Below are positions 1-49,676 of a stretch of DNA of 49,676 nucleotides, one piece after another (the first letter of the stretch is position 1; each line of letters starts with the position of its first letter). The stretch covers positions 1-49,676 of the forward strand of contig JAHDCR010000006.1 in the NCBI GenBank assembly GCA_020629795.1, given 5' to 3'. The notes beneath the pieces were generated by a model. The model saw only the letters and a program-made list of their open reading frames with translations, made no database searches and was not told where the DNA came from. The translations under genes and the position numbers were made by a program. Source of the DNA: Candidatus Altimarinota bacterium. Its GTDB lineage: Bacteria > Patescibacteriota > Gracilibacteria > BD1-5 > UBA6164.

Positions 1-170
1 GCTTTGGGGATTCGAGCCTGAGTATTTTTCATGATATCTAAAACATCATCTCTATTCCTGATTCTGGGAATCCAGAGTATGTCATTATTTTTAGGAGTTT
101 CATGTTCTTTTAATTTGCTTAAAATACCTTTAATAAATAAGGTAGATAAATTAAATATAAAGAAAAGCAT
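1..170 (-). CDS. Hypothetical protein, partial (C-terminus beyond window)
   Basis: An open frame runs leftwards off the window edge from an ATG at 168-170. The visible 56 residues begin with a short hydrophobic stretch (LFFIFNLSTLFI) and turn basic and hydrophilic (KLKEHETPK, RIRNRDDVLDIM). I do not recognise the family. An in-frame TAG lies upstream, so this is the first possible ATG. Its start codon abuts the start codon of the plus-strand gene in the palindrome CATATG, leaving neither gene a leader before the other. A plus-strand frame is also open over these bases, so coding status rests mainly on composition. Confidence 0.35.
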   Translation of the reverse strand, partial: MLFFIFNLSTLFIKGILSKLKEHETPKNNDILWIPRIRNRDDVLDIMKNTQARIPK

Positions 171-704
171 ATGTTTTACGAATCATATTATCCGAAAAAA
201 GAACTAAAAAGCTTATCTAATGAATTGAAAGAATTTTCTGAAAGATTTTTATTACACTGAAATTGGCAATATAAATTAGAAAAAAACTGTTTTCTTTGAT
301 TTTTTATTATCAGAAAATTAATTGAATCTCAAACAAAAGTTAGTACAAATTTAAAAACAATTGAGATAAATATTAAATCTTATAAATTTATTGGTAAAAA
401 GAAGTTGTTTAGACCATATGGATATCCAGATGAATACGATTATGAAAGTCCTAAGGAAGAAAAAATATCTTTATATGATTTAACACATCAATTTATTCAT
501 TCACAAGTTTTTTTCTGAAACAAAGAAAAGAAATGACTAAAATCCATATTTGTTTGTTCTGACTTTCAAATGTATAAAAGTATTTATGAAATAAATATAG
601 TAGATGTTATTGATATTTTCATTAAATTTTCGGATGATTTTCCAACTAAACTTTCAGCTATAAAAGATATAAGAACTTGAAAAGTAAAATATAATTGTGA
701 GTAG
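171..704 (+). CDS. Hypothetical protein, 177 aa
   Basis: A complete frame from ATG 171 to TAG 702-704, with four in-frame UGA codons read as Gly. The protein is rich in Lys, Ile and Tyr, has no signal peptide and no clear membrane segment. Recognisable pieces are a Lys/Tyr-rich central part (KKKLFRPYGYPDEYDY) and a C-terminal part rich in Ile, Val and Asp. No family is recognised. A weak AAAGAAAAG stretch before the ATG could serve as the ribosome site. It ends 4 nt before the convergent mutY stop. Its low GC and lack of conserved motifs suggest accessory or fast-evolving DNA. Confidence 0.6.
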
Positions 705-708
705 TATC

Positions 709-1743
709 TTAAAATAAACTATTCTCTCCAAACTCCATTTCCTCAACATACCCCTCTTCAAAACCTCTGACTTTGAGTCACTCAAATTGCTTGAAACTAT
801 GACTTCATGATTGTATCTGGCAATAACACACCATGTAGGGAACTTCCTTTGAGTTATACGACTTCACCTCTGGAGGACGAACCGAAAGCTCGAGTCCGTA
901 TTTCTCGAGGAAATAAGATTGCACTAAACTCCTTGGATTTCAAGTATTCTTTCAAATGTAAAACGGTCTAAACTCTGTATTCTCACTAAAATACACCTTA
1001 TGATTTTCATGCAGCACGGCTATGACATGTGCCTGCTTATTGGGAAAGGTAGATTTCTTCTTTTCTTTTATTGGTTCTAGCTGACCTTGAGTCTGGTAAA
1101 ACTTAGATGAGGGAAGAGGATAGTTGTCCCAGTTTATTCATGAGATATTGTTAAGTGACACTGTTGCTCCATAATCCATGAGAGCATTGTTGATATCTCG
1201 GCCTGAGATTCAAGATTTTTGGAAGTCAGTTAGTATCTGCATTTTTTCATCAGCAGTAAGTTTCTGAAACTTGTTTCCATGGTAATAGCGAGAAAATATT
1301 TTTTCTAAATTGGTATCAAAAGAGAGAGTTGACTGATTATGCGCAAAGGCTTTGATTGCCTCAGCTGTATAGGGTCATACTCCTGCAAGTGTTCTCAGCT
1401 CCTGAGTTGACTGTGGAAATACTCAATCAAAATCACTAGCGACAATTTGTGCAGCTCTGAGCATATTTCTCGCGCGAGAATAATATCAGAGTCACTTATA
1501 GTAAGGAAAGAAATCCTCATAACTACATGCTGCGAGATCCTCAACAGTTGGAAAAGCCTCGAGAATATTTTTAAAATAGTCCTTTACTCGCTCTACTTGC
1601 GTTTGCTGGAGCATAGTTTCAGCAAGCCATACTCTGTATCCGAGAGTTTTCTCGTCAAAATCATAGTCTCTCCATGGAAGGGTATTTCTTCCGTGAGTTT
1701 TATACCAGTTATGAAGCTCAGAAAATGGAAATGGTTTTAGCAT
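709..1743 (-). CDS. mutY: A/G-specific adenine glycosylase MutY, lacking Fe-S cluster cysteines
   Basis: MutY removes adenine mispaired with 8-oxoguanine in base-excision repair. The 344-residue protein begins with PFPFSELHNWYKTHGRNTLP and carries WLAETMLQQTQV with catalytic Glu42, the helix-hairpin-helix loop LAGVGPYTAEAI (119-130) and catalytic Asp143 in SFDTNLEKIF. The usual four-cysteine 4Fe-4S motif after the ALMDYGA segment is absent: the following stretch (TVSLNNISGINWDNYPLP) has no Cys. The C-terminal ~110 residues resemble the NUDIX-like 8-oxoG recognition domain of MutY in position and length. Family identity is secure from the catalytic motifs; the cluster-free state is read directly from the sequence. 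Confidence 0.9.
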
Positions 1744-1875
1744 AAATTCTTACAATTGTAATACATTGGATTGCTACTATACTAAGGTTATTATTTTATT
1801 TTTCCAGTTCTTGTAGCCCCTTTCCTTTTTAATAAAGGGAAAGGATTCAGGATAGGGATATTACAAATTTATATT
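1744..1875. promoter_or_regulatory. Divergent intergenic region with hairpin
   Basis: This 132-nt gap separates mutY (minus) from the DUF2177 gene (plus), so promoters for both should lie here. It contains the short palindrome TTACAATTGTAA (about 1750-1761) and a stronger inverted repeat, CCTTTCCTTT with AAAGGGAAAGG (about 1822-1845, one-base bulge). Neither arm is followed by a T run in either direction, so the hairpin is not a typical terminator. Confidence 0.4.
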
Positions 1876-2304
1876 ATGGAATATTTAAAGTTAGCTCTCA
1901 CGTTTTGAGTAGGGTACTTAGTGATTCTGGTTTGAGATGCTATTTTCCTTGGCAGAGTAGTACATCAATATATCATTGATAGTTTTGGAGACTTAGTATC
2001 ATCTCAAAATGGAAGTATTGATATGAAACTCTGAGTTTGACTCGCTGCGTGGTTTGTTATTACGGCAATGGTATTTGTATTTGTCGTAAAATCTGGACTG
2101 GTTACAAGCTATCAGACTGCTTTAGGGTATGGTGCTCTTATGGGATTCCTGATGTACGCGATGTATGATCTCACAAATCTTACATTTCTCAAAAATTATC
2201 CAGTAGGATTTGTAGCTATAGATATTATGTGGGGAACATTTCTTTGCGCGATGATGACTGTAGCTATGTACGCGTTTAGTAACTGGATTAATACTGTTTT
2301 ATAA
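1876..2304 (+). CDS. DUF2177 family membrane protein
   Basis: A 142-residue protein with four predicted membrane helices. The segment YGALMGFLMYAMYDLTNLTF followed by VAIDIMWGTFL is the DUF2177 signature (YxLTN and DxxWG). The function of the family is not known. It starts at ATG 1876 and is followed 6 nt later by the DUF1295 gene; these two families often neighbour each other, which suggests a shared membrane or lipid role. Glycines at three positions in the first 60 residues are UGA codons. Confidence 0.85.
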
Positions 2305-2310
2305 AAAATT

Positions 2311-3090
2311 ATGTTAGAAAATTTACTGATTATTGGTGCAGTTTTAGATATATGCTTTATCTCATTATTTCTACTGTCACTAAAGTTGAAAGATAACTCA
2401 ATTGCAGATGTCTTTTGGGGGATGTGATTTGTAATTATTGCAATTCTTGCATATTTTTTAGGCTGAGTTACATATACTTCTCAAGTCGTAATGACGCTTT
2501 TAGTATCAGCATGGGGTTTAAGATTATTTGTAAATATACTGTCTAAAAAACTCCCTTATGATTGAAAAGAAGACGCAAGATATGCTAGGTGGAGAAAACA
2601 GTGGACGTATTTTAAAATCCGAAGCTTTTTCCAAGTCTATGTCCTGCAGTGACTCCTCATGTTTCTAGTTGCTACACCGATTTTGATACTAAACCTTTCA
2701 AGCTGATATGAAGAAAATATTTCGCTTACATTTTTAGGTTGAGCCATAGCTCTCTTTGGACTCCTGTACGAAGCGAGAGCAGATGCTGAGCTCGCTGGGT
2801 TTATTAAAAATAAAAAATCAGGAGATATATTGACCGGATGACTGAGATATTTTAGTAGATATCCTCAATACTTTGGTGAATCAGTGTTTTGGTTTGGAAT
2901 CGCTATGATAGCAGCTCAGGTGAGCATTTTATGATTTATTGGCTGGATCGTGATAACTATTTTAGTGAGATACGTTTCTGGAGTTCCACTCCTAGAGGAG
3001 AGATATGCTGGACAAAAAAACTATGAAAAGTATAGCGAGGCAACACCCATATTTTTTCCAGACTTTTCAAAAATACAATTTAAAAAATAA
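2311..3090 (+). CDS. DUF1295 (steroid 5-alpha-reductase-like) membrane protein
   Basis: A 259-residue multi-pass membrane protein. The signatures are DARYARWRKQW in the middle and LRYFSRYPQYFGES near the C-terminus, matching the DUF1295 / steroid 5-alpha reductase C-terminal superfamily, whose members reduce or methylate lipids and isoprenoids with NADPH or SAM. The exact reaction is not evident. It lies 6 nt after the DUF2177 gene and 9 nt before the esterase gene, so the three probably form one transcript ending at the hairpin near 3800. An envelope-lipid role is inferred. Confidence 0.85.
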
Positions 3091-3099
3091 AGAATTCTC

Positions 3100-3789
3100 A
3101 TGAAAAAAATACTATTTTCACTCGTAGCTCTTTTGCTTTTAGTTTCTTGCACCACAAATGTAAGTGATACTCAGGAGAGTGAAGAAATATCTAACCCTAC
3201 AACTATGCAAGAAATGAAAGATGATTTTCTGGGTACTCAAACTATACTCGCACTGTGAGATTCACTCACGGCTGGATACGGAGTAGAAATCTCAAAAAGC
3301 TATCCCAGTAAGCTTGAATCAAAACTACAGGAAAACGGATATGACTATAAAGTAATCAATGCTGGTGTAAGCTGAGATACTTCCAGAAATCTATTGGATA
3401 GAGCTGAGTCATACAAAAATCAAGAACCTGATATAGTGTTAATCGTAATTTGATGAAATGATGGTCTGAGAGCACAATCCACAGATACTCTCAAAACTAA
3501 TATTCAGGACATTATAGATATATATGAGTGAGATGCTGAAATTGTACTGTGAGGTATGGAAATATTACCAATCCACGGACTTTCCTACGCAAGAGGCTTT
3601 AAACAAGTGTATTTTGATATTGCTGATGAGAATCCCGATGTATATTTTTTAGAATCATTTCTCAAAGATGTTGGTTGAGTAGCGAGACTCAACCAAGCAG
3701 ACAGAATACATCCTACGAGTGAATGATACGATCTTATTGTAGAAAACCTCTATGAATTTTTAGAGGACGAAGATATAATTACAAAATAA
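3100..3789 (+). CDS. SGNH/GDSL hydrolase, TesA-like lipoprotein
   Basis: A 229-residue lipoprotein with a signal peptide ending in the lipobox LLLVSC (Cys near residue 17). All four SGNH blocks are present: LALGDSLTAGYG with the nucleophile Ser, NAGVSGDTS with Gly, GGND with Asn, and the C-terminal DRIHPTSEGY holding the Asp-His pair. This is the arrangement of TesA-type esterase/lysophospholipase/thioesterase enzymes. The lipobox places it outside the cytoplasmic membrane, where it would cleave acyl esters. Several block glycines are UGA-coded. It is last in the DUF2177-DUF1295 operon, consistent with lipid turnover or scavenging. Confidence 0.9.
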
Positions 3790-3815
3790 AAATCCCTGCT
3801 TGGGATTTTTATTTT
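3788..3815. terminator. Bidirectional terminator
   Basis: The stem AAAAATCCC / GGGATTTTT (9 bp, loop TGCTT) is flanked by A and T runs. It ends the esterase operon on the plus strand and lies just after the stop of the minus-strand secreted protein gene. Confidence 0.85.
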
Positions 3816-4704
3816 AGAAGCTCATTGCGTTAATAACTTTGAGTCATAGCTGCGCTATTGGCATGAGATTTTGATACATGAGTTGTCTAAGTATGAGAAA
3901 ATCTCACTCTATGACCTCTAGGAGAACATGTATCGGGTAGTTATTTTCATATTCGCTATAGGCTTGATATGCAATTGGGAATATTTTGTATGTATGTGAT
4001 ATTTCCTGCGCTATTTTATTTTTAGAAGCATTGATGTCATTTGATATTTTACTTGGGGTTACTTTTGTGAGTTGATTGAGAACCTGATTACTATAACTCC
4101 CATCTGTGATTTGAGTATCTGTAGGGTTTGAGCGACTGTAGTCGCTTCCTGTACCTTCGTAATATGCTTTTACATATTCTAAGTAGCTCGTGTAAATACA
4201 AAGTTGCTGTGTAGTCTCTCTGAGAATATTGAGTTTGTTTTGCTGTGATTTTTCGTCTGTGAGACTACATCAAACGCTTGAGCTACTGAGATCTAGTCTG
4301 GCAATCCTTTGATCTATTTGTCACTCAAGGGCATCTGATAACTGACCAGAGGATTCTCACTTTAGAAATTCTTTCATTTGATTGAGAGAATTTCTTTGAG
4401 ATTGTATCATAGCACATTTGTATATGTTTCCCATGTTTTCTCTGTAGGTTTTCATCGCTGCGTCTATTGCGGGAGAACCATTGTTTCAGTTTTGAAATTC
4501 TTGAGTTGCTTCCTCAGCTTTAATGTATTTTTCACTTGCATATACAGGCTTTTCAGATTTGTAGCTTTCACAAATATTTTGAACTCTACATTCATAGAGG
4601 GGATATCATTGCTGTCATCCACATACTCAGTCGGCTGAAAAAGCAGTATTTTGCATCAGCAAAACACCAGAGAATATAGCAATAAATAGAGAGACTTTTT
4701 TCAT
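3814..4704 (-). CDS. Secreted protein of unknown function, 296 aa
   Basis: Begins MKKVSLFIAIFSGVLLMQ with a signal peptide probably cleaved after AFSA. The mature protein is mostly helical, rich in Gln, Asn and Glu, with several Cys (in the first 35 mature residues and around residues 90-180) that could form disulfides outside the membrane. Segments such as YKCAMIQSQRNSLNQMKEFL look coiled-coil-like. No family is recognised. It converges with the esterase operon and shares its terminator. Its start is about 105 nt from the divergent peptidoglycan-binding gene, leaving room for two promoters. Confidence 0.75.
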
Positions 4705-4809
4705 ATTTTTAGTATATCAATAAGTATTTTCTCTGCAAGTTTTTGCCTCGATTTGACATAGAAATATAAATTTTTACTATGGATGTATTAGAAAAAATAA
4801 TATCAAAAA

Positions 4810-5496
4810 ATGAAACGAATTCCTCTATTTCTTGTACTTACTCTTATGGCTGCATGGTGATATACCTCTTGGTACTGGTATACGTGTAATATTAAATGAG
4901 CTTGCCAACAAGCTGTTGAGCAAGTTGCATCTCCTGACCTTACTCAAACTCAGACCGTAGATCAGGATATAAATCCGAGAGAGACCGAAACTCAGACGAG
5001 TACTTGAGAAGAAATTCAGAGCTTATCTCGAGGTGATGTACTAATTGGAAACTCAGTGATTCCACAAGCTCCTATTAGCAGTGAAGAAGAAGAAAATTTA
5101 GAGGACGAAGCCTTAGTTACTGAAAGTTCAAGTTGATCTATTTCTACAGAATCTAGCTCAGGAACTACTGTAAATGCTTCCCAGGAAGAATCTACTAATC
5201 AAGAAGATGAAGAAGTTATGGTCTGAGATTTATGTACTAATCCGCTAGTGGGACCTATATCAATAGCTTGAGGAAATAACACAAATGATGTAATAAAACT
5301 TGAAACATTTTTGATAGCTAACGCGTACTTATCTAGTAGTGATGGAGTCTATGGAAATGCTGACTTTGAAGCCGTAAAACAACTACAGTTAGATTATAAG
5401 GCTCAAATGCTAGATCCATGGGGAATAGACGCACCAACTGGGTATGTATGAAAAACTACGGTCGCAACGATAAACTCTATTTGATGTAAAAACTAA
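4810..5496 (+). CDS. Membrane-anchored protein with C-terminal peptidoglycan-binding domain
   Basis: A 228-residue protein with an N-terminal hydrophobic helix (PLFLVLTLMAAWGYTSWYW), a long Ser/Thr/Glu-rich linker (about residues 45-140) and a C-terminal domain with VIKLETFLIANAYL, GVYGNADFEAVKQLQ and TGYVGKTTVATINS. The last part is the PG_binding_1 repeat pattern, which binds cell-wall glycan in many secreted proteins and is often seen in CPR proteins. The start was set at ATG 4810, directly before the membrane helix. It is followed 3 nt later by the helix-hairpin-helix gene. Enzymatic function is not seen; a wall-tethering role is inferred. Confidence 0.8.
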
Positions 5497-5499
5497 ACT

Positions 5500-5943
5500 A
5501 TGTTTCAAATTTCAAACCCACAAATGCTGAGTTCAAGCTTTGAAATTCTTACTATGCTTCTATGAGCATTTCTCCTATGAGTTCTATTTTCTCATAGCAG
5601 GAAGACATGTGAAAAATGAGCTTGAAGTAACAAAGCAACTTCTGTTATAGCCTCAGAGTCTGCAACAAAATGAAATACTCAATCAGATGACTTACAACTG
5701 ATAGAGTGAATTTGACCGGCCCTAGAAAAAATATTACAAAAAAATGGAGTAAGTTCATACAAAGATATCATAAATTTAGATATTTCCGGTCTAGAGGACT
5801 TATTGACATCTCTAGGTGGGAGATATGCCTCTTATAATCCAACAACTTGGCCAGATCAAGCTGATCTAGCAAAACGAAAAAAATGGTCTGAACTCGAAGA
5901 ATATCAAGAAATAATGAAAAACTCCAAGAAAAAAAGCTCATAG
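5500..5943 (+). CDS. Helix-hairpin-helix domain protein with N-terminal membrane helix
   Basis: A 147-residue protein: an N-terminal hydrophobic helix (ILTMLLGAFLLGVLF), a short linker, then a C-terminal domain with LIEGIGPALEKILQKNG and later RYASYNPTTWPDQADLAKR. This matches a widespread single-HhH domain (pattern IxGIGPKIExLL followed by the tail DPxTWPEQAxLAxxGKW) seen alone or at the ends of other proteins; its role is uncertain, with DNA or protein binding proposed. Here it is predicted to be membrane-attached. It sits 3 nt after the peptidoglycan-binding gene and abuts the convergent ribKL stop with no gap. Confidence 0.8.
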
Positions 5944-5958
5944 TTATGAGCTTTTTTT
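5929..5958. terminator. Bidirectional terminator overlapping two stop codons
   Basis: The stem GCTCATA / TATGAGC with a GT loop is flanked by a 7-A and a 7-T run. The plus gene stop (TAG 5941-5943) and the minus gene stop (5944-5946) both lie inside the hairpin. Confidence 0.9.
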
Positions 5959-6693
5959 CTTTAATAGAGAGCTTTTAAATATTTCTGGTTTATGAGCATT
6001 TATACGTATGACTTTTGTCCCGAGTCATAGTCTCTGAATTTCATTTTCCAGTTTATCTACAAATGGCCCTCTTTGATCGTATCATAGACAAATAATTTCA
6101 GGCTGTATATTTTCTATCCACTTCATTGGATTTTCATTGCTTCCAGGAATTACTTCATCACTCAGGTGTAATTCTTTTAACATAGTTACACGTTGAGAGA
6201 GAGGGTAGTGTGTTGTGATTCATTTTATTTTTTTTATATTTTCATCACTTGCTACTATGGTACTCAGGTGTGTGCCGTACTTTTTCGCTTCAAACAAATA
6301 ATGCTTGTGTCCCTCATGAATGAGATCAAAACTTCCAAAGGTTAGCACTGGAAGAGATAGATTTTTACACGTTATTTTATCTTTTTCGATTTGCTTAACT
6401 AACTCATCTAATGAGTTAAATTTTCTATTATCTCGAATCTTTTTGAGAAGTATTATTTCTATATTTTTACCATAGATATCCATATCAAAATCAAAAATAT
6501 TTGCTTCAAATACTCATTTTTTGACCATATGACTTCCCATTCCTGAGTATATTTTTCACTCTATTACTATGTTTAATAAAAACACAGCATTCTCTATATC
6601 ATCCTGATTATATGCAATATTTGCAGTTGGAAAACCTAGCTGTCTTCATAGCTTTTCACCATGTATAACTTCACCACTTATTTTTTTAAACAT
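5944..6693 (-). CDS. Riboflavin kinase-cytidylyltransferase fusion (FAD synthesis), reversed domain order
   Basis: A 249-residue bifunctional protein that should convert riboflavin to FMN and FMN to FAD. Residues 1-105 are a flavokinase domain: GEVIHGEKLGRQLGFPTANI and VFEANIFDFDMDIYGK with the candidate catalytic Glu63, then KFNSLDELVKQIEKD. Residues 112-249 are a cytidylyltransferase domain: LTFGSFDLIHEGHKHYLF with HxGH at 126-129, then ICLGYDQ. In ordinary RibF the adenylyltransferase domain comes first and the kinase second; here the order is swapped, and the second domain looks more like RibL/TagD-type enzymes than RibF. It starts inside the end of the riboflavin synthase gene (8-nt overlap), suggesting translational coupling. 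Confidence 0.85.
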
Positions 6694-7261
6694 TATTTTT
6701 ACCTAATATATATTTTCCGAGCATATCGAATTCTAAATTTACTTTTTCTGCTAGTTGTAACTCTCATAGATTTGTCCAATCTTGCGTGAGAGGTATGAGT
6801 GATACTGAAATATATCAGGGCTTTGTATCAACTATGGTGAGACTCACTCAATTTATAGCAATAGATCATTTTGATATAGTGAGGTTTGAATAACTTGTAT
6901 GAAAACTTACTCAAATAATCAGAGATCAATCTGATAATTTTTCTAAAGTAACGATTTCTCATGTTGTGTCTATGTGTCAGCTAACAAAATGACCATCTAT
7001 TCTATCATTTGCTCTAAGACATCTTTCTATATTAAAATAATCTCATACTTTTTTATATCAAAAATTAGTTTTACTCAGTGATTCCTGCATCATAAAAAAA
7101 CTATAGTTTGCATCACTAATATTATCAACCGTCATACAGGCACCATCGTGAGCTATGGATTGTCATAAATTCAGCTCTCAGGGAAATTTATTTTCTATAA
7201 CAAATTTTCAATTATCTATTTCGAGTATTTTAGATTTTTTCTCAATGATTCCTGTAAACAT
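6686..7261 (-). CDS. ribE: Riboflavin synthase alpha chain
   Basis: Catalyses dismutation of two 6,7-dimethyl-8-ribityllumazines to riboflavin. The 191-residue protein begins with the hallmark MFTGIIE and contains the two-barrel repeat: GQSIAHDGACMTV, then SLSKTNFG, and in the second half RANDRIDGHFVSGHIDTTG, KGSIAINGVSLTIVD. It is slightly shorter than usual (about 200-215). Thirteen glycines are UGA-coded, so it is unreadable in the standard code. The downstream FAD-forming fusion overlaps it, making a compact flavin operon. No FMN-riboswitch-like leader is seen in the 105 nt before it. The earlier pathway genes (ribA, ribB, ribD, ribH) are not in this window. Confidence 0.92.
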
Positions 7262-7366
7262 ATTTTATAGTTATTTCTTTATCTATGGCAATACCTAATA
7301 TCTTGCTAGTTACGCGTATTATATTAGTATATGATTATAATTAAAATTAATCTTAAAAAATTATTT

Positions 7367-8416
7367 ATGAATTCAAAAACAAAACAATTTCTATGATTCA
7401 CTCTCGTAGAGCTTATCGTTGTTATTACGATAGTATGAATACTCTCTACAGTGTGATTTGTGTCTTATTCAGGATATCTTACAGGAGCGAGGGATAGTAA
7501 TAGAATATCGCAACTCACAAAACTTTCAGATTCACTCCAAGTGTATTCTGCATCAAAAACTCTCCCTCTTCCAGATGACAATATTCAGATAACGGCTTCA
7601 TGAGAATTGGTTTGATACCAAGGATTTATATGAGTAGATGTTTTAGAAACTATAGATTATACGAACGGATGAAAAGATCCTAAGGATGATGCATACTATA
7701 CCTACTACCTCACAAAAGATAGAAACTCACTTCAACTCATGGCTATGATGGAAGAGTCATGATCTATAGCCATGGATCTTACTCAGCAAGTAAATGCTGC
7801 AAATTATGAAGATAGATTCCCAAAGGTATATGGACGAAAATTATGAGTTTTAACCTATAATGATACTGCTGATTTAAGTTTAATAAATACCCCAGCTCAA
7901 GAAATAACAGCAAATGCTGCTGGTCTAGATGTAGTGAGTACACCAGTAGTTTACACTGCACATATATCTGACTCATGAGGGGATAAAATCACGGGTACTT
8001 GATGAGTACTTACCGCGTCAATTCCTAACGGAAGCTGCAGAAGAATAAAACAAACTTGAGGAGCATGAGATAACGGAAAATATACTATTTTACTAGCTGG
8101 AAATGAACTAGAGGTATACTGTGATATGGATACATCATGAGGTGGATGGACTCTTTTAAAAAAATGAGTGAGCTGATCTGCTGCTTATAACGATAATTTA
8201 AATGATCCAAGTGTGGCATATGCACTGAGTTATCCGAGATATGATGACTTGTATCCTAGTGAATATATGCAAGCAACATTTAATGGAGATTTCGATATTG
8301 TAGAATTTGTAGAATATGATGAATATACTGACAATATTAATTTTGATTGATTTACTTCTGCAAATATTGTTTGAAGTAATGCGATATGAGATAATGGAAT
8401 GTTGTTTTCGAAATAA
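7367..8416 (+). CDS. Type IV pilin-like protein with fibrinogen-like C-terminal segment
   Basis: A 349-residue protein. Residues near the start form a class III prepilin signal: FLGFTLVELIVVITIVGILS, with cleavage expected between Gly and Phe and the conserved Glu5. The middle (about 40-220) is a globular pilin-type region. The C-terminal part has GSCRRIKQTGGAGDNGKY and VYCDMDTSGGGWTLLKKG, the start of a fibrinogen-related domain (pattern CDMxTxGGGWTLL), followed by about 70 residues rather than the full ~200, so the domain is short or divergent. It converges on the pilus ATPase gene. An exported filament-tip or surface-adhesion role is inferred. Confidence 0.85.
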
Positions 8417-8418
8417 CA

Positions 8419-8450
8419 ATATAAAAAGAGCTATTTAGCTCTTTTTATAT
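8419..8450. terminator. Bidirectional terminator
   Basis: The near-perfect stem ATAAAAAGAGCTA / TAGCTCTTTTTAT lies between the convergent pilin-like and pilus ATPase genes; the ATPase stop codon (8445-8447) lies in its 3' arm. Confidence 0.9.
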
Positions 8451-9752
8451 TACTCTGAGTATTTCCTCTATGGTTGTAAATCATTTAATTGCTTTGAGTA
8501 TACCGTCCTCTTTCATAGTAATGAGATCTCAATTTCTAGCTTCTGCAATAACTTCTTCAACGCTTCATCAACTTCTTATGAGATCTTTTATGTTTTCGTT
8601 GAGTGTTATGATTTCGTAGACTCACATCCTCCCCTTAAAGCCTGAATGATTACACTTAGAACATCATTCTCATTTATAGAGTTTTAGGTTATCACTACTG
8701 AGTCATTTCATTCAAATTTCTGACATCATAGCTTCGATGATACTTATTTCTTGAGGAGATTTCTCTTTTTCGACTTTACAATCGGGACATATTTTTCGAA
8801 CTAGTCTCTGGGCAATAATAGTATCTAGTGCAGAAGCGAGGATATATGGTTTAAGTCCCATGTTGATAATACGATCTAGCGTATCTGCAGCAGATTTAGT
8901 ATGGAGTGTAGATAATACTAAATGTCATGTAAGAGATGCTGAAGTTGCTGTGTTTAAGGTGTTATAGTCACGTATTTCTCAGACCATAATTATATCAGGA
9001 TCTTGTCTGAGGCACGCTTTAAGACCAGACTCAAAAGTAACTCAGTTTTTATCATCAATTTCTGATTGTACGATTCATTCGAGTTCATATTCGATTGGGT
9101 CCTCAAGTGTAATTATTTTCTTTTCTCTTGAGTTGAGTTTATTGAGAATCGTATAGAGAGTAGTTGTTTTACCAGATCCAGTTGGACCGGTTACAAGTAT
9201 CATCCCAGCTTTTTGAGAAATAGCTCTCTCAAGCATACGTTTTGATGTCCAGAAAAAACCTAAATCTTCGAAATCAATAACAGCTTTCGCAGAGTCCAAA
9301 ATACGACATACAATATTTTCTCCATAGTGAATAGGAAGAGTTGAAACTCTGACATCTATTTTTTTTGTTTCATCTATTTTAAGGGAATACTTTCCATCCT
9401 GAGGGATATTTGAGATATTGAGTTTGAGACTCGCAGCATATTTGAGACGCTCTACTATTTTTTTGTATTGTGCGTGCGTGAGTCTAAAAATATCTACAAG
9501 TACTCCATCAATCCTAAACCTTACAACTACGTATGTTTCAAAGCATTCATAGTGCACATCACTACTGCCAACAACTAGAGCTCAAATGGATACATCTCTG
9601 AGCGCGTCATCTGTTGCTTGACGAGAAAGAGCTCATGTTACTTGATCTTCAATTTTTTTAAACTTCGAAGACTGGTACTCATGCTTTTCTTCGTTTTCTA
9701 GAACTTTTTTCTTAAGTTCTTCTGTTGATGTGTCAGTTTTTTTTGTTGGCAT
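8445..9752 (-). CDS. pilB: Type IV pilus assembly ATPase PilB/GspE, short form
   Basis: A 435-residue secretion ATPase that would power pilus extension at the inner face of the membrane. Motifs in order: GSSDVHYE (Asp-box region), Walker [36 protein letters not shown] (Walker B), the His box [12 protein letters not shown], and two zinc-type Cys pairs (CPDC and CSKC). PilB proteins are usually about 560 residues; the N-terminal T2SSE_N domain is missing, replaced by a ~50-residue charged lead. A TAA directly upstream fixes the start at ATG 9750-9752. The Cys pairs favour PilB over PilT. Confidence 0.88.
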
Positions 9753-9787
9753 TTAGGAGGACACTAATAAATATACATTAAAAATAC

Positions 9788-9829
9788 CATATTTTTAGCT
9801 ATAGGGCAAAATTAAAGCTAAAATATTGG
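9788..9829. repeat. Inverted repeat between divergent genes
   Basis: ATTTTTAGCT and AGCTAAAAT form an interrupted hairpin in the gap between the divergent pilB and MFS genes. There is no T run after it in either direction, so an operator or a leader structure is as likely as a terminator. Confidence 0.35.
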
Positions 9830-9884
9830 ATATTTATTCTATGATTATGTTACAATACAAGAGATATATATTTTTACTTTGCAT

Positions 9885-11411
9885 ATGTCATCAGAAAAAA
9901 GAGTTATTGTCTCACTCCAAGAGTGACTGAGTGATACTAAAAGACTTAATTTACATATAACAGTGATGTTACTCAGCTTCATGTCGATGTTATTTCACTT
10001 TACAAGTGTGTATTTCTTTACGCTTCAGCTAGAGTCCCTGGCATTAGTAGGTGCTTTTTTATGACTCTGAAATCTGTTTGCGTTCTTTTTTGATGTTCCA
10101 ATTGGTATACTGCAGTATTACTTTAAGCCGAAAACACTTTATATGTTTGGGATAATTTCCCAGATTATCTCAATGCTTATTTTTGCAAACTTTATATTTT
10201 CAATAACAGGATATATTTCTGAAAATATAGTTGAATCAGTTTGAGTTTTTGAGTCTGTATTATCATTTTTTCTCACAGATGCAGTCAATATTGTGTTACT
10301 TATTATTGCTGCTATGTGTTATGGTTTTACCAAAGAGGTAAATGATATAACAACTATAACTTATGTTCTCAATAATGCACATCCTCATCAATATAAATCA
10401 ATATTTGCTAAAAATAATATATTTTTTGGAACATGATCATTTCTCGGATTAGTTGTTTCTTGAGTGATACTTTCTTCACCAGTACCAGAATTAATAATCG
10501 TTCATATATTATTTATACTAATGATAATATTTTTTGTTGCTTTCAAGTTTTTTGATAATGATGAAAAAGTTGTAAAAATAGAAGATATACAAAACTTTTA
10601 TCTCCAAAAAGAAAATTTATCTTTTAAAAAGGTAGGTGATGTATTTAGTGATAGTGTATCACAAATGGTGAAAAAAATAGATATTAAACAAACTCTAAAA
10701 AATACGAAATATTTGATTCTAAAACCTAGTTTTATGAAAGAATCTAAAATATCATTTGCAGAAATTACGCAGCAAACATCACTGAGTTTTAGAGATATAT
10801 TTCAAACCCTTGCGTTTTCAATTGATAAACACCTGATTGTCTATTGGGCATTTATCATGCTATTAACCTTTGGTTTTTGGGATACTTTTGCTTCTACATT
10901 TTTGATTGATTTTCTCGATCAAGTAAAGCCTGGATGGAGTTTTGCTCTGCTCGGGCTTATTGCAATTCCTGCTTTTGGGCTTCAAGATATTTTTTGAAAA
11001 CTTTCAGATAAAGTTGGATCATATAAACTCTCACTTTTTTGACTCTTTCTTTCAGCAAGTTCACTTATGATTATGTCATTTTTTGCTGGAGATAAAAATA
11101 TAGTTATAGTTCTATGACTTGCTCTCGTAAACTCTGTATGATATGCAATATGTATGAGTCTCTCAGTAGCTAACTTTTTGGAGACTTACAATATAGCTCA
11201 TGCAGACAGGAAGTGACTCACACAAATAGATGCAAATGCTTCTGCTGCTCCGATGAAGATTCTCCAAAATCTTGCAAATGTTATAGGATTATTTCTTTGA
11301 GGACTCATATTAAGTCTTGCTGGTTTTGCCGGATTCTTCTTTATCTTCGGTTTATTTATTATGTGATTCTTTCTGTGGTCTATAGTTATGAAGAAAAAAA
11401 TTAACGGATAA
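9885..11411 (+). CDS. Major facilitator superfamily transporter
   Basis: A 508-residue protein with about 12 hydrophobic segments in two halves separated by a long polar cytoplasmic loop (roughly residues 225-305, ending in SLSFRDIFQTLAFSIDKH). A loop motif of the MFS type, FGKLSDKVGSYKLS, sits after the seventh or eighth helix. The substrate cannot be read from sequence. It starts at ATG 9885 and ends before a strong hairpin. It appears to be a single-gene unit divergent from pilB. Its many UGA glycines fall mainly in membrane helices. Confidence 0.8.
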
Positions 11412-11443
11412 AAAAAGATATCATATATTGATATCTTTTTTAT
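11412..11443. terminator. Bidirectional terminator
   Basis: Stem AAAAAGATATCA / TGATATCTTTTT with a short loop and T run, between the convergent MFS and ATP-citrate lyase genes. Confidence 0.9.
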
Positions 11444-11451
11444 ATATTTGT

Positions 11452-13224
11452 TTAATCACTATAGAGTATATCATCCCAACTTGTTCGATGAAGTCATTCT
11501 CCGAGTCTTTTTTGATCTATCGCGTGACCGATAAACCCGATACTTCGAGCCAGGAGAAATAATCCATTAAAAATACCAGCCTCGATATACATTTTCATTT
11601 CATCATGACTCATGTCAAGATCCTCAAATATATCTAGGAGCATCGCTGCAATATATCCATCCACATTGAGTATGAGATTGGATTTCTTTTCGAGCGTCAG
11701 AGATTCTACAGATTTTGCAAAATTCAAATGTGCATGTGCAGGGAAGTCTGCTGCAAGAGATTCTAGGATGCTACATCTCACGTCAGGGTTAAATTTTGAT
11801 TTTACCTTATGACCTATTCCTGGAATATTTATTCCAGAGCTTTTCATTGTTTTAATGAAATCTTCTGGGGAAGTGTTGTGTGAAACTGATTCAAGCCAGT
11901 ATTTTCCAGCTCCATCTATAGCTCCACCAAAACGAGGTCCAACTGTTGCGAGTCCTGATATCAGTGATGATTTGAGGTCATTTCCAGCTCTTGCTGTAAC
12001 GATAGCGTTCGTTGCTCCAGAAACAGCAGGGCCGTGGTCAGCAATCAGCACAAGAACGGTATTAATAAACTTACATGCGTACTCTGGAAGCTCACGTTTG
12101 AGCCAGAGATTTCCTATCACTCTTCCTAAATCTGGAGAGTTTGTAAACTCAGAAATTTTCTTTCCATTATAGAGAAGCTCTTCTCATCGCTCATCAGCGA
12201 TGGTAGATGTAAAACTCGTATTTTTTCTATTTTTCATAGTTTTTAGTTTATCTGCGATATCTATTTTTTGTGTTTCAGCGATATTTAGTGATTTGAAAGT
12301 AGTTTCTATTTTATCTCCAAAATCAACATAACTTTCAGGAACGATTACTCCAGATTCTGCTAAAAATTTATTTTTATAACTGGCAGTTTCTTCGTCTTTA
12401 TTTGATTTTGCTCCTGCGTGGCCAAACTGCACTTCTCCTGATATTTGCTCATTGATAGTTCCGATACACCAAGCTACTACTGGCTTTGTGATTTCTTTCT
12501 GTGATATCATCCTGGCTACTTCGAGCTCGTCTCTTCCTCAGATTTCTCACAGCATCACTATCATTTTTATGCTCTCATCCTCTTGCATGATTTTCATAGC
12601 AGTAGGGAAGTCCATGATATTGTATTTATCACCTCAAAGCGCGATTGAGAGACCTGTTCCGTTGGTTCTATCTGCGATTACTCTTCGAAGCTCATTACTC
12701 ATTCCACCGGATTTTGATACAAATCCTACGTTTCCAGCCTGATAGAGATGAGAGTCAATGATGTTGTCGAGACTTCCACCGGTATTTCCAGCTCTAAATA
12801 CTCCAGCGCTCATCGCTCCAACAGTTGCTGGTCACACAATATTGAGACCGAGAGTTTTATTTTTTTCTATGATTTCAAGTGTTTGCCTTTCTGGGATTCA
12901 CTCTGCAATTATGACTATATTTTTGAAATATCAGCTCTCCATAGCCTGCAGAGTAGCGCTTTGCGTAGATCGAAATGATGCAAAGTTTACGAGCGTATCG
13001 AGCCTGCTTGATACTTCTTGAGGGATTGAATCATAATCTGGATAACTCGAAATAAGTATTTCTTTATTTCCATAAAAGAGTTTATGATTTCATCTCGATT
13101 TTCCCGGATTGATAAATGCTAGTACGCTCGGCTTTCTCCCAGAGAGAAAATCAAAGTCTAGCATATGCTGCGCTGCTCCAAGCTGGAGTCCATAAATGAG
13201 AGCAAAAGAGTTTGTAGTAAACAT
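11452..13224 (-). CDS. aclA: ATP-citrate lyase, large subunit (AclA-type)
   Basis: Together with AclB it cleaves citrate plus CoA, using ATP, to acetyl-CoA and oxaloacetate. The 590-residue chain starts with the CoA-binding/ligase part (residues about 1-330), including VGFVSKSGGMSNELRRVI and EVQFGHAGAKSN, where His269 is the expected phospho-histidine. The C-terminal part is the citrate-synthase-like domain with LIADHGPAVSGATNAI, GPRFGGAIDGAGKYW and PGIGHKVKSK. Length matches two-subunit bacterial lyases (about 600). It follows aclB by 3 nt in an operon. It implies either a reductive direction of TCA reactions or a route from citrate to acetyl-CoA. Confidence 0.93.
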
Positions 13225-13227
13225 AGT

Positions 13228-14436
13228 TTAGAGTTTTATTTCTTTTAAAATATCTGTCATATAGGTATCGCTTCCCGTAATAATTGCTGGAATTTTGAGT
13301 TTCATGCAAGCATCTTCAAGTATTTTGAGTCCTGCTTTTTCATTAATTCCACCTCTTCTTACCAAAATTGTTACATTTTGAGCATGAATTTCTTCTATAT
13401 TTTCCTCAAGTGCGTCGATGATTCCTGCAAAGGTTTTATCGATATGAGTGAAGTTTGCGATAGCTCCAGCGATAATGAGGTATTTTCAAGATTGTTTGTT
13501 TGCAAGCATTTCTCATAGAAGCGTTTTTGTATATTCGTAGGTGAATTCTCGACTTGGATTTCAGCTGCATTCTCCGTAGTTTCAGATATTATCAGCATAT
13601 CCTAATGCCCCTAGAGTATCAGTCATCACGAGAGAACCCCCACCTCCTGCAAAAAGAGTCCATATTTTAGCTTCTGGATTAAGTATTTTCATTTTGAGAC
13701 TGGCTCATGTTTGATTATCCAGCTCCGCTATATAGCGCTCACCAGCATTTTCCTGAAAACCATAATTGTTTGGTATTTCTAAATTTTTCCAATTTGATTT
13801 TTGAAGATATTCTTCTTGATCATCAACCTTTGCAACTGCATCTATCATGTGAAATTTTCATGAACTATCTTGCGCTATAGGATTAAACTCGAGAGAAATA
13901 AATCCATAATTTTTATAAAAATCCCAAAGCCCTAAAATAAGTTTTTGAAAATCCTCAGAGCTATGGTCTCACGTAAGATTTGTGATATTATTAATTTCAA
14001 GATTTTGAGTGACAGGAATTGTGATAGTCGTCGTGCTTTCCCAGTTTTCTTCGATGTCGATTCATCCCTCTGGAGAGAAAGTCACGATATCTCCATCTCG
14101 AGATTGGGCAAAAGAGAGATAGTATTCAGTTTTGATATCCACGACTTCTTCTGCGAGAAATACATCAAGCGTTCCGTCTACTCCATCTATATTTTCTGCT
14201 TTTCCAAAATACTTTTCGAGCCAAGATTTGCACTGGGATTTATCGAGGTTGATACCCAGTAAACCTCGCTTTCCTCGTTTTCAAAAAAGCATATCTGGTT
14301 TGATGACGTATTTTTTATCTTCTGAGAGTTTTTCTATATCAGAAAGTTTTCTGATTTGAACTCCTGAATAATCCTGTTTAACTTTATCACTAAACATTTT
14401 TTTAACGTCGTATTCGCGAATCGATATTTGTGCCAT
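13228..14436 (-). CDS. aclB: ATP-citrate lyase, small ATP-grasp subunit (AclB-type)
   Basis: A 402-residue ATP-grasp subunit. The start MAQISIREYDVKKMF and VIKPDMLFGKRGKRGLLG match the nucleotide-binding part of the succinyl-CoA-synthetase-beta-like domain; FISLEFNPIA is the metal-binding segment; the C-terminal half has IWTLFAGGGGSLVMTDTLG and YGECSWNPSREFTYEYTKTL, features of the citrate-binding half specific to ATP-citrate lyase rather than SucC. It is first in the aclB-aclA operon. The approximately 100-nt gap to the divergent EamA gene should hold its promoter. Family identity is strong from both halves. Confidence 0.92.
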
Positions 14437-14474
14437 AAGATTTCTAATTAGTATTTCCTTTAGTATATATTTTT

Positions 14475-14501
14475 TTGGCTATTTGGAAATAGGAATATAC
14501 T
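14475..14501 (+). promoter_or_regulatory. Predicted promoter of the EamA transporter gene
   Basis: TTGGCT (14475-14480) and TATACT (14496-14501) are spaced 15 nt apart, about 35 nt before ATG 14537. The short spacing matches other good promoter candidates in this window. Confidence 0.45.
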
Positions 14502-14536
14502 GCTATTTAATGAATTGTAATTCTAAGTAGTATTTT

Positions 14537-15403
14537 ATGGAAACATGGGTCTTTTATGCAATTTTGTCTGCCCTGACTGGAGGACTTTATAATTTTAGCT
14601 ATAAAGTTATAGCTCAGAGAAAATATGATACTAACTTATCTGCAACGTATAGTTATGTTACTGCAACTTTTTTAGCAGGAGTATATTGTTTTTATAAATG
14701 AAGCTTTAACCTGTCTTATGATATATTTTTAACAACTTTATTTTTTTCTTTTATCAATATATCTTTTTTTTATGTCTCAGTAATTTCTCGCGTAGAGAGT
14801 ATGAAGAACATAGATACAGTTATTTTTTATCCACTTTATAAAACCTTTGGTCCTTTGATTGTGACTGCTGTGAGTATCTTATATTTTTGAGAAAACTTAT
14901 CTTTTAAAGAAGCTATAGGTATTGCTATTGGAATAATGATTCCACTCATGTTAATTACAAAGACTGAGAATAGGATACAAAAAAATCTTAAATTATGAAT
15001 TTTACTCGTACTTCTTACTGCAGTAGTGACTTCATTTTCATCGGCAGCAACAAAAATGATATATGTAATAGATTGAAGTCCGGAAGTATTTTTGTTTACA
15101 TCACTGTTTTTAGGAACTATTTATTCATTAATTTGATACCAATTTCATGGTAAAAGAAATCACCATAAATATAAAACAGAATGAATTTTAAAGTTTAGTT
15201 TTTTTGCGTGAATTATTCATGTATTTGCATTCTTTACATTTATAATGGCAATGTCAGGTAACATGGCTATTGCATTTACGATTAATTCATTTTCTATACT
15301 CGTACCAATTATCCTCTCAATAATATTTTATGGAGAGCATTTTAATATGAAAAAATGAATGGTAATTGCACTTTCAATCGTTTCTATATTACTATTTATA
15401 TAA
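14537..15403 (+). CDS. EamA/DMT-family transporter
   Basis: A 288-residue membrane protein with about ten helices in two five-helix halves, the layout of drug/metabolite transporters. The second half ends in NSFSILVPIILSIIFYGEHF followed by a Lys-Lys-Gly turn and a last helix, which is the typical EamA end (xExxxxxxxxG). The substrate is unknown. The tag gene follows after 3 nt, so the two are co-transcribed and end at the hairpin near 16000, though no functional link is apparent. Confidence 0.8.
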
Positions 15404-15406
15404 ATT

Positions 15407-15964
15407 ATGAAAACTCGCTGTAGCTGGGCTAATCCAAATAATGAATTATATCTGAAATACCATGATGAGGAATGGTGAGTCCCAGTGTATGATGATAAAG
15501 TCCTTTTTGAATTCCTAATTTTAGAATGAGCCCAAGCTGGTCTGAGCTGGGAAACAGTTTTAAAAAAACGAGAAAACTATAGAGTTGCTTTTGATGGATT
15601 TGATTATGAAAAAATAGCTGGGTATAAGCAAGAAAAAATACAAGAATTACTGCAAGATAAAGGGATAATCAGAAATAAGCTCAAAATAAACTCTGCTGTT
15701 AAAAATGCGAAAGCATTTATCCAAATCAGGTCTGAATTTTGAAGTTTTTCAGATTATCTTTGGTGATATGTAGATGATAAACAGGTAATAAATACTCCAA
15801 AGAATATTGGTGAAGTTCCTGTTTCTACTGAACTATCAGATGCCCTCTCAAAAGATTTAAAAAAGAGATGAATGAGCTTTGTCTGAACTACAATCATGTA
15901 TGCTTATTTACAAGCAGTAGGTCTTATAGACGACCACGTTGTAGATTGTTTTTGCAAGAAGTAA
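15407..15964 (+). CDS. tag: DNA-3-methyladenine glycosylase I
   Basis: Excises 3-methyladenine from alkylated DNA. The 185-residue protein has the family start RCSWANPNNELYLKYHDEEW, including the Cys and His that bind zinc, then ILEGAQAGLSWETVLKKR with the catalytic Glu region, and ends with GLIDDHVVDCFC carrying the remaining zinc His and Cys. Length equals the family norm (about 187). With mutY in the same window it shows that base-excision repair is retained. Confidence 0.93.
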
Positions 15965-15983
15965 AAATATATAGAATTATTAC

Positions 15984-16018
15984 AAAAAATATGTATCATA
16001 CTATGGTACATATTTTTT
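15984..16018. terminator. Terminator after tag
   Basis: Perfect 12-bp stem AAAAAATATGTA / TACATATTTTTT with an 11-nt loop that can pair further (CATA/TATG). Confidence 0.85.
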
Positions 16019-16032
16019 AATATTATAGAGAA

Positions 16033-16947
16033 GTGAGTAAAATACTTGAAATAAAAGATTTGAAAAAATCTTATGGGAAACTAGAAGTTTTAAAATGAAT
16101 AAATCTCGAAGTGCAGCAAGGTGATTTTTTTGCTTTACTGGGGCATAATGGAGCCGGAAAATCTACCACTATAGGTATTATGACGAGCCTGGTAAATAAA
16201 GATTCTTGAACTGTCAAAATTGCTTGAGTTGATATCGATGAAGATTTCTCACTCGCTAAGAAACATATAGGTGTAGTGCCACAAGAGTTTAATTTTGATA
16301 TCTTTGCAAAGGTTTGGGATATTTGTATGTTTCAGGCTGGTTTTTACGGAGTCCCTAAAAAAATTGCTGCTGAGAGAGTAGAGTTTTATCTCAAAAAACT
16401 AGAACTTTGGGATAAACGAGATTCTAAAGCAAAAGAACTTTCAGGAGGTATGAAGCGAAGACTGATGATAGCCAGAGCACTCGTACATGAACCTAAAGTA
16501 TTAGTTCTTGATGAGCCAACTGCGTGAGTAGATGTAGAACTGCGTAAAACTATGTGGGAATTTATACAGATGCTCAACAAAGAAAAAAACATTACTATAA
16601 TCCTGACAACACACTACCTCGAAGAAGTAGAACAACTTTGTAAAAATGTTGCGATTCTCACAGGTGGAGAAATAGTATATAACGGATGAGTAAAATCACT
16701 TTTAAAAACACTCGATGAAGAGATATTTGTCTTAGATTTAAAGGATACTATGACAGAAATCCCGAAACGATTTGATCAGTATAAACCGAAACTTACTGAC
16801 GGAAATACTCTTGAACTTTCGGTAAAAGCTACAGAAAGCGTAAATGAAATATTTTCTGTACTTTCAGAAAAGGGAATAGATGTTTTATCTATGAGAAACA
16901 AATCAAACAGACTTGAGCAATTATTTTTACAATTAGCACATAAATAA
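16033..16947 (+). CDS. ABC transporter ATP-binding protein (ABC-2 export type)
   Basis: A 304-residue ATPase: Walker A GHNGAGKSTT, Q-loop VVPQEFNFD, signature LSGGMKRRLMIARAL, Walker B VLVLDEPTAGVD, and switch His in ILTTHYLEE. The last ~85 residues form the C-terminal extension seen in DrrA/NodI-type exporters. The GTG at 16033 is the first start before the ATPase fold (KILEIKDLKKSYG). The signature holds CGA at a position that is Arg in homologues, showing that CGA is read as Arg here. The permease gene begins one base after its stop. Confidence 0.9.
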
Positions 16948-16948
16948 T

Positions 16949-17704
16949 ATGATAGATTTATACACATTGATGATGAAAGAAGTTTCTAGATTTTTAAGAG
17001 TATGGAAACAAACACTGGTTCCACCAGTTATTACAATAGTTTTATATCTGTGAATTTTTTGAAAATTCATTGGTGATAGAATCTCAGTAGTTGAGGGAGT
17101 GAGCTATATAGATTTTATATTTCCAGGACTCCTTATGATGGCTGTAATCATGGCTGCATATCAAAACACATCATCTAGTTTTTTTGGAGCAAAGTTTCAA
17201 AAGTCTATAGAAGAACTTTTCGTCTCTCCTATGTCTTACTGGAAGATACTTCTCGGTTTCTGTGCTGGAGCTATGCTCAGAGCAATGATGGTAGCAGGTT
17301 TGGTATTCGCTGCCGCAGCTCTTATGACCGATATCAGTATATCAAATATTCCACTAGCAATCACTTTTATATTTCTCTCAGCGCTCTTGTTTTCGCTGCT
17401 TTGATTATTTAATGGTTTATATGCAAAAAGTTTTGATGATATTGCGCTCATACCTACCTTTCTTATTACACCACTCATATATTTAGGATGAGTTTTTTAT
17501 CCCATTTCTATTCTCCCAGATTTTTGGCAGATAGTGAGTCAATTTAATCCTATTCTCTATATGATCTGAGGATTGAGATATGCCTTTATAGGAACTTCTG
17601 AGATTAGTATTTACGTCTCACTATGAATACTTGTAACCTTCATTACACTGCTTATTACAGTGATACTCTATTTACTGAAAAAGTGATACGGAATTAGAAG
17701 TTAA
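16949..17704 (+). CDS. ABC-2 type permease
   Basis: A 251-residue membrane protein with six predicted helices, starting with a cytoplasmic stretch (KEVSRFLRVWKQT) and containing YIDFIFPGLLMMAVI and the typical ABC-2 segment TFLITPLIYLGGVFYPISIL. It would pair with the preceding ATPase as an exporter; the cargo (drug, lipid or polysaccharide) is not evident. The two genes are separated by one base and end at a clear terminator. Confidence 0.88.
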
Positions 17705-17722
17705 TTTCTCTCGAAAAATCTT

Positions 17723-17757
17723 AAAAAATACATAGTATAGAGCTATGTATTTTTTTG
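17723..17757. terminator. Terminator after ABC exporter
   Basis: Stem AAAAAATACATAG / CTATGTATTTTTT with a 7-nt loop and T run. Confidence 0.88.
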
Positions 17758-17767
17758 TTACAAAATT

Positions 17768-18373
17768 ATGAAACAACAAGTTATATTTATAACCTGAGCT
17801 ACTCCAAAAGAAAACTATGAGAGTTATTATAAATATTTGAGAGAACGTGTAGAATACAATCCTTATGAAGATGAATTTTTAAACTGGAATAAAACTCTTT
17901 GAGAGAAGCTATGAGATGAGTATGAGTATTTAAGAAGTCCATCTTGCACTGAAAAATTTGCAGATTATGAAGCCTGGAAAATATTATTTGAAAAAATGTT
18001 TCCATATATAAGAGAAGATGTAATAATCGCTACAACATCTCTGGGTAGTACATTTATATTAAAATATATTTGAGAAAACGAATTTCCAGTGAGAATTAAA
18101 AAGCTATTTTTAGTAGCTCCAGCAATTGCAGGTACAGGAAATGAATGACTCTGAAGCTTTGAGTTTGATTTAGAGCATGTATATAATAGAGTCTCACGAT
18201 GGTCAAAACAGATTTATATATATCATAGTCAGGATGATAATGTTGTACCATATGAACAGTCCTTGAGATTAAAGCAATATTTTCCTGAATCTATATTTAG
18301 AGATTTTTATAATAAATGACATTTTTACAAAGAATCCGAACTTCCTCAAATAGTTGAAGATATTAAAAGCTAA
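17768..18373 (+). CDS. Small serine hydrolase (RBBP9/YdeN-like alpha/beta fold)
   Basis: A 201-residue cytoplasmic protein. It starts with a beta strand and Gly turn ([17 protein letters not shown]); the nucleophile elbow is [15 protein letters not shown] with Ser in TSLGS; the acid is in [13 protein letters not shown]; the His is in FNKGHFYK near the C-terminus. Spacing and length fit the RBBP9/YdeN family of small hydrolases. The substrate is unknown. It stands alone between two terminators. Confidence 0.75.
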
Positions 18374-18402
18374 AATACCCTTGCGAGAGGGTGTTTTTTT
18401 TG
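18372..18402 (+). terminator. Terminator after hydrolase
   Basis: Stem AAAATACCCT / AGGGTGTTTT followed by a run of T. Confidence 0.85.
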
Positions 18403-18432
18403 TATTCTTATAGCATAATATTAAAACGATTT

Positions 18433-19296
18433 ATGAAAAAAATTACAAAATGTGTTATACCAGCAGCAGGTATGGGGACGAGATTTTTGCCAGCTACGAA
18501 AGCTCTTCCAAAAGAGATGTTTCCAATAGTAGATAAACCAGTGATGCAATATCTCGTAGAAGAAGCTATTGCTGCAGGCTGTGAAGATATTATTATCGTA
18601 ACAGGACGAAGTAAACGAGCTATAGAGGACCACTTTGACTCTAATCCTGAACTAGAACAACGACTTGATGATTCTGGTAAGTTTGATTATCTACGAAAAG
18701 TAAAAAACCTCAACGAAATGGCAAATATAGTATATGTTAGACAGCCATACCCAAAAGGTGATGGAGATGCAATACTTAGAACAAAAAACCTTATTGGGGA
18801 TGAGCCATTTCTTGTACTCTTTTGAGATGATATCATAGATAATGATGTGACTGCAGCAGAGCAATTAATTAGAAAACATGAAGAAACTGGCAGTTCAGTT
18901 ATTGCGACAGTGTGAGTAGAAGAAAGTGAAGTATCAAGTTATGGAATGCTTGAGTGAGAACTTGATGGAGACACTACTAGAGTGACAAAATTTTTAGAAA
19001 AACCTCAAGCACATGAAACAGATTCACGAACAGCTGTTATTGGGAAATATGTACTCACTCCAAATATTTTTGGATATCTCGAAAATGCAAAATCTAGTTG
19101 TGGAGATGGTGAAATCAGACTTGCGGATGCATTTATTGATATGCAAAAAGATACTGATATATATGGTCTAGAAGTGCAATGAGTGAGATATGATACTGGG
19201 TCAAAAACTGGTTATCTTAAAGCTAGTATAGCCTACGCTCTGAAACACGATGATCTCAGGGATGAGATATTAGATTATTTTAAAAGTATCATGTAA
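18433..19296 (+). CDS. galU: UTP-glucose-1-phosphate uridylyltransferase
   Basis: Makes UDP-glucose for envelope polysaccharides. The 287-residue protein has [20 protein letters not shown] with the nucleotide-binding G-x-G-T-R and catalytic Lys, [27 protein letters not shown] and a C-terminal [13 protein letters not shown], all GalU hallmarks, at normal length. ATG 18433 is preferred over the upstream ATG at 18391, which would lie in the preceding terminator. The yvcK gene follows 8 nt later. Confidence 0.93.
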
Positions 19297-19304
19297 GCAG
19301 ATAT

Positions 19305-20441
19305 ATGACTAAGAAAAAAATAGTTACTATTTGAGGAGGAAACTGACAATCAAATTTGCTAAGTGCTTTTTATGAATACTCAGAGAATAAGTATGATATA
19401 TCGTCTATAGTATCAATGAGTGATGATGGTCGAACCACGGGTGAACTCATGCGAAAGTTTCAAGATGAACTATGAATTCATCTTCCTCCACCTGGAGATT
19501 TGAGAAGATGTCTGTTTATGATGTCGGGATCACATAAGAGAGATGAACTGCAGCAATATATGGAAACAGTTATTGAAAGAGATAGAGAAATTTCTCAACT
19601 TACTATTTGGGAATACTTTAAACTCGTTTGAGCTGATGAAGACTTTAAAAATCATTTACTGTCAAAAAATACAGAGTTTTTAGATTATAAGTTACCACTT
19701 ACTTCTAGTATAAAATGACACAAAGTAGGGAATCTATTTATGGCTAATCTCTACTATAATCTTGATAAAGATTATCATAAAATGTTAAAGCTTATGCATC
19801 AAATCCTAGAGGTGAATGCACATATAATTCCGGTTACCACAAAGAAAGCATATATTAAAGCTATACTGTGAAATGGTGAAGTAATAGAGTCTCAAGACAG
19901 AATCTCAAACGTAGCTGCTTATACATCTTGAATTGCTGACTTGGAACTCATGGATGGTTCTAAATCGGCACATCATCATAGTGATGTAGAGGAAGCAATT
20001 TCTTGAGCTGACTATATTATTATTTCTCCTGGTGATTTATTTACTTCTACTATCTCAAACTTTGTAATTTGAGGAGTGAAAAACGCTATAATCAGTGCTA
20101 AAGCAAAAATTATATATATAGGAAATAATACTAATAAGTGAGGAGAGACGCAGTGACTTACTTGTCTAGATTTCGTGAATAAGATTGAAAGATTTTTAGG
20201 TCGAAGAATTGATATATATATATGTAATAATAAAAAATTAGACCTGAGTAGTGATGAGAGAGCTAGATTTCAAAGTAATATATCAGTAAAATGAGGGGAT
20301 TTCCTCTATCTCAGTGATGGGGAAAAATCAGAACTTGAGAGAAGAAAAATCCAGTATATCGAAAACGATTTACTGGACAGAGATAGTTTTTACAAACATG
20401 ATAAGAGAGCCATGATTTCTACTCTTATTTGAGTATTATAA
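19305..20441 (+). CDS. yvcK: YvcK/CofD-family protein (gluconeogenesis factor-like)
   Basis: A 378-residue Rossmann-type protein with VTIGGGNGQSNLLSAFYE at the N-terminus, VSMSDDGRTTGELM, LPPPGDLRRCLFMM and the later ISPGDLFTSTISNFV, matching the YvcK branch of the CofD superfamily. In Bacillus, YvcK binds UDP-sugars and is needed for cell shape on gluconeogenic carbon. Sitting 8 nt after galU (UDP-glucose synthesis) fits that role. It is about 60 residues longer than Bacillus YvcK, with extra sequence near the C-terminus. Its last codons overlap the convergent gene by 6 nt. Confidence 0.85.
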
Positions 20442-21422
20442 TTCTGAGTTTATGTATTCTGTTTTAGAGAATATTTTTCATTCTGCAAATTCTTGTTTAA
20501 GTCTGATGTAGAATATGAGAGTGAATATTAACATAAATACACTTACGGCACTTCATAGTATTTGAGAAATACTATCAATGATAAATTTTATCATACTTTG
20601 GCCAGAACTATCTCAAATAAAATTTTCAATACTGCTTTGTATGTCTTGATCTGCAGGTGTGATGAGAGCATTAATATCAATACCAGAATTCACAGCTCCC
20701 ATAAAAGATATTGATCATAACAGTCCAGATACGAGTCACATGAGTAATGCCGTTATGACTCCAACAAGAAAGAAATTTCAAAATATTCTCCACCACTTTC
20801 ACTGAGTATATAAAACACTGTTGTTAAATTGCTCTTTGCTAAAATCCTCTTCATAGATAGCAGATCCTATAGCAAATGTGGCTTTTACTCACCTATATAT
20901 TCATTGTATTGCTGCGTAAATTACTGAAAGTACCATGAGTCATCATGCTATAGAAGAAATAACTTCATTGTTAAAGTAAAGCCCATAGAGCATTATAATT
21001 CAGGCTACTATAAAACACAAAGCTGGCACTAAATATGCATATGCAAACATATACCAATAGACTTTAAAACTATCTCTTAGTTTTTTAAAACCATATTCAA
21101 CTGTGCTTCGACCTGTGATATCTTTTCCTTTAATGAGTTCACTCGCTCATTTTATGATTCAAATAGTGATGGGAATGATAAGAATCACGTAAAATAGACC
21201 ATAAATTATTGCAAGAGACAGTGTAATATATAATACAGAACTTACACTAATTGTCTCCATAAAATTTCATCATAAGATGATACTCATCGCAATTTGAGGC
21301 AGGATGACTATCATCACTATTTGAAATATAATTAGAGGGCTAATTAAAGCCAATGGATTTTTTATCAGAATAGAAAAACTCTGTTCAATTCTATCTAAGA
21401 CTCACTCTTTTGCTTGGTACAT
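20436..21422 (-). CDS. Multi-pass membrane protein of unknown function
   Basis: A 328-residue protein with about six hydrophobic helices and a positively charged amphipathic N-terminus (VLDRIEQSFSILIKNPLALI). A central segment GKDITGRSTVEYGFKKLRDSF lies between helices, and KWWRIFGNFFLVGVI begins the second half. The layout resembles DUF975/DUF4013-like or glycerophosphodiester-phosphodiesterase membrane domains, which have a similar repeated amphipathic plus helix pattern; I cannot assign it more closely. Its stop overlaps the yvcK stop through the palindrome TTATAA, with no terminator between. Confidence 0.7.
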
Positions 21423-21517
21423 ATAAGTTTAGGGTTACATCTAATATTTTGATTATCGTATTTCTATAGTACACTGAAAAAGGTAAATGTTCAATATATT
21501 TTTAATATTATAAGTTT

Positions 21518-22192
21518 ATGGCAATTAATTTTGACAGTGCTGTGGTAGATTCATTAGAGGGAAATCCTGAACTGACTCAAGAAAATATTAATGCAATGAA
21601 TCAAATGCTTGAGCAATCTGTTGGTACAGATTTAAATGGTGGATTACAAATACTATGATTTTTAGGCTTATGACTCAATATATTGTCATTAGTATTTTTT
21701 GTTACTACGGCAATATGACTTTATAAACTCAGTAAAAAATTGGGTGATAAACACTCTTGGCTCGCATTCGTTCCATTGATTCAATTGTATACTTTTATTA
21801 AAACAGCTTGATTTACTTTTTGGCAGTGACTCATTAAACTAATTCTGCATGTAATAGGTGCATTGATCTTAACTTGGATTTTTATGTGAGTACTCTGATT
21901 TTTGATTTTTTCAACTTTCGGAAATTCACTAACAATAGGCACTATTCTTATAACTATGGTATTGCTATATATCCCTGTATATTTTTTATTCATTTACGTA
22001 TCGACGAATTTCTTATTTAAAGGAATGGCAGACAGAGCGTGAGAATCAAATACAACTGCAACACTCATGACTTTATTTCCATGGTGTATGCTATGGATTG
22101 TGGCAAAGAGAACTCCTGAACTTTGAGCTTGAGTTCCTGCATCAATAAATAACTGAATTAATCAAACTTCTGTGGAAAACATAGAGTTATAA
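21518..22192 (+). CDS. Membrane protein, DUF5684-like
   Basis: A 224-residue protein with a polar N-terminus of ~50 residues and five hydrophobic helices. The stretch YKLSKKLGDKHSWLAFVPLI followed by a helix beginning YTFIKTAG resembles the DUF5684 pattern, where a small membrane protein has a KxG..gWa..vPfyn motif and is often linked to signal peptidases. The C-terminal part is SNTTATLMTLFPWCMLWIVA. The function is unknown. It is monocistronic, ending at the hairpin near 22224. Confidence 0.65.
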
Positions 22193-22204
22193 TCTAGTTT
22201 AAAA

Positions 22205-22243
22205 TCTAAAAAAAACACTTACATTTAGTAAGTGTTTTTTAGA
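22205..22243. terminator. Bidirectional terminator
   Basis: Stem CACTTAC / GTAAGTG extended by A/T runs and by TCT/AGA at the base, between convergent genes. Confidence 0.9.
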
Positions 22244-22246
22244 TTC

Positions 22247-22837
22247 TTAGAGTTTGATTTTAGATTCTCACTTTATGAGTAAGTAGATGTGATATGGAGT
22301 GAGTAGTATTCATTTTCAAAGATTATACACAAAAAATATTATTGCTTCAGTTGAATCAATGATACCAACTCCTGCTCATAGAATATTGTCGCTAATATTT
22401 TGAGGATTTTGAATTTTAAATAGAAATTCTTCTGAAAAAAACTTCTGAGAGCTTATGTATTTGTGTGTGTTTGGCTCAAATTCTTTTTGCCCAATAGTCC
22501 TTTTCAATTCTTCTCTATATTTTTTAGATAGGTCTTCTATTTGTAATTTTGCATTATTGATTTCCCCCAGTAGGTCATCTAAGTTAATAGTATCATTACT
22601 GAGCAAAGAAGCTTGGAGGTCTTCAAGTTTTGAAGATGTTTTATTTTCTATGAGATTTTTTACTTTATTAATATCTATACCAAATTTCTCTGAGATATCT
22701 TTTGCAAGCGATTGTAAAAGGTTTGCTGTTTCAAATCTGAGCTTTTGTGACTCAAAAAAATCCTGTTTTGCTTTCTCTTGTTTTAGCTTTTTGTTTTTTT
22801 CGTACCTCTCATTATTACTAGATTGTTCTAAGCTCAT
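22247..22837 (-). CDS. Coiled-coil protein with C-terminal membrane segment
   Basis: A 196-residue protein of unknown family. Residues 1-30 are highly charged (NERYEKNKKLKQEKAKQDFF), the middle (30-130) is a predicted coiled coil rich in Leu, Glu, Lys and Asn, and the last ~40 residues are hydrophobic (IIDSTEAIIFFVYNLGKGIL), likely a membrane anchor. It starts 3 nt after the TPR lipoprotein stop, so the two are co-translated and may work together at the envelope. Confidence 0.7.
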
Positions 22838-22840
22838 AAT

Positions 22841-24325
22841 TTATTTTTCAGAAAGTATATCTATCTCTCGCTGCGCTGAAACTGCAAACTCAGTATCGGG
22901 ATAGTCCTTTAAAATAGTTTTAAAATATGATACTGCGCTTCATTTTTTATTTAATTCTATAGCATTGTATCATAGATTTATAAGCACAAATGGGTTGTCA
23001 GGGTATTTTTCATATCATGTTTGCAAGAGAGAATCAGCTAGTTGTAGTTCTCATTTATCTCTGAGAATCCATGCCTGATATGCATAAAAATTTCATGCAT
23101 CATCTGGGAATCTTTCGATTCCTAATTTTGACCATCAAAGTGCTGTTTCATAATCTCACTGTAAAATATGATTGTATATTGCAAGTCAAAGATCATCAGA
23201 TGTATAGTCTTCTTCGTTTTCAATCAAGTCTTTGAACTCTTTGAGTAAATTAGATTGATTATCAAGTTGATAAAAATTATGAATCAACTGCCTTCTTATT
23301 TCAAGAGATTTTGGAGAATCAAGTTTAATAGCCTTTGATAGATGTATATTTGCGAGAACATAATCTTTAAGCTGAGTATGAATTATTCATAGCATGTAGT
23401 TTACAGCTGAATCTTCATCATCAATATCTTGATATTTTGATAGAATTTCTCTTGAGTTTTCATATTCTCAAAGTTCAAAATAACTTTGAGATACTATTTT
23501 AAGGATAGGTTTATATCCTGGTTTATATCATAGAATTTTTTCTCACATGTGTGCACTCAGACTATAAAGGCCATTACTATACCAAGAGGCAACTATATAA
23601 GCATCCTTTAAATATACTTGGTCTACTCTAAAGTTTCTATAATTTTCAATAGCTGATTGTAAATCAATCAGTTTAGAATAAGTCATTTGATTGATACTTC
23701 CAGATTGAGTCTCTGTATTTTCGTTTGGCCAAAAATAATCATTTAAAGCAAGCTTACAATTATGAAAATCAAGAGCACATTCTAGTGAAGTATTGTAATA
23801 ATAAAATAACTCTCACTCTGGTAAGATGTTTTTAAGCTTTGTTTGAGTTGATTTTATAGCCACGACATTATCAAAGTCTGTTTCGTGTAGGAGTGAGAGA
23901 GCGGTTTTATCTAATATAACTTCACTAGGATTCTCAATCTTTGAATAATAGCTGTATGAACTCGTGTATTTATTGAGGCTGAAATATGCGTCTCATAATT
24001 TTTCTAATATAAGTTGGTCATCAGGGTTTTTTCTATAGAACTCTAGATATTTTACAAGAGCTAGTGCTATCTGTCACTCTCTGTAATACGAGTCACCATC
24101 TATAATTAGACCTTTAAGAGCAAGTCGTTTTCTGATGGTATCAATCTTATTTTGAATTGAATCTTGGGTTTTTTGTTCTTTTTCTTCTTCTGGACTTATT
24201 AGACTACCTTGAGATAGACTTCAAGAGTTTTCAGTTTCTGTGTAAGATTCATTATTTTCTCAAAAAGAGCATGAGCTCAATATAGAAAAAGCTATAAATA
24301 GTAAAAGAAATAATTTTTTATGCAC
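22841..24325 (-). CDS. TPR-repeat lipoprotein
   Basis: A 494-residue protein with a lipoprotein signal (KKLFLLLFIAFSILSSC; lipid Cys in the LSSC box) and many tetratricopeptide-type repeats from about residue 75 to the end, for example ALVKYLEFYRKNPDDQLILE, AYFSLNKYTSSYSYY and SYFELGEYENSREIL. TPRs mediate protein contacts; being outside the membrane, it may scaffold envelope or pilus components. The GTG at 24323-24325 is the only plausible start before the signal peptide, with an in-frame stop upstream. Its start is only 14 nt from the divergent ATG of the flippase gene. Confidence 0.82.
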
Positions 24326-24339
24326 GAGCTTTGTGTATT

Positions 24340-25890
24340 ATGAAAAGTAATTATAATTACTTCTATAATAATCCTGATTGCGTAAATGCAACAGTATATT
24401 TTTTCACTGACTCGACATTGTATAAAAAAATAGCATCAAATACTATTGCTCAGATATTTTCAAAAGTGCTTACAGCAGGTATTTCAATATTTCTAATTTG
24501 AATTCTTACAAAGTATCTTCCAATAGAAATGTATGGGAGTTATAATAAAGTATATAGCTATCTATGAATATTTGCGTTTCTTGCTGATCTTTGACTTTAT
24601 ACTTTAGCAATTCGTGAGATATCAAGGGGACTTATTCCAAAAGAAAAGATAATTTGAAATGTTCTTTCACTTCGCGTAATGATGGCCCTGTGAGTTTGGT
24701 TTATATCTTTTTTGATTGCCTTATTTCTTCCAGGTTACAACGACTCGCTCACTCTTATTGCAATTGCTATAGTAGGGGCTTTTACACTTGTGAGCCTCAT
24801 AAACTCATCCCTACTAGCTCTTATGCAATCACAAATGCAAATGGAGTTTTCGCTAATTTCTGTTGTCGCGGGAAAAATAATTAATATTTCTCTTATAGCT
24901 GTTTCACTTATCTATGTTTTTGCTGGTTCAGGCACGGAAAATCTTGCATTTATTTCAGTATTTGTAGCAGGTTTTATAGGAATATGTCTTAACACATATA
25001 TGAATTATATATATGCCAAAAAGATATGTCCTATTAGATTCCTGTTTGATTGGGGGTATATAAAAAATATATTTCATCTCTCACTCCCATATGGAATTGC
25101 ATTATTTCTCTCTGTAGTATATTTTAAAATTGATGTTATTTTAATATCTTTACTGGAAAATCCTGATAAGGCTGATATATCTATTGCACTCTATTGACTG
25201 CCAATGAAAATAGTAGAAGTACTTATGGTACTATGAGGTTTTTATCTCAATTCGGTACTTCCAAGCTTAAGTGAAAAATTTAGATCCTGAAAAACAGAAG
25301 AAATATCTAAAATTCTTGGGACTTCACTTAAGGTATTAGTCAGTTTCTCTCTCTGTATATTTATATTATGAAGCTGACTTGCAAGCGATATCATATCTAT
25401 TATTGCGACTCCTGAGTACATAAACCCCATTGGCCATATTTATAACTCACCACTTGCTCTTTCTATAGCGCTTTGAGTGTTGTTATTTCATTTTGTTTCT
25501 TTAGCATTTATTTATGTACTTATAGCAAGTGAAAAACAATGACTTCTTTTAAAAATCAATATTTGAATCACAGCAATTAATATCGTCTGAAATATAATTT
25601 TAATTCCATACTATTCATTTATAGGTGCTGCAGCTGTAACGCTCTTTTCACAAGCTATTCTTATGCTAGTAAGTGCCTATGTTGTTTTAGGGCAGTATTC
25701 TGTACCTAAAAAATATTATATTTCTATACTACAAACTCTCTTACTTTGATTGTGTATACTACTAGTTTTTAATATGTTTGTAAAAAATATTGGACTATGA
25801 AGTGTAGGGAATGTCTTTATATATGGTACAATTTTTGCCGTTATTTACTGATGAGTTGAGTATAAAATTTCGAAAAAAATATTTATGTAA
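24340..25890 (+). CDS. Polysaccharide/lipid-linked oligosaccharide flippase (Wzx/MVF-like)
   Basis: A membrane protein with about 14 hydrophobic helices (516 aa from ATG 24340), starting its conserved part at KKIASNTIAQIFSKVLTAG and continuing through YGSYNKVYSYLGIFAFLADL, the typical start of the polysaccharide-transport flippases (PF01943/MATE superfamily). It would move lipid-linked sugars across the membrane; galU upstream supplies sugar nucleotide. The first 26 residues are Asn/Tyr-rich and unlike the family, and the TTG at 24418 would give the expected N-terminus and leave 90 nt for the two divergent promoters, so the true start may be 24418. Confidence 0.82.
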
Positions 25891-26442
25891 TTAATTTTTT
25901 TCAATAACTCAAGTAACAGTGTTTATTGATATCTCACTCGTACTTCATGAAGCTCAATAATTAAAGACGAGCATCTTATAAGTGTCATCACTACATCAAT
26001 TTAAAGATGCATTTGATCACTGATATATTATAGAGCCTGATGATATGGGAGTATCGTTATCTATTGGGGGATTGATGGTTCTGCAATGTAGGTTTGATAT
26101 GGAGAATCAGTCTTTTGTTTTCCACGTACTTCCTGTTCATACTGTTCAAGATTCTAGTTCCCATCTGGAAATTATACTTCCAGAAGATGTTGAATTATTT
26201 ATAGAAATTGACCAATTTATTGGGTTTTCTAAAGTAGAATCAACTCATCGTCAAATAAGAGCATTGTTTTTTGTTTCTTCGATAATATTGATTATTTTTA
26301 CTACTTCTATTTGTGATTCTTGATTTTTTGAGAGTCTATTGAAGTCAATATTACTTATTCCTAAAGCTATGATTCATACAATTGCAATTCATACCATTAA
26401 TTCTCCAAGAGTAAATGCTTTTATAGTGTAGTTTTTATGCAT
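25891..26442 (-). CDS. Type IV pilin-like protein
   Basis: A 183-residue protein with a prepilin N-terminus: a short basic leader (MHKNYTIKA) then FTLGELMVGIAIVGIIAL with the conserved Glu5. The residue before the cleavage point is Ala instead of Gly. The C-terminal globular part holds two Cys pairs candidates (around LHCRT and NGCSDD). It resembles minor pilins/pseudopilins in size. It abuts the flippase stop with no gap or terminator. It probably joins the pilus built with the PilB encoded at 8445-9752. Confidence 0.82.
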
Positions 26443-26448
26443 AAAGAG

Positions 26449-26476
26449 TTGTCAAATAACAAAAAAAATCTAATAT
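26449..26476 (+). promoter_or_regulatory. Predicted promoter of the LPQTG protein gene
   Basis: TTGTCA (26449-26454) and TAATAT (26471-26476) are 16 nt apart, about 60 nt before ATG 26537. Confidence 0.5.
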
Positions 26477-26536
26477 GGAAGTATATTACTCCAATATTTG
26501 GTGAATACAAGAATAATACCTTTTAAGATGCTACCT

Positions 26537-27532
26537 ATGAAAAATGTATACAAATTATTAATAGCTATGCTGTTGATGACGTTTACTTACTGAGTACATG
26601 CAACTCAGGCTCCATGAGAGTTGCAAGCAACTACCGTAAGTGATAGTAGTGTTACAATAGATTGGCAAGACGTACCTGATGTACTGTGATACTATATATA
26701 CTACTGAGAAACTTCAGGTTCATGATCTGATTATGATATAGAGTGAGTGGACCTTATCGAAGAAAGTACCTATGAGCTTACAGATCTAAATGCTGAAACT
26801 CGATACTATATAGCAATTACAGCTGTAGATGAAACATGAAGTGAATCAGATAAATCTCCAGAACTTGAGGCACTAACTCTCTCTGAGTGATCTGAAGCCC
26901 AAGCCGTTAGCCTAAGAATTATAAATGCGAAAGCTATAGATGACACATCAATTGAAATGGAATTTTCATTAGATATGGAGTCTGGAAGTAGTGCCGGGAG
27001 ACAATTTATAATTGAAAACATAGATTCAGGGGAAGAAGTATGAGTTGATATATCTGATGTGGTTCCTGGTAAGCCGAGAAATATTCTTGCTATTTTAGAT
27101 GGAAAACTTCAATCAAACTCACAATACAAGATAACAGTACTAGATATTAGAGATAAAGATGGTAATACTATCGAGTCTTGAATAGATGCGTTTGTAAACT
27201 TTACAACTCCAGAAGTATTTGCTACTGCTTTAGAAGCTGCAGGATGACAAGAAGAAACAAACACACAAGAACCAGATATACAAGAACCTGAGGATACTCA
27301 AATAGAGGATACTACTCCAGCTCAAACAGAGAATGTAAATGATGAAACTCTAGAGAATACTCAAATATGAAATAATGCAGGAACAACTATCTCTAGTGAA
27401 GAACTTTCAGATAATACACTCAATGCTGCTGCAGAGAATGATAAGTTACCTCAAACGGGGCCAGAGCATTGGATTTTACTTCTGGTTGCTGTTATGTTTT
27501 CAACTGGATTATTCTATAGATTTAAAAAATAG
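26537..27532 (+). CDS. Surface protein with fibronectin type III-like domains and LPQTG sorting signal
   Basis: A 331-residue exported protein. After a signal peptide (LLIAMLLMTFTYGVHA) comes a fibronectin type III-like domain (PGELQATTVSDSSVTIDWQD ... STYELTDLNAETRYYIAIT) and a second beta-rich domain (about residues 125-225), then an acidic Glu/Thr/Gln linker. The end is LPQTG, a hydrophobic helix (WILLLVAVMFSTGLFY) and the basic tail RFKK: a canonical sortase sorting signal. Sortase would link it covalently to cell-wall or surface material. No sortase gene is in the window. The two domain assignments are by pattern; the sorting signal is clear. Confidence 0.88.
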
Positions 27533-27544
27533 TTATTTATCAAA

Positions 27545-27575
27545 TAAAAAACAGTTCTTACAGAACTGTTTTTTT
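27545..27575. terminator. Bidirectional terminator containing a stop codon
   Basis: Stem ACAGTTCT / AGAACTGT flanked by A and T runs, 3-nt loop. The stop codon of the minus-strand LemA-like gene (27558-27560) lies at the loop. Confidence 0.9.
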
Positions 27576-28070
27576 AGTAAATGGAATTATGAGTCATACA
27601 ATACTACAATTTTTGTAGAAAATGATAGTATTGTAAATCTCTATGATTCTCCTATATTTTTTCATTTCTTTTGATATATCAGAACTTGCTGAAATCATTA
27701 CATCTCGCAGATACAGGAAATTTTTATCTTTTAAGAGTTTAGTGTTTTTATTACAAACTTGAAAGATAAAATTTATCTCATGATGTATATGGGATTGGAG
27801 CTGTATATATCACTCTATATCTCTGTTTGAGCTCATGAGAGAAAATTCTTGTTTTCTGAGCGATAATACTTCTGCAAATATTTCATTGTGTCTTGAAAGT
27901 TTTTCAGAGCTTACTTCGTAGAGTCAGGGAAATATATCACTTCTTTTAGAGAATAAAAGCATTAATTTATGCTCAAAGAAATCTATTTTTTTGTACAAAA
28001 AATAGATTCATAATCAGCTGATGCATAACATCAAAGCTAACAGCATAAAAATGTAGGTGTATATATTCAT
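27558..28070 (-). CDS. LemA-like membrane-anchored protein
   Basis: A 170-residue protein with one N-terminal membrane helix (YTYIFMLLALMLCISGLGIY) and a helical remainder. FSKRSDIFPGLYEVSSE matches the LemA pattern (xxRxDLxPNLVxxVkg) and KKYRRIIEIYNTIIFYKN the second conserved segment (ARxxYNxxVxxYN). LemA proteins are small membrane-anchored helical bundles of unclear function. The similarity is partial and the C-terminus is shorter than usual. Confidence 0.6.
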
Positions 28071-28113
28071 AAGTTTATTGTAGCATAAAGGATTAAAACA
28101 GTCAAAAATCTCT

Positions 28114-28140
28114 TTGACTTTTGTAAAAAAACTATATAAT
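28114..28140 (+). promoter_or_regulatory. Predicted promoter of the secE-nusG operon
   Basis: TTGACT (28114-28119) and TATAAT (28135-28140), 15-nt spacing. The -35 lies in the 3' arm of a 6-bp inverted repeat (GTCAAA / TTTGAC, 28101-28118), which may be an operator. The leader before secE is about 50 nt. Confidence 0.65.
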
Positions 28141-28199
28141 TTTTTTGACAGGTGTTGCAAGAATATTGTGATGCTTTTTTTATTACTTATATGTTTTAG

Positions 28200-28541
28200 A
28201 TGATTAGATTTATAAAGGGAGCTATTAGAGAGTTCCGACATGTTGTTTGGCCAACAAGAAAAGAAACACAAAAATATTTTTCACTTGTGTTAGCTATTTT
28301 AGTAGCTTTTTGAGTATATCTTTTTATCGCTAGTAATATCTTCTCAGAAATTATTTTTGGATTAAAAAATATTTTAGGTACAGGAACTCAAGTTACAGGG
28401 CAAAGTGGTCTTACTGAAGAAGAAATTGATGCTTTATTTTCTGATGAAGTTCAAATAGAGGCAACAACTGCTTCAGGAACTGTAATTGAAAATACTATTT
28501 CTGGAAGTGAAGAAACTTCTACAGATGAAACTGCTGAGTAA
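28200..28541 (+). CDS. secE: Preprotein translocase subunit SecE with acidic tail
   Basis: SecE clamps SecY in the protein-export channel. The 113-residue protein starts with the conserved amphipathic helix IRFIKGAIREFRHVVWPTRK (the VxWPTRxE motif continues with ETQKYF) and one membrane helix. After it comes a ~50-residue Ser/Thr/Glu-rich tail absent from normal single-helix SecE (about 60 residues), of unknown use. It directly precedes nusG, the standard neighbour. Confidence 0.92.
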
Positions 28542-28563
28542 TACTTTTTAAAATACAAAACAA

Positions 28564-29100
28564 ATGCAAGACAATACTCCTAGATGGTATGTTATCCAGG
28601 TAATCTCTGGAACAGAAGAAAACGTTAAACAATCTTTATTTCAAAGAAGAGAAAGTTTCGGTTTAGAAGACTATATTATAGATGTTTTTGTTCCTACTCA
28701 TGATGTAGTAACAGTAAGAGCAGGAGGTACAAAAGTTAAAAAGAAAAAAAATATTCTTCCTGGATATATTCTTGTTGAGATGGTGGTTTCAAACGAAAGT
28801 TGGTATATTGTTCGTAATACTCCAAATGTTACAGGTTTTCTTGGTGCAGGGAATATTCCAGTTCCTGTTTCAGGAGATGAACTTGCTCAACTAAAATGAA
28901 AAGTTGAAAGCAAAGAAGAAACTTTTTCAACTAAGTTTAAAACTGGAGAAATGGCAATCATTACAAAATGAGCTTTCGAATGAAATGAGGGTATGATTAC
29001 TGAGGTTAATGAAACAAAATGACTTGTGAAAGTTAACATTAATTTACTGTGAAGAGATACTCCTATTGAGTTAGATTTTTCTCAAATAGTTGTTAAATAA
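28564..29100 (+). CDS. nusG: Transcription antitermination/elongation factor NusG
   Basis: A 178-residue NusG with the NGN domain (RWYVIQVISGTEENVKQSL, KKNILPGYILVEMV, VRNTPNVTGFLG) and a C-terminal KOW domain (FKTGEMAIITKGAFEGNEGM). It couples RNA polymerase to Rho or ribosomes. It lies 22 nt after secE. The ribosomal protein genes rplK-rplA that usually follow are absent; an unknown gene and greA come next. Confidence 0.95.
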
Positions 29101-29109
29101 TATATTACT

Positions 29110-29799
29110 GTGAGAGGAATAATTATATTTTTACTCATATTAATGTTTCTTATTGCAGGAAACATAGGAGCTTATGTTATGAGTGAAGATTACAGATTTT
29201 TTCTGAAAAAACTCAAATATAAAAATGAAATTGTTTATGAAAATCAAAATATCGATGATAGTGAAAGACTTATTATTATTGATAATCCAGATGTAAATGA
29301 TACTGAAAATACTCAGATTATTGTAGAGAGTGATGGAGTAACATTTCTAGATGCTCTTTCTGGAAATATAGACAAGCCAGTTACCCAATCACTCCCAAAT
29401 GTAACTTTTGAGGAACTAGAAGTGCTAAATGCATTATCAGAAGCCTTTGTGTTACGAGAATCAACACAGTCTGAGCTACTATTTTGAATTACGGATGAAT
29501 ATCCAGATATATTTAGAGAATATAATAATGCACACATGAGTTTTTATATGTTCTCAAGTAAACGATACAGTGCAGTAAAAAATATCTTTGAGGTGTTACA
29601 ATTTGATCTCCCTATAGAGCTGAATGAGGTTAATAATATCGCAGATGCTTCATTTTTTATTAATATGGAGGATGGACTTGATGATTGACTTGTGAGAATT
29701 GTGTTTGAATATCAAAATTATGCTTTTTGATTGAAAATTAAAAAAGATAACTATAATAGAACTAAGAATGCTCTTGAGCAGCTAAAAGCTCAAAATTAA
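29110..29799 (+). CDS. Membrane-anchored protein of unknown function, 229 aa
   Basis: Starts at GTG 29110 with a single N-terminal membrane helix ([21 protein letters not shown]), then a soluble domain with an acidic region (residues 45-95) and a C-terminal alpha/beta-like part containing [18 protein letters not shown] and [20 protein letters not shown]. No family is recognised. It is placed 9 nt after nusG and 17 nt before greA, so it is co-transcribed with two elongation factors; whether it has a related role is unknown. Confidence 0.7.
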
Positions 29800-29816
29800 T
29801 TCCTTATATATATACT

Positions 29817-30305
29817 ATGTCAGAACAAATAATTTACCTTACGCTGGAGGGTTTAGAAAAATTAAAAGAAGAACTTAGATCTCTAAAAGAAGAAAAGAGA
29901 TTAGAGATTGCAGAAAAACTAAAAGAAGCGATTAGTTTTGGTGATCTTTCTGAAAATTCTGAATATGAAGATGCAAGAAATGAACAAGCTCAAGTTGAAC
30001 TAAGAATTACAGAGCTTGAAGATCAGCTCAAAAGAGTTGAAATCATTAAAGAAGAAAAAAAGACTTCTGGTGCAAAAAAAGTTAACATGTGAATGGTAGT
30101 TACTATAGGTGAAACTGGGACTAAAGAAAAGGAATCATATAAAATCGTTGGTACTACAGAAGCTGATATACTGGCAAAAGTTCCAACAGTTTCTAATGAG
30201 TCTCCAATTGGAAAACAAATTCTCTGAAAGAAAAAAGGTGATACTTTTAAGCTTAAAAATGGAGCTGGAAATTCAGTGGAATATACAATATTAGATGTAG
30301 CTTAA
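29817..30305 (+). CDS. greA: Transcription elongation factor GreA
   Basis: Rescues backtracked RNA polymerase by stimulating transcript cleavage. The 162-residue protein has the coiled-coil N-domain with the acidic tip in [18 protein letters not shown] (Asp and Glu that reach the polymerase active site) and a C-terminal FKBP-like domain ([24 protein letters not shown]). Length is normal. It is the fourth gene of the secE-nusG transcript. Confidence 0.95.
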
Positions 30306-30319
30306 TCAAATATATATTT

Positions 30320-30751
30320 ATGCCATACAATACTTTTTACGAAACACTTATCCTCGTTCCTGCTGTAACATTTGTATTGTCGGTTATTATAAAGGGTCTT
30401 TTAATTAAAACAGGATCTTGAAAATGGAATCTTGAGAGATCTTTGTGAAGTTGATGAATGCCATCAGTACATTCTTCTGTTGTTGTTTCACTAGCTACTG
30501 CTTTTGCACTAAAATATGGAGTTCATGATGATATGTTTGCCATAGTAATGTGATTTACAGTTATCATAATCTATGATGCAATAAACGTAAGATACGAAGC
30601 AGGTTTACATGCCAAACTTATTAATGAAAGCTTAGGTTCAACACTCGTGGGAGAAAAAAAATTGAAAGAATCATTATGACATCTTCCAAGTGAAGCATTT
30701 GCAGGAAGTCTACTATGAATCATCGTTGCAGTAGTACTATTCTATATTTAA
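30320..30751 (+). CDS. DUF212 / divergent PAP2 family membrane protein
   Basis: A 143-residue membrane protein with about four helices. SGGMPSVHSSVVVSLATAFA is the phosphatase-like motif of the divergent PAP2 family (pattern GGMPSSHSA), and IIYDAINVRYEAGLHAKLIN with GHLPSEAFAGSLLG are the other conserved parts. Members may be lipid phosphatases, but this is unproven. Three successive Gly of its SGG turn region are UGA codons. It ends the secE operon, before a terminator. Confidence 0.88.
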
Positions 30752-30770
30752 GTTTAAATTCTGCATTTTT

Positions 30771-30801
30771 AAAAAGCTCTGAGTTATCTCAGAGCTTTTT
30801 T
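30771..30801. terminator. Bidirectional terminator
   Basis: Perfect 13-bp stem AAAAAGCTCTGAG / CTCAGAGCTTTTT with a TTAT loop, between convergent operons. Confidence 0.93.
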
Positions 30802-31173
30802 CTAATATAGGTCTCTTCCAAATCACCATCTATAACTCGTAGGCCAAATTGGAGCTCATCCAATTCTAACTCAACTCCACATAATCGGAGCTAAAATAGG
30901 GGAATATAAGTGTCATTTACCTTGAACGCAGCTATAAAAACTATTATCTACCTTGAGCCTTTCTTGCCAAGATCCACCAAAAAAGTATCACTGATCATGA
31001 ACAGTGCAGCAATCAAGTAAATCTCAATCTGGCACCATAGAGCATCAATCATATACAAAGTTACTTGGTATCTTTGTTATTGTTAGTTGAGTACTTTTTG
31101 AATTTCAGGAAAACTGCGTGATTAGGAGAATAAAAAAGATTATTATTCACACAGAGATATACTTTCTTTTCAT
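30802..31173 (-). CDS. Small secreted protein with phospholipase A2-like CCxxHD motif
   Basis: A 123-residue protein with an N-terminal hydrophobic signal (GIIIFFILLITQFSG) and several Cys. The core reads DGCSMVPDGDLLDCCTVHDQ then GYFFGGSWQERLKVDNSFYS and CVQG. The CCxxHDxxY pattern, with a following Arg and Asp about a helix away, resembles the active-site helix pair of phospholipase A2-like proteins (catalytic His-Asp, disulfides). The similarity is by motif only. It begins one base after the htrA stop, so it is produced together with the protease. An envelope-acting lipase or toxin-like enzyme is possible. Confidence 0.65.
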
Positions 31174-31174
31174 T

Positions 31175-32344
31175 TTACATTGATCAAAGTTCTAAATTAA
31201 TTTCTTTTTCTTCTCATGATTTCTTTAATACTTTTAATTTCAATATATCTCAGGGGAGAGAATTTTGAATTATAGTTGAAAGTGTTGTGTTAACTCATAG
31301 TAGCTTACCATCAACTTCTAAAATTATATCTCCAGGTTCTAGTCCAGCTTTTTCAGCGCTACTTCAAGGGAGTATACTTTCTGTTTCATCAACAATATAT
31401 ACTCATTGAGTAGTTGCGAGTCATAGTTGATTTGCAACTCCCTGAGAGTTTGGAATATAATTTATACCAATAAACGGCCTCATGATTCTCCCAGATTCTG
31501 ATATAGACTCTAACATATAGTTAACTCGCTGTTGTGTAAGTCCATACGCAAATCCAATACCATTGCTATTAGAAGCTATGGCAGTATTAATTCAAATTAC
31601 TTCTCAACTAAGATTTATAAGTGGGCCTCAACTATTTCAAGGGTTAATAGCCGCATCTGTTTGTAATAAGCCAGATAGTGAATCTCATCCAGCTTGTATG
31701 GTTCTATTTTTCCCACTCACTATTCAAAGAGAAACTGAATTTTGCAGTTCTGCAAGTGCATTTCAAACAGCAATACCAAAATCCCCAACTTCTATATTTT
31801 CTAAGCTTTGAGATATTGGTAGTGGTGAGAAGTTATTTTTTTCATCTTGTATCTTTATTACAGCCAAGTCATTTACGGGGTCAAGTGCAACCACCGTTGC
31901 ATCATATTCTTCTCACGTATTAAGTATAACAGTATATTCAGCTGAGGTATCTTGCACTACATGTTTATTGGTAAGGATTATTCCATCTTCACTCACGAAA
32001 AATCAGCTTCATCAACCGACTTGTCTGCTCACTGTTCCAGCAGGTTGTTGAAAAAAACCATACGGGTCACTTCTGTATATTACTAGATCTTTTTTTATCA
32101 CTATACTTACAACGCTCGGAGCAATTTTTTTCACTGTTTCATTAATTGTATTTTCAAGTGACACGATATCAACTTGCTCTAGCTGCTCAGCTGCTACTGT
32201 ATTTTCTGCTGTATTAGTTTCTATTATTTCGATATCTTGCGTAACTTCTTGTATAGGGAAATAATTTATGAGTCAATAAGCTCAAATAGCTCATCCAATG
32301 AGTGAAAAGAGTATGAGAGCAAATATTAAAATTGTATTTTTCAT
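31175..32344 (-). CDS. htrA: HtrA/DegP-like serine protease with PDZ domain
   Basis: A 389-residue membrane-anchored protease for envelope quality control. It has an N-terminal helix, a trypsin-like domain with His128 (ILTNKHVVQD), Asp159 (DPVNDLAVI) and Ser238 in NPGNSGGPL, and one PDZ domain (about 290-380, GSSAEKAGLEPGDIILEVDG). Two glycines of the catalytic GNSGG loop are UGA codons, so the enzyme exists only if UGA is sense. It lies 4 nt after radA and 1 nt before the small secreted gene. Single-PDZ layout is like HtrA of Gram-positives and DegS. Confidence 0.95.
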
Positions 32345-32348
32345 AGTT

Positions 32349-33677
32349 TTAAGAGTAATATTTAGTAAAATCTTTGATATTTTTCACTTCTATTATTCCT
32401 CATTTTGGTAAGAGAGAAGTAAGATTTCATCACATATCTGGAATAAATATTTCTGAAAATCAAATCTTAATAGCTTCTTTCACTCTTTTTTCTAAAAACA
32501 TTACCTTTTTTACTTTTCCAGTAAGTGATATTTCTCCAATATATATAGTTTTTTTAGAGAGTGCTTTTCCAAGTTTTGAGGATATGATACTTGCTGCAAC
32601 TGCGAGATCTAATCCTGGCTCAGAAAATGAAAGTCCTCTAGAGATATTTGCATACACATCATAATTTTCGAGTTTTACAGGAGTATATTTCCCAAGTACT
32701 GCTATAATGAGATCAAGTTTTGAAGTGTTTATCCCTCGAGCAGATCTCTTTGGGTATCCAAATTTACTATAGGTTGTAAGAGCTTCGGTTTCAATAACAA
32801 GTGGCCGTGTTCACTCCATAGTTACTGATAGAGCACTTCAGATAGTATCACTATCATCAGATATAAACTCAAGTCCAGGGTTAGGGATATCCATAAGCCC
32901 TGTTTCTCACATCTTATAAAGTCAAATTTCAGAGCTACTTCCAAATCTATTTTTGAGACTTCTTAGGATTCTAAGGTTATCAAACTTATCTCCTTCAAAA
33001 AATAACACAGTATCAACCATATGTTCGAGAGTCTTTGGTCCTGCAAGAGAGCCGTCCTTTGTTACGTGTCCAATAATGATAAAGGTGATATTGTTTTGTT
33101 TTCCGTATTCTACAACTTTTTCAGTGATATATCTGACTTGTCCGATACTTCCAGCTGTCCCATTTACTTCATTACTGTACATCACGGAGATTGAGTCAAG
33201 TATTACTACTTTTGGGCTTGATTTCTCTAAAGTAGCTATAATGTTTTCGAGGTTATTTTCAGTGAGGAGTCAGATATTATTTCATGCAACAGAGAGTCTT
33301 TTCGCTCTTGCACTGATTTGAGAAAGAGTTTCTTCTCATGAAATATAGACTATATCGTCTGCTATCCATCATCCAAGTTGTAAACTCAGAGTGGATTTTC
33401 AGATTCATGGTTCACCAGAGAGTAGGACGATGCTTCATTGTACGAGTCATCCACCAAGCACGGTGTTAAACTCTCCAGATTTTGTCTCTATTTTTACTGC
33501 GTCAGTTTCTTTGTTAATATCAGAAATATTTCCCAGAGTTTGCGCTGTTCCACTCACTCATTTTGCTCATTTTGATTTAGATTCCTTGAACTCTTTCAGG
33601 GTATTCCAAGCCTTACAATAGTCACACTGACCTTTCCAAGTCAGCGATTCATTTCCACAATCTGAGCAAATATACAT
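32349..33677 (-). CDS. radA: DNA repair/recombination ATPase RadA (Sms)
   Basis: A 442-residue branch-migration helicase paralogous to RecA. The zinc finger MYICSDCGNESLTWKGQCDY with CDYC opens it; Walker A is SGEPGIGKSTLS; VILDSISVMY is Walker B; KNRFGSSSEIG is the RadA-specific KNRFG motif; the C-terminal Lon-protease-like domain includes YANISRGLSFSEPGLDLAVA. Length is normal (about 450). It leads the radA-htrA operon, an unusual pairing of DNA repair and protease genes. Confidence 0.95.
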
Positions 33678-33730
33678 AGAGTATTTTTATATAAATATTT
33701 ATGCATATAAGTGTAGTGAAATACAAAAAT

Positions 33731-33757
33731 TTGTAAAAAATATATTATCACTATAAT
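33731..33757 (+). promoter_or_regulatory. Predicted promoter of tRNA-Leu
   Basis: TTGTAA (33731-33736) and TATAAT (33752-33757), 15-nt spacing, placing the start a few bases before the tRNA. Confidence 0.6.
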
Positions 33758-33770
33758 TGTCGAGCTATAT

Positions 33771-33855
33771 GCCTAGATGGTGGAATTGGTATACACAGGG
33801 GACTCAAAATCCCCCGGCTTCGGTCTTGAGGGTTCGAGTCCCTCTCTAGGTACCA
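33771..33855 (+). tRNA. tRNA-Leu (anticodon CAA)
   Basis: The acceptor arms GCCTAGA and TCTAGGT pair (one G-U), the anticodon stem GGGGA / TCCCC encloses the loop CTCAAAA giving anticodon CAA (reads UUG), the long variable arm CGGCTTCGGTCTTGAG is typical of Leu, the T arm has GGTTCGAGTCC, and CCA is encoded at 33853-33855. The D-arm carries TGGTGGAATTGGTATACAC. No other tRNA was seen in the window. Confidence 0.95.
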
Positions 33856-33867
33856 AACGTAAATTAT

Positions 33868-33899
33868 AAAAAACTCTTTCGCGTGAAAGAGTTTTTTTG
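33868..33899 (+). terminator. Terminator after tRNA-Leu
   Basis: Stem AAAAAACTCTTTC / GAAAGAGTTTTTT with a GCGT loop. Confidence 0.92.
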
Positions 33900-33911
33900 T
33901 ATACTAAGCTT

Positions 33912-34622
33912 ATGAAAATACACCCAATTATTGTAAACAATCCTCTCCAGAATATTTTTTATATTTTAGAATATGGTGAGAAACAAGCTCTCGCTATAGA
34001 TCCTTGTGATAGTAAGCTTGCGCAAGAATGTTTAGATGCAAATGATCTGCAACTCACAAGAATATTGATAACTCATGAGCACTATGACCACTATGAGTGA
34101 GTAGAGTGACTCAACTGTAGCGAAGTGTATGCTGGAAAGATAGCAGCAGAAAATATGCCAATTGCTGTGAGTCATGTATTTGAAGATGAAGAAATAGTCT
34201 TTGAATATCAAAATATACAAATAAGAGCAATTTTTACACCCGGACATGCAGCTGGACATATGATGTTTGAGTTACGTGAATCAGATAAGGTGATGGCAAT
34301 ATTTTCAGGAGATGTGTTATTTCAGTGATGAGTAGGGCATACTCGAACTTGAAGCAATGAAGATTTATATAATTCGATTCAAAAATTTCAGAAATATGAT
34401 GATACAGTTATAATATATTCTGGGCATGATTACCTGCAAAATAATGCTGAGTTCTTAAAAAAATATACTCCAGAAAATCTTAAAACTCTAGAAAATATTT
34501 TAGAAGAAGTTTGAGAATCAAATTATTTTACAACTCTCTTACAGGAGCGGAGCTATAATCCATTTGTAAATGTAGCAAAGCAGGAGTTTATAAGACTCAG
34601 AAATCTTAGGAATAATTTTTAA
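33912..34622 (+). CDS. gloB: Metallo-beta-lactamase fold hydrolase, glyoxalase II-like
   Basis: A 236-residue protein with the dinuclear metal motif THEHYDHYEG (HxHxDH), a later His in TPGHAAGHMMF, Asp in IFSGDVLF and His in IIYSGHDYLQ, the order seen in glyoxalase II (hydroxyacylglutathione hydrolase), including the GRxxG-type SGDVLFxGGVGHTRTG. It hydrolyses the thioester formed by glyoxalase I. The ATG at 33912 is preferred to 33897, which lies in the terminator's T run. The glyoxalase I gene follows after 9 nt, which supports the role. Its thiol cofactor may not be glutathione in this lineage. Confidence 0.88.
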
Positions 34623-34631
34623 ATAAAAAAC

Positions 34632-35051
34632 ATGAAATTTTTACATACTATGGTCAGAGTAAGAGATCTTGATGAATCACTAAAATTTTATTGTGATATT
34701 CTAGGACTCAAAGAAATACGAAGAAAAGAAGTCCCAGCAGGGAAGTTTACTCTGATTTTTCTAGCTACTGCTGAGTGAGAATCAGAAATAGAACTGACAT
34801 ATAATTGGGAAGGAGACGAAAAATATGAAACATGACGAAGTTGGGGGCATCTTGCATTTGAAGTAGATAATATCTACGAATATTGTGAGAAATTACAGCA
34901 AGCAGGAGTTACTATCAATAGACCTCCAAGGGACGGTTATATGGCATTTATAAAATCTCCTGATGATGTATCTATTGAGATACTGCAGGCATGAGAGGCA
35001 CTAGAGATACGAGCTCCATGGAAGGATATGGAAAATATTTGAACTTGGTAA
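34632..35051 (+). CDS. gloA: Lactoylglutathione lyase (glyoxalase I)
   Basis: Converts the methylglyoxal-thiol adduct to a lactoyl thioester. The 139-residue VOC-fold protein starts [19 protein letters not shown] with the first metal His, then [16 protein letters not shown] with metal Glu, GHLAFEVDN with His, and VSIEILQ with the last Glu: the four metal ligands of GloA. It is paired with gloB in one operon, forming a full methylglyoxal detoxification route. The C-terminus ([17 protein letters not shown]) is slightly longer than in E. coli. Confidence 0.92.
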
Positions 35052-35060
35052 TTGAAAATT

Positions 35061-35276
35061 ATGAATTTTATTGGAGTAGGAAAGAGTATTTTTATTTATG
35101 TAATGAGTGAATATATGTTTTCAAAAATTAAGGATATTAAAAGAAAAATTTATTTAGCAAAGATTGCTGGGGTTGTTATTTGAGTAGTATTTATATTGAT
35201 GCTAGCAACTACAGTATTTCAACAGTTTCAAATTGCAGGATTAAAAGATACAGTAGAAATGCTACAATCAAGATAA
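35061..35276 (+). CDS. Small membrane protein, 71 aa
   Basis: A 71-residue protein with one central membrane helix (IAGVVIGVVFILMLATTVF) preceded by a basic stretch (KIKDIKRKIYLAK) and ending in a short helix. No family recognised. It follows gloA by 9 nt. The spacing suggests it is part of the glyoxalase transcript. One UGA glycine lies in the helix. Confidence 0.6.
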
Positions 35277-35448
35277 ATATAAAAAAACACTCCTAACTAT
35301 ACTAATAACTTTTTTTTGAGCATTTTATTATTTTCTGATCCTACTCAATCCTTGGAAAATATTAAGTAATTCATATGAATTAATAAAAGAGAGTCAAAAC
35401 TTTTTTGAAAAAATGAATATTTTTGAGTATATTTTGCTCAAAGAGTAG
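35257..35448 (+). other. Open membrane-type frame without a start codon
   Basis: A frame open from after a TAG (35254-35256) to TAG 35446-35448 encodes KYKKTLLTILITFFGAFYYF followed by LILLNPWKIL and a polar tail: a clear membrane helix with basic flank. There is no ATG, GTG or TTG before the helix. It overlaps the end of the preceding small membrane gene in the +1 frame, so it may be a remnant, use a rare start, or be joined by frameshifting. Treated as unresolved. Confidence 0.3.
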
Positions 35449-35484
35449 AATATATGATATACTAAAGTTATAAAATTTTACTGA

Positions 35485-36471
35485 ATGCGAAATAAAGTAA
35501 GAATAATATGAACTTATAACTTTGATGAAACTTCAATTGAAAAAGTTTTAGAAGACTTAGAAGCAGTAGAATGATTATCAGATGATACAATTTCAAGTGT
35601 TTGTGAAGCATTTTCATCTGAAATTATATGAAAACTACCTCATGGGTTTTGTGTAAAGAGGGTATATGAATTTGAAAAAGAAGTGGAACTTTATACATTA
35701 TTATTAATAAATATGAGCACAAATAAATCATTTTCAGAGATGCTTGATACAGTGGATAACTGAATAACTTGATATAAAAATTCTAGTGTAGAAAAATGTG
35801 GAACTATAGTGAATCTTGATGAATATGCAGAGATTTTAAATACTATTATCGAGTGATTATCTAGAGAACAGAAGCGTAGAAACAATGATGAACGAAGAGA
35901 TAGAGCTTTTAATTTGATGAATGACTTAAGAACACTATCAGATATTACTGTTCAAGCTCAAATTAAATTTTCGGAGAAATCCATGAGATTTTTATCTGAT
36001 TATAAATTTGATAATATTAAATCTCTAAATGATGCAATTAGTTACATTAAACAAAATCCTGATTCTCTAAAATGGAATAATACAAAATTTAATAAATTTA
36101 TTCTTCATATTTCAAATCTTGAAGACTTTGATGCAAGAAAAACAGATTTCTTGATACAATTTTTAAAATTAGATAGTGTAAGATCTTTTACGTGGATAAA
36201 TGTAAATTTTATTTTTCTTGCTAAGATTATTAAGAGAACAAAAGATAGAAATAAAAAAGCAGAATTAAAGAGACAATTCAATAGCTTACCATGAGTTCAA
36301 AAGGACAGAAGAGAATGAAACAAAGACGATTCTACTGATTTTTGGAATACTCTATTTTACGAAAGTAAAATGAACGGAAAAGGAGAGGCTTTTTGATATA
36401 CAGATAGTGGCTTATGAAGATTATCATGAAAAATGTGAGTTGTTGCTGCAAAATGACAACCCCCAAAATAA
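35485..36471 (+). CDS. Hypothetical cytoplasmic protein, 328 aa
   Basis: A complete frame with no signal peptide or membrane helix. The N-terminal ~120 residues are mixed alpha/beta; the middle has a basic helix (LSREQKRRNNDERRDRAFNL); the second half is helical with Trp/Phe-rich turns (SFTWINVNFIFLAKIIKRT). The end is Gly-rich and basic (GYTDSGLGRLSGKMG). I do not recognise the family. Length, codon use and regular UGA glycines support a real gene. Confidence 0.65.
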
Positions 36472-36490
36472 TCTCTCGCAATCATACACT

Positions 36491-36532
36491 TTCTCTATAT
36501 AATCTCTATAATTAATTTTATAGAGAATTTTT
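36491..36532 (+). promoter_or_regulatory. Hairpin with alternative 5' arms before RNase R
   Basis: Two copies of TCTCTATA (36492-36499 and 36503-36510) can each pair with TATAGAGA (36519-36526); the second forms a 9-bp stem followed by ATTTTT, ending at the rnr start codon (36533). It could terminate the upstream gene or be an attenuator or RNase-sensitive leader of rnr. Confidence 0.5.
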
Positions 36533-38563
36533 ATGTCAGACAAACCAAGAAGAGATTTTAAGTGTAAACAAAAAAAAGGTGAAAAGAAGACCTTTTACAA
36601 ATCGACTTCGAAAAAAGATATGACCAAAAATAAATTTGGTAAAAAGGTAAAGAAACGAAATCATGATGCAGAGCTCGTTGGAATTTATAAACAAGGACAA
36701 TGAGCCTTTGGTTTTGTAGATACAGTGAATGAAAAAACTGGAGAAAAAAAATGATACTTCACCCATGAATCCAAAAAACTTGATGCCTTTGAGGGAGATG
36801 AAGTAGCTTTTGAGGTCCAACACTTCAAGGGGAGAGAGGAAGCTCAAATAACAAAAGTGCTCAAAAGGTCAGAACATCTCATAACATGAAAACTCAAAGT
36901 AGGTAAAACCTACGCATTTGTAGTGAGTGATAATCCTATTATCAAAAATGATATTTTTATACCAGGAAAACATATTGGAGGATATACTGATGGGAGCGAA
37001 GTAGCGGTACAAATACTCAGGTGGGAAGGGAAAAATCCAGAGGGGAGAATCATCGAATCACTCTGAAATTTGCCGAAAGGTCGAGAAGATATATATCGTA
37101 TAGCTTTTGAGATGTGAGCTCGAAAAAGCTTCTCAGAATCTGTTATGTCTGAAACAAAAGAGCTCAACGACTATATTTCTGAGTCAGACCTCAAATATAG
37201 AAAAGACTGTAGAGATTTACTGACCTATACCATTGATGGAGCTGAGAGTAAAGATCTCGATGATGCTATCAGTTTAGAGAAAACTGATTCAGGACATATT
37301 CTTTACGTACATATTGCCGATGTATCACACTATGTGAGAGAGAATACCCCTCTAGATAGAGAAGCTCGAAAAAGAGGGACGAGTATTTATCTCGCAGATC
37401 AGGTTATTCCGATGCTTCCAAAGGAAATTTCTAATGGACTATGTAGTCTCCATCCAGGGGAAGATAAACTGACACTTACCTGTGAAATGCATATTTCTAA
37501 ATCTGGGCAAGTCACTAGAAGCGAAGTATATAACTCGGTAATTATCTCTGACTATAGGCTGACGTATAAGGAAATAGATGAATTTGTATCAGGTGAAATA
37601 CTGCTTTGAGATGACTTATTGTTTTGAGAGAAAGTATCTGATTATCTACTTGAAAACATAAAAGACCTCAAAAATCTTACAGATATATTATCAAAAAATA
37701 CCGAAAATAGAGGTTCGCTTGATTTTGATTTTCCAGAAACAAAAATAGTTCTGGATGATGCAGGGCAACCCCTAGAGTATAAAAAATACGAAAGATATGA
37801 TTCATATAAAATCATTGAAGAATGCATGGTGCTTGCAAATGAGTCAGTATCAAAGCAATTTCAAAAATATCCATTTCTCTATAGAGTACACGAAGATCCA
37901 GATGGAGAAGATGTAGAAAAATTTACAAAAATGCTTGAAACAGTTATTCCGAATACTGATATTCCAGAGGATTTTTCAGATATACTTGATTTGCTACAAT
38001 CAGATTCAAATCTCCAGTATTTACAAAAATTGCTTCTGAGAAGTTTACAAAAAGCGAGATATAGTGAAAAAAATATGTGACATTTTGGTCTTGCACTTAA
38101 ATTTTATAGTCATTTTACATCCCCTATCAGACGTTACCCAGACCTACAAATCCATAGAATTATAAAAGAAATTGCAAGAGGAAAGTTTGGATGAGAGAGA
38201 AGAGAGTATTATAACGAAATACTCCCAAAAGTAGCTCGAAGAAGTAGTGAAACAGCTGATAGAGCAGAAAAAATGGAGTATAAAGTACGTGATATGCTGG
38301 CCTGTAAATATATGGCTGATAAAATATGAGAAGAGTTTACGGGAAATATTTCAGGAATGATTGAAAAATGATTTTTCGTAGAGCTCCCAAATACTATAGA
38401 GTGATTTATAGATTATGGATTAACTTGATTACAATATAACCCGGAACAGATGCGTATCGAGAGTTTTGACGGGACGAAAACACTTCATTTTGGAAGTGAG
38501 ATTACTGTAAAACTTATAGATATCGATCAAATGAGAAAGAGATTAGAGTTTGAACTAGTATAA
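36533..38563 (+). CDS. rnr: Ribonuclease R
   Basis: A 676-residue 3'-5' exoribonuclease that degrades structured RNA. After a Lys-rich N-terminus come a cold-shock-like domain (GIYKQGQGAFGFVDT), a second OB region ([14 protein letters not shown]), the RNB catalytic domain with [20 protein letters not shown] (the Asp cluster that binds metal) and [26 protein letters not shown], and a C-terminal S1 domain ([20 protein letters not shown]). The order is that of RNase R; the basic C-terminal tail of E. coli is missing. Confidence 0.94.
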
Positions 38564-38610
38564 ACTTAAGGTTCACTTATATACTGTCTTTAACTCAATA
38601 AAAATAAATT

Positions 38611-40659
38611 ATGAAATACGATTACGATATCGCGGTTATAGGAGCTGGGAGTTGATGACTCACAGTTGCTTTTTGACTTGCTTGAGCTGGTAAAAAAGTA
38701 GCTCTTATTGAGTGAGGACCAATCGGATGAGACTGTACGAATTTTTGATGTGTTCCGAGTAAGGCACTTATAGACATATCAAAACAGAGTCCTGAAATTG
38801 GTTTTAAAAAAGCACTAGAAATAGTGAGAGAGAGGAGACAGATTATTCAGGATGAGGAAACAGTAGAAAAAGTAGAGTCTCACTGACCAAAGGTCTTTCA
38901 GGGATTTGCAAGCTTTGTAGATGAGCATACCCTCAGCATAACTGACAAAAATAACTCAAAAATAACTGCTAAAAATATTGTTATTGCAACATGAAGCAGA
39001 GCTATTAAATTAGAGATAGATGGTGTAAAACCAGAGAATATTCTCACAAATGAAGAAATTTTTGAACAAACTGATGAAATTAAAAATCTTGTAATTATAG
39101 GTGGTGGATATATTGGCTGCGAGCTTGCAGAGAGTATTGCTGCGCTGGGAGTTAAAGTATATCTTGTACAAAGAAATAAGGATCTTATTCCACAAGAAGA
39201 GCAAGAATCTAGAGAATTGCTCAAAAAAATATTTGAAGAAAAAGGCATTGAAGTATATACAGAAATGACTGCTACCTCATGAACTGATAGTGAGATTACT
39301 CTTACTTCAAAAGATTGAAAAAGAACTACTAAAATCCCGTATGATAAAGTACTTATTGCTCTTGGAAGACAAACTAATACTGAGAAGCTTGATTTAGAAA
39401 AAGCTGAGATTAAATATTCTAAAAAATGAATAACAGTAAATAAATTTAATAAAACGAATAAAAAGCATATTTTTGCAATAGGAGATTGTGTAGAAAATAA
39501 TCCTCAATTTACTCATTGGGCTAACAATGAGGGGAGAGGAGTTGTCAGAAATATCATCGTGCCTATTCATAATGCGAGCGTGAGAAAAATGAATCTTCCA
39601 GCTGTACTCTATACTCACAGAGAAGTAGCAAGAGTAGGGAAGACAGAGGATGAACTATTAAAAAAATATAAAAGAGAAGAATTTGTTACAAAGATTCAAT
39701 ATTTTGAATCAAACGATAGATCAAAAGTTACAGAGGATACTACTGGTTTTATCAAAGTTCATTTTTCGAGGCTTACTTGAAAAATACTCTGAGCTACGAT
39801 TTTTTGATCAAATGCTGGAGAAATGCTTGGAGTAATAGTAAGCGCGATGGATAATAAAACGTCAGCATATAAACTCTCAAAAACTATATTTCCATATCCC
39901 ACAAAATCTGATCTTATAAAGCGTGTGATGAGTAGTTATGTTACAAGTACGCTGTGAAACATAAAAAATGAATTAAAATTTTTTCTGAAAACGAATATCC
40001 TTCAGATTGCGACTGGGCTTGTTTGGATCTCTCTCGTTGTATCATTCTTTTGGTATAAAAATACTTCAGGTCTTAGCTTTGAAGATATGGCTCTTGAGAT
40101 TTATAATTTTTTATGAGGAAGTATCTGGTGACCAATATTTTATATATTGATATATACCATTAGGCCAATAGTTCTATTTCCTGGGACTGCGATGACATTT
40201 ATGTCATGAGCACTCTTTGGTTTTTGGTTTGGTGCTTTGTATACAGTTATAGCTGGGACATCTTCTGCTATTTTTGCATATTTTATGGGACAAGTGTTTT
40301 GAAAAAAACTTTTATCAGATAACTGATGAGGTATTATTTGAACACTGAAAAACCAAGTAGATAGTGAGCCATTTATGTCTGTACTTATGACGAGACTTTT
40401 ATTTTTCCCATATGATATTACCAACTACGCATGTGGATTTTTGAAAGTAGATCTTAAAAAATATATACTTGCAACTTTTGTCGGAATTATCCCAGGAGTA
40501 TCTGTATTTGTACTTGCTGGTTCTGCATTTTATAGTTCACAGATTACTTCTTTTTCATCAGCATTAGCAGATGTTGATACGAGATTATTACTGTGAGCTG
40601 CATGATTATTTATACTCACTACAATTTTTGCTAAGATTCTCAAGAAAGTAAAAAAATAA
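38611..40659 (+). CDS. FAD-dependent disulfide oxidoreductase fused to VTT (TVP38/TMEM64) membrane domain
   Basis: A 682-residue fusion. Residues 1-450 form a pyridine nucleotide-disulfide reductase: FAD loop IGAGSGGLTVAFGLAGAG, redox pair Cys42/Cys47 in DCTNFGCVPSKALID, NAD loop VIIGGGYIGCELAE, FAD loop FAIGDC, and a dimerisation domain ending FPYPTKSDLIKRV, where the usual active-site His-Glu pair seems replaced by Phe and Asp. Residues about 460-682 form a VTT/DedA membrane domain with FPGTAMTFMSGALFG and RLLFFPYDITNYACGFLKVD. A similar pairing with VTT first is known; here VTT is last. The next gene is a stand-alone VTT paralogue. Electron transfer to or from the membrane is inferred. Confidence 0.9.
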
Positions 40660-40695
40660 TATGTATTTTTTGAGTAAATTTCTATACTTATAGCT

Positions 40696-41400
40696 ATGAA
40701 TATCCCAAAACATCCATCAACATATATTTCCATATTTGTCAGTCTTATTTGGCTTATATTTGTAGTGATAGGTTTTCGTTATTTTTTTACAAATGATGTA
40801 AGCTTAGAATCAATGATTTTTGGAATGCAAGATTTTATTAGAGCAAATTTACTCTTATGAATTGCTATTTTTATTGGTGTTTATATTCTCAGACCTTTAT
40901 TTTTTATTCCAGCTGCCCCGTTTGATTTGTTTTCTGGAATGGTATTTTGACCTATTCTTTGATTTGGAGTATCATCTGTAAGTACATTGTTTTCAACCAT
41001 GTTTTCATATTGAGTATGATATTTTACATGATGAATAGTTTTAGAAAAAAAGAACTTTAAAAAGTTAGAAATATTAAGGTGAAAATTATCAAAAAATACA
41101 TTTCAGACCACTTTTATGATGCGTTTAATTATGTTGCCATTTGATTTGAGTAACTATATTTGTGGAGTACTGCAGGCTCCATTTTTGAAATACGTTTTTG
41201 GGACTTGGCTATGAGTATTGCCTGCAACTGCAGTTTTTGTGGGTGCTGGAGCTGCTTTTTATGGGAAAAATATTAATAATTATGAGACGCTCTTACAAAA
41301 CGTTAACTATACATACTTAATGTTATCTTCAGTTTTCTTTATTACAATTATTATAGTTTCTAAGATGGTAAAGAAAAAATTCCGTGATATATCTCTTTAA
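40696..41400 (+). CDS. TVP38/TMEM64 (VTT) family membrane protein
   Basis: A 234-residue membrane protein with about six helices. The signature parts are FFIPAAPFDLFSGMVFGP (the re-entrant loop region F-P-x-x-x-x-x-x-x-G-xx-FG) and FMMRLIMLPFDLSNYICGVLQ, which parallels RLLFFPYDITNYACGFLK in the preceding fusion, indicating tandem paralogues. VTT proteins are now linked to lipid scrambling in eukaryotes and to transport in bacteria; the substrate here is unknown. Confidence 0.87.
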
Positions 41401-41415
41401 TTTGTAAATATACTT

Positions 41416-42678
<1,263 letters not shown>

Positions 42679-42689
42679 TATTGACAAAT

Positions 42690-42759
42690 TTAATATTTAT
42701 TTGACTATAATTAATTATTAGTTATATTAAATTTATATTAAATTATTGAATTATTAATT
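42690..42759. repeat. AT-rich repeat-like stretch
   Basis: About 70 nt of almost pure A/T with repeated TTAATTATTA, ATATTAAATTTATATTAAATT and GAATTATTAATT units between gdhA and the unknown gene. It can form several weak hairpins. It holds the only space for a promoter of the next gene. Confidence 0.4.
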
Positions 42760-43311
42760 ATGAATTTTTGAAGGCTATTTCGTACTCCTAAAAGTGAAGA
42801 TTCTGATGTAATCTACATGGATGAAATGATACAGAGAGGTAAAGAAAGTCTTAAAAGAAGAAAATGAGCTCAAAGTGACACCGAATTATTGAGTAGAGTA
42901 ATGATTCGAATCAAAGATTGAGCATCTACATCTCCTCAGGCAGCAACTAGAGATGTTGTGGGCAGTACAGCTAAGCAAATGATTGAAACTTTATCTGGTA
43001 GAAATGTGTTAACTGATGATGTGAAGGTAAAAGTTCATAATATGCCTTTACTAGTTCAATGAGAATATGGTAGGAGTACTCCTTGAGAATATACACTTTG
43101 AGAGTTGAAAGTATTGTTTAGTAATTATTCTAATAGTAATAAAACAATTTTTCTAAATGCTATTCAAATTGAATTTACAGAATTTATCGATAATCGTGTA
43201 TATTCTGTAAGTGAAAGAGAATTTTATTCTGAAACATGATTTGTTATATCTATATCTGACTATTTGAAACAACCAAACTCATTAAAAGTAGCTACTTACT
43301 CTGGAATCTAA
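42760..43311 (+). CDS. Hypothetical protein, 183 aa
   Basis: A complete frame from ATG 42760. The basic N-terminus (GRLFRTPKS, RGKESLKRRKGAQ) is followed by a mixed alpha/beta region with SPQAATRDVVGSTAKQMIET and a C-terminal beta-rich part (RVYSVSEREFYSETGFVIS). No signal peptide or membrane helix. No family recognised. It ends just before the first regulatory direct repeat of the two-component system. Confidence 0.6.
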
Positions 43312-43314
43312 AAA

Positions 43315-43346
43315 CTTTAGGAATATTTAAGACTCATCTATATAAT
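43315..43346 (+). promoter_or_regulatory. CiaR-like box 1 and promoter before the histidine kinase
   Basis: The direct repeat CTTTAG (43315-43320), 5 nt, TTTAAG (43326-43331), 11-bp period, is followed after 9 nt by TATAAT (43341-43346). It would make the two-component operon self-regulated. Confidence 0.6.
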
Positions 43347-43347
43347 G

Positions 43348-43378
43348 CTTTACATAACTGTAAAGTATTATTTTTTAT
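43348..43378 (+). terminator. Hairpin after the hypothetical gene
   Basis: CTTTACA / TGTAAAG (7 bp, loop TAAC) followed by a T-rich run. It overlaps the predicted transcription start of the kinase gene, so it either ends the upstream transcript or sits in the kinase leader. Confidence 0.55.
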
Positions 43379-44725
43379 ATGAAATATTTCACTTCTCTCA
43401 AAACATCAGAAAGAATCTCTTTGAGTTTCTCGTTTTTTTGATTTCTTTCACTTTTGCTCTTTTTAGTACTTATAAATATTACATATTTCTTTGTTTGGTA
43501 TGGTGATCAAAAAGAAATGAGTTTTAGTAGTATGAATGAAAGCTACCGAAGATATTTAGAGAGTGATGGAAGTGCTGAAGATATATCTGGACTCGAAGAA
43601 TATTTATTACAGAGAGATACTATTATAATTCCTGAAATGTGAGAACTTATTTGTTCAGAATGAGTTTCAAAAAAAATCCATGAAGATCCTAATGTAGTAA
43701 AAGATAGATTTATTTATCGGGATGGAGAAACCCTTTATTTTATCTACTCAAAATATTTTAACGGAGTAGGGGAAGTAAAAGTATTTTTTGATACAACTCC
43801 ATACATTACCTCTCAGATTATTATTATTAAAACAGGTCTGATTTTCATATTTCTTGTATTTGTTTTGCAATTTTTTGTTTGAAAATACATTTCTAAAAGA
43901 TTATTAAAAGATTTAAAAAATATAGCAGAAAAAGTTAAAAATGTTGATATAAACTCTGACAAAAAACATTTAATTTGTAATAATATGTCAGAAGACGATG
44001 AAATAAGAATCTTAGCAGAAGCGCTCAATACTAGTTATGATATGATTGATATTCAAACCTCTAAATTAAAGCAATTTCTCACAGATGTGAGTCATGAGTT
44101 TAAAACCCCACTTATGGTTATGAACTCGAGACTAGATGTACTGGAAAAGAAAAATACAAAAAAAATACTGCAAAATACAGACATAGAAGATTTTTTTAGC
44201 CTAAGTCGGCAAAGTATCAAAAAATTAAACGGATTATTGCAGTCACTCTTTTTTGTATCAAAAGTTGAAGAACAAAGGTGAAGTATTATTAAAACAAATA
44301 TACTAGTTAGAGAAATAATAGAAAAGCGTATCCTAGAAATAGCTGAAAGTTATTCTCATAAAAATCTAGAATACGTTTTAGATATCTCAAATGATTTAAT
44401 CTATCAGGTAGAGGAAAACACTTTTTCTATACTTTTAGATAATATTATTTCCAATGCTATGAAATTTGCTCCTACAGATATGTTAATCAAAATTCAGGCT
44501 GATGAGAATTGATTTCAATTGGAGGATAATGGTCCATGAATTACTAAGTGTGAGCGAGAAAAAATTTGGGAAAAATTTTATAGAGCAGATACAAATATAG
44601 AATGATTTTGAGTTTGACTCTATTTAGTAAAAAGAATTACAGATATGTATTGATGGAAGGTTTCTGTTAGTTCACCAAAAAATTCTGGAGCAATATTTAA
44701 GGTTGATATAAGTCAAAGTCATTAA
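43379..44725 (+). CDS. Sensor histidine kinase
   Basis: A 448-residue membrane kinase: two helices (residues about 15-40 and 140-165) flank an extracytoplasmic sensor domain of ~100 residues containing one Cys. The HisKA domain has DVSHEFKTPLMVMNSRLDVL with phospho-acceptor His239; the N box is DNIISNAMKFAP; the G1 box is EDNGPGI; the G2 box is GFGVGLYLVK, with three of its glycines coded by UGA. It is placed upstream of its response regulator, the reverse of the usual order. What the sensor detects is unknown; the downstream genes suggest oxidative or thiol stress. Confidence 0.93.
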
Positions 44726-44753
44726 AGTCATACGAGCATTTATAAACAAAACT

Positions 44754-45428
44754 ATGAAAAAAATATTACTAGTAGAGGATAATAGAGAAATCTCAAAAAA
44801 TATCAGAGAATATTTGGAAATGGAAGATTTTGATGTTACACAAGCATTCGATGGTGAGGTCTGAATAGAAAAAGCAACAAAGGAAGATTATGACTTAATC
44901 TTGCTTGATCTTATGCTTCCTGAAGTTGATGGTATAACGATAGCCAGGAGAGTACGTGAAAAAAAAGGTACTCCAATTATTATGACAACTGCGAGAGAGA
45001 CGCTTCAAGATAGACTTCAGTGATTCGATGTATGAGCTGTAGATTATCTCATTAAGCCATTTAATCTCTCCGAGCTACTTGCTCGCATGAATGTACATTT
45101 ATCTAAAGCAGGACATGAGAAAGAATATAAAAATATCAATGGTGTTACGACTATAGGAGAAGTTGAAGTAGATTTAAAAAAACATACCTTTACAAAGAAT
45201 TTAGAGAACATTCATCTGACTCAAAAGGAATTTCTTATTGTTGAAAAACTTATATCTGAAAGTGACAGAGTGGTTTCAAGAGCTGATATAATTGAATATT
45301 TATGGGGTGGTGATAGTTTATTTGAGTGAGATAATAAGCTCGACGTCTACATATCTAATATTAGATCAAAGCTATGAAAATGATTCATTACTACTGTTAA
45401 GTGAGTGTGATATAGGCTATGAGAATAA
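44754..45428 (+). CDS. OmpR/PhoB-family response regulator
   Basis: A 224-residue DNA-binding regulator. The receiver domain has KKILLVEDNREI, phospho-acceptor Asp52 in LILLDLMLPEVDGI, Thr in MTTAR and Lys in DYLIKPFNLSELLAR. The C-terminal winged helix has LTQKEFLIVEKLI, VSRADIIEYLWG, DNKLDVYISNIRSKL and the wing TVKGVGYRLGE. Such regulators bind 11-bp-period direct repeats as dimers, which is what is found before four transcription units around this gene. It lies 28 nt after the kinase. Confidence 0.95.
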
Positions 45429-45439
45429 TATTAATTATC

Positions 45440-45471
45440 CTTAAGCTTACTTTAAGTTTTATAAATATGCT
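45440..45471 (+). promoter_or_regulatory. CiaR-like box 2 and promoter before the triple-thioredoxin gene
   Basis: CTTAAGCTTACTTTAAG (45440-45456), a YTTAAG-N5-YTTAAG direct repeat, is followed after 9 nt by TATGCT (45466-45471). It differs at only two positions from box 3. Confidence 0.7.
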
Positions 45472-45493
45472 AAAAATGCATATTTATTTTTTT
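45461..45493 (+). terminator. Hairpin after the response regulator
   Basis: ATAAATATGC / GCATATTTAT followed by a T run. It overlaps the -10 region of the next promoter, so termination of the kinase-regulator transcript and start of the thioredoxin transcript are packed together. Confidence 0.6.
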
Positions 45494-45505
45494 ACGCACA
45501 ATATT

Positions 45506-46693
45506 ATGAAGAAAGCTTTTATATTTTCAGTTCTAATGATGCTAGTGTTACTCGCTTCTTGTTGAGTAAATGACTCCGAGGAATCTGCGTCAATGCTTAG
45601 TCCAGATACTTTAATATCTGGACAAGTTGAGGACTTTACTTTCATGAGTCAAGGATTTGCTGAGTATAACCCATCTCTTATATGAGAGACAGAGAATACA
45701 GTATTATTTTTCCATCAAGAATCTTGTGGAACTTGTAAAACTACAGAAGCAGATCTTATTGCAAATGGAGTTCCAACTGACTTACAAGTATTAAAAATTG
45801 ATATTGACGCTGATAGTTCAGTACCTCTAAAACAAAAGTATGGTGTAACAATGAAACATACGTTTGTGCAAGTGGATGCTAATGGAGAAATGATTAAAAA
45901 ATGGAGTGGTTCAATGAGTGGTGATGATATAGTTGCTCAAATAAATGGTTCAGGGTATGCCGCACCTGCTTCATCAGATTTATCTGCGATAAGTGGTTTC
46001 GATGATTATGTACCAAGTCTAGTTGGAAAAAGAGAAAACACAGTATTATTTTTTCATCAAGAGTCTTGTGGAACATGTAAAGCTACGGAGGAAAATCTTA
46101 TGGAAGAATCAATTCCAGATAACGTTCAAGTACTAAAAATTGATATAGATTCAGATAGTGCTACGGGACTTAAAACTCAATATGGAGTTACTATGAAGCA
46201 TACATTTGTACAAGTTGACGGAGATGGAGAAATGATTAAAAAGTGGAATGGATCAGCTGGTATTGACGATATACTAGAGAAAATTGGTTGAGAAGTAATG
46301 ATGGAAAAAGATGATGCTATGTCAGGTAAAGATGATGCTATGATGGAAAAAGATATACAAGCTCAAGATTGAAAAGAAGTCATGACTACGGAATTGTCGG
46401 GTACATATTCAAATTATGATGCAAGCCTTGTAGGAAACACAGATGATACTGTACTCTTTTTCCACGCTTCGTGGTGTCCAAGTTGTAGTGCTGCTGATAA
46501 GGGCATTACCTCAGGAACAGTGCCAGAGGGACTTACAATCTTAAAAACTGACTATGATTCTAGTACAGATTTAAGAAAGAAGTATGGAGTCGTTGCGCAG
46601 CATACATTTGTTCAAATTGATGCTGATGGAAATGAAATTAAGAAATGGGTAGGGTGAAATTCAGTAGAAGATATTGTTGAAAGAGTACAATAA
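45506..46693 (+). CDS. Lipoprotein with three tandem thioredoxin-like domains
   Basis: A 395-residue lipoprotein (lipobox LLASC). Three thioredoxin-like domains follow: domain 1 with Cys74/77 and domain 2 with Cys188/191, both in VLFFHQESCGTC; domain 3 with Cys324/327 in FFHASWCPSC. Each ends in HTFVQ and a Lys-Lys-Trp turn. Between domains 2 and 3 is a Met/Asp/Lys-rich linker (MMEKDDAMSGKDDAMMEKD). The repeats arose by internal duplication, domains 1 and 2 most recently. Placed between a two-component system and DipZ/MsrAB, it probably shuttles electrons outside the membrane from DipZ to MsrAB. Confidence 0.92.
45674..46690 (+). repeat. Three tandem gene-internal repeats (thioredoxin domains)
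   Basis: Units of about 270 nt at 45674-45943, 46016-46291 and 46424-46690. Units 1 and 2 keep long nucleotide identity around the CGTC motif (ACAGTATTATTTTT, CATCAAGA, TCTTGTGGAAC), showing a recent duplication; unit 3 is more divergent with CPSC. Confidence 0.85.
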
Positions 46694-46706
46694 TATATAC
46701 TACAGT

Positions 46707-46742
46707 AGAAAAAGAGCTATATCATATATAGCTCTTTTTTTT
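46707..46742 (+). terminator. Terminator after the triple-thioredoxin gene
   Basis: Stem AAAAAGAGCTATAT / ATATAGCTCTTTTT with a long T run, so DipZ needs its own promoter. Confidence 0.92.
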
Positions 46743-46746
46743 GTAT

Positions 46747-46779
46747 CTTAAGCTTGTTTTAAGAAAAATGTATTATACT
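46747..46779 (+). promoter_or_regulatory. CiaR-like box 3 and promoter before dipZ
   Basis: CTTAAGCTTGTTTTAAG (46747-46763) and TATACT (46774-46779) with 10 nt between. It lies right after the previous terminator, as expected for a separate start. Confidence 0.7.
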
Positions 46780-46809
46780 ATTAGTATATTAATTACTTAT
46801 ATCTTATAT

Positions 46810-48132
46810 ATGACGCTTCTCATAATTGCATTTTTATCTTGAGTTCTTACTGTTTTAGCTCCCTGCGTTTTACCACTTCTTCCGATAGTTTTGTGAGCAA
46901 GTGCTGAGGATGGGAATAATAAAAAAATCCCTCTTGTTATTATATGATCTCTCAGTATCTCTATAATTCTCTTTTCTTTAATATTAAAGGCAAGTACAGT
47001 TCTTATATGAGTGCCTCCTAGTTTTTGGAAAACGTTTTCGTGAGGAATGATTATAGCTTTAGGTATTATTACTATTTTCCCAAATCTTTGGAAAACAGTC
47101 ACATCAAAATTAAAATTCTCAGATAATTCAAATAAACTTTTAAACAAAAGTCATGAAAAAAAATGAATGATGAAGTATGTATTTATGTGATTTGCTTTGG
47201 GCCCAGTATTTAGTTCATGTAGTCCGACTTATGCACTCATACTTGCTATAGTTTTGCCTGCAGGTTTCTTGTTTGGATTTATAGCATTGATTTCTTATAC
47301 ATTATGACTCGCAGTAATACTTTTTGCAATTGCTATATTTGGACAAAAACTTGTCAGAAAATTGAAGGGAGTGAGTGATCCAAATAGCATGTTCAAAAAA
47401 GTGCTTTGATTTATATTTGTTTTAGTATGATTTGCCATAATATCTGGCTATGATAAAAAGATAGAAGCCGCGATACTTGATGCAGGATTTCTCAATACAA
47501 CAATTTTTGAACAAAGTATCATAGATGAGTTAGAGCTAGATTCATATGAAGAATATGAGAATACTCAAATCCAACAAGAACTCAAAAACGATGAAACAGT
47601 TTGATATAAGTGTACAGATGGAAGTTGCTCTAAAAAAATTAAAGGATCACTTGATTTTTTAGATGCAGATAGTGTTTTAGAAAATGAGGGTTCGTATGCA
47701 GCTCCAGATTTTGCCTGACTTGATAATTGGATTAATTCAGATCCAATTTTTTCACTTAGTGAGCTCAGATGAAAAGTAGTTATGATAGATTTTTGGACTC
47801 TTGGATGTATTAATTGTATCAATACTCATGATGAAACTAACAAGCTCTATAGTGAGTTTAAAGATAGTGGTTTAGAAATAATAGGACTTCATGCTCCAGA
47901 GTTCGCATACGAGCGTAAAATAGAAAATGTAGAAAAAGCAGTAGCTGAATTTTGAATCAAATTTCCAGTAGCGACAGACAATGACTTTACTACTTGGAAA
48001 CGTTATAATAACAGATATTGGCCTGCTTTTTATATTATAGATAAACAGTGAAATGTGAGATATACGCATTTTTGAGAAGGGGCTTATGAAGAAAAAAGAG
48101 AAGTAATTCAAGAGCTTTTATCAGAAATATAG
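46810..48132 (+). CDS. DipZ-like protein: CcdA/DsbD membrane domain fused to thioredoxin
   Basis: A 440-residue protein that moves reducing power across the membrane. The N-terminal half is CcdA/DsbD-like (helices with TVLAPCVLPLLP and GFALGPVFSSCSPTYALIL, each holding a transfer Cys next to Pro). After a ~70-residue extracytoplasmic stretch with one Cys pair (YKCTDGSCSKK) comes a TlpA-type thioredoxin domain with VVMIDFWTLGCINCI, the CINC motif (Cys333/336) typical of DipZ. It has its own box-3 promoter and lies upstream of msrAB (70 nt), to which it should pass electrons, perhaps via the triple-thioredoxin lipoprotein. Confidence 0.92.
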
Positions 48133-48202
48133 AGTTTAGATTCTTTCGATAAGCATACAATGAGAGTATAAGCTGTAAATTATATATCTAATAAAACTTA
48201 AA

Positions 48203-49411
48203 ATGAAACAAAATGCAGAAAATCAGAAGCAAAGGTGTATTTATAAGACAATAATTTTAGTTGGACTATTTATTTGAGCCGTATTGCTCACAGTTGGCTG
48301 AGCTTTATCATATATGTGATTTTTTAACGGAGACTCTTCAACTCAGCTAAAAGAAAAAATTAATAACTCAAACTACAACTATTCTACGACAGCATATTTT
48401 GCTGGTGGTTGTTTTTGGTGTATGGAAGCAATATTTGAAGCGCAAGAGTGAGTCGAATGAGCATACTCTGGCTATACTGGATGAAAGGCTGAAACCGCAA
48501 CCTATGAACTCACTTCATCTAAAACGACAAATCACAGAGAAGCAGTCAGAGTCGTATATGATCCAGATGTCATCACATATAGAAAGTTAGTAGAACTTTA
48601 TTGGACGCAAACTGATCCGACTGACGGAGAGGGGCAATTTAATGATAGATGATTTGTATATTCTCCAGCTATATACTATTCAAATGACCAGGAAAAACTT
48701 ATAGCGCAGCAAAGTAAAAACGACCTACAAATATCACAACGATTTGATAACCCTATTGCGACAGTTATCGAACCTGCAAAAGCATTTTATGACGCTGAGG
48801 ATTACCATCAGAACTATTACAAAGAAAACTCAATTAGATACAATGTTTACACTGCTTGAAGTGGAAGAAAACAATTTATTGAGAAAAACTGGCAAGATAG
48901 GATTGATGAGTTAGAATGAAAGGATTATGTAAATGGAATTCTCGTAGAGAAAAAATCTTCGTGAGTTACTTTACATCAATATACAGAACAACAACTCAGA
49001 GATAGACTCACTCCATTGCAATATGAGGTTACCCAAAATGATGGAACAGAACCGGCATTTGATAATGAGTATTGGGATAATAAAGAAGCTTGAATCTATG
49101 TAGATATAATTGATGGAACACCACTTTACAGTTCAATTGATAAGTTTGATTCAGGTACAGGTTGGCCCAGTTTTACAAAGAGTATTGATAGCCAGAATAT
49201 TACTCTTGATATCGATACGCGATATTTTATGACTCGTACTGAAGTAAGTTCTGTTACATCTGGAGCTCATCTTGGGCATATATTTAATGATGCTCCTGCT
49301 GAGCTATGAGGTATTAGGCATTGTATTAACTCAGCTTCGCTTAGATTTATACCTCTCGAAAAATTAGAAGTTGAAGGGTATTGAGATTATATATCTCTAT
49401 TTGAGGAATAA
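48203..49411 (+). CDS. msrAB: Membrane-anchored methionine sulfoxide reductase MsrA-MsrB fusion
   Basis: A 402-residue enzyme that reduces both S- and R-methionine sulfoxide outside the cytoplasm. An N-terminal helix (ILVGLFIGAVLLTVGGALSY) anchors it. The MsrA domain has [15 protein letters not shown] with catalytic Cys70, SGYTGG and [13 protein letters not shown]. The MsrB domain has [33 protein letters not shown] and [11 protein letters not shown] with catalytic Cys374; the zinc Cys pairs of many MsrB are absent. The fusion and anchoring resemble pneumococcal MsrAB paired with Etrx and CcdA proteins. Confidence 0.95.
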
Positions 49412-49415
49412 TATA

Positions 49416-49447
49416 TTTAACTTTTTCTTAACCTAAGTACTTATTAT
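49416..49447 (+). promoter_or_regulatory. CiaR-like box 4 and promoter before the structured RNA
   Basis: TTTAAC (49416-49421), 5 nt, CTTAAC (49427-49432), then 9 nt and TATTAT (49442-49447). The predicted start (about 49454) is the first base of the RNA's closing stem. Confidence 0.6.
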
Positions 49448-49453
49448 ACATTC

Positions 49454-49541
49454 ATAGCAACAGGCCAAAACAAAATAAACTAGCATTTTGAAATTTTGGT
49501 GGGAGCATTATACTTCCTTTAAAACCTTGTTGCTATTTTTT
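49454..49541 (+). ncRNA. Structured 88-nt RNA (three-way junction) ending in a terminator
   Basis: P1 pairs 49454-49462 (ATAGCAACA) with 49528-49536 (TGTTGCTAT), extended by GG/CC past a bulge. P2 pairs CCAAAA (49465-49470) with TTTTGG (49494-49499) and CAAAAT (49471-49476) with ATTTTG (49485-49490). P3 pairs GGGAG (49501-49505) with CTTCC (49513-49517). A T run (49536-49541) follows P1. It may be a small RNA or a regulatory leader of the next gene, whose ATG is 12 nt downstream. It matches no riboswitch class I know. Confidence 0.6.
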
Positions 49542-49553
49542 AATCTGCAAAAT

Positions 49554-49676
49554 ATGAAGGCATCAGATCTGTTTATAAAAATACTCGAAAAGCAATGAGT
49601 GGATACTATTTATGGAGTACCTGGAGAAGAAAATCTTGATTTACTCGACAGTATAGGACACTCATCTATTAAACTT
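49554..49676 (+). CDS. Thiamine-diphosphate enzyme, acetolactate synthase-like (partial, N-terminus)
   Basis: The 41 visible residues begin MKASDLFIKILEKQGVDTIY followed by GVPGEENLDLLDSI: the N-terminal Pyr-domain start of acetolactate synthase-type enzymes, where the Glu in GVPGEEN is the cofactor-activating residue. IlvB, AlsS, pyruvate oxidase and related enzymes share it; the C-terminus is beyond the window, so the reaction is open. Its leader contains the terminator-tailed structured RNA, so its expression may depend on read-through. Confidence 0.85.

Follow-up and report, generated by a model that had tools for sequence, protein, structure and literature searches.

Is a short, terminator-tailed RNA that lies beneath a response-regulator box and just ahead of an enzyme gene a regulator in its own right, or the leader of the gene that follows it? 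Such an element occupies positions 49454-49541 of the stretch of DNA analyzed here (the window, 49,676 nt). The window is contig C4 of a 1.1-Mb Gracilibacteria genome that reads with TGA as Gly and whose nearest named relatives are Candidatus Gracilibacteria MAGs. The bacterium is tiny and probably symbiotic; we know of no cultured strain. A preliminary description of the locus had left both readings standing, proposing either an analogue of the CiaR-driven small RNAs of streptococci (csRNAs) or an attenuator or riboswitch-like leader. Based on comparison of genome sequences, we consider it probable that the locus encodes a stand-alone, trans-acting antisense sRNA, activated by a two-component system and independent of Hfq, which would lower the translation of a lipoprotein under envelope redox stress.

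Fold and conservation of the RNA

The predicted small RNA gene (49454-49541, + strand) spans 88 nt. Its two ends pair in a closing stem (49454-49464 with 49526-49536) composed of nine Watson-Crick pairs followed by an inner G·U and G-C, for a total of 11. Enclosed within this stem are two hairpins. The first, which we term the seed hairpin (49465-49499), exposes the loop UAAACUAGC, while the other (49501-49517) reads GGGAG-CAUUAUA-CUUCC. The result is a closed three-way fold in which the 3' arm of the closing stem and a U6 tail (49536-49541) together form an intrinsic terminator (49526-49541). This fold bears out the earlier account of a start on the first base of a 9-bp closing stem, two inner hairpins, and a 6-T run. 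The folding energy was -22.3 kcal/mol (z = -2.8), with 2 of 200 dinucleotide shuffles being equally stable. Since z fell to -1.3 once flanking sequence (44 nt upstream and 19 nt downstream) was included, folding energy alone is weak evidence, and the strong evidence is conservation. An Rfam scan of the window, together with a permissive scan at the site, revealed no family on the + strand, even below threshold.

When 60 relatives were searched at the DNA level, two genomes (G001 and G006) yielded clear matches and a third (G007) a short one. All three copies begin right after a -10 box and adopt the same fold as the RNA of the window genome (G000), with z-scores of -2.7 to -3.9. A covariance model (three sequences) scored them with E-values of 1e-20 (G001), 4e-19 (G006), and 5e-5 (G007). 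Outside of the genus, the same search of 48 family genomes returned only chance-level matches (E of at least 0.07). A permissive RNA search of G002-G005 returned nothing convincing. It also missed a divergent copy in G003, which lies directly 5' of the enzyme gene. In this copy, a box and TATATT are followed by a closing stem of 13 bp and a short run of U, with AAAAAUAAACAAAGC standing in place of the seed found in the other RNAs. No copy precedes the enzyme gene in G002, G004, or G005. Within the genus, at least four genomes thus keep the RNA, a fifth having a divergent copy. We refer to G000, G001, G006, and G007 (close) and G003 (divergent) as carriers, and to the remaining three as relatives without the RNA. 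An exact-pattern scan found no instance in viral contigs and, among species genomes, only the three known relatives.

Conservation was unevenly distributed along the RNA. The hairpin CAAAAUAAACUAGCAUUUUG is kept along with the stem and terminator, and the seed core CAAAATAAACTAGC is invariant in the four closest homologues. The remainder drifts, with some changes being compensatory. The preliminary description had staked its structured RNA on compensatory changes in homologues, and these are present. In the alignment of three sequences, four pairs were altered on both sides, a number matched by 14 of 500 shuffles, and 93% of alignment cells were able to pair, compared to 43-51% when the registers were slid. 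For example, the innermost pair of the closing stem changes from G-C to A-U in G006, and G001 has double changes from A-U to G-C in the outer part of the seed-hairpin region. One pair of the third hairpin (49501-49517) likewise changes from G-C to A-U in relatives. The seed-hairpin stem, by contrast, was unchanged throughout, as would fit selection acting on its sequence.

Response-regulator boxes and the neighboring genes

Upstream of the RNA, a direct repeat of the response-regulator (RR) type (YTTAAS-N5-YTTAAS), here TTTAAC-N5-CTTAAC, occupies the -35 position (49416-49432, + strand). It is followed after 9 nt by the -10 box TATTAT (49442-49447, + strand; kept in four relatives) and, after another 6 nt, by the predicted start at 49454. 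The register and the 9-nt distance between box and -10 are common to the sRNA promoters of G000, G001 (CTTAAC-N5-CTTAAG), G007 (TTTAAC-N5-TTTAAG), and G003 (CTTAAT-N5-TTTAAG). There was no good box before the RNA copy of G006, though this RNA does start right after a -10 box. The combination is rare. The composite pattern TTAAS-N5-YTTAAS-N8-10-TANNNT had five matches in the whole 1.1-Mb genome, and a reversed control pattern had none. Three of the five fall within the RNA locus, where they precede a thioredoxin lipoprotein gene, a CcdA/TlpA gene, and the RNA. The fourth precedes a CPHC thioredoxin-like lipoprotein gene (G000:C9:120458), and the fifth (G000:C18:16289-16320) lies 102 nt before a nitroreductase-like gene, both names having been read from sequence. 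The CPHC lipoprotein gene has an RR box in G006 (G006:C28) as well as in G000. Within the window, six composite sites scored at least 11 of 12, compared to an average of 1.1 in shuffles.

The locus holds further boxes, all on the + strand. CTTTAG-N5-TTTAAG (43315-43331) precedes the kinase operon, as it does in G001, G003, G006, and G007. CTTAAG-N5-TTTAAG occurs before the thioredoxin-repeat lipoprotein gene (box, 45440-45456; gene, 45506-46693) and again before the CcdA/TlpA-like gene (box, 46747-46763; gene, 46810-48132). RR-type boxes also precede other regulon genes in G002, G003, G006, and G007. From the kinase to the right end of the window, the order is two-component system, thioredoxin-repeat lipoprotein, CcdA/TlpA-like, MsrAB, RNA, and TPP enzyme. 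The presumed binder of the boxes is the OmpR-family response regulator (44754-45428, + strand; Pfam Response_reg and Trans_reg_C), encoded just downstream of a 448-aa histidine kinase (43379-44725, + strand). No named equivalog could be assigned to either protein. The other four carriers and G002 had kinase orthologues of full or near-full length (51-65%), and none was found in G004 or G005. Within this sample of eight genomes, the RNA thus never occurs without the two-component system.

The acetolactate-synthase-like TPP enzyme gene (start, 49554-49676, + strand) runs past the window (position 49677 onward) into a 100-N scaffold gap, beyond which lies a lumazine-synthase-like gene. The ATG of the enzyme gene at 49554 stands 12 nt after the U6 tail, as had been described previously. 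The RNA and the enzyme gene are directly adjacent in G006 and G003, and are separated by ~110 nt in G007. In G001, a convergent gene of 266 aa comes next after the RNA, and the enzyme gene lies beyond it with its own upstream region; all elements of the RNA are kept there. Retention of the RNA where the enzyme gene is not adjacent (G001 and G007) indicates that selection keeps the RNA for itself. The locus has its own promoter (box and -10) and terminator (U6), as a trans-encoded sRNA should, and is free-standing in G001. Constant cotranscription with a downstream gene, the mark of a leader, is broken there by the convergent gene. The RNA is therefore not mainly a leader.

Two alternatives would nonetheless give the enzyme gene a part. 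The better of these, which we regard as possible but rather doubtful, is a dual function: the terminated RNA would act in trans while part of the transcripts read through, or RR-driven transcription would interfere with a nested promoter of the enzyme gene. This would suit the tight spacing between the two and the presence in G002 of a box directly before the enzyme gene. It would also give a role to TATACT (49509-49514, + strand; TATAAT in G001 and G006), a possible -10 of the TPP-enzyme gene that falls within the third hairpin, ~40-45 nt upstream of the start codon in G000 and G006. However, no good -35 was called at standard spacing for this nested -10, and TATAAT is kept in G001 although the enzyme gene is not adjacent. 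RR-driven read-through into the enzyme gene is possible in genomes with the 12-nt spacing, so that leader activity may occur as a side effect.

Less probable still is a role for the RNA as 5' leader of the acetolactate-synthase-like gene, with its terminator gating read-through in response to a ligand, a leader peptide, or a protein. The close spacing in G000, G006, and G003 agrees with such a role, as does the related box in G002, where CTTTAG-N5-CTTTAG stands directly before the enzyme gene without an RNA. This arrangement suggests that the promoter may first have served the enzyme gene. G002 has the kinase and no RNA was found in it; the RNA may have arisen in the leader of the enzyme gene that is boxed in this way. 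Yet a leader would not explain why G001 keeps the RNA across a convergent gene or why ~110 nt intervene in G007. Furthermore, there is no conserved antiterminator fold, leader ORF, or Rfam riboswitch match, and the invariant segment antisense to another mRNA is left unexplained. Leader activity as the main function, one of the two earlier proposals, is thus not borne out. A candidate in-frame TTG leader peptide was rejected, as its frame in G000 meets a stop in G006 and is not conserved. Small RNAs can also derive from the leader of a protein gene, as is reported for a 5'-UTR-derived sRNA from the rhlI leader of Pseudomonas aeruginosa (PMC6786874). The RNA described here differs from that case in being kept in one genome without the neighboring gene.

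Complementarity to a lipoprotein mRNA

Positions 49467-49484 (+ strand) carry an antisense seed, AAAACAAAAUAAACUAGC, whose 18 nt are exactly complementary to the 5' UTR of a lipoprotein gene (G000:C6:20064-20081). The segment AAAACAAAATAAACTAGC recurs elsewhere in G000 as its reverse complement. The target gene encodes a small acidic or helical-repeat lipoprotein (MKNVLG...ASCG), and the site occupies the first ~20 nt of its predicted mRNA, just below a TATAAT box. Counting from the 14-nt core, the site lies 17 nt upstream of the ATG; the full GCUAGUUUAUUUUGUUUU ends 13 nt before the AUG. Genome-wide, the sRNA gene and the lipoprotein UTR are the only places in G000 with the exact 14-mer GCTAGTTTATTTTG. 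The lipoprotein also ranked first among 61 translation-start regions of G000 (-23.9, compared to -12.6 for the next). The 18-nt match, taken within G000 alone, has an E-value of only 0.011. As the RNA carries the exact antisense of the start of the lipoprotein message, base pairing between the two is the probable means by which it adjusts that message.

The same complementarity was found in other carriers. The longest exact complement between each RNA and its own UTR was 18 nt in G000, 16 nt in both G001 and G006, and 17 nt in G007, such that four genomes possess a conserved, loop-exposed seed complementary over 16-18 nt to an unlinked mRNA, as expected of a trans-encoded sRNA. The UTR site was 100% identical in the five carriers; identity was 48% in its upstream flank and 63% in the ten bases downstream. 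Duplexes of the four close RNAs with carrier UTRs had energies of -19.6 to -26.1 kcal/mol, versus -5.7 to -12.2 kcal/mol with the UTRs of G002, G004, and G005. The strongest duplex was that between the G001 RNA and the UTR of the same genome, as a result of a matched change in which an A of the sRNA became G and its partner U in the UTR became C. In G003, the UTR site is present and the RNA pairs with it over 9 contiguous nt (-9.6 kcal/mol), making targeting there doubtful. No exact GCTAGTTTATTTTG site was among the matches listed for G002, G004, or G005. G004 and G005 retain part of the UTR core TTTATTTTGT, suggesting that the UTR is conserved for another reason too. In addition, the carriers may form one clade in the tree of genomes, which is unrooted and has weak support, in which case the co-distribution of RNA and site could reflect a single event.

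It is improbable that the shared segment is instead a DNA operator, where a protein would bind regardless of orientation at the sRNA gene, at the leader of the lipoprotein gene, and upstream of secF, with no RNA-RNA pairing involved: a similar CAAGTTTATTTTG does occur upstream of secF in all eight genomes, including those without the RNA, but the orientation is strictly antisense (CAAAATAAACTAGC in 4 of 4 close RNAs, GCTAGTTTATTTTG in 5 of 5 lipoprotein UTRs), the segment lies inside a transcribed hairpin and just below the predicted start of the lipoprotein mRNA, and no such motif precedes the enzyme gene in G002, G004, or G005.

Further candidate targets of the antisense sRNA were considered and rejected. 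Among them was secF, as its upstream motif is present in 8 of 8 genomes regardless of the RNA. In several genomes, this motif (CAAGTTTATTTTG, or CAAGTTAATTTTG in G004 and G005) is followed after 16-20 nt by a TATACACT-like box; the motif is possibly an unrecognised promoter or operator element. A 14-nt complement at the start of a DsbA-like lipoprotein gene in G006 was lineage-specific. There, the signal-peptide codons of a CPHC thioredoxin-like lipoprotein are complementary to the seed, and G000 does not keep the complement. Sites with one mismatch were either antisense to a coding gene (G000:C6:8935 and G006:C11) or at the 3' end of a coding frame (G007:C25).

Proposed mechanism and relation to known systems

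The sequences show the shape of the RNA, its conservation, the box architecture, and the complementarity together with its co-distribution. From these features we infer that the RNA is transcribed, that the OmpR-family regulator activates it, and that it pairs with the lipoprotein mRNA in the cell with repression as the sign of the effect. In this model, the two-component system encoded 4-6 kb upstream would sense envelope stress, probably of a thiol-redox nature. Its regulator would bind the TTAA-type repeat at 49416-49432 and switch on transcription from 49454, with the closing stem and U6 ending the transcript at ~49541. The loop UAAACUAGC could then initiate the duplex at the very 5' terminus of the lipoprotein mRNA (GCUAGUUUAUUUUGUUUU), after which the weak A-U stem CAAAA/UUUUG would open and allow the duplex to grow to 16-18 bp. 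This duplex would cover the AU-rich 5' UTR, which has no Shine-Dalgarno sequence. Ribosome loading would most likely be blocked, yielding less lipoprotein at a time when repair genes of the thioredoxin type are induced. The effect is thus most likely to be translational repression; a possible alternative is that the lipoprotein mRNA is stabilised at its 5' end.

The analogy to csRNAs offered by the preliminary description gains support from the promoter layout, the compensatory changes, the retention in G001, and the conserved antisense match to an mRNA 5' UTR. Streptococcal csRNAs are activated by a response regulator, measure 87-151 nt, end in a terminator, and pair near translation starts (PMC3091779, PMC8186281). 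They were located via TTTAAG-N5-TTTAAG, followed after about 10 nt by TATAAT and then by a terminator (PMC3091779). The RNA described here shares a TTAAG-type repeat with an N5 spacer ~10 bp above the -10, a terminator, and a similar size. Although the layout is alike, its half-sites (TTTAAC and CTTAAC) end in C instead of the G required by CiaR. It also belongs to another phylum, is present in single copy, and is accompanied by a kinase and regulator that are generic OmpR-family relatives. While csRNAs display two stem-loops and an unpaired stretch complementary to the Shine-Dalgarno sequence or AUG, this RNA has a three-way fold and a loop seed aimed at the distal 5' UTR, at least 13 nt before the AUG. 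It showed no sequence similarity to csRNAs and no Rfam match. We make no claim of membership in the csRNA family; the RNA appears to work alike without being homologous.

MicL of Escherichia coli is a sigma-E-dependent, Hfq-dependent sRNA that represses the mRNA of the Lpp lipoprotein. In both cases, an sRNA activated by envelope stress would act on the mRNA of a small, probably abundant lipoprotein. The two differ in that control here falls to a two-component system rather than sigma-E, the lipoprotein is not Lpp, and there is no sequence relation. Furthermore, MicL requires Hfq, whereas an Hfq gene was found in none of the eight genomes of this Gracilibacteria genus (0 of 8), the same search being positive in 5 of 14 control genomes.

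CPR lineages make up a large share of bacterial diversity, and little is known of regulation in their reduced genomes. Searches of the literature on small RNAs and RNA regulation in these lineages yielded no described base-pairing sRNA, an absence that is not proof. We lean towards viewing this locus as part of a conserved antisense sRNA regulon, free of Hfq and controlled by a two-component system, in a Gracilibacteria (CPR) genus that reads UGA as Gly. It would tie envelope redox stress to the synthesis of a small surface lipoprotein and, within the literature found, would provide the first CPR base-pairing sRNA with a named target. A conserved sRNA whose target site compensates in a genome-specific manner suggests that control by sRNAs, triggered by two-component systems, persists or arose anew in CPR. 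The circuit would be compact, consisting of a stress sensor, an sRNA, and a lipoprotein. The combination of an RR box, a terminator, and antisense to 5' UTRs offers a search recipe for uncultured phyla.

A further hairpin was observed at the predicted 5' end of the kinase mRNA. Directly after the boxed start, a terminator-like hairpin (AATGCTTTAC..GTAAAGTATT) with a T-run occupies window positions 43347-43376. A similar hairpin follows the box in G001 and G006, as does one with a changed stem in G003. Its recurrence after the box in relatives suggests a possible second short RNA under RR control, or an attenuator.
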